Source: an uncultured Coriobacteriaceae bacterium
GTDB taxonomy: Bacteria > Actinomycetota > Coriobacteriia > Coriobacteriales > Atopobiaceae
Length of the DNA stretch: 64,000 nt
Direction of reading: 5' to 3'
NCBI GenBank assembly: GCA_902795065.1
Contig: CADBJR010000014.1
Span: 1 to 64,000, forward strand
Every line of letters starts with the position of its first letter. Within the stretch, counting starts at the first letter, position 1. The translations under genes and the position numbers were made by a program. The notes beneath the pieces were generated by a model. The model was not told where the DNA came from. It saw nothing but the letters and a program-made list of their open reading frames with translations, and searched no databases. Shown piece after piece: positions 1 through 64,000 of this stretch.

Positions 1-30
1 GCTGGGCGCGGCGGGGCGAGCCATAGAGAG

Positions 31-67
31 GCGGTCCCAACCCGAAGACTCTTTGGGCTGGGACCGC
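31..67 (+). terminator. Hairpin terminator of an upstream gene
   Basis: Two 17-nt arms (31-47 and 51-67) pair with two mismatches around a 3-nt loop. A short T-rich stretch (TTTGTCTCTT) follows on the plus strand. This fits a Rho-independent terminator for a gene that lies before the window. It separates that unseen gene from the truncated WYL reading frame that begins about 20 nt later. Confidence 0.6.
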
Positions 68-86
68 TTTGTCTCTTGACAGGTGA

Positions 87-557
87 ATCTACATATCAGC
101 AGCCGGAAAAGATGGGCAACACAACTATCTTCTCTGTTACGAAGAACAGAACGCAACTAGGCCAGCACTTGCATATAGGCTTAGTCGAATCGATAGCCTG
201 TGCGTGGGTGCCCCAGCAAAATCGATACCGGCTGATGTCGAAAGGCATTTGCAGCAAATGCTGAAGACAGATCCGCAGTATGCAATTAACGACGATGCGG
301 AGGCGCGGGTAAGGCTCACGAGTACTGGGGAGATTGCATTTAGGCGAATCTATTCTGGGCGTCCAAAAGAGATACGAATTGAGCAAAGCGGGGACGAACG
401 CGTCTACTGTTTCAACTGTTCACTGGATCAGTTATTCATTTATTTCAGACGCTTTGGGCCCAAAGAAGCTGAGGTTCTCTTTCCAGAAAGCTTAAAAAAC
501 CGTCTAGTACAATTTCATAAAGGCGCACTGGAAATGTACAGAAACGGTCATCAATAG
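87..557 (+). pseudogene. 5'-truncated WYL-domain regulator remnant
   Basis: The frame is open from 87 to the TAG at 555-557, with an in-frame TGA at 84-86 and no good start codon. A GTG at 204 would give 117 residues but would cut the WYL fold. Read from 87, the product resembles the ligand-binding half of WYL regulators: a strand with NYLLCYEE, then YRLSRIDS, then a C-terminal WCX-like part with FNCSLDQLFIYFRRFG and a run reaching VLFPESL. The N-terminal winged-helix DNA-binding half is absent. I read this as the 3' remnant of a transcription regulator cut near the island boundary. It could instead be a short expressed gene starting at 204, which I think less likely. Confidence 0.6.
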
Positions 558-570
558 CTCTCGAACACCG

Positions 571-2490
571 TTACTCCCGAATAAAGAGCTGTTCATGGCT
601 GAAAGTATCTCGGATAAGTACCTTCGGTTTTATATCTGACCATGAAAGTAGAGCGTCCCAGTCAAGATGGCTCAGTTGATCAATAATCCAAGAGAATGCT
701 TGATTTCTGGACCCGTCCTGGGTCCATTTTAAAGAGGATACCGACTCGTAAATGCCTCTACTGATTTGGCAGGGATCGGCTCTAAAATCATAATCTTTCT
801 CGAAAAGATTTAACCGCAGCATAGCGCGCGTGCTCACGTTCTTTGAGTACATATTGTCAGAATCGGACTCAACTTGATTACAGCTGAACGAAAAAACAAT
901 AGGCCCAACACCCTCAGAAAGCCGAAATCTAACAATAGGATTATTGAACTCACTCTCAAACCAACTGCGAAAACGACCCTCATTAGAGCCATGGATTAAT
1001 CTATTGCTTGAATAGTCCTGAGGTATTCCAAGGCTCTCCCAACAATCATCAGTTATGATGCAAGAGCCGAGGATAAGAAAATGTAGCAGCATTGTCTCAT
1101 GGCGAATTCTTTCAAGCTCATTGCGTCCACTCTCATACGGTTCATCTGAAGCCGTTTGGAAAGAGCTGCAGGCACAATGAAGATTGGTTTTATGGAAATA
1201 GTAATTTCTGTCATTGCTAAAAAACTCTCTAAGCATTGAGAACAACCGTCTTGCGGCATCGTTGTTGAGATAGAGAATGCCCGCATTTGCCTTCGGATGA
1301 AAAAAGCAAGCAAGAGACCCGCCAGTTAGCCTGAACAATTCTTCGTCTGAAAAAGAATCGTCAAAAGGAACTGTCTCGTCATACACTCCTTCATTTTTGT
1401 CGTAATGCTTGGGTATTCTTCTTCCCTTATTCTTCCATTGCTTAACCATGATGTACAAAAGCTGCTCGATCGATTTTAGATAACCAGCCACCGCACCTGT
1501 CTGGTCAAGCACTTCAGTAAGATGGTGAAGCCCCATCATCCACTCAGAGCTAACAAAGCTATCGGCATAATCTGCAGTGCCAACTAGTCCAAGGTACAGA
1601 CCATCATCGAAAAAGTGCTTTCTAATAACCTCATATTGGGAGTTGTCTATTCCTAAAATAGCAAGCTCGTCTTTGTAACTCTCTGCTTCATGGACAATAC
1701 GGTCAAGATACTCCTCTTTAAGGGATACCATTTGAGCTGCGGTTGGAACGCCTATAATACTCACCGCTGTCTCTTTCTGAACCTGTGCGTTAAACGATTC
1801 GACCCTGCGATAGAAGTTGGACAGTTCCTCTTCTCCGAAATGCACGGTAAAAAAATCGTTGAAGAGGACATAGTTAACGGGAATCGTCTGGTGGGCAAAC
1901 CTTCCGGCTATCTTGTTTCTATGCTCAATGATATTGGGATTCAGAGCAGCCAAAACAACACAAGTAATACCATTGAGCTTTGGAAGGTTTTTAAGATCAA
2001 GAATGGCCGCAGGGCCCAAACCCTTCTTAAACGAGCCTTCGTCCACCATTTTCCTTATATTCGGCTTCGCTCGCTCAATATCTTCGTAGGAGCCTATGCT
2101 AATAAGGTCTTTCGCTTCTATTGGTTCATTGGCACAGATATAGCCAACGGTCTCGCAATTACCTCTGATAGCAAAATGGGGTGTCACATATCCAAGAGTC
2201 GGCTCTTCAAGAGACCCATAAACTGGTATGACTTTGCTTGTTTCATCCATACCATATTTTCGAGTAAGCATCAAAATCAGTAGGTTACTTATGGCGTTAG
2301 GAACAATGCGCTTTAGCGAGTTCTTTACAGTGCCATAAATCACTTCTTCCTCTTCCATATCACCAAGTTTTAGAAGCGGGCTGTCCTTAGAGAATTGCTG
2401 GTATCCCCTCCTCAAAATGACCGCTTTGCGCTCTTTTACCACACCGATTAGCTTGTTAAACGTATAGTCATATAGGTCTTCGTAGTTCAT
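571..2490 (-). CDS. Unrecognised 639-residue protein at the end of the defence island
   Basis: The start is ATG at 2490 behind GGGGCG; the stop lies 14 nt from the convergent WYL remnant. I recognise no family. The protein is soluble, with no signal peptide or membrane segment. It is acidic to neutral with aromatic-rich stretches (YGSLEEPTLGYVTPHFAIRG near residue 90) and a Cys/His-containing part (HKTNLHCACSSF) in the last third. No Walker or clear nuclease motif is visible. Its base composition is AT-rich, lower in GC than most of the island, which suggests recent transfer. Its position next to a DUF262 protein and the BREX cluster makes a defence role plausible, but that is inference from context only. 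Confidence 0.75.
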   Translation of the reverse strand: MNYEDLYDYTFNKLIGVVKERKAVILRRGYQQFSKDSPLLKLGDMEEEEVIYGTVKNSLKRIVPNAISNLLILMLTRKYGMDETSKVIPVYGSLEEPTLGYVTPHFAIRGNCETVGYICANEPIEAKDLISIGSYEDIERAKPNIRKMVDEGSFKKGLGPAAILDLKNLPKLNGITCVVLAALNPNIIEHRNKIAGRFAHQTIPVNYVLFNDFFTVHFGEEELSNFYRRVESFNAQVQKETAVSIIGVPTAAQMVSLKEEYLDRIVHEAESYKDELAILGIDNSQYEVIRKHFFDDGLYLGLVGTADYADSFVSSEWMMGLHHLTEVLDQTGAVAGYLKSIEQLLYIMVKQWKNKGRRIPKHYDKNEGVYDETVPFDDSFSDEELFRLTGGSLACFFHPKANAGILYLNNDAARRLFSMLREFFSNDRNYYFHKTNLHCACSSFQTASDEPYESGRNELERIRHETMLLHFLILGSCIITDDCWESLGIPQDYSSNRLIHGSNEGRFRSWFESEFNNPIVRFRLSEGVGPIVFSFSCNQVESDSDNMYSKNVSTRAMLRLNLFEKDYDFRADPCQISRGIYESVSSLKWTQDGSRNQAFSWIIDQLSHLDWDALLSWSDIKPKVLIRDTFSHEQLFIRE

Positions 2491-2607
2491 GGAGCGCCCC
2501 CAAATGGACTGGCATTGGTGATAAGAAACGCATTACGAATGGAACCTGAATTGGTTCCCAACATGAGATAACCCCACCATGATTAAGCCAATAGACGGAG
2601 CCTCTGA

Positions 2608-4518
2608 TCAACCTTCTCCCAAATAGTGCTCCATCACATAGCCCCGCATCGATTCCGCATCGGTAAAGACGCGGAAGCCTGCGCTATTCACCTTGTAGAC
2701 ATCGCCAGGCTCTTCACCAATCATAAGCGCGACCGGCTCCGTGAAGCCTTCTTGGAGACCGTCCGGCCACGCAACGTCGATGATAATCGGCATTCCGCCA
2801 TAGCCGTTCACAGCACCATAGTCCCTAATACCTGCGTTGAAGCCCTGCTCTTTGAGCCACTCGCGAATCTCGCTAATAGCAAGATCTTCGTCATCATCCA
2901 AAACGATCAGTTTGGGCATCGGGGCAACCTGGTCTCCCATGGTTCCGTTCCAAAGCTCATCAAGAATCGCATTCGCCTTTTCAGCAAGAAGTTCACGCCG
3001 CCTTGCAAGGAACTGGGGGTAGGCGTCAACGGTAAGCAGTTCAGGCTCTGTAGGAACGCAGTGTGATTCAATCGCCCCAGGACACTTTTTCATGTACACG
3101 GGGAAGTATTCTTCGGGTTTCTGATCTGAGATCTCGAGGTTCGTCTCTTGCGTCAAGAACGCATAGTTCGCAAGCGCGTTAACCTCAGCCCTTGTTTTGC
3201 CAGCCTCGTACAGCACGTGCTTCGGGAAAATATGATGAACCTGCAAGCTGGAGTTCTTCCCCAGAAGGGATAGCGAGAGCTCGGTGTTTGTCCCCCAGTC
3301 GCGGGCATGGCTCACACGTGTAAGCATGTAGAGCAGCGGATAGAATCGTGCACCCTTGCTCCAACCCCAGAAATCCTGCGGCTTGAGGATGAGGTCAGAT
3401 CTGCTCTGACGAATGAGATCCAGAAGCCCGTCAATACCCTTGCCTTCATCAAGAACACGAAGGTCCTGCGACAGAACGCTCTCGGTTGCGCTCGCATAGC
3501 GCCCCCAGAGGAAAGCGTGTACATACCAGTAAAGAAGCTTATCCCACTCTTCAGCACCGGAGAGTTTTCCATTATTCCGGCTTAGATATGCCACCATCAG
3601 GACAATTGCGTAGTGGCTTCCAAGCACACGATCGTGATCGAGACCCAGCCTGGAGGCTATATGATCAAGGCAGGTCCCGATATATCCCTCGACGGTTTTC
3701 AGACCCTTTTTAATATCCGCGATTGAAACACCAGCGAACTCACTGAAGTAAGCTTTCTGCGTAAGATGAACGAGAAGACAGCGAAGCAGCCAGTCCTGTT
3801 TGAACCAATATCCCTTGTTGGCAAAATTGGCCAAGACCTTCTTCATCTCATTACGCATCTCAGGCCACTGAGCGCAGATCTTTGCAAGCGCCAGATCGCC
3901 TTTGCTCAGCTTTGTTCCGCCCGAGTTAACGTTGTTAAAGATTTCAACGACAACATCAACCGTCTTATCATCTCCGGCAACAATCTGTACGGGGAGTTCG
4001 CGGTTTTTAATGTCGTCGATTTTATTTAGCTTAGTGAGGGCATTTGCCCAATACAGCGTATCGTCGGGAGCCTCTTTCATCTTCTCGGCAACAAAGCTTC
4101 CTGCACCCTTCAGCATGACTTCACTCACGCTTATCCAAGCGCGATCCCCCTGCATTTTCTGTTGCGAGAAAAACTCGAACACCTCGGTATCGATATTGAA
4201 ATAGAGGTTAGTAAAAGCGTTGGCATCGCCATCGAAGAATTGAGGCGCCCTGCCACGAATAATGCCGAACAACGAGGTTATTCTTTGCTGGCCATCGAGA
4301 ATGAGAGATACGGTACCGCCGACAGGCTCGTCGTCGCCTCTAATTAGATCAGGAACTGTTTCGGTATTCCACACAAGCAGGCTGCCGACTGGGTAATCAC
4401 GATAGAGCGAATACATCAGCTTGCGTACATCCGCACGAGTCCAAACATAGCCTCGCTGAAACTCCGGAAGAGCGTAGTTTCCAAGGTCAATTTGTGTGAG
4501 TACCGCATCGATCTTCAT
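2608..4518 (-). CDS. DUF262/HNH protein, GmrSD-like restriction enzyme
   Basis: A 636-residue protein with an N-terminal DUF262 domain, carrying the DGQQR motif at residues 75-79 with PEFQRGYVW before it. Further along is an HNH-like segment of DUF1524 type (HHIFPKHVLYEAG, then LANYAFLTQETNLEIS). This is the single-chain layout of GmrSD-family type IV restriction systems, which cleave modified phage DNA using a nucleotide-dependent DGQQR domain. The last ~110 residues form an extra C-terminal domain that I do not recognise. The ATG at 4518 follows AGGGG. It is separated from the Pycsar pair by 402 non-coding nt, so it is probably a separate transcription unit. Confidence 0.85.
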   Translation of the reverse strand: MKIDAVLTQIDLGNYALPEFQRGYVWTRADVRKLMYSLYRDYPVGSLLVWNTETVPDLIRGDDEPVGGTVSLILDGQQRITSLFGIIRGRAPQFFDGDANAFTNLYFNIDTEVFEFFSQQKMQGDRAWISVSEVMLKGAGSFVAEKMKEAPDDTLYWANALTKLNKIDDIKNRELPVQIVAGDDKTVDVVVEIFNNVNSGGTKLSKGDLALAKICAQWPEMRNEMKKVLANFANKGYWFKQDWLLRCLLVHLTQKAYFSEFAGVSIADIKKGLKTVEGYIGTCLDHIASRLGLDHDRVLGSHYAIVLMVAYLSRNNGKLSGAEEWDKLLYWYVHAFLWGRYASATESVLSQDLRVLDEGKGIDGLLDLIRQSRSDLILKPQDFWGWSKGARFYPLLYMLTRVSHARDWGTNTELSLSLLGKNSSLQVHHIFPKHVLYEAGKTRAEVNALANYAFLTQETNLEISDQKPEEYFPVYMKKCPGAIESHCVPTEPELLTVDAYPQFLARRRELLAEKANAILDELWNGTMGDQVAPMPKLIVLDDDEDLAISEIREWLKEQGFNAGIRDYGAVNGYGGMPIIIDVAWPDGLQEGFTEPVALMIGEEPGDVYKVNSAGFRVFTDAESMRGYVMEHYLGEG

Positions 4519-4920
4519 ATGTGGCCCCTTCGGCTGGTCTTAAAACAGACTGATCCATACCTCTCGAATGGGCCATTGCGGATTTGATCAATCTCACATG
4601 TGCGCCGAGCTGGCAACCACGCAGTGAATTCAATCATTGGCCCAAACAGCTCATTACTAACGAATAGTGATCCACTATCGATTGAACCACAGTCAGCGGA
4701 CAGAAACCGAGGCGTCTCGGTAAATGAGTCTATTGCATTGTGCTGCGGAATTGTATTTGTGCATGTCAGACGCTACGAGGGCACGCTGCTAAGGTTGCGC
4801 CACGGCGGAGGCCAAGCCCCCCGCCGCCCGTCTCGCACGCGCAGGCACCCCTAACGCTTGTGGGGACGGGACGGGAGCTCACCTCAAATGCATGGCTACA
4901 GTGTCATTGGCACGGTAGCC
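4519..4920. other. Gap between DUF262 gene and Pycsar pair, no gene seen
   Basis: The short frames here have no credible start or domain. The stretch is AT-rich near 4519-4760 and GC-rich near 4790-4880. A weak stem (GGCTAC and GTAGCC, about 4892-4918) lies just downstream of the cyclase stop but has no T-run. It probably holds the promoter of the DUF262 gene. Confidence 0.5.
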
Positions 4921-5664
4921 CTAATCCATGCCGTCCTTAATCCATTCTTCGACGCCAGTCATCACCACGTCACACTGCTTTGCACCATAGAAACTGGTGT
5001 TCACATCGCTGAACCACATCTCGGACCCAGGGTATTGTTCCTTGTACGAATCAATAATGTTCTGGTAGACAATTGACGAGATGACTATACGACGCACCCC
5101 GTTCTTGTCTCCATAGCCGGATAGCTTGCTCGCCTTTGAAACGGCCTCTCCCATCCAGACGTGATCGTTGATCCCTATGCCTTTCCTTCCCGCCTTAATG
5201 ATGTAATCATGTCCAGCTGCAACTCCGATACCCGCCTTTAGGCGCGGAAGGTTCCTGCTGCTGAGAACAGCGTTCAGCATATTAAGACACGAGTTACACC
5301 ACACGGCATGGTCAAACACGTCAACAATGTTGTCTACCCGTGGTGTAGTGTATATGGCGTATACGCAATCACCACGAATGCCGATCTCTCTTAGTAGGTC
5401 ACAGTCTCGAAGAATCTCAATGAGTTCCGAGGTGAAGCATCTGACAACCTTCGCCACATACTCTTGGTCGTCATCAGCCATCAGCTGGGTCGAGTTTCTG
5501 ATGTCCACGAAAACTGCGGTGATCCATGAGTGGTACGAATTCTCGAACGTCAGGTCGTCGCTCTTGGGTAGTTTGTCCGACTCGATGACCTCCATGCGGC
5601 TGTCGAGTATTCCGTCCATACGCTTCTTACCGGCACGATAGTCGTAGTACAAGCTATCCCCCAA
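4921..5664 (-). CDS. pycC: Pycsar nucleotide cyclase (PycC-like)
   Basis: A 247-residue soluble class III cyclase homology domain. The first metal-binding Asp lies in AVFVDIRNSTQL (about residues 51-62), the second in RGDCVYAIY, and the typical helix WMGEAVSKASKL follows. There is no sensor or membrane domain. Pycsar cyclases make cCMP or cUMP on phage infection, and the cyclic nucleotide activates a partner effector. Here the start is a TTG at 5664 that lies inside the last codons of the membrane effector gene (11-nt overlap), so the two are translationally coupled. The order effector-cyclase is the reverse of the commonly described one. Which nucleotide is made cannot be told with certainty from the sequence alone. 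Confidence 0.85.
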   Translation of the reverse strand: MGDSLYYDYRAGKKRMDGILDSRMEVIESDKLPKSDDLTFENSYHSWITAVFVDIRNSTQLMADDDQEYVAKVVRCFTSELIEILRDCDLLREIGIRGDCVYAIYTTPRVDNIVDVFDHAVWCNSCLNMLNAVLSSRNLPRLKAGIGVAAGHDYIIKAGRKGIGINDHVWMGEAVSKASKLSGYGDKNGVRRIVISSIVYQNIIDSYKEQYPGSEMWFSDVNTSFYGAKQCDVVMTGVEEWIKDGMD

Positions 5665-6223
5665 TCAGGACGGTGTATGACACATACAGAATCATCGCGA
5701 CCACCAACACCATGAGGGACCAGTCTGCCCTCGCATGCCATGCCATCTTCTCGCAGCAAATACGGGCAGTCTCCATGATTTGCGATTCGAGCTGGGTTCT
5801 GAGATCAAAGGCCCCGGATGCGAACAGCGTATGAAGGAGGTCGGGATCTCCAACACCCGAGATGTCACCGTAGAAGAGGAGTGACTTCTTACTGTTCTTC
5901 ACGCGAGGCTTGAGCGACAAGAAGACACATAGCATTGTGAAAGCCGCAGAAACCATCATCGCGAGCAACAGAATTATTCCCACCTTGTTGCCAGCGGAAA
6001 TCGTCTTGGATGCGGATGAGATGAACGCTTCGCTGGAAAACAGAATGGAGGCAATAACAGCGACGATGGCAAGAGTGATGCCGTTCTTGGTGTCTGCATC
6101 CCTAATGTAGCTTGAGTTCCTTTCCAAGAGCCATTCAAGGTCATCGGTGCTAAGGCCTGGCGTGTTCGTATTGGTGTCCGAGGAAGTGTGTATCTTGCCT
6201 TTCTTCAACTGATGAGCCTCCAA
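5654..6223 (-). CDS. pycTM: Pycsar membrane effector (PycTM-like, DUF5706)
   Basis: A 189-residue protein with hydrophobic segments at about 47-64, 81-103 and 169-187. Just before the first is the motif YIRDADTKNG, typical of DUF5706 (Pycsar effector) proteins, which have D-x-K-A/N before the membrane. The family is thought to bind the cyclic pyrimidine and disrupt the inner membrane, killing or stalling the infected cell. The start is probably TTG at 6223, with only a weak Shine-Dalgarno (AGAG). It lies 80 nt after the Shedu gene and overlaps the cyclase gene by 11 nt. Family assignment rests on motif and partner, not a search. Confidence 0.82.
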   Translation of the reverse strand: MEAHQLKKGKIHTSSDTNTNTPGLSTDDLEWLLERNSSYIRDADTKNGITLAIVAVIASILFSSEAFISSASKTISAGNKVGIILLLAMMVSAAFTMLCVFLSLKPRVKNSKKSLLFYGDISGVGDPDLLHTLFASGAFDLRTQLESQIMETARICCEKMAWHARADWSLMVLVVAMILYVSYTVLIGG

Positions 6224-6303
6224 GCGATCTCTGGCCAGATACTACCCTTATACCCTTTTCCTGCAGACATTTGCCAATGGCCTGAATGCAAACAAACGCC
6301 CTG

Positions 6304-7353
6304 CTAGAACGGCCAATCAGGCCGCTCGTCTGTATTCTGCTCTGTAGCCTCGTTCGAGAGATAGTCAACCAAGCTCTCCCCTTGCGAAAGTAGATAGTCG
6401 TAGGTAACCACCTTGATGTCGCTCAACCTGCTGTTGAGCCCATGAAGGGCTTTAATCTTGTTCTCGCTCCATCCCTGGGAACGCCCAATCACGATGGTCG
6501 CCGTGGGATGGTAGGCAACTATCTCCTCATGGCCTAGCAGCCCTTTTGATGCCGCCTCAGAGAAGACGTCCAGATAGCGATGGCACTGTCCTATGGCCAT
6601 CGAGACTTCCCGCGTGAAATAGAAGTCGCGGTGAGTGTTGTCGTAACTGAGCACCTCCATATCTGGGCGCTTGAGCTCGACAATGTCTCGATAGCCTGCA
6701 TTGATCCTTGGGACGAGCAGATCGACTTGATCCTGGATCGTGATGTTGCGAATCTCGTCATTGACAACGAACTGGTTACCGAATGCCCATGGGTGCCCCT
6801 CGCACCATCGCTGGTAAATCGACTCCTCTGCCTCTCCAAGGTCAAGATGGGTCCTAAGCTCAGCCATAGCGGACTTCATCTCCTCGAGGCGGACCGAGTA
6901 CCGCAATGCCTGTGCTAACCTTGGGCCCAACTCCACGCCGTCCAGGTGACGCGCAATCGACTCCTCGCCGAGAACGCCAACTAGGGCCTTGGCCACCTCC
7001 GCCGGATCTTGGCCGTCAAGGTCGACCTGCCCGGAGCCAACGCGGAGCACGAGGTAGTTGCCTGCATCTCCCTCGCTAGTGACCGCGAGGTGTTTGACCA
7101 GCTCCGCTGAGAGCGTGCTCGTCGCGCCCGCATCCAACGACATCGACTTCTCTTCGACCTCTGCCCAGGAGTTTGGCGGGTCTGCCTTCCGATATGACTG
7201 CAGCTTGATGCACAGTTCGGAATGGTCGGTATGGCGGATGTAGAACGGAACCATGACGACTCTCGTCTTGCTGGTCTCATGAATCGTCACAGGGTCCGAG
7301 AAATCGACCATTCCACTTGAGGCTGTACGTCTCTCGATCGGTTCCAATGGCAT
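6304..7353 (-). CDS. sduA: Shedu anti-phage nuclease SduA (DUF4263)
   Basis: A 349-residue protein whose C-terminal half is a PD-(D/E)XK nuclease of the DUF4263 Shedu family. Catalytic residues are visible as D211 in IQDQVDLLV and E226-x-K228 in DIVELKRPD. The family motif EESIYQRWCEGHPWAFGNQF precedes them and YFTREVSMAIGQCHRYLD follows. The N-terminal half (1-165) is the variable sensing or oligomerisation part. Shedu is a single-gene defence that nicks DNA. The ATG at 7353 follows AAGGAACAG and lies only 11 nt after the brxL stop, so this gene appears to be read as part of the BREX transcript. GC content is higher in its 5' half. Confidence 0.9.
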   Translation of the reverse strand: MPLEPIERRTASSGMVDFSDPVTIHETSKTRVVMVPFYIRHTDHSELCIKLQSYRKADPPNSWAEVEEKSMSLDAGATSTLSAELVKHLAVTSEGDAGNYLVLRVGSGQVDLDGQDPAEVAKALVGVLGEESIARHLDGVELGPRLAQALRYSVRLEEMKSAMAELRTHLDLGEAEESIYQRWCEGHPWAFGNQFVVNDEIRNITIQDQVDLLVPRINAGYRDIVELKRPDMEVLSYDNTHRDFYFTREVSMAIGQCHRYLDVFSEAASKGLLGHEEIVAYHPTATIVIGRSQGWSENKIKALHGLNSRLSDIKVVTYDYLLSQGESLVDYLSNEATEQNTDERPDWPF

Positions 7354-7364
7354 GGCGCTGTTCC

Positions 7365-9434
7365 TTACGGCTGTTTATCGACAGAATCGGCCCTCAAATA
7401 TGTCACCTCGAACTGACGCACGCGACGCATCTCGGGCATGCGGCTCTCGAGCGCGAACGCGTCGTTGCTGTCGAACTTCTGCCAGATGTCGAGGCCGCGG
7501 TCGAGCAGGATATCCCACGTGTCATCGATCTTGAGATGCCTCGCATGGATGCCCTCGTCGAAGTCCCAGGAGAAATCGATGTCCTGAGGCTCCACAGCAT
7601 CCTTGATCCTCTGAAGGTAGGACACCTGGCTCTCGGGATTCAAATCATCCGCCGAGGTAACCAGATGAACCGTAGGCGATGCCTTCGAGTAATCAAGATG
7701 CCTGACGAACACCTCCATGAGCTCCATGAGGTTCCTGCACTGATGGAACGTGCGCACATACGGGTCGATGATTTCGATATGCTCAGCACCGTCGAGATAC
7801 GCACCAAAGAGCTGCTCGAAGGATATGCCCCTCTGGTTCTCGCGGAACGATACGAGACCTTCCTTAAGTGCAGGCGCAGGAGCAGCCTCGACTGCAGCAG
7901 CGGCTGGAGCAATCACTGTCTCAGCAGCGACCTGCTCTTCCTCAGCAACCTCCAGCACCAGATCGAGCGCATGGTACTCGTTCGGCCACTCGTCCTCCTC
8001 GAGCGTATGAACGTGCTTCCACGAACCGCCCTTCTCGCGGTAGGCGAACTGAACGTGATCGAAAGTCTCGTCAATCCTGTACAGCTGATCTTTCACACGT
8101 TTGCGCAGCTCAAGGGCCATCTCGAGAATCTCGGCAATCTCCTCCTTGCTCGCCTCCCCCGTGGGATGGATAAGCTTCATGAAGCCGGAGAAGTTCTTGC
8201 GGATACCATCGCGATCACGCGTGGAGAGCGACGGATGCAACTCGAAATGCTCCTGCCAGACACCCGAATAATCGAGCGGCCTCATAGCTTTCAGCGCTTC
8301 AGCCAGGTAATCCACGATGAAACCATAGTCGGTGCAGAACATGTCACCGCGGATGATGTCCATCTCCCATCCGGGGATGTACGCATGCAGACGGTCGATG
8401 TAGGCCGGATCGTGGTACACCTCGGGAAGATCATCGAAGAGGTCGGTCCGCTTAATCATGTAGCTCACATCATGCGAGGTGTTGCCCACGAACGCCAGCG
8501 ACGCCTCCGCGGTGATCTGGTCGATACCGCGGCTGAAGCTCTTGTTGGCCATATAGTTCTTCAAAATGTCGACGATATCGCGCTTGGGCCGCTTGTCCTT
8601 GCCCGCAAACTCGTCGAACGCCACGCTGTCCCAGAAACCCACGAGGCCGATTTGCCCGTTGGAGTTGTTCACGAAGAGTTTGGCGGGCGTGACCTCACCG
8701 CCGGAGATAAGGATGCCATGGGGTGAGAGCTCGCTGAACACATGGCTCTTGCCCGTGCCCTTGGGGCCGAGCTCGATGAGGTTGTAGTTGCGCTCGCAGT
8801 ACGGGATGAGGCGCGCAAGCATGAACATCTTGGAGCGACGTCCCAGCTGCTCGGGATCGAGGCCGGAGGAGCGCACGATGACATCGATCCACTCCTCTGT
8901 GGTGAATGCCTCCCTGCCCATGCGGTATCCGTCCAGGAAGAAATGCGCCATCTGGATGGGCTTGAGCTTGTTCAGAAGGAAGGATGACTCGTTCTTCGCC
9001 TCGTTGGGGAAGTACGAGAGGTCTGCGATGCACCACACGCCCGAGACCAACAGGCGACGGTTGTTCTTGACGGTATCGGAGTCCACGAGCACGTGGTTGA
9101 TACGCAGGTTCTCGAAGCTCGCCTCGAAGCAGTCGCGCTTCTCGTTGAGCACCACGGTCACCTTATCGATAACGCGCATGAAGCCCTTGAGCTTGATATC
9201 CGACTGGATAGCGTTTGCCTCAGCACGCTCCACGTAATGCTCCGCGAGGATATCCTTCACACGCTGGATACCAGCTTCGATGGCATCCTCGTCATCCGTA
9301 GCGCAGTTTTGCCCCAGCAGATACTCGAGAACGTAGCTTGGAACGGCAGCGTTGCCCGACACCTGCTTGACGAGGTCCTTGCGTACCACGTAGCCAGTGA
9401 AGTAATCATTGAGTTTCTTGTCGAGTGCGTTCAT
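7365..9434 (-). CDS. brxL: BREX Lon-like AAA+ protein BrxL
   Basis: A 689-residue BrxL. The N-terminal domain (1-200) is followed by an AAA+ module with Walker A GPKGTGKS at 223-230, then VTPAKLFVNNSNGQIGLVGFWDSVAFDEF (Walker B region) and NKSFSRG. The segment EIAEILEMALELRKRVKDQL leads to the C-terminal part. An Ala/Glu-rich linker (EEEQVAAETVIAPAAAAVEAAP) separates a final Lon-like substrate domain (from about 540). In type 1 BREX it is needed for phage restriction and forms DNA-binding barrels. It lies last among the BREX genes, 28 nt after the AbiH gene and 11 nt before the Shedu gene. Confidence 0.95.
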   Translation of the reverse strand: MNALDKKLNDYFTGYVVRKDLVKQVSGNAAVPSYVLEYLLGQNCATDDEDAIEAGIQRVKDILAEHYVERAEANAIQSDIKLKGFMRVIDKVTVVLNEKRDCFEASFENLRINHVLVDSDTVKNNRRLLVSGVWCIADLSYFPNEAKNESSFLLNKLKPIQMAHFFLDGYRMGREAFTTEEWIDVIVRSSGLDPEQLGRRSKMFMLARLIPYCERNYNLIELGPKGTGKSHVFSELSPHGILISGGEVTPAKLFVNNSNGQIGLVGFWDSVAFDEFAGKDKRPKRDIVDILKNYMANKSFSRGIDQITAEASLAFVGNTSHDVSYMIKRTDLFDDLPEVYHDPAYIDRLHAYIPGWEMDIIRGDMFCTDYGFIVDYLAEALKAMRPLDYSGVWQEHFELHPSLSTRDRDGIRKNFSGFMKLIHPTGEASKEEIAEILEMALELRKRVKDQLYRIDETFDHVQFAYREKGGSWKHVHTLEEDEWPNEYHALDLVLEVAEEEQVAAETVIAPAAAAVEAAPAPALKEGLVSFRENQRGISFEQLFGAYLDGAEHIEIIDPYVRTFHQCRNLMELMEVFVRHLDYSKASPTVHLVTSADDLNPESQVSYLQRIKDAVEPQDIDFSWDFDEGIHARHLKIDDTWDILLDRGLDIWQKFDSNDAFALESRMPEMRRVRQFEVTYLRADSVDKQP

Positions 9435-9462
9435 GGCGTTTGTCCTTACGTTACTCAGAGTT

Positions 9463-10494
9463 CTAAGAAACTGGTCTCTTTATCGGGAACAGTAAGTTAC
9501 TTGGGGCAACGATTATCCTGTCCTCAGCGTCAGGCGTCATCTCTATGCCAGCGGCAGACGCAAACGTAGATTTGGCTGCCTGATCTCGTTGATAGAGGCG
9601 TATTTGCTCCGTCCCCTGCTCGGCAGCAATCATTGCGTAGTCAAAGAGTACCAGGATGGTTTCTTTGTGCTCCAACAGCTTCTTTCCGACCTGCTCCCAC
9701 CAGCGCCTGTCACTCTTTCCGAAGGACATACCGAACACGGCAACCACGTTGGCTTCATCAATAATCATTCTCGCCCGGGCGTCAAGGTCATTTGCAATTA
9801 CGTTCGCCTCCATGTCACCCTTGATGAGATTGTCGGTGACAAGTCTTTTGACCCGAAATGCCTCGTTGGAGATTTGGCTGGCATCGTTCACCCCACAGAC
9901 AATCTTGTCCTTTAGGCTATCGTGAGCGTAGACATACTTCCCTATGGCAGAACAGGTGCTTCCCTCGAGGTTTCCGATATTCGCGTTCTCGCCACCTGCT
10001 GCCATTCTCATTCGCTCAAGCACGTCGGTGTAATTGAAACAGACAATGTCCTGGTACCAGTTCTCGCTCCTATGCTTGCTACGTAGCTGCTGGAGTTTCG
10101 CTCTCTTCAGCGGTCTCAGACCAGAACGATAATCCGTCAAAGAACGGATGCATCTTGCAGCATTGTTCTTGATAAAAGCTTCGTCCACACGGGACTGTTC
10201 CTTTTGTAGCCATTCTCCAAGGAACGAGCGGAGGGCTGCAACCCGTGCCACGTACTCGTTTGCCTGATCTGCACCAAATCGTGAGCTGTACTCCCCAATC
10301 TTGGTTTCGAAGTCAGCCCATGTACTAACGCCATCAGACTCTATATCTTTCGCAAAAGCAACGGCATAAGTTGAGTCACCAGCGGCTTCATCAGCGATGT
10401 GTTCATCGATAAAGGCTTGCAAGAATGACTTCGGTGAGGTGTCGAGACCCGTCGATAAGTCGAATCCGTTTCCAACCAGATAAGCAGTGCGCAA
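9463..10494 (-). CDS. abiH: AbiH-family abortive infection protein
   Basis: A 343-residue protein starting with the AbiH signature AYLVGNGFDLSTGLDTS (GNGFD at residues 8-12) and FLQAFIDEH. Further family-like parts are ENWYQDIVCFNYTDVLER and VAVFGMSFGKSDRRWWEQVG. The family gives abortive infection in lactococci and elsewhere by an unknown mechanism. The start is a TTG at 10494, and its GGAGG lies inside the last codons of pglX, one nt from that gene's stop. It is thus tightly coupled to pglX. It sits inside the BREX operon between pglX and brxL as a guest gene and has AT-rich composition against the GC-rich pglX end. Confidence 0.88.
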   Translation of the reverse strand: MRTAYLVGNGFDLSTGLDTSPKSFLQAFIDEHIADEAAGDSTYAVAFAKDIESDGVSTWADFETKIGEYSSRFGADQANEYVARVAALRSFLGEWLQKEQSRVDEAFIKNNAARCIRSLTDYRSGLRPLKRAKLQQLRSKHRSENWYQDIVCFNYTDVLERMRMAAGGENANIGNLEGSTCSAIGKYVYAHDSLKDKIVCGVNDASQISNEAFRVKRLVTDNLIKGDMEANVIANDLDARARMIIDEANVVAVFGMSFGKSDRRWWEQVGKKLLEHKETILVLFDYAMIAAEQGTEQIRLYQRDQAAKSTFASAAGIEMTPDAEDRIIVAPSNLLFPIKRPVS

Positions 10495-10495
10495 C

Positions 10496-13400
10496 TTACC
10501 TCCATTCTGACAGCCCGCTCACCTTCGCGAGCGCCCTCGGGAACCGGTTGTAGTTCGCCTTCACGCCGTCGTCGAGGTCGATGAGGACGCGCTCGTGGGC
10601 GAGCGGGTAGACCACATCGCGCTCCCAGGCCTCGAGCTCGGAGAGCTGCGCGCGCAGGCTGTCGGCCTCGCGCACGTCCCTGGCGCTCTGGGACCCCGAG
10701 AGGACCTGCACCCTGGCGCGGAGCTTGTCCTCGAGGGGCCTCAGGTATCCCGTGAGGATGGTGCCGACGGTGCCGGGCTCGTAGCGGTGCATGTAGACGA
10801 GGCAGCGGAAGGCGCCCCTGGGGCTAGAGAACATCCAGTAGATCGGGCGCTTCTGGTAGATCTTGATATGGTCTGCGTAGAAGTCGCGGCAGAGGTAGGA
10901 GCGCAGGTCCTTCCCGATGGACTCCTCGAGCCAGGCGACGTTCTCGTCGAGCATCGCCTCTCCGAACGTGTCGGAGAGCCAGGCCTTGAACCCGGCGACG
11001 ATATCGTCCCCAAACCACTCGGCGTCGAGGACGGGAAGCACGTTGTCCGCGTCGGGCAGGAACGTCGCGCCGGGGACCTTCCCCTCGAAGTCGTCGAGCG
11101 TTTGGCCCTGGTCGGCGAGGACGAGGCCCTCCCCGTAGGTCGAGTAGCGGCCGAGGAGGCAGCCGATGCCGTAGGAGACGAGCGAGCGGGCGTCGCGGGC
11201 GCGGTCGGCGAGCCTCACCGACACCCTGTCGTCCGGCACCTCGATCGGGACCTCGCCCTCCATATGGTAGATGCGCGCGAAGATGCGGTTGAGTTCCTCC
11301 TCGTTCGCCTTGAGCTGGTCGAAACGATTGCGGCACTCGGACTCCCAGAGGGCGTAGGCGTCGGCGATACGGGAAGTTCGGGCGAGGGGGTGCGTCGTGA
11401 AATCCCAGGAGGTCTCGAAGGAGTCCCAGTCAGCTTTAGAAATGTCAACGCTGCCGTTTGAAATACTTGTGATTGTCTTGATGTCGCCCTCGGATGAAAA
11501 CGGAATTGGATAGTTTGAAACCTGTCCAATCTCAAAATTGAGAGTTGGGGAAAGAATCTCAGCAACCTTCAGTATTGAAGAGGAGTTGAGTGCGGCCATA
11601 AGGTACTGTAACGGAGTTGTGCGCTCAAAAAAACTGGCACCGGCGCCATCGTGAATACTACCAACATCCTTTTGCCTAAAGTTGATTTGTCCACTCGATA
11701 ACGCAGACCAAGTGACACATGGCCTGAAATAGTATTGCTGATTTCGCAACACCGCACCAGGAAATGATCTCAGCTCATGCCCGTCGTGGTACCAGTTTAG
11801 GACCTCACAATTGTTCCCGTACCATTTTCTGAAACTCCCCCCTTTATTATAGGGAACCCATTTTTCAGAAGCTCTTGCAGACTCCTCATGGTTCCTCAAG
11901 TGAGGGGCAAAGGCTGTGCGGGCAATTTCAAACCATAGACGAACAAAACGCGCATTTTCGCCTGTTGACATACCCTTCTTTACGTCAGACAAAGAAGCAA
12001 GTGTTTTTGATGTTTTAAACACATCAATCAGGTTATTACTCGCCCAATAGGCGATCGGCCAGCCGGGAATCGCCTTGAAGCCGTCGGCATCGGCGCGGTA
12101 GAACCAGCCGCAATCGGGATTCTTTATCGCCTCAAGTGCTCGGGGCTGCTGCCACTGCGGTCGATCGAAAGCATCGAGGCGGATGTATGCGCCCCTGATG
12201 GGAAGCTTCTTATGGGAAAGGACGAACATGGTTGTCGGAACTGTCACGTTGGGATAGCCATGCGTGGATTGCTGGATCATGGAGAGGATGGTCGACCCAT
12301 CAATGAGCTTCTTCCTCATGTTCTCGAACGAGGAGATGAACATCCACGAGGAGGCGGTAATCATGGCGATGTATCCGCCCTCCTTTGCGAACCCGAGGGA
12401 TCGCTCGATGAAGCAGGTGCAGAGGTCGGACTTCTCGTCGGGGTAGCGGTCCCTCACCCACCCGGAGAGCCACGGGTTCATGTTCCCCGAACCCATGTAG
12501 GGTGGGTTGGCGACGACAACGTGGTAGGTCCTTGAGAGAGCTCCGACGTTGGCGCGCATGGTACGCAGCTTCTCGGGAAGCTGCGATGAGAAGAGGCTCC
12601 TGTCCTCCCCTATCCGGACGATCTCATTGTCCAGCGTGAAGGCGTCCCAGCCGTCCGGCACGCAGAGGCTGCCGACCTCGTCCAGGTGCTCCATGGCCTC
12701 GAGGAGCTCCCGGCGCTCCGCGAGCTGGGGGACTCGCAGGAGCTCCTCGGGCGTGAGCGCGACAGGCTCGAGCACGCGGACGTCGGCATCGACCCCCCTC
12801 TCGAGGAAGCCCGGGTCCCTCTCGAGCGCCCTCATCTCCAGCGCGAACGAGGCGATCTCGGCGGCGCGCCGGTCGATCTCGAGGCCTGAGAGGTTGTTCC
12901 GAAGGATCATCGCCGGGATGTCCTCGGGGAGCCACCCCTCCTCCTCGTACATGCGGTAGAGGAGGTCGAAGGCGTAGACGAGGATGTGGCCCGAGCCGCA
13001 GGCGGGGTCGAGAACGCGGATGTCGGAGGCAGATGCTATATCAATATGCGGTTCATCGCCCTCCGGGGCGATGAAATACTCCATGGAGGAGGCGAGGTCG
13101 CTGTCCGGGTTGTTGAGCATCCAGAGGCGGCCGAGGGAGTTCTCCGCGAGGAAGCGGACGATCCACTCGGGCGTGAAGAGCTGGGTGGCGGGGGCGATAT
13201 CCTCTGCAGCAGCCTTCTTGCCCTTCTTGTAGGCGGCGAACACCTCGTCCTTCCGCTCGGATATGTAGAACTGGTAGAGCCAGCCCAGGACCTCGACCGA
13301 GGAGCACGTCTCCCCGTCCATCTCGTCGACGATCCGCGAGAGGACCGATCCCTGCGCGAGAAGGCCGCGGGGCATGAGGAGGGACGAGGCGGCATCCTCC

Positions 13401-13876
13401 GAGAAGAGGTAGGGCATGGGCTTGGCGTACCTGTTGCAAACCGCCGCCAGCAGCTCAACGTAGGCGTCCTCGGAGGGGTTGGCCGAGGGGGCGGACCCGA
13501 GCAGGAGACCTGCGATGCGGTCCCTCGCATCTGCAGGAACCTCGTAGAACGGGTCGAAGGCTCCCCGCGCCGCATCGGCGAGGACGGCGGGCTGCGTGGA
13601 GCCCTCCCGGGGCGTCACCACGGGAGTCGGGGTGTAGCCGTTCGCATCCATGAAGCGCAGGGCGCACAGGCGGTTGAACCAGGTGTAGGCCGCCTGGTCG
13701 ACGACGGCGTTCCGTCCTTGCTCGTCGATCTGCCGCTCGAGGCGGACGACCTGGGAGGCATGCTCCAGGCGCTCGGCCGAGCCCTCCGCAAGCACCGCGT
13801 CCAGCTTCGCGGACGCCTCCGCCCTCAGAGCCGCCCGCACGCCATATGCCAGGTTCTTGATCCTGCTGGGGTCCAT
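10496..13876 (-). CDS. pglX: BREX adenine-specific DNA methyltransferase PglX
   Basis: A 1126-residue N6-adenine methyltransferase that marks host DNA so that the BREX system spares it. SAM motif I is DPACGSG at 290-296 and the catalytic motif is NPPY at 457-460. The C-terminal half carries target recognition and ends with a helical part. Composition is striking: both ends are about as GC-rich as the core chromosome, while residues ~605-815 (12060-11430) are AT-rich. That middle part (for example FKTSKTLASLSDVKKG, SSILKVAEILSPTLNFEIGQ) corresponds to the target recognition region, so it looks swapped in by recombination. The ATG at 13876 lies 16 nt after the AbiL-like partner gene. Confidence 0.95.
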   Translation of the reverse strand: MDPSRIKNLAYGVRAALRAEASAKLDAVLAEGSAERLEHASQVVRLERQIDEQGRNAVVDQAAYTWFNRLCALRFMDANGYTPTPVVTPREGSTQPAVLADAARGAFDPFYEVPADARDRIAGLLLGSAPSANPSEDAYVELLAAVCNRYAKPMPYLFSEDAASSLLMPRGLLAQGSVLSRIVDEMDGETCSSVEVLGWLYQFYISERKDEVFAAYKKGKKAAAEDIAPATQLFTPEWIVRFLAENSLGRLWMLNNPDSDLASSMEYFIAPEGDEPHIDIASASDIRVLDPACGSGHILVYAFDLLYRMYEEEGWLPEDIPAMILRNNLSGLEIDRRAAEIASFALEMRALERDPGFLERGVDADVRVLEPVALTPEELLRVPQLAERRELLEAMEHLDEVGSLCVPDGWDAFTLDNEIVRIGEDRSLFSSQLPEKLRTMRANVGALSRTYHVVVANPPYMGSGNMNPWLSGWVRDRYPDEKSDLCTCFIERSLGFAKEGGYIAMITASSWMFISSFENMRKKLIDGSTILSMIQQSTHGYPNVTVPTTMFVLSHKKLPIRGAYIRLDAFDRPQWQQPRALEAIKNPDCGWFYRADADGFKAIPGWPIAYWASNNLIDVFKTSKTLASLSDVKKGMSTGENARFVRLWFEIARTAFAPHLRNHEESARASEKWVPYNKGGSFRKWYGNNCEVLNWYHDGHELRSFPGAVLRNQQYYFRPCVTWSALSSGQINFRQKDVGSIHDGAGASFFERTTPLQYLMAALNSSSILKVAEILSPTLNFEIGQVSNYPIPFSSEGDIKTITSISNGSVDISKADWDSFETSWDFTTHPLARTSRIADAYALWESECRNRFDQLKANEEELNRIFARIYHMEGEVPIEVPDDRVSVRLADRARDARSLVSYGIGCLLGRYSTYGEGLVLADQGQTLDDFEGKVPGATFLPDADNVLPVLDAEWFGDDIVAGFKAWLSDTFGEAMLDENVAWLEESIGKDLRSYLCRDFYADHIKIYQKRPIYWMFSSPRGAFRCLVYMHRYEPGTVGTILTGYLRPLEDKLRARVQVLSGSQSARDVREADSLRAQLSELEAWERDVVYPLAHERVLIDLDDGVKANYNRFPRALAKVSGLSEWR

Positions 13877-13892
13877 GGTAAAGCCCTTCCTT

Positions 13893-14477
13893 TTACCGCT
13901 TGAGCAGGTCGATCAACCCAAGCTGATCGTTCTTGTTGCCTCCAAGTTTGCTGGTTGCCTCTCGAATGCAGCGAACAAGCTCATCTGCATCGTTCCAATA
14001 CCCCTCAAGAAATGCCCTCGATTTTACCTCCGACATCTTCAGCTTCTGCTTGCACCAGTCGCTTGCACTAAGCTGACGCTCGGAAGTGGGTCTTTTGTTA
14101 AAACAATCAAGGGCGTTCTCACGCACAAGAATCAGCACCTCAATCTCCGGTCTTGTTATGAAGTCGTAAATCTTGATATCTCTGAGCCTATAAGGCCTAT
14201 CGAGAAGGAGCTTCCCAGGGTTGGAATCCACGATACGCGCAATCAAAAGACCATTTGGATAGTCAATCCCAAGGAACTCTCGTTGAATGTCTTTGGCGCT
14301 GCGATAGCTAGTGCAGGGGTTTCCGTCCATGTCGTGAACGATGTTGCAGGCAGGGACAATTAGCTTACCGGCCTCTTCAAGGTGCTCAATCACGACGCAT
14401 TCCGCCGTGCCCTCGCATGAAAAGAGCACATTCCGCATACTCAGCTCATCTATTGCTTCGTCTCTGCGCTTATTCAC
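13893..14477 (-). CDS. Toprim-like partner of AAA ATPase (AbiLii/RloB type)
   Basis: I choose GTG at 14477, which overlaps the ATPase stop by 8 nt (GTGAATAA) and follows a G-run; an upstream in-frame TTG at 14513 is less likely. The product is 194 residues. VLFSCEGTAECVVIEHL near the N-terminus carries the Glu of a Toprim-like fold. LLIARIVDSNPGKL and ITRPEIEVLILV follow, then SASDWCKQKLKMSEVKS. Such proteins pair with an AAA ATPase in AbiL, RloAB and related two-gene systems, where the Toprim part is the presumed nuclease effector. PARIS AriB is another possible relative, but that protein is longer. The subfamily call is from memory of motifs. Confidence 0.7.
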   Translation of the reverse strand: MNKRRDEAIDELSMRNVLFSCEGTAECVVIEHLEEAGKLIVPACNIVHDMDGNPCTSYRSAKDIQREFLGIDYPNGLLIARIVDSNPGKLLLDRPYRLRDIKIYDFITRPEIEVLILVRENALDCFNKRPTSERQLSASDWCKQKLKMSEVKSRAFLEGYWNDADELVRCIREATSKLGGNKNDQLGLIDLLKR

Positions 14478-15675
14478 GGACGAACCCCCGTGCAAAAGAG
14501 CGCAGGCCTTCAACCTCCGGATAACTCGGCATTACTCCCCTAATAGCATTCGCAAGAACAACCTCGCTCTTTTTATTCTCAATTCTTGAAATTCGGTCTG
14601 AATACTTGACCACATCCGTAGTGAATTCCTTGTTGCGAACAAGAAGGTAGACGTTGTCCTTTCTCGGAAGGTAGTCCAGAAGCTCAATGTAATGAGTCGT
14701 GAAGATAAGCTGAGCACCATGAGGATTAGTTGCATGCGATTGGAAGAGCTCGATGAACGACTTAATGAGCGATTTGTTCAGACCGAACTCAATCTCATCG
14801 ATGAGGATGAATCCCCCAACACGGAGCTGGTTGAGTGCACGTTCAACCATTCCGATACCGACAACCGTTCCCTCTGAGAGTATCTCCCTAACCGTACGTT
14901 CGCTCACAATGCGTTCGGGTTCTCCCACGAACTTGAGATGAAATGCATCGAGCTTGGAATCCCAGCTCAACAGCTCAACACTGCTGTCGAACGCATGCAC
15001 AACCTCCGTAGCATGCGACGCTCTGAGAACATCGTCAAGTTCGAACAATTCCCCGCTATCTTTGGAAGAGGCGTTCACCGCAATCGCAATGCTTACGTTA
15101 TCTCGAAGGAACTTCCTAGCGTTTGTAGGGACGGCAGTCTCGTCCTCATCGCTGCCGTTCCGCTTCAGCACAACGGTGGCGCTGTTCTTGAACGTCTCAG
15201 GATCTGCAATCATGGACTTGTTGGGACGCAGAGCATCAAGCAACCAGAGCGTCTCATCATCGATTCTGAACCAATCGATGGCATTGGATTCTTCCGCCCC
15301 TTTCGCAATCCGAAGATTAGATTCAAGAAGATAGAACTTGCCCTCATTCCAGAAAACTGTCTGAACCGAGAAATGCTCTGCCGTCTTGGCAGGAATACTC
15401 TTTCCCGACGGATCACTTCGCATTTCACGAGGCACGAGGAGCAACTCGAGAACTGTCCAGATTTCTTTCAACGCTGTCGTTTTGCCTGAAGCGTTCACAC
15501 CAGATATCGCAACCACATTCTGCGAATAGATACTACCCGTATCGCCAAGTCTAAACACGTTATTGAAGAATGGACCGTCTTTTCCCGCAACGCGATCAGC
15601 TGCAAAAAAGTCTATGGAAAAGGTGCCCTCGGAGAAAAGACCGGCTCCCCTTACCACCACTTTGAGAAGTCTCAT
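14470..15675 (-). CDS. AAA ATPase of an AbiL/RloA-like defence pair
   Basis: A 401-residue ABC/SMC-like AAA (AAA_15/21 type) ATPase. Walker A is GVNASGKT at 59-66. GGFILIDEIEFGLNKSLIKSF contains Walker B with its Glu, and the late HYIELLDYLPRKDNVYLL is the H-loop region common in OLD/RloA-like sensors. It is expected to sense phage or DNA state and control the downstream Toprim-like partner. The ATG at 15675 follows AAGGAGAGATCAA. Unlike its neighbours it has its own upstream region of 154 nt with a promoter and a palindrome, so the pair looks like an independently regulated cassette dropped between pglZ and pglX. Confidence 0.85.
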   Translation of the reverse strand: MRLLKVVVRGAGLFSEGTFSIDFFAADRVAGKDGPFFNNVFRLGDTGSIYSQNVVAISGVNASGKTTALKEIWTVLELLLVPREMRSDPSGKSIPAKTAEHFSVQTVFWNEGKFYLLESNLRIAKGAEESNAIDWFRIDDETLWLLDALRPNKSMIADPETFKNSATVVLKRNGSDEDETAVPTNARKFLRDNVSIAIAVNASSKDSGELFELDDVLRASHATEVVHAFDSSVELLSWDSKLDAFHLKFVGEPERIVSERTVREILSEGTVVGIGMVERALNQLRVGGFILIDEIEFGLNKSLIKSFIELFQSHATNPHGAQLIFTTHYIELLDYLPRKDNVYLLVRNKEFTTDVVKYSDRISRIENKKSEVVLANAIRGVMPSYPEVEGLRSFARGFVRE

Positions 15676-15690
15676 TTGATCTCTCCTTCA

Positions 15691-15745
15691 CACTTATAAA
15701 CATAATTTCTGTTTATAAGTGTAGTATAATCCCGCCTCCTGTCAA
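15691..15745 (-). promoter_or_regulatory. Promoter and operator palindrome of the AAA/Toprim pair
   Basis: On the minus strand TTGACA (15745-15740) and TACACT (15723-15718) are 16 nt apart. A perfect inverted repeat with 11-nt arms (15691-15701 and 15711-15721, CACTTATAAAC and its complement) and a 9-nt centre overlaps the -10 box and the transcription start. This is the usual layout of a repressor operator. The ATG of the ATPase is at 15675. No dedicated regulator gene is adjacent; the ribbon-helix-helix protein at the head of the BREX operon is a candidate. Confidence 0.65.
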
Positions 15746-15829
15746 GTCTTCCCTGTGCTCGGAAGATTTCCATTTGTACGCAAAAAACGCTGTTTCATTA
15801 ACCAGAGGAATCGAGAACACCGGCCTTCC

Positions 15830-18403
15830 TTAGAAATCACTGCCCCACGCGCGGTTAATCGAGTACTCGCGCTCCCAAGCAATCCTACGTGCATTGGTTT
15901 GACCAACATGTGTATAGATTCTCAGGAATGCGTTCTGGTAGTTCTCCACATCTTCAGTCAGCCTGAGCGTTATGCGAGTTTTCCTCTCCTCAGAAGAAGT
16001 CGATTCGCTCTCAAGCGTTATTGTCTGTTCAACAGAGGACAGCAGTCTGCCATCCGAACCATACAGGCCAACTATTGCAACCGTACTGCTGACCTGATCT
16101 GAAATCGGTTCTACCTGATAGACATCAAGCATGACTGTTGATCCAGTGATGACCGCACGGCCAAGCGGATAGCCTTCCACCGCAGTGGGGTGTGCAGCCC
16201 TCTTGGTTGGGGCAATTTCCACGCACACGATGGGAATGACGTTCTCTTGCGGAGATAGCCCACCATGAACGAAGCGCGCTCCGGAACCCTGAAGGCGCAA
16301 CCTCGAGATGCCCTTCGGAACTGCGACCTTCAAGTCTCCTTCAAGCGAAAGCTGTTCAGGAGTGAACTCGATGAGCGCATCGCTGTAAGGGATGGCATCA
16401 CCGACTACGAAACGCCTGGTATGCGCACTGTCGACCAGATCAGAGCCCTTAAGCATCGAGAGCTCCTTCACGTCAGCGTATTCGTATGCCTGAGGTTCGT
16501 GATCCTGATAGATGAAGCCGTGATCGGACGTGATGAAGACCTTCTTGCATCCAGCGGCAAGGAGCATCGCTGTAAGAGATTCTATTTCCGAAAATGCACG
16601 TTCAGCCTCACGGAACACCGTGGTCTCGGTATCGCGTTTGTCTCCCACCTTATCAATGACGTTGTGGTAGATGAACACCAATGGATTGTCGCCAATGGAA
16701 AGCAATCCTACATCCAGAATACTCTGGGCCTGCATCGCAACAGCCCCCGAAACACCCTCTTCCAGGAGCTTTTGCCTGTTCGCAGTACCTTGCGTAGGCT
16801 TTCCTCCTTTGGTGACGTTGGTGTCGGGGAGAATTACGAGAGGTCCATCTGGCAGGAGCGCTGCCATGCCAAGCTGCGTATACGAGGGAATCATCGAAAC
16901 TGCAGACTTAACGGTTACCTTGGTACGCCCTGCAATGCTCTTCGCCTTAGAGGAGAGCAGACGCGTTGAAAGACCGACACCCACTTCGTAACGCAAGGCA
17001 TCGGAGATGATGACACCGATTCGTTTTCCGTGGATGTTCTCAGGGAACTCCCAAAGAACACGCTGCTTGAAGAAGTTGTTTTGGGCGTATTCCTCGTGTG
17101 GCGGCCATGTACCGGCATCCATCGCGTGGTTCTGCCAGCGCGCGGTGATATCTGCAAGAAACTGAGAATAGTGATTCTCAACCGCGTCGATGAGTGTGGA
17201 GAGCGTCTGCTTGAATGCACCGCTTCCTGAAATCCCATGCCAGGAAACAACCAGCTCACGATACGCAAGATCGACACCGTACCAAGAGTCAGAGTATCCA
17301 TTCAGCAGCATCTCGAAGGTCGTTGCCCCCGTAACCTGCTGGTTGTATTTCACAAGTGCATCTTTGAGCCTACCGAGCGAAAGAAGAGTCTTGTAATGGG
17401 CGTCGTATCTATCCGCCCACATATCATGCTGACGCATCGCATAAATCGACTCGAGAAGTGCGAGATCGAAACCGCTCGAAACAGCAGCTTTGGCAAACCG
17501 CATGAGGATGGTCTCATCAATCTGAGGCAAGCCGTCAATACGGGCAAGAATCAACGTGTCGGCAGCATCGATATTGACAGAAGAGCATGCCGCTTTGCCA
17601 TATTTATCGACCATCTTCTCAAATGCCAAGCGAGTCTTAGGATTCAAAGCGAGTTCTGAGACGATGCGCATCGCCTCGGGCGTGCTCATCTTCTCGTTAT
17701 CTTCCACCAGTTCACCGAACAACGCTTGGAGAAGCCTGAAGCAGAGATCGTCAACAGACGGATTTGATCCCGCCGGAACCGTATAGCCAAGCAGTTTTCT
17801 CAGAGTAGTCCAGAGAGTATCAGCTAGCCCCATCTCGTTGAGCAAACGCAGAGACTCCTCGTTGCCGCGCTCCCACTCAACAATGAGGCGCTTTGCCATA
17901 TCACGTGCCGCATCGAGACTGGTGCCGTCTCTTACAAGGAGCGTGGCTGCGCACATTGCGAAAACGATTTCCTCTGGAGTCGTCTTGGGCAAGGTGCTCT
18001 TGGCGAGTCCCTCTTTTCGATCCACGCTCCTGAAGAACACCGGATACCTTGCCAGAAGCTCCGCATACTGCGGATCGATACCGCATTGTTGTGCCCAAAG
18101 ACCCTCAACGGCGACCGTGAAAGGCGTGGAAGCGCACTTTAGGTCGTAGATGAGATCATCAGTGGGGATAGGAACCTCACCTGCACGATATATGACATAC
18201 CGTGCATCAGGCTGATTCCTGAGAACGCGACGCTTTGTCTCTAACTCCCTGCCGGTTGCATCGACTATTTCCAAACCAGATACATGAAGCTGAGGAATTG
18301 CTTCGCGGTACTCTGCCGACGCATCCTCCCAGAACAACATGCCGTTCGTGCTGCTGGCAATTGACGCAAGCCTCTGCTGGATATCCTGAAGTTGGGCGTC
18401 CAT
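15830..18403 (-). CDS. pglZ: BREX alkaline-phosphatase-superfamily protein PglZ
   Basis: An 857-residue PglZ. The phosphatase-like domain is in the second half: IGVIISDALRYEVGVGLSTRLL holds the metal-binding Asp, TVKSAVSMIPSYTQLGMAALLP follows, and FITSDHGFIYQDHE holds the second Asp-His pair. The long N-terminal part is helical and ends in a domain of DUF-type. PglZ is one of the two proteins found in all BREX types and forms complexes with BrxB and PglX. ATG at 18403 is 7 nt from the brxC stop. In common type 1 order pglX comes before pglZ; here pglZ comes first, and a foreign two-gene cassette separates them. Confidence 0.95.
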   Translation of the reverse strand: MDAQLQDIQQRLASIASSTNGMLFWEDASAEYREAIPQLHVSGLEIVDATGRELETKRRVLRNQPDARYVIYRAGEVPIPTDDLIYDLKCASTPFTVAVEGLWAQQCGIDPQYAELLARYPVFFRSVDRKEGLAKSTLPKTTPEEIVFAMCAATLLVRDGTSLDAARDMAKRLIVEWERGNEESLRLLNEMGLADTLWTTLRKLLGYTVPAGSNPSVDDLCFRLLQALFGELVEDNEKMSTPEAMRIVSELALNPKTRLAFEKMVDKYGKAACSSVNIDAADTLILARIDGLPQIDETILMRFAKAAVSSGFDLALLESIYAMRQHDMWADRYDAHYKTLLSLGRLKDALVKYNQQVTGATTFEMLLNGYSDSWYGVDLAYRELVVSWHGISGSGAFKQTLSTLIDAVENHYSQFLADITARWQNHAMDAGTWPPHEEYAQNNFFKQRVLWEFPENIHGKRIGVIISDALRYEVGVGLSTRLLSSKAKSIAGRTKVTVKSAVSMIPSYTQLGMAALLPDGPLVILPDTNVTKGGKPTQGTANRQKLLEEGVSGAVAMQAQSILDVGLLSIGDNPLVFIYHNVIDKVGDKRDTETTVFREAERAFSEIESLTAMLLAAGCKKVFITSDHGFIYQDHEPQAYEYADVKELSMLKGSDLVDSAHTRRFVVGDAIPYSDALIEFTPEQLSLEGDLKVAVPKGISRLRLQGSGARFVHGGLSPQENVIPIVCVEIAPTKRAAHPTAVEGYPLGRAVITGSTVMLDVYQVEPISDQVSSTVAIVGLYGSDGRLLSSVEQTITLESESTSSEERKTRITLRLTEDVENYQNAFLRIYTHVGQTNARRIAWEREYSINRAWGSDF

Positions 18404-18410
18404 TATTCTC

Positions 18411-21400
18411 CTACTTGGTCGTCACGAAATCGCCGCGTGCTATGGCTCCCATGATCTCCGCCTTAAGGGCAGAGAGGAATGCATCTGCATCGGCCTCATC
18501 ATTGATGAGGGGTTTGCTGTAGCCGCTAGCTTTGATATCTGCTACACGAACAGTTCTATGACGAGGCTCATCTCCGGGCGGAGTAGGCGGGGTATCAATG
18601 ACGGGGGTAAGCAGCTTGACAATCTGCGCGGTCTTACGTGCAGAGAACCGTTCAACGAATCCCCTGATGAGCGTCGGATTCGTTTCTGCAACAAGCTGTT
18701 GCTCGGCACTCTCGAATAGTTGCTCAAATTCAGAAATGTCAGATTCATTCAGCTTGGAGAAATCGTAGTTATGAACAAACGATTCCTTCAGATCGTTGAG
18801 TTCGCTTATCTCAGCTTCCCTAAGCCTTTTGAGTGCGATTGCCAGCTCCTTACGCATACGATCGACAATAGCTTTCGCTTCAGGCATCCGTTGGCTTCTG
18901 AAGCAACGCGGATCATTGACGATCTCGCTTACGACTCCGAGCTCAGAATCATCAACCCTGAGAATCTTGAGATTGGGAGACTCGACATCGAGGAATGATT
19001 TAAGGTCACGCCAGCGCTTTTCAAGAAGAGACCCCTTGGAGAACTCCGCCATCCGCCTCAGGTTGTCCACATCATCTCTGATCGAGTTGGCATGCTTGGG
19101 AAGCTGGTAGACGGTCCATTTCCAATCCTCTGTGCTCTTCGATGCACTTTGGACACGTCCAAGGACTTCCCAGAAGTCATGGGCAAACGGATAAGGCGAC
19201 ACGTTCGACGTGCTCGCGTTTTCTGCAGCGAGCTTAAGGGTTTCTGAAATGCTCTTGGCGAGCATCTTGGCATCATTCGAGGGCGCGGTAGTACCCGTAA
19301 TGTCTTTATATGTCTTCTGAAGAAGAGCCATGTCCTCACTGGAGATGGCATCGACCTTCTCGATAACTAGTTTGTCAAGCTCAACGTGCTTGCTCAAAGT
19401 GGATGCAAGCTGTGCAGCCTCAAGAGCATGCCCATACTTCTTGACCTCGATCTTGTTCGCTGCGAAGAGCTGGGCAACAGCCGAACGTACTGCCGATTCG
19501 GGCCATCCATACTCGTTCTTGGTGAAATAGCCCACCAAGCTTCCCATCCCATCTCCAGAGACCGTTACCACACCCGAATCAGAGGAAAGCAGCGAGATCC
19601 TATTGAGTACCGTTTCGCAGTATTCGGGCAGAACGCTCATGAGCTGCGTGCTGACGCACTGCTGATAGATTTGCTGGTCGGAGAATGATGAGCTGAGCTG
19701 CTGCAAACCAGTATATGAGCGTCTGATCAGCTCCAAGACACCGGATTCCACCGCCGCTGATGCGGCGCCTTTGACCTGGAGGGTCACATCGGTCCCCGCA
19801 GCGTTGTACGTCGCGTTGGTGAGAAGGGTTCTCATCTCCTCAACAAGCCTGACCCGAAGCTCCTGATTCTGTTTGCGCTTTTCGACGATAATCGATTCGC
19901 GCACGTTGTCAGAGGTCGAGCTGACATTGATATAACGCTCGGTTTGGTTATGGGTCCTGACGGATTTGAGGAAAGCCCCGGAATCATTGAGCTTGATTGC
20001 CAGAGTCTTAGGCCCTGCCATCACCGTGCTGCCCAGCAGACCGTCTGTCGAAAAGGACGTGAGGAGATCGACGGTTAGGTCATGGCGCTGTTGGCCCTGC
20101 AGGTCTCCATCAACCTTGAGGTTATAAGAATAAGGGCTAGAGAAGCTCCCGTTCTTATAGGTCACACGCTGCTGTCCGACGACATCGCGGAACAGCTCTG
20201 CAATCAGATCCTTGTTCTTCGAGTCGGAAACGACCGTATTCTTGATTGCGTTCTCGATTTCCTTCTCTTCGTCGGTAAGGTACTCGAACCCGTTCTCGGT
20301 TTTACGGATATAGACCTGGGATTCAAGCTCTGCAAGCGCATCTTGAATATCGCTCTCGAGCTCCACGGTATGTTCGACAAAGGCCCCGTAGAGGAGCACG
20401 CGCAGGTTAGCCGGAGTGGTCCTGAACTCCTTCCCCAAGAATTTGACGAGGAGAAGCACCTTGAGCAGACGGACGGCTGTTTCGCTTAGTCCGCTGTTCT
20501 CCGCTTGGGAGATGGCTGCATAGAACTCACTTCTAAGGTTGTTGCGAAGTCCCTCGAACATCATGTCGAAGCTGGCGAGATTGCCTTCCTCAATCGATGC
20601 GCTTTTGATGCAGAGCCTCTGAGCGACATCTTGAAATACTCCGAGCATCGAGCGTGCTCCAACAGAGCTGTGACGTCCGGTGAAGGCATTTTGCTCTGAA
20701 AGCTTTCTCATGCAGTTGATAAACAGTTCGAACTGATATGGCACAAACGGGTACGTGTTCAGGAAATCGTCAAAACCCGCGTAGCCTGGGTATTTGCGCA
20801 TTCCATCTGCGAAGTCGAAGAGCACACCGAAGTCATCGTGATACTTGCTGTAGAGGCCATAAAAGGCATCAAAAGAGGCCGGATCCTTCGCAAGAAGGCG
20901 GTTCTTGATGACCGTCTTCGCATCACTCGAAGAAAGCGGCATCCTCACATTGAAGCGAGCCTGAATCTTCGAGAAGTCATTGGCGCTCGACTTATCCATC
21001 TGGCCAACGATGCCGCTCATGTCTTCCTGGGAGGTGACAATCACCCACGAATCGCCACCGCATATGTTGTTGAGCTCCTCGGCAACGCTCTGGAGATTGA
21101 CCATGAGATTCGTGTTCTGGGCGATGAACTGGCCAACCTCGTCTACGAAGAAGTTGAGCCTGAAACCATAACCGCGCTGGTCGATGTATTCCTTGACGCG
21201 CTTTGCGAATGTGACGATATCAGGCTGGTATGTCTTCTGGTAGTACGTGACCACATTGTCGGTGGTACCGGGAGCATGACCGACGACCTCATCGAATGCT
21301 GCGGTGATCTTCTTAGCGTGAAGAAGCGCCTGCTTGCGAACGGTCTCCCAATCCTTACCGGTCTTTGCCTCAACCAGCTGAATGAAGCTTTCCAGCTTTC

Positions 21401-21920
21401 CATCTCGATCAAGGTCGTATTCAAGCTGGGCAATATGCTGCTGATCTCCCGAGAAGTAGCCGCAATGCTCGTTGAACGTCTTGATGAACGCAGCGAGCAA
21501 AGCACCCGAGTCGCTCTTTCCCTGATTGGGTGCAACGGAATCGATATTGAAGAGGATGCTCTCCGATGGATGCTTTTGGACTGCAGCCATCATGGCGCTT
21601 CTCAACGCAACATCATGCTCGACTTTTGGAAGCAGGTACTCCATAGCGCCCTTGCCATCGACGTCTCGATTCTCGAGAACGTAGGCGAGAATCTTCAGGA
21701 GGTGGGACTTGCCCGATCCGAAGAAGCCGGAAATCCATGCTCCGTTTCCAACTGCACCGGGATCGTTGTACTCATCGAAGAACGTAAGGAGATGACGCTC
21801 GACTTCCGGTGTTATGACGAACTCCTCGAGCTCGTTCTTCAGATGCTCCGTACTGTTCGCCTTAACAACAGGGTCGATCGGGCGGAAGATGTCTTTGGCG
21901 AATGTATGCTGCACAAGCAT
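18411..21920 (-). CDS. brxC: BREX P-loop ATPase BrxC
   Basis: An 1169-residue BrxC. Walker A is GFFGSGKS at residues 65-72, and VDEVGQFIAQNTNLMVNLQSVAEEL holds the Walker B Asp-Glu pair. The rest is a very long helical protein with coiled-coil character (for example ALKRLREAEISELNDLKES near 1030) and a C-terminal RHRTVRVADIKASG. BrxC is a large ORC/Cdc6-like ATPase required for BREX defence and methylation. The ATG at 21920 follows GGAGG and lies 9 nt after brxB. Length is normal for the family. Confidence 0.95.
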   Translation of the reverse strand: MLVQHTFAKDIFRPIDPVVKANSTEHLKNELEEFVITPEVERHLLTFFDEYNDPGAVGNGAWISGFFGSGKSHLLKILAYVLENRDVDGKGAMEYLLPKVEHDVALRSAMMAAVQKHPSESILFNIDSVAPNQGKSDSGALLAAFIKTFNEHCGYFSGDQQHIAQLEYDLDRDGKLESFIQLVEAKTGKDWETVRKQALLHAKKITAAFDEVVGHAPGTTDNVVTYYQKTYQPDIVTFAKRVKEYIDQRGYGFRLNFFVDEVGQFIAQNTNLMVNLQSVAEELNNICGGDSWVIVTSQEDMSGIVGQMDKSSANDFSKIQARFNVRMPLSSSDAKTVIKNRLLAKDPASFDAFYGLYSKYHDDFGVLFDFADGMRKYPGYAGFDDFLNTYPFVPYQFELFINCMRKLSEQNAFTGRHSSVGARSMLGVFQDVAQRLCIKSASIEEGNLASFDMMFEGLRNNLRSEFYAAISQAENSGLSETAVRLLKVLLLVKFLGKEFRTTPANLRVLLYGAFVEHTVELESDIQDALAELESQVYIRKTENGFEYLTDEEKEIENAIKNTVVSDSKNKDLIAELFRDVVGQQRVTYKNGSFSSPYSYNLKVDGDLQGQQRHDLTVDLLTSFSTDGLLGSTVMAGPKTLAIKLNDSGAFLKSVRTHNQTERYINVSSTSDNVRESIIVEKRKQNQELRVRLVEEMRTLLTNATYNAAGTDVTLQVKGAASAAVESGVLELIRRSYTGLQQLSSSFSDQQIYQQCVSTQLMSVLPEYCETVLNRISLLSSDSGVVTVSGDGMGSLVGYFTKNEYGWPESAVRSAVAQLFAANKIEVKKYGHALEAAQLASTLSKHVELDKLVIEKVDAISSEDMALLQKTYKDITGTTAPSNDAKMLAKSISETLKLAAENASTSNVSPYPFAHDFWEVLGRVQSASKSTEDWKWTVYQLPKHANSIRDDVDNLRRMAEFSKGSLLEKRWRDLKSFLDVESPNLKILRVDDSELGVVSEIVNDPRCFRSQRMPEAKAIVDRMRKELAIALKRLREAEISELNDLKESFVHNYDFSKLNESDISEFEQLFESAEQQLVAETNPTLIRGFVERFSARKTAQIVKLLTPVIDTPPTPPGDEPRHRTVRVADIKASGYSKPLINDEADADAFLSALKAEIMGAIARGDFVTTK

Positions 21921-21929
21921 GGTTGCCTC

Positions 21930-22532
21930 CTACAGATCGAAGACGTTTGTTGCCCGGTAATACCCACCGGTGTTGCCCTGCGGAATACCGAGAATGTTCA
22001 GTGCGGTACTGCCATCGTTTTCCTGCGTGAACGTGCCTGGAAAGACGAGGACGATCGGCTTGTTTCCGTGCAGTTCCGCAAGAATCGCGTGGGTTCGGAT
22101 GAAAGGAAAGGTCTCCCCCACACCAGTCAGGAAGAACAGGTCGGCACGAGGGTCCTCGGACATCTGTCGATTGATTTCCGGTGCGATAACATCGACTGCG
22201 CTCACGGTATCTTGAAGCATGAGGATGATGGCGTCGCGATCGTACTCCCCCTCCGCCTCGGTTAAATCCTCCCATACTCCCTGCTCATCGAGATAATCAA
22301 GGACGATGTCGTAAATATCGATGATTCGTGCCCTGATTCCACGCGCAGGGAAATCGTCTTCAACCATGGCCTTTGTCAGTTCGAGAGCCGCCCTCTGCTG
22401 GGAGGGATCGAAGGGCATCACGTAGAGTGATTCCCTTATGAGATGACCGGTCCTTCCCAAGAGAGCATCATCGGAAAGGTGCTCCACGATGAACTTGCGT
22501 GCTTCGGTGATATGACCGAACTTAGCCGTCAT
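21930..22532 (-). CDS. brxB: BREX protein BrxB (DUF1788)
   Basis: A 200-residue soluble protein of the DUF1788 family. Visible family parts are YVMPFDPSQQRAALELTKAM, RADLFFLTGVGETFPFIRTHAIL and the end VLVFPGTFTQENDGSTALNILG with YYRATNVFDL. BrxB is a small adaptor that associates with PglZ in BREX complexes. The ATG at 22532 overlaps the brxA stop (ATGA), so the two are coupled. Length is normal. Confidence 0.93.
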   Translation of the reverse strand: MTAKFGHITEARKFIVEHLSDDALLGRTGHLIRESLYVMPFDPSQQRAALELTKAMVEDDFPARGIRARIIDIYDIVLDYLDEQGVWEDLTEAEGEYDRDAIILMLQDTVSAVDVIAPEINRQMSEDPRADLFFLTGVGETFPFIRTHAILAELHGNKPIVLVFPGTFTQENDGSTALNILGIPQGNTGGYYRATNVFDL

Positions 22533-23131
22533 AGCAGCGTCACCCCCGGGAAGAGCTTAAGATCATCACGATGGTCGAAATCGACCGCATTGGCAAATGC
22601 CTGTGATGGATAAAGCGGAGTGATTCGCCCGCTTTCATTGACGAGGCGGCACTCACCGAGCATGTAGAACACTTGGTTTCTCATCCTCTGTTTGCTCTTC
22701 TCCGTCAACGCGTAGAGTTCTGGATGGAACTCCGCCTCCTCTTCGAAGTATGCTTCGTACGCTCCAGGAGTGAAGTCAGGTACCATTCGGGCGTACCTGT
22801 CCACGATTACGTTACGTGAGAGACTGGACATAAATGGATAGGTGCGGCAGATGGAGACCCACAGCATCGCAAGCTGGTCATCTCCATAGGAGTTCGCAAA
22901 GAAGGAAACCTCCTGGTCAGAGAGGGTGCTCAAGCGCTTGACAAGCTCCTGAGAAACGCGTTTTAGGGATGATGGCGCGCTGAACTGATACTCGTTGAAA
23001 TCGATGATTTGCTTTCGAACAGCAGCCCAATCACGAAGCTCGAGATAGATGCGCGCCGTTATCAACGCCTCAGCTTTCCTCGCAGAAGAAGCTGTCATCG
23101 AAAGAGGGTATTCTTTCGACACGCTACTCAC
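22529..23131 (-). CDS. brxA: BREX protein BrxA (DUF1819)
   Basis: A 200-residue protein of the DUF1819 family, with the N-terminal MTASSARKAEALITARIYLELRDW and the conserved NSYGDDQLAMLWVSICRTYPFM plus EFHPELYALTEKSKQRMRNQVFYML. BrxA is a small DNA-binding BREX protein. The GTG start at 23131 sits inside the end of the ribbon-helix-helix gene (8-nt overlap), and its stop overlaps the brxB start. Confidence 0.93.
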   Translation of the reverse strand: MSSVSKEYPLSMTASSARKAEALITARIYLELRDWAAVRKQIIDFNEYQFSAPSSLKRVSQELVKRLSTLSDQEVSFFANSYGDDQLAMLWVSICRTYPFMSSLSRNVIVDRYARMVPDFTPGAYEAYFEEEAEFHPELYALTEKSKQRMRNQVFYMLGECRLVNESGRITPLYPSQAFANAVDFDHRDDLKLFPGVTLL

Positions 23132-23324
23132 CCCAATCTGAGATGAGCTCGTGATTGGCGATGAGCTCAGTCACAGCAAGATCGGTGAGGAGAGCGGATA
23201 CGCTTATGCAGCGCTCCTCGGCCAACTCCTCAAGCGCGGCCTTCATCTCCGGCGTTGCCGCGAAGATGATGCGATCGGTCTTGTTGTTCTTGAGCAGGTG
23301 CTTTCTAAGCTTCGACTCATCCAT
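23124..23324 (-). CDS. Small ribbon-helix-helix protein heading the BREX operon
   Basis: A 66-residue protein. RIIFAATPEMKAALEELAEE followed by SVSALLTDLAVTELIAN fits a strand-helix-helix RHH (CopG/Arc) fold, with a basic N-terminus (KLRKHLLKNNKTD). It is the first gene of the long minus-strand defence operon and overlaps brxA by 8 nt, which suggests that it autoregulates that operon. ATG at 23324 follows GAAGGGCG. The nearby 27-bp palindrome at 23460-23486 is a candidate binding site, though it is 135 nt away. The fold call is from pattern only. Confidence 0.72.
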   Translation of the reverse strand: MDESKLRKHLLKNNKTDRIIFAATPEMKAALEELAEERCISVSALLTDLAVTELIANHELISDWGE

Positions 23325-23459
23325 TTGATTTCGCCCTTCGTTTACCGCAGGGTTAAATAAAAGTTATATAAAGATTAGCACGGCAGGTGGACACCCCAGT
23401 CATGCACAAAGCATTATTCCGTACACGGCAGAATCGAGGGGCTTCGCGGATATTGAATG

Positions 23460-23486
23460 CGTCATTTAGCTGTCAGCTAAATGACG
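23460..23486. promoter_or_regulatory. 27-bp perfect palindrome between divergent operons
   Basis: GTCATTTAGCTG, a central T, and CAGCTAAATGAC form a perfect dyad, extended by one pair at each end. It lies between the BREX operon (minus) and the 831-residue gene (plus), 83 nt before the latter's ATG. There is no T-run after it, so an operator is more likely than a terminator. Confidence 0.6.
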
Positions 23487-23568
23487 TGCTTCCTTGAAGA
23501 ATTACTATTATCGGGAGCCTTCAATGCATTGTTTGTGCAGGTAAGCCTACTCGTTAAGGAGTGCAACC

Positions 23569-26064
23569 ATGCCTGAATCAACGAATGCTTTCATCATTGA
23601 TAACGTCTATGAACCACCAATCGTCGAGTACGATCTCGACTTCGGTAACAAAGCCTCCCTCTTTGGCTCGATTTCAGAAGGGCTCCTCGGGGGTACAACC
23701 GTTAATGGTGAAGTTGCTTTCGGCGCAGCCACACCCCTAAGTTCAATTATTGGAGAACACTTTAGTGAGCCAAGCAGCGCTCAAGCTGAAATCGTCGCTC
23801 CAGAAGAGCTGCTCGACGAGATTGAATGGGCGCCTCGTGTCGATAAAGCTGACAAGATCGATTACATCGTTGCAGTGAGCAGTGGAGTCCTTTCGGGTCT
23901 CGTAGATATCTTCTACGTTGGTGAGTTCTCTCTCGACCGAGCTCAAGAATGGGGTACTGACAAAGTCGAGGAGGTCGTCATCAGGACTGCTCAAGCAAGC
24001 GGTTACAAAGGCGATGACCTAAAAGAAGCAATCGAGCATCTTGAAAAGCACCATCTTGCCGCGGACGGCTGTAAAGACCCCTTCGGTGGAGGTACACAGC
24101 ATCACTTCAGAGATTTCTCGCACCACTTCTCCCCCGCCGGATTGTTCTTCTCGATCTTCACTCAGTTCACTGGCTTGGCAGTTGGAACAGACACGGCTGG
24201 AAACCTTCTCGTTGTCCCGATTCCGGAATCCCATAAGCAGTACCTTGGGAAGAATTTCCAAGAAAAGCTCGCTTTTGGCACTATTGAATGGCTTTTCCAC
24301 ATGGTCAGCGATATGGCTGGGTCGAGCTTGCCAAATACCAAGGGAACTGGCATTCCAGGACCATTGATGTCCTTCCTGAAAGAGGTTTCCGCTCTCCCGT
24401 TCTTCAAGGACGCCAATTTGGGAGAGATGGATTTCAGGCTTTGGCTCTCAAAGCTCTTCAATGGAACCCTGCTGGCAGATCACGATGAGGCGGGCAGGAT
24501 TATCAAAGAGACCCTGAGGAGATTCGATCTGCGTATGGAGATCGGAATCCTCGGAGAGCTTGGGCGTCAAACCATTCCAGTGCTTATCAACCAGTGCATC
24601 GTAAGGGGCTTCTACTTCAGCCGTAGGTTGTTTAGGGAAATCGAACAGCTCAAAATCAACAGCATCAATGACTTGAGCCGAATCGCTCCGGAGGATATCC
24701 TGCCGTGGGGCACGCCTGCAATGCGACGAATGCTGACGGTATCAACGGGGGTATTCGAAGCCGTCGATATTGCAGATGCAGCCGTAAGGGCTATTCAGGA
24801 GGAAAACCCCTCTACATTCTTCCTGCGAGTTAACTATGTCGGAGTCGCCACATTCGTGATTGCCTGCGCCGTGGATGTTAGGGCAACACTCCGGGAGAAG
24901 GCATACGCTAACGGAGAGTCGCCTGAGGAAGCGTTCGAGCGGCAGCTCTCCGACCTCGGGTGCCTCAAACTCGATTTCCAACAGATGCGGATCCTCCATT
25001 CCCTCATGCACTGTACGGTTGACTACGACATTTCGCTCGAAAAGCGCGACAAGCGCAGGTCGAGAAAGCAACTATGGCTTGATGAGTGGAGTCAGAGGAT
25101 CGTAGAAACCACGAGTGTGGCATGGGCTACAGGAACCAGCTACTTCATGGATGAAGACGAGTTTTTTGCTGAAATCAAGAGCCAGCACTATAAGCAATCG
25201 AGCGATTCATGGCTCTGGCTCATCGCTATGGAAGCGTTGCTATTCAAGCCATATTTCCTCTTGCATGGGGACAACGATGCGAATTACAAAGGGCTTAAAT
25301 GCTCTGCAGACTTTATAGGCGATGTCTTCTGTACGCGTCAGTATATCGTTACCACTGAGGGGCTAACGACGCTTGGAAAGACCATCAAGAGCATGCAGCG
25401 CAAGCTCGGGAACTCAGTCGCAAAAGAGATTGTAAGTGTGACGGGCACGGTTGTGATTATTGCCGCCACAGGAGGACTTGCATTCTTATTCGCTCCAGCA
25501 ATCGCACCCGTTCTCGCCGCGGCTCTCGGGGCGGAAACGGCTGCTCTTTCTGGAGCTGCACTCACAAGTGCAAGCTTGGCGTTTCTTGGAGGAGGAGCGC
25601 TTGCTGCCGGTGGGATGGGAATGGCCGGAGGAGCGATGCTCATCGCAGGTGGCGGAGCCTTGATTGGAGCAGCTGGGGGATCGGGATTATCCGCTGCGAC
25701 ATCCATGGCACTCGCATCTGATGGAAGCTATGTCAAGGACGAATGCGCAAAGCTCGTCGCTTTCTGTAAAGAGGTTCTTATCGCACGGGAAGGCGACATA
25801 GCTTCAGTTGCAACGATTTATGCACAGCTCAACAGGCTGATTGTTCAACAGGAAGCTGAAAGAGAAGCCATTAAGCATGTCATTCCAAACACCGAGGTAC
25901 CTAGCGATGACGATACGAGCAACGAAAAGGATGAGATCAACCCCAAGTCGATGGTCAAGATTCTTAATCGCAGCATCAAGTACCTCAAGCGCACGAGCAG
26001 GGAGCTGTTCAAGCTTATCGAAATAAAAGGGAAGAACCCACCCGCATTGCCCGCGGGAAATTGA
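23569..26064 (+). CDS. Uncharacterised 831-residue protein with glycine-rich membrane segment
   Basis: The ATG at 23569 follows AAGGAG. No function is known to me. The N-terminal two thirds are soluble and hold motifs that look conserved: KIDYIVAVSSGVLSGLVDIFYVG, a His-rich HHFRDFSHHFSPAGLFFSIF, and FGTIEWLFHMVSDMAGSS. Residues ~625-720 are a long Ala/Gly-rich hydrophobic stretch with small-xxx-small spacing (glycine-zipper like), which could form a pore or packed hairpins. The C-terminus is helical and charged. I have an impression of similar uncharacterised proteins in Firmicutes. It is transcribed away from the BREX operon across a palindrome, so a toxic membrane effector is one possibility, but this is inference. 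Confidence 0.8.
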   Translation: MPESTNAFIIDNVYEPPIVEYDLDFGNKASLFGSISEGLLGGTTVNGEVAFGAATPLSSIIGEHFSEPSSAQAEIVAPEELLDEIEWAPRVDKADKIDYIVAVSSGVLSGLVDIFYVGEFSLDRAQEWGTDKVEEVVIRTAQASGYKGDDLKEAIEHLEKHHLAADGCKDPFGGGTQHHFRDFSHHFSPAGLFFSIFTQFTGLAVGTDTAGNLLVVPIPESHKQYLGKNFQEKLAFGTIEWLFHMVSDMAGSSLPNTKGTGIPGPLMSFLKEVSALPFFKDANLGEMDFRLWLSKLFNGTLLADHDEAGRIIKETLRRFDLRMEIGILGELGRQTIPVLINQCIVRGFYFSRRLFREIEQLKINSINDLSRIAPEDILPWGTPAMRRMLTVSTGVFEAVDIADAAVRAIQEENPSTFFLRVNYVGVATFVIACAVDVRATLREKAYANGESPEEAFERQLSDLGCLKLDFQQMRILHSLMHCTVDYDISLEKRDKRRSRKQLWLDEWSQRIVETTSVAWATGTSYFMDEDEFFAEIKSQHYKQSSDSWLWLIAMEALLFKPYFLLHGDNDANYKGLKCSADFIGDVFCTRQYIVTTEGLTTLGKTIKSMQRKLGNSVAKEIVSVTGTVVIIAATGGLAFLFAPAIAPVLAAALGAETAALSGAALTSASLAFLGGGALAAGGMGMAGGAMLIAGGGALIGAAGGSGLSAATSMALASDGSYVKDECAKLVAFCKEVLIAREGDIASVATIYAQLNRLIVQQEAEREAIKHVIPNTEVPSDDDTSNEKDEINPKSMVKILNRSIKYLKRTSRELFKLIEIKGKNPPALPAGN

Positions 26065-26188
26065 TAGCGGCTTCTCATAAGACCGGTTAAGCCAATCTGG
26101 CTCTCGACTATCTGTCCACCCCAGAAGGTATACTCCCTTATGCCGTGACAACCGAATAAGGAGGTAGCCTACGAGCCGACGTCGAGGG

Positions 26189-26467
26189 ATGCACAAGTGT
26201 GATGAGATCTGCAGCATCAAGGGAATGCCCCGAGGGAAGGATCCGGACTACGAGCAGAGGTACCGCAGCGCGGTGGCGAGCAGCGACCTGGGCCTCATCA
26301 AGATGTGCCTAGGTAAGAACTCCTACGAGACCGCCGAGAAGGCGGAGGAGGTCGCCCGGAACCGAAGCTCCAAGACCAGGATGCCGCTGAGGGTCTACGA
26401 ATGCCCCCATTGCCACAAGTTCCATCTCACGAAACAACCCAACCGTAATCCACTCAAGGCAGCGTAA
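26189..26467 (+). CDS. Small Zn-ribbon protein
   Basis: A 92-residue basic protein. The first part (GKDPDYEQRYRSAVASSDLG) is polar and helical, SYETAEKAEEVARNR is a second helix, and the end has a CPHCHKFHLTK zinc-knuckle pattern (C-x2-C-x3-H). Similar short proteins occur near phage and mobile genes, but I assign no function. A GAGGG sits directly before the ATG. The higher GC sets it apart from its neighbours. A decayed second copy lies about 1.4 kb downstream. Confidence 0.65.
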   Translation: MHKCDEICSIKGMPRGKDPDYEQRYRSAVASSDLGLIKMCLGKNSYETAEKAEEVARNRSSKTRMPLRVYECPHCHKFHLTKQPNRNPLKAA

Positions 26468-26478
26468 CGGCAAACGAA

Positions 26479-26504
26479 GGGAGGTGCCCCGAGGGGCGCC
26501 TCCC
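26479..26504. terminator. GC-rich hairpin between convergent genes
   Basis: GGGAGGTGCCCC pairs with GGGGCGCCTCCC (one T-G position) around a 2-nt loop. It lies just after the Zn-ribbon gene and before the end of the convergent HNH gene. There is no clear U-run, so it may be a weak or bidirectional terminator. Confidence 0.45.
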
Positions 26505-26541
26505 GTTGCGTCTTCAGTTTATCCTTCAACGAGAACACGAT

Positions 26542-27486
26542 CTACCCCCTGAACACATGCTCGTGGTGCCAGTCGAGATACTCGAGCGCTGGCCGCAGGG
26601 CAACCAAATCGGGGATTACCGCGAGCTTCTTCCCGTGAAACGCATAGTACTCCTTACCGTTCTTCCAGTCGTCATGGAGCCTGCCCGACACCTCGACTCG
26701 CAGGTCGTCGGTCACGGTGATGTAACCCCAGTCGAACAGCGTGTGGATATCCGACCGCAACAACATGCCATTGGGCACTGAATATGGCCCATTATTTGAG
26801 ACAGGCTTGATATGCGCCGCCTGCAGCACAGGCATCGTTCTCTCCCCTGTGATGGCACAACGATGATGATAGGCATCTGCGACACGCACGCTAAAGACGC
26901 CCTGACCGATACGGTGCTTTGCGGTGCCGATGGTATAACCGCTGGAGATAGGCAAGATAAGGTCTTCGGGGGACTGCTCAGAAAAGAGTTCTTTTCCACT
27001 AAGTCGCGCCTTTATCTGGTCATACAACCACTTGCAGTCATCGGAAGAACCTTGGTCATCTGTGTCGAACGTTTTTCCAGTTACAATGGCGTTCCAATTG
27101 CCTGGTGCGAGAAACCAGTCTTTCTCATCTAGCCAGAACACATCGCTCAGCATAATGCAGCCAATCTGCGAGTCGACAATGTTGAGGGTGCTATTTACGC
27201 GATACTTGCCAATTCGCTCACACAGCTCTGCAAGGTTGTGCGCTCCATTCTCGCACTCGAAGGCCCTCCACGCCCAGTCCACAGACATGAGCCTGTACTC
27301 CTCGAAGAAGCCGCCCCCAACAATCATGTGCCCACGACTCGCTTTGAGCTTGAAGAGGAATAGCTCGCCTTTGCTGATCGCTTTGAAAGGCTTCCCGCTT
27401 GGTTTCCAGAAATTGACCTCCGTGTATGAGCCGTCACGTAGGAAGTCGCACCAGCCGCCATCGGTGATGCCAACAAAGATCTTCAT
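26542..27486 (-). CDS. HNH endonuclease with N-terminal PUA-like domain
   Basis: A 314-residue protein. The C-terminal HNH_2-type domain shows FSVRVADAYHHRCAITGE, then LQAAHIKPVSNNGPYSVPNGMLLRSDIHTLFDWG, which carries the His and Asn metal/catalytic residues. The N-terminal ~130 residues (KIFVGITDGGWCDFL, KGELFLFKLKASRGHMIVGGGFF) resemble a PUA/EVE-like modified-base reader. Such fusions act as type IV-like restriction enzymes against modified DNA. The reader-domain call is tentative. ATG at 27486 follows AAGGGA. It stands alone, convergent with the Zn-ribbon gene. Confidence 0.82.
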   Translation of the reverse strand: MKIFVGITDGGWCDFLRDGSYTEVNFWKPSGKPFKAISKGELFLFKLKASRGHMIVGGGFFEEYRLMSVDWAWRAFECENGAHNLAELCERIGKYRVNSTLNIVDSQIGCIMLSDVFWLDEKDWFLAPGNWNAIVTGKTFDTDDQGSSDDCKWLYDQIKARLSGKELFSEQSPEDLILPISSGYTIGTAKHRIGQGVFSVRVADAYHHRCAITGERTMPVLQAAHIKPVSNNGPYSVPNGMLLRSDIHTLFDWGYITVTDDLRVEVSGRLHDDWKNGKEYYAFHGKKLAVIPDLVALRPALEYLDWHHEHVFRG

Positions 27487-27662
27487 GGGATTCCCTTCGG
27501 AAGAGGGGTTGCTAGCCGTAATGATAGTTGACTAAGTAATGCAAAGGCGACATTGAGGAAGTGTATGTCTGCCATCTGTTGCTGCTGTTTCTCGGATAGA
27601 TTGCTGGGCTAGCGCTACGTAGAGAAATGCGACGATGCGACTAGGTCCGAAACATCAAGAGA

Positions 27663-27826
27663 ATGCCCCAAGGGAAGGATCCGGACTACGAGCAGTGGTT
27701 CCACAGCGCGGTTGCGTGCAAAGACCTGGGCCTTATCAAAAGGAGGATGCCGGTAACTTCCGAATGCCTGCCGAGAGAGCAATCGAAGCTAACCCAGTGC
27801 TTGCGGACAAGCTAAAGGCAGCGTAG
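27663..27826 (+). pseudogene. Decayed duplicate of the Zn-ribbon gene at 26189
   Basis: From 27663 the sequence matches the 26225-26330 part of the Zn-ribbon gene closely (ATGCCCC, GGGAAGGATCCGGACTAC, and GACCTGGGCC are shared). The 3' end (AAGGCAGCGTA) matches the end of that gene. The middle, including the Cys codons of the zinc knuckle, is lost: net 79 nt missing, and the reading frame changes between the two matching parts. It is therefore a nonfunctional copy. Confidence 0.75.
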
Positions 27827-27841
27827 GATACGTGGAAGCTG

Positions 27842-28492
27842 ATGTCCCGGCCTCTGAGAGATGACGATAACGCCATCAATTATCTGAATCATCCTCATCC
27901 CAACCCGATGAGGTTTTATGAAATGGATGATCCTATGTCGCAGAATAAGCCCGATTCCCCAAAGCATGCTGTCGGCTTCCTCCGCTACTGCTCATTTTCT
28001 CTCCTCTTTGGCGCTGCGTTCAGCGCCTTGTTCATTGCACTCCCACTGATTGTCGTAATCGTTCAGACCCTAAACGGTTCCTTAGATCCGAGCGAGGCGG
28101 GGTCCGACTTTTTGTCCATGCTTTCGGGCTTCGCCGAAATGACGCTTGGCTTTTTCGCCATCTCCCTACCAGTCGTCATCTACAACTACGTCGTATACGA
28201 AGTGAACTGCGGTATCCGTCGTGCCTTCCTCGCCAAACCAGGAGCAAAGGTGGTGAGCACAGAACCCATTGCCTCTTCTATCGGTGAACAAGGCAGCCTG
28301 AAGGTGAGCTTCTCAGACGGTACATATTACAGATCATCCTTTGGCAGACTGAAAAAGTATGTTTTCCGAAAGAACACTGTCGAATACGGCGAACATGACC
28401 TGAAAGACATGGTTCGCACTGCCGAGACGGCCCATTATGAGCTGCTACGGAAGAGAGGACTTGTAGATGGCGACACCCCCGAAAAGAACTAG
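27842..28492 (+). CDS. Small membrane protein, unknown function
   Basis: About 216 residues, with two or three membrane segments (about 44-75 with FSLLFGAAFSALFIALPLIVVIV, and about 100-122). A C-terminal cytosolic tail of ~90 residues contains GSLKVSFSDGTYYRSSFG. The start is uncertain: ATG at 27842 has GGAAG before it, but an internal Met (MSQNK) would leave a more usual N-terminus. I do not recognise the family. The tail resembles that of the next gene product, so the two may be diverged paralogues. Confidence 0.65.
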   Translation: MSRPLRDDDNAINYLNHPHPNPMRFYEMDDPMSQNKPDSPKHAVGFLRYCSFSLLFGAAFSALFIALPLIVVIVQTLNGSLDPSEAGSDFLSMLSGFAEMTLGFFAISLPVVIYNYVVYEVNCGIRRAFLAKPGAKVVSTEPIASSIGEQGSLKVSFSDGTYYRSSFGRLKKYVFRKNTVEYGEHDLKDMVRTAETAHYELLRKRGLVDGDTPEKN

Positions 28493-28584
28493 CGGAAAGG
28501 ATGAATGAGATAAGCTATTGCAAGGCAGTTTTAACTGTCGATCATTTTGTCGAATACAAGTCAATTCCGTGATTCTAGCGCGGA

Positions 28585-28980
28585 TTGTCGGAAAGCGAAA
28601 AGACGGATATGGGATCTACCGTGGCTGCAATCTTGGTTGTCCTTTGGCTTTGTTACGCGCTTTTTTGGAATATCCAAGTCTTCATCGAAGAGTCATTTGA
28701 TCATTGGGGCTGGAATGATGGTGCTAGACCTGATGCCAATGCAACCATAATAGGCTTCGATTCCGAGACTGTTAAGAACAGGAAGAACAGAGCAAAACTC
28801 AAAACCACCGTTACCTTTTCGGACGGCTTTTGGTTCTATACACATGAAACCAATCGTAAGAATGGGGTTTTCAGCTATACGATCAGCGTTGACGAAGAAC
28901 TTGCAAAGACAATCATAAAGAGAGCAATCGCAGCGCATAAGGATGCCGTAGTTCATACGGGTTCAAAAGTCAGGAAATAG
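28585..28980 (+). CDS. Small single-pass membrane protein, paralogue of preceding gene
   Basis: About 131 residues with one N-terminal membrane segment (STVAAILVVLWLCYALFW) and a tail with KTTVTFSDGFWFYTHETN. This F-S-D-G strand followed by a helix ending in IAAHKDAVV parallels VSFSDG and TAETAHYELL in the preceding protein. The start may be TTG 28585 or ATG 28609; neither has a good ribosome site. Function unknown. Confidence 0.6.
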   Translation: MSESEKTDMGSTVAAILVVLWLCYALFWNIQVFIEESFDHWGWNDGARPDANATIIGFDSETVKNRKNRAKLKTTVTFSDGFWFYTHETNRKNGVFSYTISVDEELAKTIIKRAIAAHKDAVVHTGSKVRK

Positions 28981-29226
28981 GGCGACTAGAAATGGCTGCT
29001 ACGGAGCAAGCTCGTAGCCAGGTTTTCCAACGACAGACATTCTCGATTGGTTCTCGGTGTTCGCAGCCATCCAAGAAAGCCGATTCATGAGAACGGACAA
29101 GACCTAGTCAAACAAGTAGGCTGGTACCTATTCGTCACATACAACCCGCCGCTCTCTCCCAGCAGTACAATGAGAACGCTCTTCGACCTATTCGTTGCAA
29201 TCTGAAAGCCATCATAGGAGCGTACC

Positions 29227-32200
29227 TTGAGCCCTCTCGAACTGCTGCTGGTAGTTGCTATCTGCGCTTTTCTCGCTCTGAGGGCAGGACGCAAGCAGCA
29301 TGCAGCAGCAGAGAACGAGCGGCTCAAAGAAGCGAATGACCGGCTCAAAGCACTCTCACCCAACATCCTGAATCTGCATGCACAAATTGCCGATCTGGAA
29401 TCATTCGACAGCGGGTACCTCATGAAGAAGCACTGGGACACAGTACTCGCATTCGCGACACCGATCCTAACCGCGCTGAAGCAAATTCCAAAAGAAGTTA
29501 TCGATGCAAGCGAATATGCCGAACAGATCGCATACGTTACCGAACGATGCAATGACCCGTCCTTTCGTGAGAAAAGAAACGAACGCTACAAAGCACATGA
29601 GCTGGAACTGTGCGACGTCCTGTTCTCCGACGTAGACGGTGGCAAGTCCCTCGACCCGCAGCAGCGGGACGCTATTGTCACCGATGAGTACAGCAACCTC
29701 GTCATAGCCGGCGCAGGCAGCGGAAAGACATCAGTCGTCGTTGGCAAGGTAAAGTACCTTGTGGAGCGATGGGGCATCAATCCCTCGGAGATCTTGGTCA
29801 CCTCTTTCACCCGCGCGTCGGTCGATGACCTGAAAACCAGGATCGAAGCCAGCGGAGTGAAGGGTGTATCTGCGAGGACGTTCCACTCCCTAGGACTCCG
29901 CGTCCTCGGAAACGAATACGCTGTAGCGCCCGACAACGCTCTCAGCAAGCACGTCACGTCCTACCTGAGAAGTAAACTAGCCTCCAACCCAGTGCAAGCT
30001 GCCGCCTTCCTCGAGTTCTTCGGCTTGTGGAGTCTCACCCCAGATGAAAACCTCAGCTCAGGTGAAGCCGAGACAAGGATGAGGCTCCTCAAGGCCCAGG
30101 ATATGCGCACGCTCAAAGGCCTGATTCAGGAAACAAGCCATCAAGGCGACTTGGAGACCTTCCATGGGGAACGGGTCAAGAGCACCGAGGAGCTCATGAT
30201 TGCCAACTTCCTGTTCCTCAACGGAGTCGAGTACGAGTACGAGAAACCCTACGACCATGCCATCCCAGAAGGGTTGGAAGACAATAGCCGCAGAGCATAC
30301 CAACCAGACTTCTACCTTTCCGACTACGACATCTGGCTCGAGCACTTCGGTGTCGACAAGAACGGACGCGTGCCCTGGATTAAAACGCGCGTCGAGGAAC
30401 AGCGCTACCTTGATGGCATCAAGTGGAAGAGGGACGTCCACAGGGCATGCGGGACGAGGCTCATCGAGAGCTACTCTTGGTGGAACAAGGATCAGGACCT
30501 GCTGAACAGGATCGAGAGGTTGCTCGTCGATAACGGCGTTGTGCTTGAAAACGACCCTGAGAGGAACGCTAAGATCTGCGGAGATCTGCTGCGAGATGAT
30601 AGGTTCTTCAGCTCCATGACGCAGCTCATCTCGACGTTCATCTCGCTGGTCAAGTCAAGCAACAAAACCGCCCCAGAGGTCGACGACGCCGCGCGCGAGG
30701 CGTATAAGGGCAACGGAACCATGTGGCGACGCTACGATCTCTTCACGAGATTCACCTGGCCGATCATGAAGTCATACCAAGAGTCGCTCGCTAACGCCCC
30801 GAAGCCGATGGTCGACTTCGACGATATGATCAACCTGGCTGCTGCCCGAATCCGCAACGAAGGGTACGACCACCCCTACCGCTACATCATCGTCGACGAG
30901 TATCAGGACATCTCCCTTAGCCGCTTCGGCCTGCTCTCCGCCATCCGCGACGCTACCGGAGCCAAGCTCATGTGCGTCGGAGACGATTGGCAAGCAATCT
31001 ACCGCTTCGCCGGCAGCGACGTAACGCTGTTCACCAACTTCGGAAAGCTCGTCGGCTACCACGAGGAGATGCGCATCGAGCGCACGTACCGCAACTCCCA
31101 GATACTCGTTGATGTGGCGAGCCGCTTCGTTCTCAAGAACCCCGACCAGATGAGCAAGAAGGTCAAGTCCATGGCACCCGCCTTGGATCGTCCGCCGATA
31201 TCTGCCATCTCGCTTGCCGACCAAAGGGCTGCATTCACGTTCGCGCTCAACGACCTGCTTGCCTCTTCGGGCAGTGGCGGTGAGATCAAGGTTTTGGGCA
31301 GGAACAGGCATGACCTCGAGCGGATCTTCCCCAAGTTGGAGCCAACGGAAGACTTCAGCTTCCGTGACCCGAAGAAGGGTGTCTCTTCCGAGGAGAAGTT
31401 CGATAAGGTGATCGTGTACAAACCTTCTGGACGGGCATCCAAGGAAATAGGCTATATGACCGTCCATAAATCCAAGGGACTCCAAGCAGACAACGTCATC
31501 GTCATCGGCCTCGTCAACAGCCGTTACGGCTTCCCGAATATGGTCGCGGACGATCCGATTCTGGAGCTCCTGCTAGCTGACAGCGACAGGTATCCGTTCG
31601 CAGAGGAGCGGCGGCTCTTCTACGTGGCTCTCACGCGAACGAAGAACAGGGTCTGGCTGGTAACTGGCGATAACTCTGGCTACCCCGGCATCTCCATGTT
31701 CGTTGATGAACTCCGCCGCGAGAACGGGGGCGATTCATTCGCCTTCTACCGCAAGAAGGAGGAGGGCGAATCGGCAACATGTCCGCGCTGCGGTGGCGTA
31801 CTGCTGGAGAAGAGCGGTGAATACGGCAATTTCGTCGGATGCAGCAACTACCCCTTCTGCGACAAAACCTATCGCGACGTAAGAATCATCGCAGACAAGA
31901 AGAGGTGCCCAGAATGTGGCGGATGGCTCACAAGGCGAATCAACTCTGCCGATGGCAGCGAGTTCTTCGGCTGCTCCAACTACCCCACATACTGCCACTA
32001 CACGATGAACCTTGATGGATCGACCGGACAATCGATGAGGTATCTGTCGACAACCCAATGGGATGACTATGACGACGAAGACGAAGAAGACGACTACGAA
32101 TACACCTACCTCATGACCTCGGAGTCAGGCAGGCAAAGCCGAGACTCGTCACCGAGATGCCCGGAATGCGGAGCGTCGATGAGACTGATCTCGGGAAGAT

Positions 32201-32433
32201 ACGGAAAGTTCTATAGCTGCACAAACTACCCCTCGTGCGAAGGCAAGAGGAACCTCAGAGAATCGGGCAGCACTAGAGGGCGAGCACGCTATCGTCAATC
32301 AGGCTACGGATACTCAGCTCCCAAATGCCCGAAATGCGGGGCACCGATGGTTCTCCGCACAGGCAAGAACGGAAAGTTCTACGGCTGTTCGAAGTTTCCG
32401 TCTTGCAAGGGCACACGGGATTATCCCTCCTAA
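29227..32433 (+). CDS. UvrD-like SF1 helicase with nuclease-like insert and four zinc ribbons
   Basis: A 1068-residue protein from a TTG start. An N-terminal hydrophobic helix (ELLLVVAICAFLALRAG) and coiled coil (to ~125) are followed by UvrD/Rep motifs: Q motif LDPQQRDAI, Walker A GAGSGKTS near 161, VDEYQDIS, GDDWQAIYRFAGSD, TVHKSKGLQADNVIV and RRLFYVALTRTKN. Between motifs Ia and II an insert with YEYEKPYDH...YQPDFYLSDYDIWLEHFG resembles a PD-(D/E)XK nuclease. The C-terminus carries four topoisomerase-type C4 zinc ribbons (CPRCGG, CPECGG, CPECGA, CPKCGA) with an acidic linker. It probably unwinds DNA at damage or foreign DNA near the membrane; the exact role is unknown. It is single, with no operon partner. 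Confidence 0.85.
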   Translation: MSPLELLLVVAICAFLALRAGRKQHAAAENERLKEANDRLKALSPNILNLHAQIADLESFDSGYLMKKHWDTVLAFATPILTALKQIPKEVIDASEYAEQIAYVTERCNDPSFREKRNERYKAHELELCDVLFSDVDGGKSLDPQQRDAIVTDEYSNLVIAGAGSGKTSVVVGKVKYLVERWGINPSEILVTSFTRASVDDLKTRIEASGVKGVSARTFHSLGLRVLGNEYAVAPDNALSKHVTSYLRSKLASNPVQAAAFLEFFGLWSLTPDENLSSGEAETRMRLLKAQDMRTLKGLIQETSHQGDLETFHGERVKSTEELMIANFLFLNGVEYEYEKPYDHAIPEGLEDNSRRAYQPDFYLSDYDIWLEHFGVDKNGRVPWIKTRVEEQRYLDGIKWKRDVHRACGTRLIESYSWWNKDQDLLNRIERLLVDNGVVLENDPERNAKICGDLLRDDRFFSSMTQLISTFISLVKSSNKTAPEVDDAAREAYKGNGTMWRRYDLFTRFTWPIMKSYQESLANAPKPMVDFDDMINLAAARIRNEGYDHPYRYIIVDEYQDISLSRFGLLSAIRDATGAKLMCVGDDWQAIYRFAGSDVTLFTNFGKLVGYHEEMRIERTYRNSQILVDVASRFVLKNPDQMSKKVKSMAPALDRPPISAISLADQRAAFTFALNDLLASSGSGGEIKVLGRNRHDLERIFPKLEPTEDFSFRDPKKGVSSEEKFDKVIVYKPSGRASKEIGYMTVHKSKGLQADNVIVIGLVNSRYGFPNMVADDPILELLLADSDRYPFAEERRLFYVALTRTKNRVWLVTGDNSGYPGISMFVDELRRENGGDSFAFYRKKEEGESATCPRCGGVLLEKSGEYGNFVGCSNYPFCDKTYRDVRIIADKKRCPECGGWLTRRINSADGSEFFGCSNYPTYCHYTMNLDGSTGQSMRYLSTTQWDDYDDEDEEDDYEYTYLMTSESGRQSRDSSPRCPECGASMRLISGRYGKFYSCTNYPSCEGKRNLRESGSTRGRARYRQSGYGYSAPKCPKCGAPMVLRTGKNGKFYGCSKFPSCKGTRDYPS

Positions 32434-32488
32434 ACCCAATCGGTCCCTTTCTCCTCCGTTTGCTCCCGCATCCTCGCGAGCGCGTCCC
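32430..32488 (-). pseudogene. 3' relic of a receiver-domain gene
   Basis: Read on the minus strand this stretch ends in ALARMREQTEE plus eight residues and a stop. The end of the receiver gene at 34001 reads VLAKMRELTEE. About 30 of 34 bases match (32452-32485 against 34011-34044). It overlaps the stop of the DUF898 gene, and nothing of the remaining receiver domain is present. Confidence 0.45.
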
Positions 32489-32800
32489 TCACGCAAAGTG
32501 CGTGTGCGAGACCTTCCACTGCTTGAGCTTGATGCCTACCCAGAAGCCGTAGATGCCGACCGTCACGATAGTGAGCAGCAGCCAGCGGATCCACATGCCG
32601 AAGAGCTGCACCGCCGTGCCGTCGAACCACAGCCGATAGCCGTTGACCACCGTATGGTTGGTCTCCCAGCGGTAGATCATCGTGAACGCCCACGGAAAGC
32701 AGATGCCGAGGGTGAAAATCGTGATCAAAATGCCTCCGATATAGAGCCCGACCAGCTCGATAAGGCTTCCATCGAAATAGGACCCGTTGTTTTCGTACAT
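32489..32800 (-). CDS. DUF898-like membrane protein
   Basis: I choose the ATG at 32800, preceded by GGAGGCGTCAA, giving 103 residues. Three hydrophobic stretches are visible: LIELVGLYIGGILITIFTLGICFPWAF, the short QLFGMWIRWLLLTIVTVGIYGFW, and the segment between. The paired G-x2-P/G-W-A/V pattern and the RWETNHTVVNGYRLWFDG linker are typical of DUF898/YjgN-like inner-membrane proteins. Function unknown. It is followed at once by a receiver-domain relic. Confidence 0.75.
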   Translation of the reverse strand: MYENNGSYFDGSLIELVGLYIGGILITIFTLGICFPWAFTMIYRWETNHTVVNGYRLWFDGTAVQLFGMWIRWLLLTIVTVGIYGFWVGIKLKQWKVSHTHFA

Positions 32801-32973
32801 TTGACGCCTCCTGTGCATTGGGACATGCGTGCCAGCAATGAACAGCTTAGGCGTTGGGGTGGACAAAAAGCCTCATTGGCTGCCGCAAAACAAGGGACAC
32901 GTTTCCGCATTTCGCTCTCCCCTGGCTGCGGGCTGCGGCTAGGAGATACGCTGTCTTGACTGTCCTTGCTAGC

Positions 32974-33885
32974 TCACTTCGCCAGTGCCGCATCAAGCCG
33001 ATTCTTGATGGTCGACCCCCAAGCGGCTTCGGCGAGCTTCTTTCCCTCGTAGAGGACGGGCTGAATGAGGTTGACGATTTGGTAGTCCACGAGCCGTACC
33101 GTTGGCTTCTCATCCTGCGGAATCCTCAGTACAAATAGCATAAGCGCGTCGAAGTCCGGTCCCGTGAGCGGGTAGACGAGCTCGAATTTGCCGAGGATGT
33201 GGACGACGTACGACCCTTGGATCTTGCCCACGTAATAGTCGTCCGTGATCTCGGAGCACTGCGTGACAACGTAGTCGACGTCGTAGGCAAAGGTTTGTTC
33301 GAGTTTGAACAGTTCGATCTCGTCTCCCTCGTCTGTCCGAGCGGTGATTCTCAGGTTGTTGCTGCAACGGTCCGGGCCAGTGTACGTCTCGCTCTCAAAG
33401 AAGACGTCCTCGCGTTCCATGTAGAAGTCGTACCCACCCGAGGAAAGGAAGGGCTTGAGCAGGGGAGCGAACACCTCGCCTGGAAGGAACGGCGCGATCA
33501 TCTCCGTGCGCTTTGCGGGGTCATCCTCGTCGCAGATGGTGGCGAACTGCGTCGTGCCCAGGGCGAACTCGAGGCCCTCGGGCATCTCGGACCGATCGAG
33601 CAGCACAGGGATGATCTTGCGACCCTTTGCGATGGCGTAGTTGATCTCCGACCTCACGTAAGGAGAGGACATGGAGGTCGCGCTCAGGAACACGATGAAG
33701 CACGAGCACTCCTTGATGTGCCTGGCGAGGTCGTCGTTCCACGAGTCACCGGGAGTGAGGCCCTCGTCATACCAGATCCGGCACATCTTGCGCTTCAGGC
33801 CAATGACGATTTGCTCGACTTCAGACCAGTCCGCATGCGCGTAGGACACGAAGACGAATGGGTCTTTGCCAGAGTACGCGATCAT
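32974..33885 (-). CDS. TIR-domain protein
   Basis: A 303-residue protein with an N-terminal TIR_2 domain: FVFVSYAHADWSEVEQIV (box 1), CRIWYDEGLTPGDSWNDDLARHIKECSCFIVFLS, and SSPYVRSEINYAIAKGRKIIPVLL, whose Glu is the expected NADase catalytic residue. The C-terminal ~150 residues are an unrecognised beta-rich domain (YVVHILGKFELVYPL). Bacterial TIR proteins often deplete NAD or make signal nucleotides in phage defence. There is no neighbouring partner such as ThsA, so it would be a single-gene effector. The ATG at 33885 follows GGGAG. The role is inferred from the family. Confidence 0.85.
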   Translation of the reverse strand: MIAYSGKDPFVFVSYAHADWSEVEQIVIGLKRKMCRIWYDEGLTPGDSWNDDLARHIKECSCFIVFLSATSMSSPYVRSEINYAIAKGRKIIPVLLDRSEMPEGLEFALGTTQFATICDEDDPAKRTEMIAPFLPGEVFAPLLKPFLSSGGYDFYMEREDVFFESETYTGPDRCSNNLRITARTDEGDEIELFKLEQTFAYDVDYVVTQCSEITDDYYVGKIQGSYVVHILGKFELVYPLTGPDFDALMLFVLRIPQDEKPTVRLVDYQIVNLIQPVLYEGKKLAEAAWGSTIKNRLDAALAK

Positions 33886-33960
33886 GGAAGCTCCCTCTAC
33901 GAGGATTGCCGTTCAGCTTCGATTCTCTGACAAATGGCTGGCTCCATCAACGCTGATGAG

Positions 33961-33990
33961 TCAAAGGGACAGGTTTGCTGACAGGTTTTG
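33961..33990. repeat. GGGACAGGTT-type dispersed repeat
   Basis: AAAGGGACAGGTTTGCTGAC and the following CAGGTTTTG belong to a family seen at five or more intergenic sites in this window (50062, 52001, 56601, 58024, and a relative at 60102). This copy lies between the TIR gene and the receiver gene. Confidence 0.6.
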
Positions 33991-34000
33991 AACCTCGCCC

Positions 34001-34372
34001 CTACTCCTCCGTAAGCTCCCGCATCTTCGCGAGCACGGCTCTCTTATCGTACGGCTTCATGAACCAGTCCGCAGCTCCGAGGTTGATCGCCTCGATGACC
34101 TTGCTCTGCATCCCGAAGCCGCTGGCCATGATGATGAAGGCATCCGGGTCGTCCTCCAGGATCATCCGCGCGCCTTCGATACCGTCGACGCCGGGCATGT
34201 CGATGTCCATGATGACGAAGTCCGGGAGCGCCTCGAAGTACAGGTCTGCGCCGCTTTCCCCGTCCGCGGCCTCGCCGATGCACTCGAATCCGCCTTCGGC
34301 GAGGATCGCCTTGATCGCCTCGCGCTGATCCTCTCTGTCGTCCACCACGATGTAGTCGTATTCAGCTTCCAT
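34001..34372 (-). CDS. Stand-alone CheY-like receiver protein
   Basis: I choose ATG 34372, since the upstream in-frame part does not look coding, giving 123 residues. It is one receiver domain: VVDDREDQREAIKAIL (acidic pair), DFVIMDIDMPGVDG with the phospho-acceptor Asp, IIMASGFG with the switch Ser, and WFMKPYDKRAV with the conserved Lys-Pro. There is no output domain, as in CheY or Spo0F, so it would act by protein contact. No histidine kinase is in the window. Confidence 0.88.
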   Translation of the reverse strand: MEAEYDYIVVDDREDQREAIKAILAEGGFECIGEAADGESGADLYFEALPDFVIMDIDMPGVDGIEGARMILEDDPDAFIIMASGFGMQSKVIEAINLGAADWFMKPYDKRAVLAKMRELTEE

Positions 34373-34560
34373 CTCGCGCTCCCTGCTCGCGGCTGTCTGT
34401 CTTATCCACCATGCAACCCCACCCTGCCAGCAAACCTCTTCGATCGACGAGCCTCTGACCTGCGGAAATGCAAAAGACTCGTAGTTCTCACGAGACTTAT
34501 GTGGTAACCAAACAGGTATGTGGTGACACATCTGTAGGAAAACCATTCCCTGCGAGGGCG

Positions 34561-35805
34561 TTATCCAAGCCCCAGCTCGTTTCGGGCAACGTCCGACAGC
34601 TCAAACAGCAGCGGTCTTTTCCTCGATACTTCAACTAGTCCCATTTCCTCGAGCCTGGACAGATGCTTGCGCGTTTGCTGGGTACCCAAACTCACATGCT
34701 GCGCAATCTCTTCAAGCGACGCCTGAGGAAACAGGGCAAACAGGTCAAACTGTCCGAGCATATAGATGATTTCCCGTCCGGCTTTTCCAAGCTTCGCCGT
34801 AGCAGACAGATTGATTAACCGATCGCCCATAGCACCGAACTGTCCGAGCTTAACATCGAGCTCGTCGAGAAGTCGCTCTTGAGCCACCCTGATGAACTCG
34901 AGCATTTTCATGACGAACATCGTCAACTCCCCATGGTTGAGCGGATGCTCGGTGTCCTTGAATGCTGTGTAGTACGCGCTCTTGTTCTCCGCGATAGTCT
35001 TCGAAAGGGACAGTGTTGTAAGCATGGAGAGGGGTTTGCTCAGATACAGGGCGAGTAGATAACGGCCCGTGCGGCCATTGCCGTCGTAGAACGGGTGAAT
35101 GAATTCGAAAACATAGTGGGCGATGATTGCACTGTACATCTCGGGAACGTCCGAAGAATCCACGAGAGCGATCATTTTATCGAGCAGCTCGATGATCTTC
35201 TCCTCGGGCATCACGCCCTCGTGCAGGGTTTTCCCGCCCTGCCCGATGACCTCGACCTGATGAGCCCTGAAGAGCACCCCGTCGAGCTTGTTTTCGCCCA
35301 GCTGCTCTCCTGCCATAAGCTGGTCGTAGATTGCCCGGATTTCCTTCGCGGTCTCTGGTCTGCGATCATTGGGATCGCTTAGGCCGAGGTACATGCGAGT
35401 AAGCTCGGAGAATCTCCGTCCCGCACTCTTTCCATGAGGCGATGTTGCGGTACGCACGCTGCCCGCAAGAAGATCGTTGATTTGTTTGCGCGTACTATGG
35501 ACGCCTTCGAGCTCGTTCGTACTCACGACCTCGTCGATGACCAAGCTGCGTAGCATCGCGGCATGTGCCACGGGAGGCAGTTGTCGCAGGCGTGCTGACA
35601 CCACGCGCTCCACGCGGAGGATTTTCTCGTTAATCACGGATAGCTCACGCGGAACAGCCAGGAACAGCTCTCCGTGGTCAGAATCGATTCCCGTTTTGAA
35701 GGTCGATTCTGCATTGAAGCGCTCGCGTGCCAGCTGCTCGTTTCGCTCGAAACGTTCGCCTGAGGCGTCTGTATAGAAAAGCTTGGCGAGAGACTGGTAC
35801 GCCAT
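34561..35805 (-). CDS. Class II Fic-domain protein with winged helix
   Basis: ATG 35805 with AAAGGACC gives 414 residues. The Fic motif HPFYDGNGRTGR is at 237-248. STNELEG in VVSTNELEGVHSTRKQ is the N-terminal inhibitory helix motif (S/T-x3-E-G) of class II Fic enzymes, which block their own AMP-transferase. An N-terminal DUF4172-like part precedes it and a winged-helix domain (LEEIAQHVSLGTQQTRKHLSRLEEMGLVEV) follows. Such proteins AMPylate unknown targets and may regulate transcription. The gene is flanked by AT-rich sequence and looks acquired. There is no antitoxin gene, consistent with built-in inhibition. Confidence 0.9.
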   Translation of the reverse strand: MAYQSLAKLFYTDASGERFERNEQLARERFNAESTFKTGIDSDHGELFLAVPRELSVINEKILRVERVVSARLRQLPPVAHAAMLRSLVIDEVVSTNELEGVHSTRKQINDLLAGSVRTATSPHGKSAGRRFSELTRMYLGLSDPNDRRPETAKEIRAIYDQLMAGEQLGENKLDGVLFRAHQVEVIGQGGKTLHEGVMPEEKIIELLDKMIALVDSSDVPEMYSAIIAHYVFEFIHPFYDGNGRTGRYLLALYLSKPLSMLTTLSLSKTIAENKSAYYTAFKDTEHPLNHGELTMFVMKMLEFIRVAQERLLDELDVKLGQFGAMGDRLINLSATAKLGKAGREIIYMLGQFDLFALFPQASLEEIAQHVSLGTQQTRKHLSRLEEMGLVEVSRKRPLLFELSDVARNELGLG

Positions 35806-35937
35806 CTTTATGGTCCTTTCAGTTTGTTTTATGAGATTATATGTCATTTTGCTGCCTATTATTTATATTATTTGCAAATTTAGATAAATAACTATGTCAA
35901 ACAGATCGGTTTATTGAGAGCATTTACCGAAGAGGAG

Positions 35938-36014
35938 CGGCTGATTGTTGATCGGACCAACAATCAGCCGTACCAAGAATCTCGGTGACAAAACTCCTCG
36001 TAGGACTTTTGTCA
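35938..36014. repeat. Two adjacent hairpins between Fic and M24 genes
   Basis: Hairpin 1 is a perfect 13-bp stem (35938-35950 and 35958-35970, 7-nt loop). Hairpin 2 (35986-35998 and 36002-36014) has 12 of 13 pairs and a 3-nt loop, with A and T runs inside its stem. Hairpin 2 starts 8 nt downstream of the M24 peptidase stop (minus strand) and probably serves as its terminator; hairpin 1 lies behind it. Confidence 0.5.
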
Positions 36015-36021
36015 ACTTCCC

Positions 36022-37206
36022 CTACTGGATGTTCACGGCCTTCCGCACCACGTAGCCCTTGATCTTCTTGATGACGCGCTTGTCCCGCACGATGAGGCTC
36101 TCGAGGTCGTCCGGGTACTGCGTGATCCGCTCGAAGCCGTCACGCGTGACCAGCACCGTGTCGGAGTGGCGGAACCCGCCGATGTCGTCGAAGTACAGCG
36201 CCGGCTCGATGCTGATGACCATGTTCTCCTCGAGGACGTGGTCGCCGCCCGCGGAGAGCCACGGCGCCTCGTGGTTGCCCAACCCGATGCCGTGCCCCGT
36301 GCGGTGCAGGATCGCGTCCCCGTAGCCCCGCTCCTTGAAGTAATCCTGCGTGGCGAGGTCGATGTCCGCGCAGCGCACGCCCGGCCGCACCATGGAGTAC
36401 GCCAGCGCCCGCGCGCCCATCACGATGTCGTAGAGCTCGCGGTCGCGCTCGCTGGGCTCGCCGAGAAAGACCGTGCGCTCGCACTCCGCCGCGTAGCCGT
36501 TCACGCGGTTGTAGCTCATGAGCACGATGGGGCCGTCGCCGAACCTGCCCGCGAAATCGGGCAGGCTGTGCGGCTGGGAGCTCTTTGGCGCGGGCCACGC
36601 GGCGGTGAGGAAGCTCGAGGTCATGTAGTTGTAGTCGGTCTCCTTGATCACGCTGGTCTGGATGTCACGCGCGTGCATGACGGGCTCGAGCACGCACTCG
36701 CCCCGATAGAGCCCCTTGTGGATGCGGCGCATGCCCTCGTCGGTGTACTTGGCGGCCAGGCGGATCGCCTCGAGCTCGCTCGCGTCCTTCACCAGGCGCA
36801 TCGTGTCGATGTAGTCGACGATGCGGGTCTCCTTCGCGCGGAGCAGCTCGCGGTAGGCCGACGGCAGCGACGGCTCGATGCCGATGACGGCGCTCTCCCC
36901 CACCGACTGCGCGATGTAGTCGTACCAGTTCTGCCCCGGGATGGAGGGGTACTCGAAGTAGTGGCGGATCTCGCCGAAGCCCTCGACCTTGAGCATGTGC
37001 TCGTACTCGAGGCGCGGGACCACGAGCTCGGGGCTTCCGCTCGGCTTGACGATGATGAAGAACGGCCGCTCAACCGGTGTGTACGACGCCCCGCACAGGT
37101 AGTAGATCGCGTCCTGCGAGGTCACCAGCATGGTGTCCAGCCCCAGCTCGCCGACCTTCTCCTGCAGGCGCTTCACCCTGCGCTGCCTGTACTCGTCCAT
37201 GGCCAT
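36022..37206 (-). CDS. M24B Xaa-Pro aminopeptidase-like peptidase
   Basis: ATG 37206, behind GGAGGAGGGCATC, gives 394 residues. The N-terminal creatinase-like domain (VTSQDAIYYLCGASYTPVERPFFIIV) is followed by a pita-bread M24 domain: IVLMSYNRVNGYAAECERTVFLG, GVRCADIDLATQDYF, HRTGHGIGLGNHEAPWLSAG with the metal-binding His, and MVISIEPALYFDDIGGFRHSDTVLVT with the Glu ligands. The usual first Asp of the metal site (normally V-x-x-D-x-G) is replaced around VLMSYNRVNG, so catalysis may differ from true prolidases. It would cleave X-Pro bonds or a related substrate in the cytoplasm. GC-rich core gene. Confidence 0.85.
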   Translation of the reverse strand: MAMDEYRQRRVKRLQEKVGELGLDTMLVTSQDAIYYLCGASYTPVERPFFIIVKPSGSPELVVPRLEYEHMLKVEGFGEIRHYFEYPSIPGQNWYDYIAQSVGESAVIGIEPSLPSAYRELLRAKETRIVDYIDTMRLVKDASELEAIRLAAKYTDEGMRRIHKGLYRGECVLEPVMHARDIQTSVIKETDYNYMTSSFLTAAWPAPKSSQPHSLPDFAGRFGDGPIVLMSYNRVNGYAAECERTVFLGEPSERDRELYDIVMGARALAYSMVRPGVRCADIDLATQDYFKERGYGDAILHRTGHGIGLGNHEAPWLSAGGDHVLEENMVISIEPALYFDDIGGFRHSDTVLVTRDGFERITQYPDDLESLIVRDKRVIKKIKGYVVRKAVNIQ

Positions 37207-37285
37207 GATGCCCTCCTCCGTACGGTTGCGTGATCGTTGAGTCGCTAACTGGATTGTAGGGCTATCACGGGCGATTCGTGCGCAG

Positions 37286-37510
37286 TCATCGCCCACCGAA
37301 CACCGAACGCCCCTTCATGATGTCCTTGTCGGGATCCGCGGGGAGGTTGCGCTTGAACTTGTAGGGGTCGGCATTGATGATCGCGCGCTGGCCGTGGACC
37401 ATCAGCTGCTTGTGGAGGTCGACCGCGTCGCGGTACAGGCGCGTGTTCAGCACGAGCACCCACGAGCGCGTGGGCACGTCGAACCGATAGACGCGATACG
37501 TGCAGAGCAT
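37286..37510 (-). CDS. Small conserved-looking hypothetical protein
   Basis: ATG 37510 with a good AGGAGG gives 74 residues: LCTYRVYRFDVPTRSWVLVL starts a small basic soluble protein ending in GRSVFGGR. An alternative start lies at 37534. No family known to me. It is 79 nt upstream of the M24 gene on the same strand, so the two may share a transcript. Confidence 0.65.
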   Translation of the reverse strand: MLCTYRVYRFDVPTRSWVLVLNTRLYRDAVDLHKQLMVHGQRAIINADPYKFKRNLPADPDKDIMKGRSVFGGR

Positions 37511-37650
37511 GCCGGCCTCCTGCCTTCGGAACACCTTTCATCTTTGATGATAGATACCCCGGCGGACAGGATTCCATCCTTCTCAGATAGGGGATACTCC
37601 CCTATCTTAGAATTACAATCTATGGCAACGGAAATGGAGAGGAAGGGCCG

Positions 37651-38001
37651 ATGACGACCGAGAACGACAACCGCACCGGGATCGCCCTGTTGCTCCCGAT
37701 CTGCCTCGCCATCGCGGGGATCGCGATTGGCGTCACCGCGGCCTTCTCCCTGGTCACGGCCGGATGGAGCGACCCGCGCGACATCTTGGCGGCGTTCGCG
37801 CGCGACGTCGTGGCGGTGTGGCTCGTGATGCTGAGCTTCGACCTCGCCTCGTGCCTGCAGCGCAAAGGAGCGTACGCAGGTCAGTCCCGCCCGTTCGAGC
37901 GCTTCTCCAAGAGGTGGACCTTCAGGACGCAGATGCTCATCCTGGCGATCGCCGCCGTCTTCGCGGTCTTCATGCTCCTATCGCACTTCGGCGTGATCTG
38001 A
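37651..38001 (+). CDS. Small membrane protein with three helices
   Basis: 116 residues with hydrophobic segments at about 11-35, 52-68 and 92-112. The loop between the second and third is basic (RKGAYAGQSRPFERFSKRW). There is no recognisable domain. It starts from ATG behind GGAAGGGCCG and is divergent from the 74-residue gene. Confidence 0.7.
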   Translation: MTTENDNRTGIALLLPICLAIAGIAIGVTAAFSLVTAGWSDPRDILAAFARDVVAVWLVMLSFDLASCLQRKGAYAGQSRPFERFSKRWTFRTQMLILAIAAVFAVFMLLSHFGVI

Positions 38002-38070
38002 TCAGGCAGCTTTCAGAGCCGTCGTTTGCAACATACCTGATGCAATAATCCGATATACAAGCCTCTGACC

Positions 38071-38118
38071 TGCAGAGATGCAATCTCTGCAACACACCTC
38101 AGGACAGGTGTGTTGCAG
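38071..38118. repeat. Overlapping, mutually exclusive hairpins
   Basis: TGCAGAGAT and ATCTCTGCA (38071-38091, 3-nt loop) form one stem. CTGCAACACACCT and AGGTGTGTTGCAG (38087-38118, 6-nt loop) form another that shares five bases with the first, so only one can form at a time. They lie between a plus-strand membrane gene and the end of the lysine operon; a terminator pair is the simplest reading. Confidence 0.5.
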
Positions 38119-38134
38119 ATAATCCATGATTCTG

Positions 38135-38188
38135 CATTTCGGGGGGTACCCCCCATTTTGTCATTTCGGGGGGTACCCCCCATTTTGT
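38135..38188. repeat. Two tandem copies of a 27-bp palindromic unit
   Basis: Two identical 27-bp units (38135-38161 and 38162-38188) each contain GGGGGGTACCCCCC followed by ATTTTGT. The G6/C6 core is self-complementary. The array ends 5 nt from the dapD stop, so it probably ends the minus-strand lysine operon. Confidence 0.7.
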
Positions 38189-38193
38189 GAAAA

Positions 38194-38892
38194 CTACAGC
38201 GTGCGGAGGGCGTCGACGATAGCCGTCTTGCTCGCCGTGCGCTCGTCCTTCTCCTTGATGATGCGCGCGGGGCAGCCCGCCACGACCACGCCGGCAGGCA
38301 CGTCCTCCACGACCACGGCACCCGCGGCCACGACCGATCCCGCACCCACGCGGCATCCCTCGAGCACCACCGCGTTCGCACCGATCATGACGTCGTCCTC
38401 CACGACGACGGGCGTGGCGCTCGCCGGCTCGATGACGCCCGCGAGCACGGCGCCGGCGCCCACGTGGCAGCGCGCGCCGACGATGGCGCGCCCACCCAGG
38501 ACGGCACCCATGTCGATCATGGTGCCCTCCCCCACCACGGCGCCGATGTTGATGACGGCGCCCATCATGATGACGGCGTTGTCGCCGATCTCCGCGCGCT
38601 CGCGGATGATCGCGCCGGGCTCGATGCGCGCGTTGACGCCGCGCACGTCGAGCAGCGGCACGCCGGAGTTGCGGCGGTCGCACTCCACGACCATGTCCTC
38701 GATTGCGTCCGCCTGCTCGGCGAGAAGCCCCTCGAGCTCGGACCAGTTGCCGAAGACGATCTTGTCGCCCACGCCGAACACCCGGGCGCTGCCGTAGTCC
38801 ACGCACGCCCCCGCGCGCTCGCGCACGTACACCTTGACCGGCGTCTTCTTCTCGGAGGTGGCGATGTAGTTGATGATCTCCTGCGCGTCCAT
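38194..38892 (-). CDS. dapD: Tetrahydrodipicolinate N-acetyltransferase
   Basis: I choose ATG 38892 behind GGGGACTGAC, giving 232 residues; an upstream TTG at 38904 is possible. The N-terminal DapH-like alpha domain ([22 protein letters not shown]) is followed by a left-handed beta helix of hexapeptide repeats ([34 protein letters not shown]). The family acetylates tetrahydrodipicolinate, the first step of the acetyl branch of DAP/lysine synthesis; dapH is the usual symbol in Bacillus. It is last in the riboswitch-controlled lysA-dapA-dapB-dapD operon, 1 nt after dapB. Confidence 0.93.
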
Positions 38893-38893
38893 G

Positions 38894-39613
38894 TCAGTCC
38901 CCAAACATGAGCTGGTCGAAGGTGTAGAAGCCGGGCGCGCACGCCATCAGGCGCTCCGCCGCGGCCACGGCGCCGCTCGCGAAGATCTGCCTGCTCGTCG
39001 CGCGATGCGTGAGGCAGACCTCCTCGTCCGGGCCGAAGAAGTGCACCTCGTGGGTGCCCGCCACGGTGCCGCCGCGCACGGCATGCACGCCGATCTCGCG
39101 CGCGGTCCGCGCACCGACCATGCCCTCGCGCCCGTACACCACGTCGCACGAACCCTCGGGATCCACGGCGGCGAGCAGCGCCTTCGCGGTGCCGGACGGC
39201 GCGTCGGCCTTCTTGTTGTGGTGCGTCTCGACGATCTCGATGTCGAAGTCCGCAAGCGCCTCTGCAGCCTGTGCCGCGAGCCTGCGGAGCACCGCGACGC
39301 CGAGCGCGTAGTTGGGGCTCCACACGACCGGCGCGTGCTCGCCCGCCGCACGCAGCAGCGCGAGCTCCTCGTCGGTAAGGCCCGTCGTGCCCGAGACGAG
39401 CGCTGTCCCCGTGCGCGCCACGTAGGCCGCTACCTGCGGAATCGCCGAGAGATGCGAGAAATCGATCGCGATGTCAGCCGCCGCGGCATCAGCAAGCGCG
39501 CCGATGGTATCAACGTCGTAGACGCCCACGACCTCGAAGCGCCCCGTGGCCTCGAGCGTGCGGGCGACAAGCGCGCCCATCCGCCCGTTGCCGATGATGA
39601 TCGCGCTAGCCAA
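38894..39613 (-). CDS. dapB: 4-hydroxy-tetrahydrodipicolinate reductase
   Basis: 239 residues. The N-terminal dinucleotide-binding [17 protein letters not shown], the central [11 protein letters not shown], and the catalytic [13 protein letters not shown] are all present. It reduces the DapA product with NAD(P)H to tetrahydrodipicolinate. The start is a TTG at 39613 that lies inside the end of dapA (8-nt overlap). The protein is slightly shorter than E. coli DapB, as is common in Gram-positives. Confidence 0.95.
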
Positions 39614-40496
39614 TGAGACCGACCCCCTCCATGGCGGCGTAGAGCCGTGCGCGGGTCGCGTCGGCCATCGGCCACAGCGGCATGCGGTAGTTCTCGCCGA
39701 TCATGCCCATCCTGGCCAGCGCGGCCTTCACAGGGATGGGGTTGACCTCGCAGAACAGCGAATGGACGAGTTCGAGGTTCTCGAGCTGGATTCTGAGGGC
39801 GGTCTGCGTGTCGCCCTGCTCCCACGCGGCGCACATGTCGTGCACGGTGCGCGGCGCGATGTTGGCCCACACCGAGATGACGCCCGCGCCGCCGAGCGAG
39901 AGGATCGGCACCACCATGTCGTCGTTGCCCGAGAACATGCGGAAGTCGTCCGAGAGGTACTGCGCCACGGTCGTGGCGTAGGAGATGTTGCCCGAGGCCT
40001 CCTTGATGCCCCACGCGTTGGGGTGCTCGCGCAGGCGCGCGACGTTGCGCTCCGAGATGGAGCAGCCCGTGCGGCCGGGGATGTTGTAGAAGATGCAGGG
40101 GACGTCGACCTTGTCCATGACCTGGACGAAGTGCTGGTAGATGCCTTCCTCGTTGGACTTGTTGTAGTACGGCGTGATGAGCAGCAGGCCGTCGATGCCG
40201 CGCTGCTGCAGGCCGAGCGCCTTGTTGAGGCTCTCCTCGGTGCAGTTGGAGCCGGCACCGCCGATCACGGGGATGCGGCCCGCGACCTGCTTGACCACGG
40301 CCTCGGCCACGGCGAAGTCCTCCGCGTCGGTCATGGGCGAGGTCTCGCCCGTGGTGCCGAGCACGAGGATGCCGTCGGTGCCGTTCTCGAGGTGGAAGTC
40401 GACGAGGCGCTCGAGACCCTCGAAGTCGATGCTCTTGTCCTCGTTGAACGGGGTGACGAGGGCGACGATCGATCCGGTGAGGTTGTCCATGCTCAT
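39606..40496 (-). CDS. dapA: 4-hydroxy-tetrahydrodipicolinate synthase
   Basis: 296 residues, a TIM-barrel class I aldolase. GTTGETSPMTD holds the substrate-binding Thr pair, FYNIPGRTGCSIS the catalytic Tyr, and WGIKEASGN the Schiff-base Lys. It condenses pyruvate with aspartate semialdehyde. ATG 40496 follows GGAGCACCACC. Second gene of the operon, 75 nt after lysA; dapB overlaps its end. Confidence 0.96.
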   Translation of the reverse strand: MSMDNLTGSIVALVTPFNEDKSIDFEGLERLVDFHLENGTDGILVLGTTGETSPMTDAEDFAVAEAVVKQVAGRIPVIGGAGSNCTEESLNKALGLQQRGIDGLLLITPYYNKSNEEGIYQHFVQVMDKVDVPCIFYNIPGRTGCSISERNVARLREHPNAWGIKEASGNISYATTVAQYLSDDFRMFSGNDDMVVPILSLGGAGVISVWANIAPRTVHDMCAAWEQGDTQTALRIQLENLELVHSLFCEVNPIPVKAALARMGMIGENYRMPLWPMADATRARLYAAMEGVGLIG

Positions 40497-40571
40497 GGTG
40501 GTGCTCCTTTCGGGCGCGCGCCGGCGCTGCCCGTCGTTGGGTGATGTGATGCCGTGCCGTGGATGCGCCCC

Positions 40572-41894
40572 CTAGGGACGCGCGGGCTTACCCTTGGGTT
40601 CGCCCTCCGACCGCCGGACGAGCGCGGCGAGGTCGCTGCCGATGGGCAGGACGTCGAGGGTGGCGAAGTAGTCGAGGGGCGTCTCGGCGCGGCGGATCAG
40701 GCGGTGCGAGCCGTCCGCGTCCAGCAGCACTTCCGCGGAGCGGAGCCTGCCGTTGTAGGTGTAGCCCATGGAATGCCCGTGCGCGCCCACGTCGTGGATG
40801 GCGAGCAGGTCGCCCACCTGCGCGCGCGGCAGCAGGCGGTCGACGGCGAGCTTGTCGCTGTTCTCGCAGAGCATGCCGGTGACGTCGTAGCGCACGCACG
40901 CGGGCTCGTCCTCGCGGCCGAGCACGGTGATGTGGTGGTAGGCGCCGTAGAGCATGGGACGCATGAGGTTGCTCGCGCAGGCGTCGACGCCCAGGTAGTT
41001 GCGGTACGTCTCCTTGGTGTGGATGACGCGCGTGATGAGCAGCGCGTGCGGTCCGGTCATGAAGCGGCCGAGCTCGGTGAAGATGGCCACGTCGTCGAGG
41101 CCGGCGGGCACGAGGACCTCCTCGTAGGCGCGGCGCACGCCCGCGCCGATGGCGGCGATGTCGTTGGGCTCGTCCTCGGGGCGGTAGTCGATGCCGACGC
41201 CGCCGGAGAGGTCCACGAACGCGATGCGGATGCCGCACTCGGCCTGAAGGCGCACCGCGAGCCGGAAGAGCCGGCGCGCGAGCGCGGGGTAGTACTCGTT
41301 GGTAAGCGTGTTGGAGGCGAGCAGCGCGTGCAGGCCGATCTGCTCCACGCCGAGCTCGCGCAGGCGCGTCGCGGCTTCGAGCAGCTGGTCCTCGGTGAGG
41401 CCGAACTTCGCCTCCTCCGGGCGGCCGAAGATGCCGTTGGCGAAGTCGAAGTCTCCGCCGGGGTTGAAGCGCAGGCCCACGCGCTCGGGCAGCGCGCCCT
41501 GCTCCGCGAGCAGCGCATCGATGTGGGTCTCGTCGTCGAGGATGATGGTGGCGCCCAGGCGCCCCGCGTGCGCGAACTCGCCCGCGGGCGTGTCGTTGGA
41601 GCAGAACATGATCTGCTCGCCAGAGATGCCGAGCGCCTCGGCCATCAGCAGCTCGCATGCGCTGGAGCAGTCCACGCCGCAGCCGTACTCGGCGAGGATC
41701 GAGATGATCGCGGGGTTGGGCGTGGCCTTGACGGCGAAATACTCGCGGAAGCTCGGCGCCCATGAGAATGCGCTGGTCAGAGCCTCGGCCGTCCTGCGGA
41801 TGCCCGCCTCATCGTAGAGGTAGAAGGGCGTGGGGTACACCCGCGCGAGGGCCTCGATCTGCTCGTTCGTTGCGAAGGGACGCTTCTGCGCCAC
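40572..41894 (-). CDS. lysA: Diaminopimelate decarboxylase
   Basis: I choose GTG 41894, behind GGAGGAACC, giving 440 residues; the in-frame ATG at 41960 would lie inside the riboswitch. The alanine-racemase-like barrel shows the PLP Lys in FAVKATPNP, GVDCSSACEL, VDLSGGVGIDY (glycine-rich phosphate loop), ELGRFMTGPHALLI and a C-terminal active-site Cys in VTGMLCENSD. It decarboxylates meso-DAP to lysine. First gene of the operon, directly downstream of the lysine riboswitch. Confidence 0.95.
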   Translation of the reverse strand: MAQKRPFATNEQIEALARVYPTPFYLYDEAGIRRTAEALTSAFSWAPSFREYFAVKATPNPAIISILAEYGCGVDCSSACELLMAEALGISGEQIMFCSNDTPAGEFAHAGRLGATIILDDETHIDALLAEQGALPERVGLRFNPGGDFDFANGIFGRPEEAKFGLTEDQLLEAATRLRELGVEQIGLHALLASNTLTNEYYPALARRLFRLAVRLQAECGIRIAFVDLSGGVGIDYRPEDEPNDIAAIGAGVRRAYEEVLVPAGLDDVAIFTELGRFMTGPHALLITRVIHTKETYRNYLGVDACASNLMRPMLYGAYHHITVLGREDEPACVRYDVTGMLCENSDKLAVDRLLPRAQVGDLLAIHDVGAHGHSMGYTYNGRLRSAEVLLDADGSHRLIRRAETPLDYFATLDVLPIGSDLAALVRRSEGEPKGKPARP

Positions 41895-41950
41895 GGTTCC
41901 TCCCGACTCCGGCCGCGTAGGCGCGCCAGGGCATCCATGCGGGAGGCCGT

Positions 41951-42113
41951 GATAGCGCACCTACGGGGTTCTTCCCGTAGACAGTCCTGCGGGTATTTCC
42001 CGCAGGCCCACCAGGACGTTCGTGCCCGAAGGACCTGGTTCGGCGGATTTGGCCTCCTCCCAGGGTCTCTGCCCGCCGGCTCGCCCGGGATTCATCGTGT
42101 CCGCGCCTCTATC
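41951..42113 (-). ncRNA. Lysine riboswitch (L box)
   Basis: Read on the minus strand the element starts with GATAGAGGCGCGGAC and GATGAATC, has GCCGAA in the middle, GGACTGTC near the end, and closes with GCGCTATC. These are the conserved core segments of the lysine aptamer in the right order, with variable GC-rich stems between (for example CTGCGGG/CCCGCAG and CTACGGG/CCCGTAG). The 3' end of the aptamer is 57 nt before the lysA GTG, and no long U-run follows. Control of translation initiation or early termination by lysine is expected. Confidence 0.92.
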
Positions 42114-42123
42114 GTTGGCGATA

Positions 42124-42152
42124 AGTGTAGAAAGTGGACCAGAATCGCACAA
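42124..42152 (-). promoter_or_regulatory. Candidate promoter of the lysine operon
   Basis: On the minus strand TTGTGC (42152-42147) and TACACT (42129-42124) are 17 nt apart, and the aptamer starts about 10 nt further. The -35 match is poor, so the call rests on spacing and position. Confidence 0.45.
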
Positions 42153-42243
42153 TCCGATGTAACCAAATAGATTCAAAACGCGGAGGCGGAGCGCCCGAAA
42201 CGGTAGAGTGGACGCAGCACGCACCGGTTCGAAGGAGGGACGT

Positions 42244-43362
42244 ATGCACGGCATGGACACCGTCGAGCGGCTGAGGACGCTCAGGCGCGACCTCCACCGC
42301 ATACCCGAGATCGGTTTCGACCTGCCCGAGACGATCGCGTACGTCTCGGATGTCCTGGCGCGGCTCACAGGTCCGGTCGAGGTCTTCATGCCCTGCCCGT
42401 CGACGGTCTGCGCCTTCTTCGACCGCGGCGCCGCGCGCACCACCGCGATCCGCACGGATATGGACGCCCTGCCGGTGGTGGAGCGGACCGGTGCGCCGTA
42501 CGCCTCGACGCATCCCGACCGCATGCACGCCTGCGGCCACGACGGCCACATGGCGATGGTGCTCGCGCTCGCTGAGCACCTCGATACGCACCTCGACGAG
42601 CTTTCGCGCAATGTATTGCTTATCTTCCAGCCCGCCGAGGAATCCGTCGGCGGTGCGCTCCCCCTCTGCGAGAGCGGCGTCTTCGAGCGCTGCGGCGTCG
42701 ACCGCGTCTTCGGCTTCCACCTCTGGCCCGACCTGCCCGCGGGCACCGTCGCCACGCGTGAGGGGGCGCTGCTCGCGAGCACGAACGAGGTCGACGTCGT
42801 CTTCCACGGGCGGTCGTCGCACATCGCGAAGGCCGACCAGGGCAGGGACGCCGTCGAGGCCGCCTGCCGCTACCTCGCGCGCATCTACGCGTTCATGGAC
42901 GGGCTCGCCGGGGACGACCCGAGCCTGCTCAAGTTCGGGCGCATCGAGGGAGGCCTGGTGCGCAACCAGATCGCCGCCGAGGCGCGGCTCCAGGGAAGCC
43001 TGCGGACCTTCTCGACCGAGATGTCCGAGCGGGCGCAGGAGGGCATCGTCTCCCTCGCCGAGCAGACTGCCGCCGAGCTGGGCTGCACCGCGCAGGTCTC
43101 CTTCGCGAACGGCTACCCGCCCGTGATCAACGACGCCGCGCTCACCAGGCTCGTGCGCGCGGCCGTCCCCGAGGTGGGCGAGCTCGACGCGCCGCAGCTC
43201 ATCGGCGAGGATTTCGCCTGGTACCAGCGCTATGCGAGCGGTGTGTTCATGCTGCTCGGCACGGGGACGGGCATCCCGCTGCACGCGGACACCTTCGATT
43301 TCGACGAGGCCATCCTCGCCCGCGGGCTCGACGTCTACGAGCAGCTCGTGCGCCTTCCCTAG
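42244..43362 (+). CDS. M20 family amidohydrolase, likely N-acetyl-DAP deacetylase
   Basis: ATG 42244 behind AAGGAGGG gives 372 residues. M20 metal-site motifs are visible: DMDALPV, HACGHDGHMAMVLALAEHL, and LIFQPAEESVGGALPL with the catalytic Glu pair; the dimerisation domain starts near STNEVDVVFHGRSSHIAKAD. Family members remove N-acyl groups from amino acids (hippurate, indole-acetyl-amino acids or N-acetyl-LL-DAP). It diverges from the lysine operon, which uses the acetyl branch and lacks a deacetylase gene, so N-acetyl-diaminopimelate deacetylase is the most sensible role. That is context inference. Confidence 0.88.
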   Translation: MHGMDTVERLRTLRRDLHRIPEIGFDLPETIAYVSDVLARLTGPVEVFMPCPSTVCAFFDRGAARTTAIRTDMDALPVVERTGAPYASTHPDRMHACGHDGHMAMVLALAEHLDTHLDELSRNVLLIFQPAEESVGGALPLCESGVFERCGVDRVFGFHLWPDLPAGTVATREGALLASTNEVDVVFHGRSSHIAKADQGRDAVEAACRYLARIYAFMDGLAGDDPSLLKFGRIEGGLVRNQIAAEARLQGSLRTFSTEMSERAQEGIVSLAEQTAAELGCTAQVSFANGYPPVINDAALTRLVRAAVPEVGELDAPQLIGEDFAWYQRYASGVFMLLGTGTGIPLHADTFDFDEAILARGLDVYEQLVRLP

Positions 43363-43543
43363 AGCGCCTCGTCGCTGCACCCGCCCTTGAAGATGACCGC
43401 CATCGCCCCGCTCCTCCCGCGCGTGTCCATTGGCTAGAAGATACCCACCGCGGCCGATAGGCTATACGCTGACCCGAAGCGAGCGGCACCGACCGGGAAT
43501 GGTTCGGTATGCTTGAGGCGAGAGCACGATGAGAGGAGCAGCC

Positions 43544-44167
43544 ATGCATACCGACTTCATCACCATCAACGCGCATTCGTCGATCCGCATCGATGCCGGC
43601 CCGGGTGCCGTGTGCTACGTCGATCCGTACCTGCTCGAGGACACGCCGCACGACGCGGACCTGGTCCTCGTCACGCACTCGCACCACGACCACTACTCGC
43701 CCGAGGACATCGCGCGGGTCGCCTGCGAGCGGACCCGCTTCGTCGCGCCGCGCGGCATGGAGCGCGAGCTGCCGGATGCCCTGTTCGTCTCGCCGGGCGA
43801 GACGGTCTGCCCGCTGCCGAGCCTCTCGATCGAGGCGGTGCCGGCGTACAACAAGCTCAAGCCGTTCCATCCGCGCAAGAACGGCTGGGTGGGCTACGTC
43901 ATCACGACGCATGACGGCGTGGTCGTCTACGTGGCCGGCGACACCGATGACATCCTCGAGAACCGCTCGATCGCCTGCGACATCGCGCTCGTGCCGGTGG
44001 GCGGGACCTACACAATGACGGCGTCCGAGGCGGCGAAGTTCGTGAACGAGCTGCAGCCGAAGGTCGCGATTCCCGAGCATTACGGATCGGTCGTGGGGTC
44101 CGAGGACGACGGTGCGGCCTTCGCGGCGCGCGTCGACCCCTCGATCGAGGTCGTCTTCAAGCTGTAG
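43544..44167 (+). CDS. MBL-fold metal-dependent hydrolase (UlaG-like)
   Basis: ATG 43544 behind GAGGAGCAGCC gives 207 residues. The metal motif HSHHDHYSPED is present, with VVYVAGDTDDI (bridging Asp) and PEHYGSVVG (last His). It is a small stand-alone metallo-beta-lactamase-fold protein of the UlaG/L-ascorbate-lactonase-like or YfiP group with unknown substrate, probably cytoplasmic. Confidence 0.88.
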   Translation: MHTDFITINAHSSIRIDAGPGAVCYVDPYLLEDTPHDADLVLVTHSHHDHYSPEDIARVACERTRFVAPRGMERELPDALFVSPGETVCPLPSLSIEAVPAYNKLKPFHPRKNGWVGYVITTHDGVVVYVAGDTDDILENRSIACDIALVPVGGTYTMTASEAAKFVNELQPKVAIPEHYGSVVGSEDDGAAFAARVDPSIEVVFKL

Positions 44168-44351
44168 ACAACCGCAAACATCAGGTTTCGCTCCACATAC
44201 CTACCTGCTTTTCCACACACCTCTTGCAAAAACAGAGGTTTGTTTTCGTTTGCCCAGCTCAGAGGCTTATCGCTATAACAGGTATGTGAAAAACAGACCC
44301 TTATGTGAATTGAGAACCGTTGTGTCGAGCAGAGAAGGCAGCAACCCGAAC

Positions 44352-44385
44352 AAAAAGGGACGCACGGCATGGAGCCGTGCGTCCC
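44352..44385 (-). terminator. Rho-independent terminator
   Basis: A perfect 12-bp stem (44357-44368 and 44374-44385, 5-nt loop), followed on the minus strand by TTTTTG. It lies 25 nt downstream of the stop of the gene at 44410-45048. Confidence 0.85.
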
Positions 44386-44409
44386 GGACGTTCTATCGAG
44401 GCTCGAAGC

Positions 44410-45048
44410 TTACTTGCCGCCGAGCAGGGTGCCGGCGAGGCCGATCACGTCGTCGAGGCCGATGCCATCGGACAGGTCGACGGCAGGCTTGGCAGCCGTG
44501 GTCTTCCTGGAGTTCCTCCCGGTGGTCTTGGCAGGAGCCTGGCCGTTGGACATCAGCGTGGCAGCGAGGCCGGCGAGGTCGTCGAGTCCGACGCCGTCGG
44601 ACAGGTCGACGCCGCTCCTCTTGGTCTTCTTGCCGGTGACGCCGGTGGCGTTCGCGATGGCGAGCAGCGAGCCGGCGATCATGGCGAGCTTGCCGAGGTC
44701 GAGGTTCATGCCGGCGGCCTGGACCTCCTGCGCGGGAGGCTCCTCCTCGACGACCTCGGCCTGGCTCAGCAGATTGCCGAACAGCGAGCCGGCGAGCGTG
44801 TGGACGGAGTTGTCGTTCTGGCCGAGCAGCAGCGAGGCGAGGGTGCCGAGGGAGCCGAAGTCGACGGCCTTGCCCTGGGCGAGCGACGAGACGGCGGTGA
44901 CGACCTCGGCCGCCTCGTTGCGGCTGACGTCCTGGACGCCGGAGACGTTGCTCACCGTGGAGTACGGATGCTCGACGAGGCTGCCGAGGATGGAGGGGTT
45001 GTCCTGCGCAAGGCCGATAAGGCTGCCGACGATGCTCTGAATGTCCAT
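44410..45048 (-). CDS. Hypothetical protein with duplicated C-terminal motif
   Basis: ATG 45048 behind AAGGAGTACCC gives 212 residues. It is small-residue-rich with no signal peptide. A motif is repeated in the C-terminal third: VDLSDGVGLDDLAGLAATL and VDLSDGIGLDDVIGLAGTLL, separated by a basic Lys/Thr linker. The N-terminal DIQSIVGSLIGLAQDNPSIL resembles short amphipathic helices of DUF937-like proteins, but I cannot assign it. It ends at a clear terminator, so it is probably a single-gene unit. Confidence 0.75.
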   Translation of the reverse strand: MDIQSIVGSLIGLAQDNPSILGSLVEHPYSTVSNVSGVQDVSRNEAAEVVTAVSSLAQGKAVDFGSLGTLASLLLGQNDNSVHTLAGSLFGNLLSQAEVVEEEPPAQEVQAAGMNLDLGKLAMIAGSLLAIANATGVTGKKTKRSGVDLSDGVGLDDLAGLAATLMSNGQAPAKTTGRNSRKTTAAKPAVDLSDGIGLDDVIGLAGTLLGGK

Positions 45049-45155
45049 GGGTACTCCTTCTTCGCACGAGAAAACAAAGGACATTCCTATCTTACCCGCG
45101 GATGCGGGCGCTCACACGTCCGCAGTCCTAATAGTGCCGCTGGCGGGTGAAAACG

Positions 45156-46319
45156 CTACTTTCGGTCAACCTTTTTGGGCGTCAGGCGGATACCGCGCGC
45201 GCCACGGCGATGCTTATGCCAGGGCATGCCGCTCCAGAAGCGGGCAAGCGCGTGCTTGATGGTGGCGATGCGCTGGTACACGTTGCGGCCGCCGCGGCTG
45301 CGCAGACCCAGCAGCGGGACCGCCGCCGCGATCGGGCCGACGTACTCGATGAAGCGCCACACCACGTACGCCGCGGTGATCGTGCTCCCGAAGATCGGCG
45401 AGAAGAGCGTCGCGAACCCGACCTCGGCGCCGCCGCTGCCGCCCGGAAGCGGAATGGCGGAGGTGAGCAGCTCGAGCATGGAGCCGGCCGCAAGGCAGGT
45501 CACGAGGTCGGCATTATGGAAGCCGAAGGCGTGCGCCACGAACCAGCCGAGCGCGTACTGGCAGGCCAGCTGCGCCAAGGAAACCATGAGCGCGAGCAGC
45601 ATCATCGGGGCGTCCTTCGCGGCGCTCTTGAAGCCGTCGGAGAACTCCTGCACCTGATTGTTCACCACATCGTGCCAGCGATCGAAGTCGGCCTTGAGCG
45701 GGGTTTTCTCAAGCAGGCGGATGATAGCGTTGCCCGAGCGCTTCACGAAGCCCGGGTAGAGGCAGATCACGAGCAGGGCAAAGACCTCGATGATCTTCAC
45801 GCCGAACAGCACGAGGCCGATCACCGCGAAATTGCCCACGACCTCGAAGAAGTACCGATAGCGGAAGATGAGCATGACAGCGGCGAAGATGCCCTCGGCA
45901 GCCTCGTACACGATGAAGCGCGTGTACTGCAGGGCCGATGAGGACCCCACCGAGAGGCCCGCGCGCGTGAGCCGGTAGATCTGAGCCGGGGCGGCGCCGG
46001 TTCCGCCCGGCGAGAGGAACGAGAAGAAGATGCCCGCCGCCTCGACGCTCATGAGGTCGCGGAAGCCGAGTGGCGAGTTCCTGTCGCGCGAGACCGGGAC
46101 CGCGTAGCCCACGACGCCGAGCAGGTAGTAGCAGACCATGCAGAGCGCGCCGCGCGCGACCCACAGCGGGTCGACGCCGGCGAGCGACGCCGTGAACTCC
46201 TCGAACTGGCCGGACAGCACCACGTAGAGGATGTAGGCGACCATGACCGCGCCGAGGAACAGCACGCTCTTGCGCACCGAGGAGAACTCGGCGCGCTCGT
46301 GCTTCGACGTGGACTGCAC
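45156..46319 (-). CDS. Flippase-like membrane protein (LPG synthase TM / UPF0104 family)
   Basis: 387 residues with about eight hydrophobic segments and the family parts SVEAAGIFFSFLSPGGTGAAPAQIYRLTRAG and LLTSAIPLPGGSGGAEVGFATLF. These belong to the lysylphosphatidylglycerol synthase transmembrane/flippase family, thought to move lipid head-group-modified lipids or glycolipids; there is no C-terminal synthase domain here. The GTG at 46319 has no good ribosome site, while a strong GGAGGGGAGG lies 8 nt before an in-frame ATA at 46385. The real start may be that ATA, adding 22 residues (IASQTDQQAARAEKPKAPKT...). Confidence 0.85.
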   Translation of the reverse strand: MQSTSKHERAEFSSVRKSVLFLGAVMVAYILYVVLSGQFEEFTASLAGVDPLWVARGALCMVCYYLLGVVGYAVPVSRDRNSPLGFRDLMSVEAAGIFFSFLSPGGTGAAPAQIYRLTRAGLSVGSSSALQYTRFIVYEAAEGIFAAVMLIFRYRYFFEVVGNFAVIGLVLFGVKIIEVFALLVICLYPGFVKRSGNAIIRLLEKTPLKADFDRWHDVVNNQVQEFSDGFKSAAKDAPMMLLALMVSLAQLACQYALGWFVAHAFGFHNADLVTCLAAGSMLELLTSAIPLPGGSGGAEVGFATLFSPIFGSTITAAYVVWRFIEYVGPIAAAVPLLGLRSRGGRNVYQRIATIKHALARFWSGMPWHKHRRGARGIRLTPKKVDRK

Positions 46320-46506
46320 CTGCGTCTTGGGAGCCTTGGGCTTCTCGGCGCGGGCCGCCTGCTGGTCTGTCTGCGAAGCTGCTATGCCTGCCTCCCCTCC
46401 GCGGTCGCCATAAGATGTTCAGCATGTTCAGAATACCGAAATGGTTTGTCTGTTGTGTGATGGTCGTGCGGCGAGCGGAGGGGAGGGGTGGGGGCGGCGG
46501 AAGGAA

Positions 46507-48132
46507 TCAGGCGTCGCCGAGCAGGTAGTCGACGAGTTCGGCGAAGCCCGCGCGGTCGGAGGCGGACCCGCCCGCGGAGGCGAGCTCGACGATCGATGCC
46601 GGCGTGGTGGTGCCCACGTATTCGGAGCCGCGCAGGTACATGCCGAGCTCGATCACGGCCGCGGCGAAGCGCCAGTCTGCGTCCGTGCTGTCGACGTCGG
46701 CGATCTGGGCGCGCTGCTCATGGACCTGGCCGTCGTCGAAGGCGCGGTAGCGCAGCGACACCTGCGCGAGCTCGCCGGTGAAGGAGGCGTCCCCGACGGC
46801 ATCGGGCGCCGAGTAGCGCAGCTCGGGCTCGGCGACCTCGAGCGCGGAGTCCGCGGGCACGATCTCGTAGCACACGGTGAACTGCGCGCCGGGTCCGACG
46901 TCGGCGGCGTCGCGCGCGTCGTTCTCGAAGTCCTCGTCGGCCATCTCGCGGTTCTCGTAGCCGATGAGGCGGTAGCCCTTCACGAGCGCGGGATTGAACT
47001 CGACCTGCACCTTCACGTCGTCGGCGAACGGCACGAGGTTGGCGCAGAGCTTCTCGTCGAAGACGCGCTCGGCCTCGTCGATGCAGTCGATGTAGTGGTA
47101 GGAGCCGTTGCCGTTGTCTGCGAGGGTCTCCATCTTGGTATCCTTGTAGTTGCCGCTGCCGAAGCCGAGGACCGACAGGTAGATGCCCGTCGCGCGCTTG
47201 GCGCTCACGTAGTCGTAGAGGTCGCTCTCGCTGGTCATGCCCACGTTGAGGTCGCCGTCGGACGCCATGATGATGCGGTTGACGCCGCCATCGATGAAGT
47301 TGCGCTAGGCCACCTCGTATGCGCGCTCGAGCCCGCGCTCGCCGTTGGTGGAGCCGCTCGCCTCAAGGCGGTCGATGGCGCGCATGATCGTGCGGGCCTC
47401 GTCGCCGCGGGCGCCCTCGAGGATGAGCTCCTCGCCGCTCGCGTAGGTCACGATGGAGATGCGATCGTCGCGGCCGAGCGAGCGCACGAGCACCGCGAAG
47501 GCGTCCTTGAGCAGGTCGAGCTTGTCGCGGGAATCCATCGAGCCGGAGACGTCGATCAGAAAAACCAGATTGCGGCCGCGGATGGTCTCGGTATTCTCGC
47601 GCGCGGTCGCGAAACCCAAGGTCAGGAGCCTGGTCTCGGGGTTCCACGGGCAGGGGCCGAGGTGCGTGGTGACCGAGAAGCGCTCGCCCGCGGCGGGCTC
47701 GGCGTAGTCGTACGTGAAGTAGTTGAGCATCTCCTCGATGCGCACGGCACCCGCGGGGATCTCGTCGACGCCGTAGCCGTCGAAGACCATGCGGCGCAGG
47801 TTGGCGTAGGACGCGGTGTCGACGTCGGCCGAGAGCGTGGAGAGCGGGTTCGCGCGCGTGGAGAGGAACCCGCCCTCGCGGATGACGCCGTACTCCTCGG
47901 TGTTCCACGCGATCGGGTCCCCGTACCAGAAGCCGCACTCGGCGGGGCCCTCCTCGTAGCTGTCGCACGCGACGAAGCCGGTATCGTACGGCACGCCGAT
48001 GCTGATCTTCTCCTCCCCCGTGCCGGCGGGAGCTTGGTCTGGTGCAGAGAAGCACGCGGCCAGCGTGCCGGCGAACAGGACGGCGAACAGGCAGGCTAGC
48101 AGCTTGGTCATGCGGTTCATGGTTGCGTTCAT
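46507..48132 (-). pseudogene. VWA-domain lipoprotein (YfbK-like) broken by an amber codon
   Basis: One frame runs from 48132 to 46507 but is cut by TAG at 47307-47305, giving 275 residues and a 254+ residue remainder. The N-terminus is a lipoprotein signal (LLACLFAVLFAGTLAAC). LSADVDTASYANLRRMV and IEEMLNYFTYDY precede the VWA domain with the MIDAS motif LVFLIDVSGSMDSRDK. The stop falls in GLERAYEVA-stop-RNFIDGGVNRIIMASDGDLN, where relatives have Gln or Glu, so a single CAG-to-TAG change explains it. The C-terminal DUF3520 part is intact, so the lesion is recent, or else the codon is read through. Confidence 0.8.
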
Positions 48133-48203
48133 GGGTCCTCCTCGTGTCGCGGTTCACCAAAAACACGAGCGAGGAGCGGCGATTGTCGGCAGCCACGGGG
48201 TTG

Positions 48204-48400
48204 CTGGCACGGAAACAGGCCGTTTCTGGCACAAATGCCACTTATTCCGAGGTTTTTGGGTATCGATTCTCCTTCGGGCGCATAGAGCCACCCCGTCTAC
48301 CTGCGCAAATGCAGGACATCTATAGCTCCGATGCGAAATGAGGTCCAAAAACCTCGGAATAAGTGGCATTCGTGCTAGAAAAAGGGGTTATCCGTGCCAG
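48204..48400. repeat. Inverted-repeat element with 56-nt arms
   Basis: Arms 48204-48259 and 48345-48400 pair, with the inner 26 bp perfect (starting AATGCCACTTATTCCGAGG) and the outer part imperfect, around an 85-nt centre that itself holds small stems. It fills the space between the VWA gene and the cysteine peptidase. It could be a MITE- or BIME-like element or a long bidirectional terminator. Confidence 0.7.
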
Positions 48401-48418
48401 TGGATGTTGGATCCTCCG

Positions 48419-49021
48419 CTATTTGCCGTCGGTGCGCCACAGGAGCACCGCGTCACGGCCCACCTTGGCGTTCAGCGAGTAGGGCGTGCCGGCAGGCTCC
48501 TCGAGCACCCAGCGCTCGACCACGCGGTTGTACTCATGCGGATGGTCCCAATCGAGGCGCACGCCCACCACGGGCACCGAGAGCTCGTGCATCGGCCAGG
48601 TGTCGTAGTAGGGATCCCACAGGTAGACGTAGGTGTCGTCGACGCCGGTGACGAGCACGTAATGGTCGGCGCCGAGGCAGCACTCCACCGCCGCGACGGC
48701 ACCGGACCTGATGCCCTCGAGAAGCGGCGAGCCCTCGCGCAGGCTCACCTCCTCCTCGCCGAGCAGCGCCTGGCTGCGCACGGGGAAGCCCTTGTCGGAC
48801 ACGTAGTCGTTGCACCACGATGAGAGGAACGCGAGCGCCTTGCCCGACGTGCCCTGGTGCATGCCCGCGAGCCCGAGGTTGCGGTCGCCGGTGACCATCG
48901 TGACGTACTCGACGACCTCCTGCGGAATCTCTTCGCGCTCGAAGAGGTACATGAGCGCGTTGATGAACGTCGCCGTTCCGCAGTCATAATGCGTCACCTG
49001 GTAGCGAAGCGGTGTCTTCAT
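48419..49021 (-). CDS. Papain-like (C39-type) cysteine peptidase
   Basis: 200 residues. Cys14 in HYDCGTATFINALMYLF, His120 in GADHYVLVTGVDD and Asp136 in LWDPYYDTW form a plausible catalytic triad of C39-like folds. There is no signal peptide or transporter domain, so it is probably cytoplasmic. The substrate is unknown. ATG 49021 follows AGGTTATTCTC, a poor site; a minor shift is possible. Confidence 0.8.
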   Translation of the reverse strand: MKTPLRYQVTHYDCGTATFINALMYLFEREEIPQEVVEYVTMVTGDRNLGLAGMHQGTSGKALAFLSSWCNDYVSDKGFPVRSQALLGEEEVSLREGSPLLEGIRSGAVAAVECCLGADHYVLVTGVDDTYVYLWDPYYDTWPMHELSVPVVGVRLDWDHPHEYNRVVERWVLEEPAGTPYSLNAKVGRDAVLLWRTDGK

Positions 49022-49078
49022 GGGGTCCCCCTATGCGAGAATAACCTGTAAGCCATTATCGCACGGGAAGGGACGATC

Positions 49079-50062
49079 ATGAGACTCGGGATGGTCGGCA
49101 CGGGAATGATGGCGGGTTTCGTGCTGCCGCACATCAAGGGCTGGGGCGTCGACCTGCGCGCCATCTGCGGCTCCGGGCGCGACCCCGCGAAGACCGCCGC
49201 GCGCGCCGACGAATACGGCATCGACCTGCGTTTCGACGACTACCGCGAGCTTATCGCCTGCCCCGACATCGACACGGTCTACGTGGCCGTGCCCAACGCG
49301 CTGCACCACGAGATCGCGATGGCCGCGTTCGACGCCGGCAAGCACGTCGTGTGCGAGAAGCCCCTCGCGACCAACGCGCGCCAAGCGCAGGAGATGGCCG
49401 ACCGCGCCGAGGAGCTGGGGCTGTTCTTCTGGGAGGGCATGATGGCGTTCCGCCAGCCCAACTTCCGCCACGTTCGCGACGCATGGCTCGGCCGCATCGG
49501 CGACATCAAGCTCGCGCTCGCGATGTTCAACCGTTACTCGAGCCGCTACGACCGCTTCATGGCCGGCGAGCTCATGCCCACGTTCGACCCCGCGTTCGCG
49601 GGCGGCTCGCTCATGGACATCAACGTGTACTGTGTCGCGTCGCTCGTGGGGCTGTTCGGCGAGCCGGCGTCGGTGCGCTACCGCGCCAACATGCACCGCG
49701 GCATCGACACGAGCGGCATCCTCGAGATGGACTACGGCGCCTTCCAGGCCACGGCGATCAGCGCCAAGGACTGCGCCGCGCCGAGCTTCGTGCAGATCGA
49801 GGGGACGAAGGGCTACATCCTGAGCCCGTCCGAAGCCAACTCGTGGGAGTACCCGATGACGCTGCACCTCAACAACGGCACGGAGGAGACCTTCGACGCG
49901 CATCTCGACAGCTGGTGGGAGGCAGAGTGGCGCGAGTTCCAGCGCCAGATAGACGAGGGCGACCTGGCCTCGTGCCGCGCGGAGATGGCCACGAGCCTCG
50001 CCACGGCGCGCGTGCTCACCGAGGCGCGCCGCACCGCCGGCATCGTCTTCCCCGGCGATTGA
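49079..50062 (+). CDS. Gfo/Idh/MocA family oxidoreductase
   Basis: 327 residues from ATG 49079 behind GGAAGGGACGATC. Rossmann motif GMVGTGMMAGFVLPHI, then DIDTVYVAVPNALHHEIAMAAFDAGKHVVCEKPLATN with EKP at 93-95, and a C-terminal alpha/beta dimerisation domain. It is a NAD(P)-dependent sugar or polyol dehydrogenase of unknown substrate. The stop is at the edge of a 94-bp palindrome. Confidence 0.92.
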   Translation: MRLGMVGTGMMAGFVLPHIKGWGVDLRAICGSGRDPAKTAARADEYGIDLRFDDYRELIACPDIDTVYVAVPNALHHEIAMAAFDAGKHVVCEKPLATNARQAQEMADRAEELGLFFWEGMMAFRQPNFRHVRDAWLGRIGDIKLALAMFNRYSSRYDRFMAGELMPTFDPAFAGGSLMDINVYCVASLVGLFGEPASVRYRANMHRGIDTSGILEMDYGAFQATAISAKDCAAPSFVQIEGTKGYILSPSEANSWEYPMTLHLNNGTEETFDAHLDSWWEAEWREFQRQIDEGDLASCRAEMATSLATARVLTEARRTAGIVFPGD

Positions 50063-50155
50063 TAGGGACAGGTTGTTCGTTCCCTTTTGGCACAGAGGGA
50101 CGGGTTCGCGAACCCGTCCCTCTGTGCCAAAAGGGAACGAACAACCTGTCCCTAT
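50062..50155. repeat. Perfect 94-bp palindrome
   Basis: Arms of 47 nt are exact reverse complements with no loop (centre between 50108 and 50109). Each arm carries GGGACAGGTTGTTCGTTCCC and then AGAGGGACGGGTTCG. It fills the gap between two convergent genes, overlapping one stop codon by 1-3 nt on either side. It is the fullest member of the GGGACAGGTT repeat family. Confidence 0.95.
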
Positions 50156-51171
50156 GAGCGGAAGAAGGCGAGGAGGCAGTTGTGGAGGCTGAGCGCCCAC
50201 GCGTTGTAGGCGTGCTCGCCGCCGGGGAAGCACACCCACGCGTAGTTCTCGCCATCCTTGAAGCGGTCGGGCATCTCCTTGAGCGCCTGCGCCACGAACT
50301 CCTCGTGGTTCTCGAGCGCGAAGTCCTTGGTCCCGTTGGCGTTGTACCAGAACCGCACGGGATACCCCGCGAACTCGCCCTCGAGCGCGGCCTTGAACGC
50401 GTCGAAGTCGCTCCACGCACCCGAGAAGCACCCGAAATATGCGAAGAGGTCGGTGCAGTGCATCATGCCGCTCGAGATGACCGTCACCGACCCGCGCGAG
50501 AGACCCGCGAACCCGCGGTGGTCGCGGTCGGCGATCACGGGGTAGGTCCTCTCGACGAGCGGGATGATGTCGTCGCGCAGCTCGCGCCAGAAGTGCTGCG
50601 GCCACGCGTCGGCGTACGGGTCGCCGCCCGCCATCGACCCCAGGAAGGTGTTGTCGATGGCGTAGCCCCCGGGGATCGAGTAGTACGTGGGCGCCACGAC
50701 GATCACGTCGCCGAAAAGCCCCTGGTCGTGCATCGCGTCGAGCAGGTTGGCGGTAAGCTCGCCGTGGTAGTCGTCCGTGCCGGTGACGGGCTCGCCCAGC
50801 CAGTAATCCTGCATGCCGCCCGTGCCGTGCAGCAGGTAGAGCACGCTGTAGCTGCGCGCGGGATCGTAGTCGCCGGGCAACCAGACGTTCGCTGCCTTGT
50901 CGACCATGACGCCGTCCACGCCGTCAGTCGCCTCGATGGCGTAGGCGTGGCACGTGTAGGAGAGCGTCTCCACGCGGCCGGGCGTCTCGGACGGCGTGGC
51001 CACGAGGGCGTCGAACGGCCCGAGCGTGGTGATGAAGTCGTACGGATAGCTGCCGCCGCGCGCGTTGCCGGCGGGCGTCGCGCCGGGCTCGGACGAACCG
51101 CCGCCCGCGCATCCTGAGAGCGCGAGCGCCGAGGCGGCGACGAACGATCTCCTGGTCATCATGGCCTCCAT
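50152..51171 (-). CDS. Secreted alpha/beta-hydrolase esterase lipoprotein
   Basis: 339 residues. The N-terminus TRRSFVAASALALSGCAGGG is a twin-arginine signal with a lipobox Cys. The hydrolase domain resembles the esterase D/feruloyl esterase family (CE1-like): YLLHGTGGMQDYW, GFAGLSRGSVTVISSG with the nucleophile Ser in G-x-S-x-G-type position, and CFPGGEHAYNAW with the catalytic His near the end. It would act on the cell surface on esters of plant or glycan material. It is 10 nt downstream of the radical SAM gene, so it is probably co-transcribed. Confidence 0.85.
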   Translation of the reverse strand: MEAMMTRRSFVAASALALSGCAGGGSSEPGATPAGNARGGSYPYDFITTLGPFDALVATPSETPGRVETLSYTCHAYAIEATDGVDGVMVDKAANVWLPGDYDPARSYSVLYLLHGTGGMQDYWLGEPVTGTDDYHGELTANLLDAMHDQGLFGDVIVVAPTYYSIPGGYAIDNTFLGSMAGGDPYADAWPQHFWRELRDDIIPLVERTYPVIADRDHRGFAGLSRGSVTVISSGMMHCTDLFAYFGCFSGAWSDFDAFKAALEGEFAGYPVRFWYNANGTKDFALENHEEFVAQALKEMPDRFKDGENYAWVCFPGGEHAYNAWALSLHNCLLAFFRS

Positions 51172-51181
51172 GGGATTCCTC

Positions 51182-52036
51182 TCAGCAGTTGCCGGTAAAG
51201 ACGTGGGCGAGATGCGCGCGGGCGACGTCGGCGAGCTCGTAGACGAGCGTCACGGACGTGCGGCCGCGGTCGCGCATCCGGAACGCGGGGTGGAAGCGCG
51301 AGACGTGCAGCACGATCCCGGGATCGACCGAGGCGAGCCACGCCGCGAGCTCGTCCATCTCCTCGCGCGTGTCGTTGACGCCGGGCACGATCAGGGTCGT
51401 CACCTCGAGGTGGCACGTGGGCGTGGCGGCGAGCGCCTCGATCGTCGCCTGCACGGTTGCGAGGCGGCCGCCCGTGAGCGCGTACGTCTTCTGACGGAAG
51501 GTCTTGAGGTCGATGTTGGCCGCGTCGATGAGCGGGGCGACAGCCTCGATGACCTGCGGATTCACGCATCCCGCCGAGACGAGCACGTTCGAGAGCCCGC
51601 GCTCGTGGACGAGCTCGCCGCAGTCGCGCACGAACTCCCAGGCCACGAGCGGCTCGTTGTAGGTGTAGGCGACACCGGCCATGCGCTGGTCGCGTGCGTT
51701 GAGCTCGGCCGCGAGGTCGGCGACGTCTGCGGGCGCCACGGTGCGCCAGCCGACGCCGTCCTCCCCCACCTGCGAGATCTCGTGGTTCTGGCACCACGGG
51801 CAGTGCAGGTTGCAGCCGAACGAGCCGAGCGACAGCACCGTGCTGCCCGGCTTCCAGCAGGCGAGCGGCTTCTTCTCCACGGGGTCGACAGCGACCGAGG
51901 TCACGCGGCCGAAGCCGAGCGGGACGATCGCCCCATCGACGTTGCCGCGCGCCCGGCAGGCGCCCACGGCACCGGGAGCCAGCGCGCAGCCGTTGGGGCA
52001 AACCTGACAAATAACCTGTCCCTTTGACAGAATCAT
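51182..52036 (-). CDS. amrS: AmmeMemoRadiSam radical SAM enzyme
   Basis: 284 residues. An N-terminal Cys cluster (CQVCPNGCAL) is followed by the radical SAM motif C75-x3-C79-x2-C82 in SFGCNLHCPWCQN. The rest fits the PflA-like family; WEFVRDCGELVHERGLSNVLVSAGCVN and IDLKTFRQ are typical. The family occurs with MEMO and AMMECR1 proteins, and its substrate is not established. The ATG overlaps the stop of the preceding fusion gene (ATGA). The first ~11 residues are encoded by a GGGACAGGTT-type repeat. Confidence 0.92.
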   Translation of the reverse strand: MILSKGQVICQVCPNGCALAPGAVGACRARGNVDGAIVPLGFGRVTSVAVDPVEKKPLACWKPGSTVLSLGSFGCNLHCPWCQNHEISQVGEDGVGWRTVAPADVADLAAELNARDQRMAGVAYTYNEPLVAWEFVRDCGELVHERGLSNVLVSAGCVNPQVIEAVAPLIDAANIDLKTFRQKTYALTGGRLATVQATIEALAATPTCHLEVTTLIVPGVNDTREEMDELAAWLASVDPGIVLHVSRFHPAFRMRDRGRTSVTLVYELADVARAHLAHVFTGNC

Positions 52037-53442
52037 AGGTGGCGCACCACCTTGAAGCGGTCGAGATGGTAGCTGTCGCTGCGCTCGTCGATGCCGCCCT
52101 TCCGCGCAGCGATGGAGACCTGCTCGTCGGCGGTATCGATGCCGTCAAGATCGGGCAGCAGCACGCCACGCCGCCCGTCATCGCAGCTCACGATGACGCC
52201 GTAGACCGAGGGGTCGAGCTCGGCCTTGGACGCGATGCGCTCGGGCTCCCCCAGCACATCGACGTCGTAGACCAGCTCCCCGAGCTCCTCGACGCGCACG
52301 GGCGGGAACCGGTAATCGTGCGTACCCGCGGAGATGGCATTGGCGATGATCTCCTCGGCAAGGCAGCTCCGCGTGGGCGAAAGCGTTCCGATGCAGCCGC
52401 GCAGCTGCCCGTCGATCTTGAGCGACACGAAGCATCCCGCGCGGTCGAGGATCAGCTCGGGTGGCAGGCCGGATGCGACCTTGTCGAGCTTGAAACGCTT
52501 CCCATCGCGCACGTAGCTCTCGAGCGATGCGCGGGCGAGACGGACATACGGATCCTCCCCCGCCTTGCGAGCAGCAAGGTCGCACGCGCGCCAGCTCTCC
52601 CACAGCCCGAGCAGCGCGCGGCTCTCGTCTGCACCTTCATCCCCCGCAGGCATGAACGCAGCCACACCGTACCCCACGCCGAACGGCCCCTCGTAGGAGA
52701 GCAGCTCTGGTGTGACCGCCGTGCGATCCAAGGCGCCGGCCATCATCTGGAAGCTGCGCAGACCGCACTCGGCAGCGCGTTCGGCGAGCGACGAATCAAT
52801 CTCGAGCAGGTCGAGGAAGTCGCCGCGCGCAAAATCGTCGGTCACGCGCGCGTCGAAAACGGGTCCTTCGGGCGCAAAGCCGTACGGTCCGTCGGGGGTC
52901 AGCTTGTGCGAGAGGTCGCCCGACGCGATATACACCACGCGGCGCCCCAGCGCGGCAGCAACCTGCTGCACCAGCATGCCCATGCGGTAGTGCTCACCTG
53001 CGTTGAAGCCTGAGAGCCCGATGCGCACGAGCTTGAAGTCGCGGTAGCGCTTCTGGATGAAATGGACGGGGATCATCGTGCCGTGATCGAGCGCCGAATC
53101 GCGCTCGTAGTCCGTGCCGCCCTCGACGCCCGCACGGTCGCACGCGGAGGCAAGCGCGCCCGTGAACTCCTCGTCATAGGCAACCTTGCAGGCCGCCCTG
53201 CTCGCTCCGAAGCGCGAGAAGCTGCCGCGGGCGGAGCGTCCCGGCGAGATGTGGAAGTAGTCGCGGTAGAGCGTCGCATGCGGCGAGGAAACCACAACGG
53301 TGTCGGGCGCCAGCTCGGCCACGCGGCGGCCCATCTCCTCGTAGGAATCGACGGTTGCCTGGATGCCCTTCTCGCGCCCGCATCCAACCTCGGGGATGAT
53401 GAGCGGCGGATGCGGCACGGCAAATGCGGCGATGATGGCCAT
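52033..53442 (-). CDS. MEMO/AMMECR1 fusion protein of the AmmeMemoRadiSam system
   Basis: I choose ATG 53442 behind GGAGAGGAGCACCT, giving 469 residues. Residues ~1-265 are a MEMO/class III extradiol-dioxygenase-like domain (FAVPHPPLIIPEVGCGRE, VVVSSPHATLYRDYF, ALDHGTMIPVHFI, YIASGDLSHKLTPDGPYGFA). Residues ~290-469 are an AMMECR1 domain (VRLARASLESYVRDG, GCFVSLKIDGQLRGCIGTLSP, EIIANAISAGTHDYRFPPV). In many genomes these are separate genes A and B. The radical SAM partner follows with a 4-nt overlap. The biochemical role is unknown. Confidence 0.92.
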   Translation of the reverse strand: MAIIAAFAVPHPPLIIPEVGCGREKGIQATVDSYEEMGRRVAELAPDTVVVSSPHATLYRDYFHISPGRSARGSFSRFGASRAACKVAYDEEFTGALASACDRAGVEGGTDYERDSALDHGTMIPVHFIQKRYRDFKLVRIGLSGFNAGEHYRMGMLVQQVAAALGRRVVYIASGDLSHKLTPDGPYGFAPEGPVFDARVTDDFARGDFLDLLEIDSSLAERAAECGLRSFQMMAGALDRTAVTPELLSYEGPFGVGYGVAAFMPAGDEGADESRALLGLWESWRACDLAARKAGEDPYVRLARASLESYVRDGKRFKLDKVASGLPPELILDRAGCFVSLKIDGQLRGCIGTLSPTRSCLAEEIIANAISAGTHDYRFPPVRVEELGELVYDVDVLGEPERIASKAELDPSVYGVIVSCDDGRRGVLLPDLDGIDTADEQVSIAARKGGIDERSDSYHLDRFKVVRHL

Positions 53443-53506
53443 AGGTGCTCCTCTCCTGCAGCTACATAAATTGTACGATGCGGAGCTGCTCGGCGGCCAC
53501 CCTCCG

Positions 53507-54160
53507 TCAACGCGTGCGCGAACGGTAGATGCGCTGGTTGGCGGCGCGCAGGCCGAGGGCGATGAGCCACACGACGGAGACCATGACCGCGAACACGATG
53601 GGCGTGCGCTCCATGCCCCAGGCGCTGAAGCCGTACCAATCGTTGCCGGGAATGCCGTTCGCCAGGATGTTCGCAAGGTAGCCTGTGCCATAGAGCGCCA
53701 TCGGCACGATGGCGGCGAAAGTCCAGCGCAGCGGCATCGGACGATCGGCCTCGAAGGCGCAGAAGCTCGCGATGGCCATGAGCGGAAGCAGCAGGTGGAA
53801 CCAGAGGTTGGCGCCCGCGTGCATGGATGCATAGCCGTAGAGCACGGGCGAGAGGAACGCCTCCACGGTTATGCACGTGAGCGTCACGCCCGTCGTGGCG
53901 ACGAGCCGCATGCCGTGCAGCCACCTAGGCAGCGGTTTGCCGGGTTCGCGCAGGTAGAACACCACACATGCAGCGGATACGATGGCCGAGAGCAGGTTCG
54001 ACTGGATGGTGAAGTACTTGAGGGTCGACAGGCCGAGACCGGACAGCGGGGCGTTCTCCCAGCCCCAGCCGAACATCATCTGGCACCACGCGAAGGCGGT
54101 GAGCACCGCGATCGCCGCGTTGCACGCGACCGCCCGTTTCGTCTCGCTCTTCTCCGGCAT
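53507..54160 (-). CDS. Pr6Pr-like integral membrane protein
   Basis: 217 residues with about six hydrophobic segments and the motif LSTLKYFTIQSNLLSAIVSA, typical of Pr6Pr/FAR-17a-like membrane proteins. Function unknown. ATG 54160 follows AGGGAGGGAGCC. It is 64 nt upstream of the MEMO/AMMECR1 gene on the same strand. Confidence 0.8.
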   Translation of the reverse strand: MPEKSETKRAVACNAAIAVLTAFAWCQMMFGWGWENAPLSGLGLSTLKYFTIQSNLLSAIVSAACVVFYLREPGKPLPRWLHGMRLVATTGVTLTCITVEAFLSPVLYGYASMHAGANLWFHLLLPLMAIASFCAFEADRPMPLRWTFAAIVPMALYGTGYLANILANGIPGNDWYGFSAWGMERTPIVFAVMVSVVWLIALGLRAANQRIYRSRTR

Positions 54161-54254
54161 GGCTCCCTCCCTTCACCAGCACGATAGCAGACAAAGCCGC
54201 TTCCGCGCTGCTACTATGGAAAACGTTAGGGGTTTTACGAGATGGGGGGCTCCC

Positions 54255-54386
54255 ATGGCAGGACCTGGCGGACACGGCGGCAACTTCGCCGCGCGCAGCT
54301 TCCTCACCGAGGAGGAGAAGGCGAACGCCCCGAAGGTGACCAAGGAGCTCCTCATCCGCATCCTCTCCTACCTCAAGCCGTACTGT
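54255..54386 (+). pseudogene. Out-of-frame N-terminus of the ABC exporter
   Basis: From ATG 54255 the product reads MAGPGGHGGNFAARSF, LTEEEKANAPKVTKELLIRI and LSYLKPYC, which is the usual N-terminus of a Coriobacteriia ABC exporter up to the first membrane helix. The rest of the protein continues in another frame from about 54385. A small deletion near 54384 joined KPY directly to VFVAIIVAS and shifted the frame. Confidence 0.7.
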
Positions 54387-56598
54387 GGTATTCGTCGCCA
54401 TCATCGTGGCGAGCGTCGTCGGCCTGCTCCCGGCCATCATCACGGGCCGCATCGTCGACCAGGCGCTCGTCGGCAACGACATGGGCCTGCTGATCAAGCT
54501 GCTCTTCGCGGCGCTCGGCGCCATGCTCGCAAGCCAGCTCATCGGCGTGCTCGAGAACTACATCAACTCGTGGATCAGCCAGCGCATCATCTTCGACATG
54601 AAGAACCAGATGTACGACCATCTGCAGCACATGCCGCACTCGTTCTTCACGACCGAGAAGCAGGGCGACATCGTCACGCGCATGAACACCGACATCTCGG
54701 GCGTGAGCTCGGTCATCTCGGGCACGCTCACGCAGGTCGTCTCCAACGTGGCGACGGTCATCACCACGCTCATCGCGCTCTTCTCGATGAGCTGGAAGCT
54801 CGCGCTCGTGGGCCTCGCCGTGCTGCCGCTGCTCATCCTGCCCACGCGCTCGGCCGGCCGCGTGCGCCTCAAGCTCGTGCAGGAGGCGCAGGCCAAGAAC
54901 GACGAGATGAACCAGGTCATCAACGAGACGCTCTCGGTCTCGGGCTCGCTGCTCATGAAGATGTTCACGCGCGAGGCGCAGGAGTACGACAACTTCGTGA
55001 AGGTCAACGAGGAGGTCACCGAGATCTCGCTCAAGGAGAACCGCTCCGGCTCGTGGTTCCGCGTGGTCATGGGCATGTTCACGCAGCTCGGGCCGCTGCT
55101 GATCTACTTCGCGGGCGGCCTGTTCATCATCGAGCACTACGACCCCACGCTCACCGTCGGCACCGTCACGGCCACGGTGTCGCTCGTGAACCGCCTGTAC
55201 CGCCCGGTCGAGAGCCTCATGAACCTCTCGGTCAGCTTCACGCGCTCGCTCGCGATGTTCACGCGCATCTTCGATTACCTCGACCGCGAGGCCACGATCG
55301 TCTCGCCCGCGAACGGCGCCAAGCCGCCCATGGACATGGCCGAGATCGTGTACGACCACGTGGCGTTCGGCTACGACGATGCGGACGAGCTCATCCTCAC
55401 CGACATCGACTTCACGGTGCCCGGCGGCAAGATGTACGCGATCGTGGGACCGAGCGGAAGCGGCAAATCGACCGTGGTGAACCTGATCCCGCGCCTCTAC
55501 GACGTGGCCGCCGGCGCGGTGCGCGTGGCGGGCGTGGACGTGCGCAACTTCGACCTCGAGTACCTGCGCTCCAACATCGGCGTGGTCACGCAGGAGGCCT
55601 ACCTCTTCAACGGCACCATCCTCGACAACCTGCGCTATGCCAACGAGAACGCGAGCATGGCCGAGATCGAGGAGGCATGCCGCATCGCCAACATCTACGA
55701 CTTCATCCAGAACCAGCCCAACGGGTTCGAGGCGCAGGTGGGCAACCGCGGCCTCAAGCTCTCGGGCGGCGAGAAGCAGCGCCTCTCCATCGCGCGCGTG
55801 GTGCTGAAGAACCCAAAGGTGCTCATCCTCGATGAGGCAACGAGCGCGCTCGACTCCATCTCCGAGCAGGCCATCCAGGATGCGCTGGAGAAGCTCATGG
55901 TGGGACGCACCTCGATCGTCATCGCACACCGCCTCTCGACCATCCTGAAGGCCGACAAGATCCTGGTGGTGAAGGGCGGCGTCATCGCCGAGCAGGGCAC
56001 ACACGAGGAGCTGCTCGCGGCAGGCGGCGTGTACCACGAGCTCTACGAGACGCAGTTCAGACAGGCCATCGAGAGCGAGCGCGGCGCGGGGAAGCGCGCA
56101 GGGCTCGACATCCAGGCGCTCTCGACGAGTTTCGACGTGCGCGAGGTGCACGACTCCGCCGTGACCGACGTGCATCTGCTGGCACGGTCCAACCATCGCT
56201 TCTGGCGCGAGGTGGGCGAGCGGCCCACGATGGCGGCGACGACAGCCATCGTCAAGGACGTGCCCGAGGGCGCCGAGGAGAAGCACTTCCTGGGCTTCTA
56301 CGACGAGAACGACGAGCTCGTTGCCGTGATGGACCTCATCGTGGGCTATCCCGACGAGCACGGTGCGCTCATCCGCTGGTTCACGGTTGTGGCGGACCGG
56401 CATCGCCAGGGCATCGGGTCGCAGCTCTTCGCCGACGTGCGTGCGGCGCTTTCTGCGCAGGGTGTCACGCACCTCACGCTGCAGGTGCCCGAGCAGGAGG
56501 GCGCGCTCGCGTTCTGGGCCGAGCAGGGATTTGCGGCCACGGGCGAGCGCTTCGAGGGTGGTCGCTTCCCCACCGTCACCCTCTCCCGCAGCATCTAG
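54385..56598 (+). CDS. ABC exporter (TMD-NBD) with C-terminal GNAT domain
   Basis: 737 residues as called from a GTG at 54385 without a ribosome site. The membrane domain starts at VFVAIIVASVVGLLPAIITG. The ATPase domain has Walker A GPSGSGKST, the Q-loop region TQEAYLFNG, signature LSGGEKQRLSIARV, Walker B VLILDEATSALDS and H-loop AHRLST. After about residue 580 a GNAT acetyltransferase follows, with the acetyl-CoA loop RHRQGIGSQLF and FWAEQGFAATGERF. Fusion of an exporter to GNAT is unusual. The true N-terminus is in another frame (54255-54386), so the gene is probably frameshifted, though translation could still start inside. Confidence 0.85.
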   Translation: MVFVAIIVASVVGLLPAIITGRIVDQALVGNDMGLLIKLLFAALGAMLASQLIGVLENYINSWISQRIIFDMKNQMYDHLQHMPHSFFTTEKQGDIVTRMNTDISGVSSVISGTLTQVVSNVATVITTLIALFSMSWKLALVGLAVLPLLILPTRSAGRVRLKLVQEAQAKNDEMNQVINETLSVSGSLLMKMFTREAQEYDNFVKVNEEVTEISLKENRSGSWFRVVMGMFTQLGPLLIYFAGGLFIIEHYDPTLTVGTVTATVSLVNRLYRPVESLMNLSVSFTRSLAMFTRIFDYLDREATIVSPANGAKPPMDMAEIVYDHVAFGYDDADELILTDIDFTVPGGKMYAIVGPSGSGKSTVVNLIPRLYDVAAGAVRVAGVDVRNFDLEYLRSNIGVVTQEAYLFNGTILDNLRYANENASMAEIEEACRIANIYDFIQNQPNGFEAQVGNRGLKLSGGEKQRLSIARVVLKNPKVLILDEATSALDSISEQAIQDALEKLMVGRTSIVIAHRLSTILKADKILVVKGGVIAEQGTHEELLAAGGVYHELYETQFRQAIESERGAGKRAGLDIQALSTSFDVREVHDSAVTDVHLLARSNHRFWREVGERPTMAATTAIVKDVPEGAEEKHFLGFYDENDELVAVMDLIVGYPDEHGALIRWFTVVADRHRQGIGSQLFADVRAALSAQGVTHLTLQVPEQEGALAFWAEQGFAATGERFEGGRFPTVTLSRSI

Positions 56599-56600
56599 CA

Positions 56601-56656
56601 CATGGGGACAGGTTGTTCGTCCCCTTTTCGCACGTAGGGACAGGTTCATCCGTCCC
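56601..56656. repeat. GGGACAGGTT-type repeat
   Basis: GGGGACAGGTTGTTCGTCCC and, after CCTTTTCGCACGTA, GGGACAGGTTCATCCGTCCC: two partial units in direct order between the ABC gene and the phosphatase gene. The first resembles one arm of the 94-bp palindrome at 50062. Confidence 0.75.
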
Positions 56657-56684
56657 ACCGCCACGCGACGTTAGGAGGCAGGTC

Positions 56685-57509
56685 GTGGATCTCTCCGACA
56701 CCCAGGGATACGTGGACGGATTCCCCGCCCTCATGAACGTCCGCGAGCTGGGCGGCATCGTTGCCGCAGGAGGCCGCACCGTGCGTCGCGGCACGTTCTT
56801 CCGCGGAGCTGCGCTCACCGACCTCACGCCGGAGCAGCGCTCGCGCGTCGACGGCATGGGGCTCGCGCTCATCCTCGACCTGCGCGCCGGTTTCGAGGTG
56901 CGCAACGCACCCGACTACGTGCCGGAGGGCTGCTCGTATGAGCAGGTCTCGGGGATGCTTCTGGACGATGGCGGCGAGCTGGAGTTCTCCCAGACCGCTA
57001 TCGCGAAGCAAGCCGTGAAGATCGGACGGGACTTCCCCGCCTTCAGGAGGAACCTCTACGTCTCGATGGTGCACGGCAGCCCCGCGATGCACGCTCTGGT
57101 CGAGCGCATCGCTGCCCGCAGGACGCCGATCTACATCCACTGCAGCGCGGGGAAGGACCGCACGGGCGTCGCCTCGGCGATCATCCTCTCCATCCTCGGA
57201 GCATCGGACGAGGCGATCCTCGACGACTTCGTGCGCACCAACGAGTATCTGGCACAGCTCATCGAGAACGTGCCCGACGAGATACCCGATGCCTTCCTAC
57301 GCCTGATTCCCGAAGGCATGGACATGGACGCGGCGAAGCAGCTGATGCGCGCGATCTGGCCGCAGGCGAACGGCGTGGTGCGCGCGGATATGCAGGCGGT
57401 GCTCGCGGCGATGGACGAGGGCCATGCCTCCCGTGAGGAGTACCTCGAGGAGGAGTTCGGCCTCGACGCAGCCACGCTAGCGGAGCTGCGCGACTTCTAC
57501 CTCGAGTAA
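56685..57509 (+). CDS. Tyrosine-protein phosphatase (Y_phosphatase3 type)
   Basis: I choose GTG 56685 behind TAGGAGGCAGGTC, giving 274 residues; the ATG at 56613 lies in a repeat. The P-loop HCSAGKDRTG (His152, Cys153, Arg159) is the active site. VNVRELGG-like MNVRELGGIVAAGGRTVRRG and TDLTPEQRS at the N-terminus are typical of the family. It would dephosphorylate phosphotyrosine or phosphoinositides. GC-rich core gene. Confidence 0.92.
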   Translation: MDLSDTQGYVDGFPALMNVRELGGIVAAGGRTVRRGTFFRGAALTDLTPEQRSRVDGMGLALILDLRAGFEVRNAPDYVPEGCSYEQVSGMLLDDGGELEFSQTAIAKQAVKIGRDFPAFRRNLYVSMVHGSPAMHALVERIAARRTPIYIHCSAGKDRTGVASAIILSILGASDEAILDDFVRTNEYLAQLIENVPDEIPDAFLRLIPEGMDMDAAKQLMRAIWPQANGVVRADMQAVLAAMDEGHASREEYLEEEFGLDAATLAELRDFYLE

Positions 57510-57554
57510 GCTCTAGATGCTTCTGCCGGCCGATCGCCCGAAACTGCTACGCAC

Positions 57555-57917
57555 TCAGAACTGGCCGTTGCCGTTGGCGGGCACCTGATCGGGATCGAGG
57601 TGCTGCACCACGTCCCAGTGCTCGGCGAGCATGCCGTTCTCCATGCGGTAGATGTCGCACACCTTGTTGACGCCCATGTCGACGGTGCACTTGAAGAAGA
57701 CCATCACGAGGTCGCCCTCCTCCACCATGTGGACGATCTCCATCTTGGGGTGCACGGCGAAGAATCGCTCGCAGAAGCGCGCGAAGCCGTCGCGGCCGTC
57801 CTCGACGGTGGGGTTGTGCTGCTTGTAGGTGGGCAGCATGTACTCGTCGAGCTTGCTCGTATCCCAGGCGTTGAAGACCTCTTCATAGAACTTGGCGACG
57901 ATCTGCTTGTTGGTCAT
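57555..57917 (-). CDS. SnoaL-like / NTF2-fold protein
   Basis: 120 residues: KQIVAKFYEEVFNAWDTSKL, YKQHNPTVEDGRDGFARFCERF and VCDIYRMENGMLAEHWDVVQ match the SnoaL-like predicted aldol condensation-related family with a cone-shaped NTF2 fold. No substrate can be named. ATG 57917 follows GGGGAGGAAGCGGCC. Confidence 0.88.
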   Translation of the reverse strand: MTNKQIVAKFYEEVFNAWDTSKLDEYMLPTYKQHNPTVEDGRDGFARFCERFFAVHPKMEIVHMVEEGDLVMVFFKCTVDMGVNKVCDIYRMENGMLAEHWDVVQHLDPDQVPANGNGQF

Positions 57918-58023
57918 GGCCGCTTCCTCCCCGCAACGTGACGTTTCCTCGTAGCACTATTGTCAACTTTTTTATGATTGGCAGGGCGTCTCAGGCGGCA
58001 GAACGTCCACGTCGGAGGGATGA

Positions 58024-58110
58024 AGGAACCTGTCCCTCTGTGCCAAAAGGGAACGAACAACCTGTCCCTATGAGCGAAAAGGGAACGAACAACCTGTCCC
58101 CATGTGCCGT
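58024..58110. repeat. Two tandem GGGACAGGTT-type repeats
   Basis: In the complement orientation, AAGGGAACGAACAACCTGTCCC occurs twice in about 60 nt (from 58047 and 58078), the first preceded by AACCTGTCCCTCTGTGCCAA. It lies directly after the GTPase gene, between it and the SnoaL gene. Confidence 0.75.
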
Positions 58111-60086
58111 CAGCGGGAGAAGAAGCTGGGGTCAGCGGGGCGATACGGCCGCTGGCGCGCGGGGTCATCCTTGACGTGCATCATCTCGGCAGCACGATTC
58201 CACCACACGTTGTAACCCGCGCCGTGTGAGCAGAACACCGAGTCGGGCGTGTTGGGCAGGTCCTCGAGGTAGTTGTATGCCGCTTCCTCGATGACGCGAT
58301 CAGCATCGTGGCAGGGCTCGTAGCCTGAGAGCACGCACGAGATGCTCCCCTGCCCGCCGGTGTACGCGGCCACGTCGAGCGCGTAGTCGCCCAGCTCGGA
58401 GGCGGGAAGCTCGCCTTCGATCACCGCCAGCTCCCCGCGCGAATCGAGCGTGTCGAAGCGCGCATGCATGCGCGTGAGGTCGGCAAGCGCGCGGCCCACG
58501 CAGCCGCTCGGAACCTCCAGCGTGAAGCGGTACCAAGGTTCGAGCAGCACGGCGTCGCCCCGCTCCTTCGCCGTCATGAGCCCCTGGCGGATGGCGCGGT
58601 ACGTAGCCTGCCTGAAGTCGCCGCCCTCGGTGTGCTTGAGGTGCGCCTTGCCCGAGACCAGCGTGATGCGCATGTCGGTGATCGGCGCGGCGATGAGCGC
58701 TCCCTTGTGCTCGCGCTCCATGGCGTGCGTGAGGATGAGGCGCTGCCAGTTGAGATCGAGGTCGTCGGTGGAGCAGACGGTTCCGTATTGCATGCCCGCT
58801 CCGCGCGGCAGCGGCTCCAGGAGCAGGTGTGTCTCGGCGTAGTGGCGCAGCGGCTCGTAGTGGCCGTAGCCCATGACGGGCGCCGCGATGGTCTCCTTGT
58901 AGAGGATCGATCCCTGTCCGAAGGCGACATCCGCACCGAGGCGCTGGTGCAGGCGCTCGCGCACGACCTCCAGCTGGATGGCACCCATGAGCATGAGGCG
59001 GATCTCGCCGAGCTGGTCGTCCCATGCCACACCGAGCATCGGATCCTCCTCCGCGAGCTCGCGCAGGACCGAGAAGACCGTGTGCTCGTCGATACTGCCC
59101 GGCTCCACGCGGTACGCGAGGACGGGCGCGAGCAGCGGGCGGGGCTGCGCGGGCTCCGCGCCGAGCACGTCTCCCGGACGAACCTGCGAGAGTCCCGTCA
59201 CCGCGCACACTGTACCAGCTGAAACCTGCGGCGCAAGCTCGAACTTGGCGCCTGTGTAGATGCGGATCTGGTTGACCTTCTCGGGCGGGTCGGCACTGAT
59301 GACGTCCTTGGTACGCAGCGTGCCGCCGCACACCTTGAGCCACGTCACGCGCTCGCCGCGTTCGTGGGTCACCTTGTATACGCGCGCGGCGAACTCGGCT
59401 GGCCACGTGCGCTCCTCTGGCAGCCATGCGAGCAGGTCGAGCAGTCCATCCACACCCGTATCGCGCAGGGCAGACCCAAAGAGCACAGGAAAGACCTTGC
59501 GCTCCCCCACCAGACGGCGAAGGGTCTTATCAAAAAGAACGCCCTGCTCAAGATATTCATCGAGGGCAGACTCGTCGGTTGCCGCCGCTGCCTCATGGAG
59601 CTCGGGCGCCGTGAGGTCCGAGAAATCCGTGCATCCGTCCGAGAGCCGCACGTGCAGCTGGGCAAGCAGCGCGTCTCGATCCGCCCCATCAAGGTCCATC
59701 TTGTTCACAAAGAGCACCGTTGGCACGCCGTAACGCTCAAGAAGGCGCCAGAGCGTGGCGGCATGACCGGTCACGCCGTCGTTGGCACCGATCACCAGCA
59801 CGGCAACATCCAGCACCGCCAGCGTGCGCTCGGCCTCGGCGGAGAAGTCAACGTGACCGGGGGTATCCACCAGTGTAAGCGGCACACCGTTCCACGAGAG
59901 CGCCGCCTGCGCCGAGAAGATCGTGATGCCGCGCGAGCGTTCCTGCTCGTCGGTGTCGAGGTGGGTGTTGCCATGGTCCACGCGGCCGGCAGAGCGGATG
60001 ATGCCGGCATGCAGAAGCATCGCCTCGGCGAGCGTGGTCTTGCCCGCGTCGACGTGCGCCAATATGCCCACAACCGCCTGTTTCAC
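58110..60086 (-). CDS. Tet(M)-like ribosomal-protection-family GTPase
   Basis: GTG 60086 behind GGGAGGAGATTC gives 658 residues. Translational GTPase motifs: AHVDAGKT (residues 9-16), DTPGHVDF and NKMD; RGITIF is the switch region. EF-G domains II to V follow. The layout and length match Tet(M)/Tet(W) ribosomal protection proteins rather than EF-G. The loop sequences differ from known resistance proteins, so it may be a native relative without resistance function. The C-terminal ~25 residues (HVKDDPARQRPYRPADPSFF) are an addition. Confidence 0.85.
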   Translation of the reverse strand: MKQAVVGILAHVDAGKTTLAEAMLLHAGIIRSAGRVDHGNTHLDTDEQERSRGITIFSAQAALSWNGVPLTLVDTPGHVDFSAEAERTLAVLDVAVLVIGANDGVTGHAATLWRLLERYGVPTVLFVNKMDLDGADRDALLAQLHVRLSDGCTDFSDLTAPELHEAAAATDESALDEYLEQGVLFDKTLRRLVGERKVFPVLFGSALRDTGVDGLLDLLAWLPEERTWPAEFAARVYKVTHERGERVTWLKVCGGTLRTKDVISADPPEKVNQIRIYTGAKFELAPQVSAGTVCAVTGLSQVRPGDVLGAEPAQPRPLLAPVLAYRVEPGSIDEHTVFSVLRELAEEDPMLGVAWDDQLGEIRLMLMGAIQLEVVRERLHQRLGADVAFGQGSILYKETIAAPVMGYGHYEPLRHYAETHLLLEPLPRGAGMQYGTVCSTDDLDLNWQRLILTHAMEREHKGALIAAPITDMRITLVSGKAHLKHTEGGDFRQATYRAIRQGLMTAKERGDAVLLEPWYRFTLEVPSGCVGRALADLTRMHARFDTLDSRGELAVIEGELPASELGDYALDVAAYTGGQGSISCVLSGYEPCHDADRVIEEAAYNYLEDLPNTPDSVFCSHGAGYNVWWNRAAEMMHVKDDPARQRPYRPADPSFFSR

Positions 60087-60101
60087 GAATCTCCTCCCAT
60101 T

Positions 60102-60132
60102 TGGGACAAAGGGGTCAGGCACCAGTGTCCCA
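60102..60132. repeat. REP-like element upstream of the GTPase gene
   Basis: TGGGACA and TGTCCCA form an inverted pair around GGGGTCAGGCACCAG. The GGGTCAGGCACC core resembles REP sequences associated with REP-type tyrosine transposases in other genomes. It may be a distant relative of the GGGACAGGTT repeats. It sits 15 nt before the GTPase start. Confidence 0.55.
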
Positions 60133-60203
60133 CTCTTTTGCAGATATTGCTCTCCCGCCTTTCCCTTTAACGGGAACCCCAGTTGCCGCTCGCTCAAAAG
60201 AGC

Positions 60204-60230
60204 TTGACAAGGAACCCCCCCCCCTACGCT
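60204..60230 (+). promoter_or_regulatory. Candidate phase-variable promoter with C10 tract
   Basis: TTGACA (60204-60209) is a perfect -35 box and TACGCT (60225-60230) a fair -10 box. The 15-nt spacer contains ten consecutive C. Slippage of the tract to 12 C would give the optimal 17-nt spacing, as in known phase-variable promoters. It lies 43 nt before the ATG of the three-gene cassette. Confidence 0.6.
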
Positions 60231-60272
60231 TTTCGTGGCTGAACTGTCCACAAGCTTGGAAGGATTACACCG

Positions 60273-60449
60273 ATGGACGCATACATGGGAACCCGAGAGG
60301 CTGCGGAGCTCTGGGGCGTCAAGCAGAGCGACGTGAGCAAATGGTGCAGAGAAGGAAAACTCAAGGGCGGCATGGAGGTCTGCGAGCAGGACGCTCCAGG
60401 CAAGCCATGGCGCATCAGGCGCGACGCCGTCCCTCCAACGAATGACTAG
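60273..60449 (+). CDS. Small MerR/excisionase-like HTH protein
   Basis: A 58-residue protein from ATG 60273 with AAGGA before it: YMGTREAAELWGVKQSDVSK then WCREGKLKGGMEVC and PWRIRRDAV. This is the HTH_17/excisionase-type winged helix (T-R-E-A-A-x-x-W-G-V...W-C-R-x-G-K...P-W-R-I). It probably binds DNA and may regulate the cassette it heads. A gene 36 nt downstream follows. Confidence 0.75.
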   Translation: MDAYMGTREAAELWGVKQSDVSKWCREGKLKGGMEVCEQDAPGKPWRIRRDAVPPTND

Positions 60450-60485
60450 CTAGCAGTAATCGTTCAACTGAAAGGAGCATGTCTT

Positions 60486-60707
60486 ATGGCCATGCAAGCT
60501 CCAACCGCCTGTCCCATTTGCGGAACACAGATTTTCATGGGCTGGGGTCCAACCCAATCGTACAAGCAGCCCCTTAGCGCTGGAAAAGCGCTGGTCGGGG
60601 GCATTCTCGCTGGTCCGGTTGGTGCTATCGCAGGCGCAGCCATGGGGAAGAACTTGAGTGTTTGGACCTGCGCACGATGCGGCTATTCCAACACGTACAA
60701 AGGGTAG
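60486..60707 (+). CDS. Zn-ribbon protein with glycine zipper
   Basis: 73 residues. Two Cys pairs (CPICG near residue 9 and CARCGY near residue 62) frame a hydrophobic Gly/Ala stretch, AGKALVGGILAGPVGAIAGAAMG, a possible membrane hairpin. The layout (half zinc ribbon, glycine-zipper helix, half ribbon) is unusual. ATG 60486 follows AAAGGAGCATGTCTT. Function unknown. Confidence 0.75.
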   Translation: MAMQAPTACPICGTQIFMGWGPTQSYKQPLSAGKALVGGILAGPVGAIAGAAMGKNLSVWTCARCGYSNTYKG

Positions 60708-60716
60708 GCGATTGAG

Positions 60717-61985
60717 TTGGCAGATTCCTTCACCATCGCACAGGTTCGATTCATTACTCAGGCTGCGTTCAGCGATACCAAAGGGGTCTCCGATGCAGCT
60801 GCACAATTCGCTCCCATGGACAATTACAAGCAGTACCAGTCCATCTTCAAATCCGTGAAAAAGGGTGACGTCTTCTACCATCATTCTTTGCTTTTCCAGT
60901 CTCTGTGCGATATTGCCGACAGACTGTTGAACATGACAGAAGGCAACAACTCGAAGGATGTCAGGAATACGGGTGATCGCCGGGTGGGTAGGGCCATCAA
61001 CCTTGCAAAGATGGCCTGCAGCGGACTCGCGAAGGCGGGGCAGTATGATTCATATGAAGGATTGATCGCATATGCTTCCAACCAGAGCGTAGCCATTCTC
61101 AGCAGATGGCTCAGCGTTTCCAGCGATGCTCTGATGAAATCGGTGAATAATCTCAACGATACGGTTGTAAAAGCGAATCGCCTGAACCGCGCAGGTGTCG
61201 ACCCCTCGATACTGAAGGCTCAGGTCGAGAATGCGCAGAATATGATGAATTACCATCAAGCAGCACTCAATGCCGCAACATACGATCTGTACTCCTACCT
61301 GGATGGGTTGTTCCGCGCAATTGCAGATAACCTCGGCGACCCATATGCCATTGACGATGAGGTTATGGAGCAGTACTACGCTGTCGTTGACAAAGTAGCA
61401 ACGCTCGACACTGGACAAACGGTGCTTCCGTCCAGAGTTAGCCTAGCAACAGTCAAAAGGACCATCGAGCTCAACCGCTACAGCTCTCCCCGATACGCGC
61501 AGCTCGTTAAAGAGTGGTGGGGCCCGCGTGCCAAGCAGAGGGAGGAGCTGGAAACCGCCCGCTCCGCCAAGAAAAACGAGCTCAAGGGTGTGCAGGATGC
61601 GATTTCATCGCTCAAGAAGCAGCATAATTCGCTGAAAACGGAATGCGATACCGAAACAGCACCCCATCATCAAGCCGCGAAAGCTATCGAAAATGACATT
61701 GCTACGGCGCAAGAAGAATTAGCTGGGCTGGGCTTTTTCAAATTCAGCCGGAAGAGCGAGCTGCGAGAGCAAATAGCTGCCTCTCAGAAAGCACTAAAAA
61801 CGGAGCAGGCGGCTATTGGAGAAATCGAAGGTCGTTTCGAGGACAAAGTCAATGAAATCCAGTCTTCGATACGCGAACAGGAGCACAGCCAAGAGACCAT
61901 CAAAAAAGAAATCGAAATGGTCACCGAGCGGATCGTACACCCTAAGTTCAGCAAGCAATTCCTGGACGAGCATAAGAACGATTAG
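60717..61985 (+). CDS. Uncharacterised coiled-coil protein of the cassette
   Basis: 422 residues from a TTG at 60717, 9 nt after the Zn-ribbon gene. Residues 1-270 are helical without a known domain. Residues ~278-408 are a coiled coil (KKNELKGVQDAISSLKKQHN, ETIKKEIEMVTERI) with a turn at LGFFKFSRKSELREQI. No enzymatic motif is visible. With the HTH and Zn-ribbon proteins it forms a tight three-gene unit behind the C10 promoter. Confidence 0.8.
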   Translation: MADSFTIAQVRFITQAAFSDTKGVSDAAAQFAPMDNYKQYQSIFKSVKKGDVFYHHSLLFQSLCDIADRLLNMTEGNNSKDVRNTGDRRVGRAINLAKMACSGLAKAGQYDSYEGLIAYASNQSVAILSRWLSVSSDALMKSVNNLNDTVVKANRLNRAGVDPSILKAQVENAQNMMNYHQAALNAATYDLYSYLDGLFRAIADNLGDPYAIDDEVMEQYYAVVDKVATLDTGQTVLPSRVSLATVKRTIELNRYSSPRYAQLVKEWWGPRAKQREELETARSAKKNELKGVQDAISSLKKQHNSLKTECDTETAPHHQAAKAIENDIATAQEELAGLGFFKFSRKSELREQIAASQKALKTEQAAIGEIEGRFEDKVNEIQSSIREQEHSQETIKKEIEMVTERIVHPKFSKQFLDEHKND

Positions 61986-62028
61986 CTGCGACAACCGCAG
62001 TTTAGCGCCTAGATGGGGCTACCCCCAT

Positions 62029-63342
62029 CTAGGCTTCCACAAATCCAAGCATGTAAATGGGCAGGTAGTCAACGCGCCCCACCCTCGAGACGTTCGCATC
62101 GCAGAATTCAAGCACTTCATCAAACGTGTAGTTCTCGGTTGCAAGCAGGTTGTTGAGGGCGCTATGGCGTCGATAGTCTTTTCCCGACTTGATCTCGCAG
62201 AGTGCCACTCCCCCTCGCTTGTGCTGTAGCACGAAATCGATTTCACCGATTGATTTGGTGTTATAGTATCGCGGCTCAAAACCGTGTGCCGCGAATTCCT
62301 GCGCTGCCGCGTTCTCGAAGATCGACCCGAAGTTGATGCATGACCGCTTATTGAGAATGTCTAAACCCACATCCCCCACAAGCTGCGATGTGAGTAAGCC
62401 AACATCGTTGGAATAGAGCTTGAGCGACGAAGCATCCTCGTGGAGCCCCAAGGGAAAGAGCGGCTCCGCAACACGCTTTACCGCAAGGGCGACCCCCGCA
62501 TGCGAGAGCCAATCGAATGCCGTCTCAAGATTGGCAAAGCGAAGGTTCTTGCCCAACCGCGTGTACTTGAAACGCTTATTCTGCTCGTTGAGCTGCCCAG
62601 GAATTGCATCGAAAACCATTCTGATCTGGCGGGACTCGGTCTTATCCCCTACATACTTAGCAATGTCGTATGCATAGAGATCATGCACCTGAGACTGAGC
62701 AGCACGCACATTGGGAAGGCTCTTGGTGTCCTCGAAGACCTGAACAGCATGTGGAAGACCACCCACAAGCACATACTTGTAGAACGAATCGATGAGAAGA
62801 TCGTGCAGGTAGCCTGGGACTGGCTCGCGCCGCATAAAGCAATCTCGCACTTGGGCGAGGGCGCTCTTGGGAATGCCTTCGGCCCAACAGAACTCTTCGA
62901 AGTCGAGCGGATACATCGTTATGGTCTGCAAAAAGCCCACAGGCAACGACCGGGGATCGAAAGAATCAAGGCCTAGGCGGGACCCAGAGAAGACGTAATC
63001 GCAATCGGTTCTCTCCACAAGGAACTTAAGCCACGTAAGAGCATCCTCGCACTCTTGAATCTCATCAAGAAAAACTAGGGTACGACCTGGAATAATTTCG
63101 GTTTTCCCAAGCACAGATAAACGCATAAAGAGATCAGCGGAATCGCGTGCGCCAGCAACCGTCTCCACAGCACGGGGATTCTCATAGAAGTTGATCTCGA
63201 CGAATGCGTCGTAGTGCTTTGAGGCCAGCTCCTCAACCAATGTGGTTTTCCCCACTTGGCGAGCTCCGGTAATCAGAAGTCCACGTGAGGCACGGTCTCG
63301 TCTCCAAGAGAGGAGTTCATTGAACGCTTTGCGCTCGAGCAT
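62029..63342 (-). CDS. AAA ATPase with DUF4143 domain
   Basis: I choose ATG 63342 behind GGGAGGTCCG, giving 437 residues. AAA_14 domain with Walker A ITGARQVGKTTLVEEL and Walker B TLVFLDEIQECEDALTWLKFL; then the DUF4143 domain (PHAVQVFEDTKSLPNVRAAQ, FENAAAQEFAAHGFEPRYY, GEIDFVLQHKRGGVALCEIKSG). The end has a PD-(D/E)XK-like D...E-x-K. The family is common in gut bacteria, with unclear role. Confidence 0.9.
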   Translation of the reverse strand: MLERKAFNELLSWRRDRASRGLLITGARQVGKTTLVEELASKHYDAFVEINFYENPRAVETVAGARDSADLFMRLSVLGKTEIIPGRTLVFLDEIQECEDALTWLKFLVERTDCDYVFSGSRLGLDSFDPRSLPVGFLQTITMYPLDFEEFCWAEGIPKSALAQVRDCFMRREPVPGYLHDLLIDSFYKYVLVGGLPHAVQVFEDTKSLPNVRAAQSQVHDLYAYDIAKYVGDKTESRQIRMVFDAIPGQLNEQNKRFKYTRLGKNLRFANLETAFDWLSHAGVALAVKRVAEPLFPLGLHEDASSLKLYSNDVGLLTSQLVGDVGLDILNKRSCINFGSIFENAAAQEFAAHGFEPRYYNTKSIGEIDFVLQHKRGGVALCEIKSGKDYRRHSALNNLLATENYTFDEVLEFCDANVSRVGRVDYLPIYMLGFVEA

Positions 63343-63381
63343 CGGACCTCCCATCATCATCCCTCACCACCAAATAGTATA

Positions 63382-63457
63382 CGCAAAAGTTGCGCTCATA
63401 ATCAGCTAATACTCGCAAAAGTTGTACATTATTAGCCATATCTAAGCGCAAAAGGTG
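63382..63457. repeat. Three spaced copies of CGCAAAAGTTG
   Basis: CGCAAAAGTTG at 63382 and 63414 and CGCAAAAGGTG at 63447 recur every 32-33 bp (about three helical turns). They lie in the divergent region between the AAA/DUF4143 gene and the DUF1292 gene. On the minus strand the first copy abuts a TATACT box. An operator array is likely. Confidence 0.65.
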
Positions 63458-63511
63458 CACTCTCAGCATGGTAAGCTGTTCGCATCTAGCAGCCTCTTGA
63501 TCGGAGCAGCC

Positions 63512-63808
63512 ATGGATAACGAGTTCGACTACGAGGATATCGAGACCGTCACCCTCGATTTCGAGGATGGGAGCAGCGAGGAGTACGAGGTCATAGGGAC
63601 CTTCGAGCATGAGGGCGAAACCTACATCGCGCTCACCCCTCTCGATGATGCTGAGGACGACGAGGACGAACCCCTCATCTACCTCTACGCCTGCACCGAG
63701 GAGGATGACGGCTTCCTCACCATCTCCTCGATCGAGGACGACGATCTCTACGATGCCGTTGCCAAGCGTTTCGACGAGCTGAGCGGCGGCACCCGGATGG
63801 ACGGCTAG
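63512..63808 (+). CDS. DUF1292 domain protein
   Basis: ATG 63512 behind CGGAGCAGCC gives 98 residues. Very acidic, with VTLDFEDGSSEEYEVIGTFE, YIALTPLD and YLYACTEEDDGFLTISSIED, as in the DUF1292 family. Function unknown; in Firmicutes it sits near mreB/RuvX genes, not seen here. Confidence 0.9.
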   Translation: MDNEFDYEDIETVTLDFEDGSSEEYEVIGTFEHEGETYIALTPLDDAEDDEDEPLIYLYACTEEDDGFLTISSIEDDDLYDAVAKRFDELSGGTRMDG

Positions 63809-63841
63809 CCCTTCGCGCAAGGCAGCCGGATAGGCGACGCT

Positions 63842-64000
63842 ATGAACATCCAGATCTTCGGCACCAAGAAGAGCAGCGACGCGCGCAAGGCGGAGCGCTG
63901 GTTCAAGGAGCGCCGCATCAGGTTCCAGTACATCGACCTCGCCGAGAAGGGCATCTCGAAGGGCGAGCTGCGCTCGGTGGCGCAGGCCGTCGGCGGCATC
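63842..64000 (+). CDS. ArsC/Spx-family protein, cut by the window end
   Basis: Only 53 codons are present: IQIFGTKKSSDARKAERWF then RRIRFQYIDLAEKGISKGEL. This is the N-terminus of the ArsC/Spx thioredoxin-like family. The usual active Cys position (C-x-x-C or G-x-x-K-C) reads TKKSSD, so arsenate reduction by that site is unlikely; an Spx-like or YffB-like role is possible. ATG 63842 follows GGATAGGCGACGCT. Confidence 0.82.
   Translation, partial: MNIQIFGTKKSSDARKAERWFKERRIRFQYIDLAEKGISKGELRSVAQAVGGI

Follow-up and report, generated by a model that had tools for sequence, protein, structure and literature searches.

Introduction

The main known examples of phase variation by slippage within a promoter spacer come from Neisseria and a small number of other bacteria of mucosal surfaces, where slippage acts on the distance between the -35 and -10 elements, whose usual optimum is 17 nt. 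In porA, fetA and opc, a homopolymer located between both elements varies in length, which results in phase variation (PMC2791445). In Bifidobacterium breve, an actinobacterium of the gut, slippage has been found at G10/G11 tracts, in a study where promoter-spacer tracts are mentioned too (PMC9187656). The locus described here also borders on a gene matching PDC-S01, a very common candidate whose role in defence is unvalidated (PMC12988326, PMC13356809). Our search of the open literature for poly-C phase variation in Collinsella retrieved no report, and the papers listed by a wider search contained no mention of Coriobacter.

The locus is found in a stretch of 64,000 nucleotides (the window) from a genome of 2.24 Mb assembled in 53 contigs, which belongs to an order that includes Ellagibacter. 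The initial annotation had placed a TTGACA box, a 15-nt spacer containing ten C and a TACGCT box in front of three co-directional genes, and all of these were located exactly at the described coordinates (Table 1).

Table 1. Features of the C-tract locus in the window.
Feature	Position	Strand	Basis
-35 box TTGACA	60204-60209	+	Sequence; kept in 7/7 recurring promoters
C10 run inside the -35/-10 spacer	60215-60224	+	Sequence; spacer of 15 nt (60210-60224) consists of AGGAA and C10
-10-like hexamer TACGCT, TAnnnT type	60225-60230	+	TAnnnT-type hexamers at spacer 14-16 in 6/7 promoters
Excisionase-like HTH leader protein, 58 aa	60273-60449	+	Pfam HTH_17, E=6e-9, above cut-off
Zn-ribbon/glycine-zipper protein, 73 aa	60486-60707	+	Two CxxC pairs flank a glycine-zipper stretch
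422-aa helical protein, TTG start, C-terminal coiled-coil hairpin (residues ~258-407)	60717-61985	+	ORF, structure prediction
12-bp perfect inverted repeat between convergent genes, without T-run	62007-62034	.	Read from sequence
Convergent AAA_14/DUF4143 ATPase, neighbour, PADLOC candidate PDC-S01	62029-63360	-	PDC-S01, E=3e-161

Results

Features of the locus

The promoter contains the only run of at least eight C in the window, and runs of at least nine C are found at just three places in the entire genome. Two of them, the window promoter and a site on contig C4 (G000:C4:41061), carry an identical TTGACAAGGAA-C10-TA element. A 23-nt block of the window promoter (TTGACAAGGAACCCCCCCCCCTA) recurs without mismatch at another place in the genome, and in a DNA comparison of the window with the C4 region a 31-nt promoter block, identical at 29 of 31 positions, constitutes the sole significant match. 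The genes downstream of the C4 copy are unrelated to those of the window and encode a membrane protein with a SHOCT domain and another protein that matches SHOCT weakly. The third run, a C10 (G000:C47:4600-4609, L012), resides within the loop of a terminator-like hairpin with the stem GGCGCCGCCCGTG, which is followed by a T-run.

The TACGCT hexamer agrees with the consensus at three of six positions, which we have counted against its part in a switch. A generic sigma-70 scan, where a spacer of 16-18 nt was required, returned no promoter at the site in the window, which is what a promoter in a sub-optimal state would be predicted to give.

No known system was matched by the window operon in Pfam, NCBIfam and PADLOC. 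For the 422-aa protein, whose predicted structure has a mean pLDDT of 56 with the coiled-coil hairpin as its only reliable part, searches of 60 related genomes, plasmids and phages found no relatives. The HTH operon is flanked by the ATPase and by a gene encoding an EF-G-like protein (58110-60088, minus strand), which starts near 60088, is oriented divergently from the cassette and resembles ribosomal protection factors; an integrase was not noticed among the ORFs between 54 and 64 kb. The gene neighbouring the cassette on its right-hand side is absent in relatives of the genus. Repeats of the type AACCTGTCCC/GGGACAGGTT are located at positions 56605, 56637, 58027, 58059 and 58091 of the window and elsewhere, partly in tandem with a spacing of 32 nt, and they are also present at C4.

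Recurrence across the order

Across the order, we have scanned 399 genomes with a pattern defined by TTGACA, a gap of 4-6 nt and C8, which did not include a -10 box. The scan returned 14 sites compared to 18 matches for a reversed control pattern, and TTGACA followed by a C-run was thus rejected as a generally enriched class. Half of the 14 sites (in the window, at C4 of its own genome, and in G017, G184, G283, G079 and G296) are followed on the same strand by an ORF that begins no more than about 115 bp downstream, and these sites, with the same architecture ahead of a gene start, are spread over three families. All seven contain a -10-like hexamer at a spacer of 14-16 nt (TACGCT, 15; TAAATT, 15; TACATT, 14; TATCTT, 16; TACTTT, 16; TATTTT, 16; CATTAT, 15), and a homopolymer thus occupies the region between the -35 and -10 elements in the window as in the entire set. 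The run comprises 9-11 C in each case, with tract lengths being taken from one assembly per species, where the length of a homopolymer may be off by one base.

A -10-like hexamer is lacking at six of the other sites, whose positions are inside or directly against genes or at the end of a contig. At the 14th site, which contains C12 and AATAAT at a spacer of 17, the sequence is cut off by the end of the contig. If this site is left out, the association between -10 hexamer and gene start has a probability of 6e-4 in Fisher's exact test, which is based on small numbers and on ORF calls made in this analysis. Since the searched pattern did not contain a -10 box, this association provides a separate check.

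The leader gene

The leader of the operon carries an HTH_17/excisionase domain, with a match to TIGR01764 that is below cut-off and a weak match to the PADLOC model mad1 (E=2e-4). Close matches of this protein were found in four of the 399 genomes, together with one further distant match. In viral contigs, we detected one HTH relative, without a C-run, and no copy of the promoter block. In Ellagibacter isourolithinifaciens DSM 104140 (G283), a promoter of the form TTGACAAGA-C11-GATATCTT precedes an HTH gene that is 57% identical to the window leader, and the distance from TTGACA to ATG amounts to 66 bp, compared to 69 bp in the window, with C11 instead of C10. With a leader this scarce, the presence of the rare promoter at an equivalent position in two of the genomes, Ellagibacter and that of the window, points to homology. 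The cargo following the Ellagibacter leader consists of a small membrane protein and a 572-aa Zn-ribbon/TPR-like protein, neither of which corresponds to the genes of the window. The leader itself (L143, G283:C2:94533-94700) contains an in-frame TGA at a position occupied by Trp in its relatives, reflecting either a broken leader in front of intact cargo or a sequencing error.

At two of the four close leader loci, both from MAGs (L141 and L142), the C-run is absent, which we have also counted against a switch. The leader is followed by a SHOCT protein in L141 and by a coiled-coil membrane protein in L142.

The Zn-ribbon gene and exchanged cargo

The 73-aa protein, which falls narrowly below the cut-off for Pfam C19orf12 (E=3e-6), has relatives in 20 of the 399 genomes. 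Its closest relative (46% identity) is encoded in a third family (G184) behind TTGACAAT-C10, where the gene is followed by a different protein of 375 aa. In G017, the cargo comprises a membrane protein, a 237-aa protein and a Zn-ribbon membrane protein. The promoters of G079 and G296 precede a secreted-looking protein and a lipoprotein of the erythromycin-esterase family, a cargo that is more similar to classical phase-variable surface genes. C-terminal modules of uncharacterised phage proteins show similarity to the Zn-ribbon segment of the window protein and to the SHOCT segments found in sister cassettes.

The three genes of the window do not form a conserved operon, as no relatives of the 422-aa gene were found in the searched genomes, plasmids and phages and as the HTH and Zn-ribbon genes are accompanied by different partners elsewhere. 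The search for a conserved set, which had been proposed at the outset, has instead uncovered modules that recur in different combinations, with the putative promoter, the HTH leader and the Zn-ribbon gene as shared elements.

As a separate observation, a small membrane protein and a protein with an 'NYKV' N-terminal domain constitute a conserved pair in 15 of the 399 genomes (L051, L052, L076-L089), with C- or G-runs upstream of some of the pairs. An extension of C-tract promoters to all NYKV cassettes was given no weight; G230, G199 and G235 are generally rich in C-runs and TTGACA is absent there. Neither the Zn-ribbon nor the NYKV family was found in viral contigs.

The convergent ATPase

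A gene for an AAA_14/DUF4143 ATPase adjoins the cassette in the window, at C4 of the same genome, in G017 and in L142, and all four proteins match PDC-S01. Since G000 and G017 each contain four AAA_14/DUF4143 genes and no more, the adjacency in three out of three cases within the family of the window is unlikely to be a product of chance. An obligate partnership was rejected, as the ATPase is absent beside the cassettes of G184 and Ellagibacter and as 20 of its close relatives are found without such cassettes. ATPase and cassette share a neighbourhood and do not constitute a defined system. Just upstream of the ATPase gene (63382-63457), there are three (A/C)ACTTTTGCG-like direct repeats at a spacing of ~32 nt, and the ATPase genes of C4 and G017 are preceded by different short direct repeats at the same place, which possibly serve in self-regulation.

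Discussion

The architecture of the promoter, its recurrence, its association with gene starts and the shared leader gene are directly observed in the investigated genomes. As their best explanation, we consider it likely that a sigma-70-type promoter with a slippage-prone C-run as spacer drives a small accessory operon, which is switched by gain or loss of C. In the mechanism that we infer, RNA polymerase would make use of both boxes and the C-run would be subject to slippage. With C10, the spacer of 15 nt would be two nucleotides below optimum and the operon thus off or low in most cells. A gain of 1-3 C during replication would extend the spacer to 16-18 nt and increase transcription of the operon, and a loss of C would lower it further. 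As the spacers of all seven promoters are 1-3 nt shorter than 17 nt, a gain of C should strengthen each of them. The same -35/C-run/-10 unit stands before different, exchanged cargo across the order, and the benefit would lie in silencing, in the majority of cells, a cargo that is costly and exclusion- or defence-like. The C-tract promoter is probably a real switch, since the same design precedes different small operons in related bacteria, and the original proposal of such a promoter has gained support from an architecture that includes a -10-like hexamer each time and that is found in three families.

A different interpretation would be a static promoter, whose boxes are used and where the C-run serves as a fixed short spacer for DNA shape or as the site of a regulator (MerR-like or the HTH leader) without any switch. 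It would account for the narrow range of 9-11 C in all gene-proximal cases and for the AGGAA or ATGAA sequence preceding the run in three promoters of the family of the window. However, the spacers of MerR-type promoters are long (19-20 nt), in contrast to the short C-run spacers found here, and in other families the run has different flanking bases. Runs of this length also normally slip, as do the G10/G11 tracts of Bifidobacterium breve (PMC9187656), and we thus regard a static promoter as unlikely.

Two further readings appear highly improbable. In one of them, the promoter would be recognised by an ECF sigma factor, with GGAAC at the start of the run instead of TTGACA as the -35 element. 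This motif is shared by the window and C4 promoters but absent from those of Ellagibacter, G184, G079, G296 and G017, all of which keep TTGACA. In the other, there would be no promoter and TTGACA and the C-run would be neighbours by chance, in line with a raw class that does not exceed its reversed control in frequency and with the lack of a promoter at the present spacing in the generic scan. Against this stand the exact second copy in the genome, the positional match in Ellagibacter and the joint occurrence of the -10 hexamer and the gene start, which together argue that the arrangement is not accidental and that its recurrence before genes exceeds chance.

Returning to the switch and the operon that it would control, the initial annotation had pointed to surface or anti-phage systems. 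A hint in this direction comes from the secreted or lipoprotein-like products encoded behind two of the seven promoters and from the candidate-defence ATPases found next to several cassettes. The convergent ATPase leans the interpretation of the cassette towards defence, with PDC-S01 itself being a candidate only. Exclusion or defence is the function of the cargo that we favour, albeit with low confidence. Doubtful in our view is the wider scenario, where the order would carry exchangeable phase-variable modules, each consisting of a conserved C-tract promoter, sometimes the HTH leader, and unrelated exclusion- or defence-like cargo, often with a PDC-S01 ATPase beside it, and turned on in a minority of cells. 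If the switch is confirmed, the signature TTGACA, 2-5 nt, C8 or more, TAnnnT would pick out genes subject to phase variation in these gut bacteria, with the promoter itself serving as a guide to undescribed accessory operons that are candidates for phage exclusion.

Comparison with known systems

The window operon does not correspond to a known anti-phage system, as its only matches, to mad1 and to the coiled-coil proteins LmuB and JetC, are weak and lack the ATPase parts. Its convergent neighbour is a clear match to PDC-S01, which is encoded on the strand opposite to the cassette and has its own promoter region. With excisionase-like regulators (HTH_17, TIGR01764, Mad1 of MADS), the leader shares the HTH_17 fold and its small size, but it is accompanied by no integrase in the ORF list and by unrelated cargo in each genome. 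The pilus switch of B. breve resembles the locus in its G10/G11 tract and in its occurrence in a gut actinobacterium, whereas its G-tract is located inside a gene and acts via the reading frame. The meningococcal genes opc, porA and fetA belong to another phylum and encode outer-membrane proteins, in contrast to the mostly small intracellular or membrane proteins of the cassettes, whose functions are assigned by resemblance to protein families. In both cases, however, a run of a single base fills the spacer and its length should set promoter strength, a likeness that extends to the poly-C tract also used in opc (PMC2791445).
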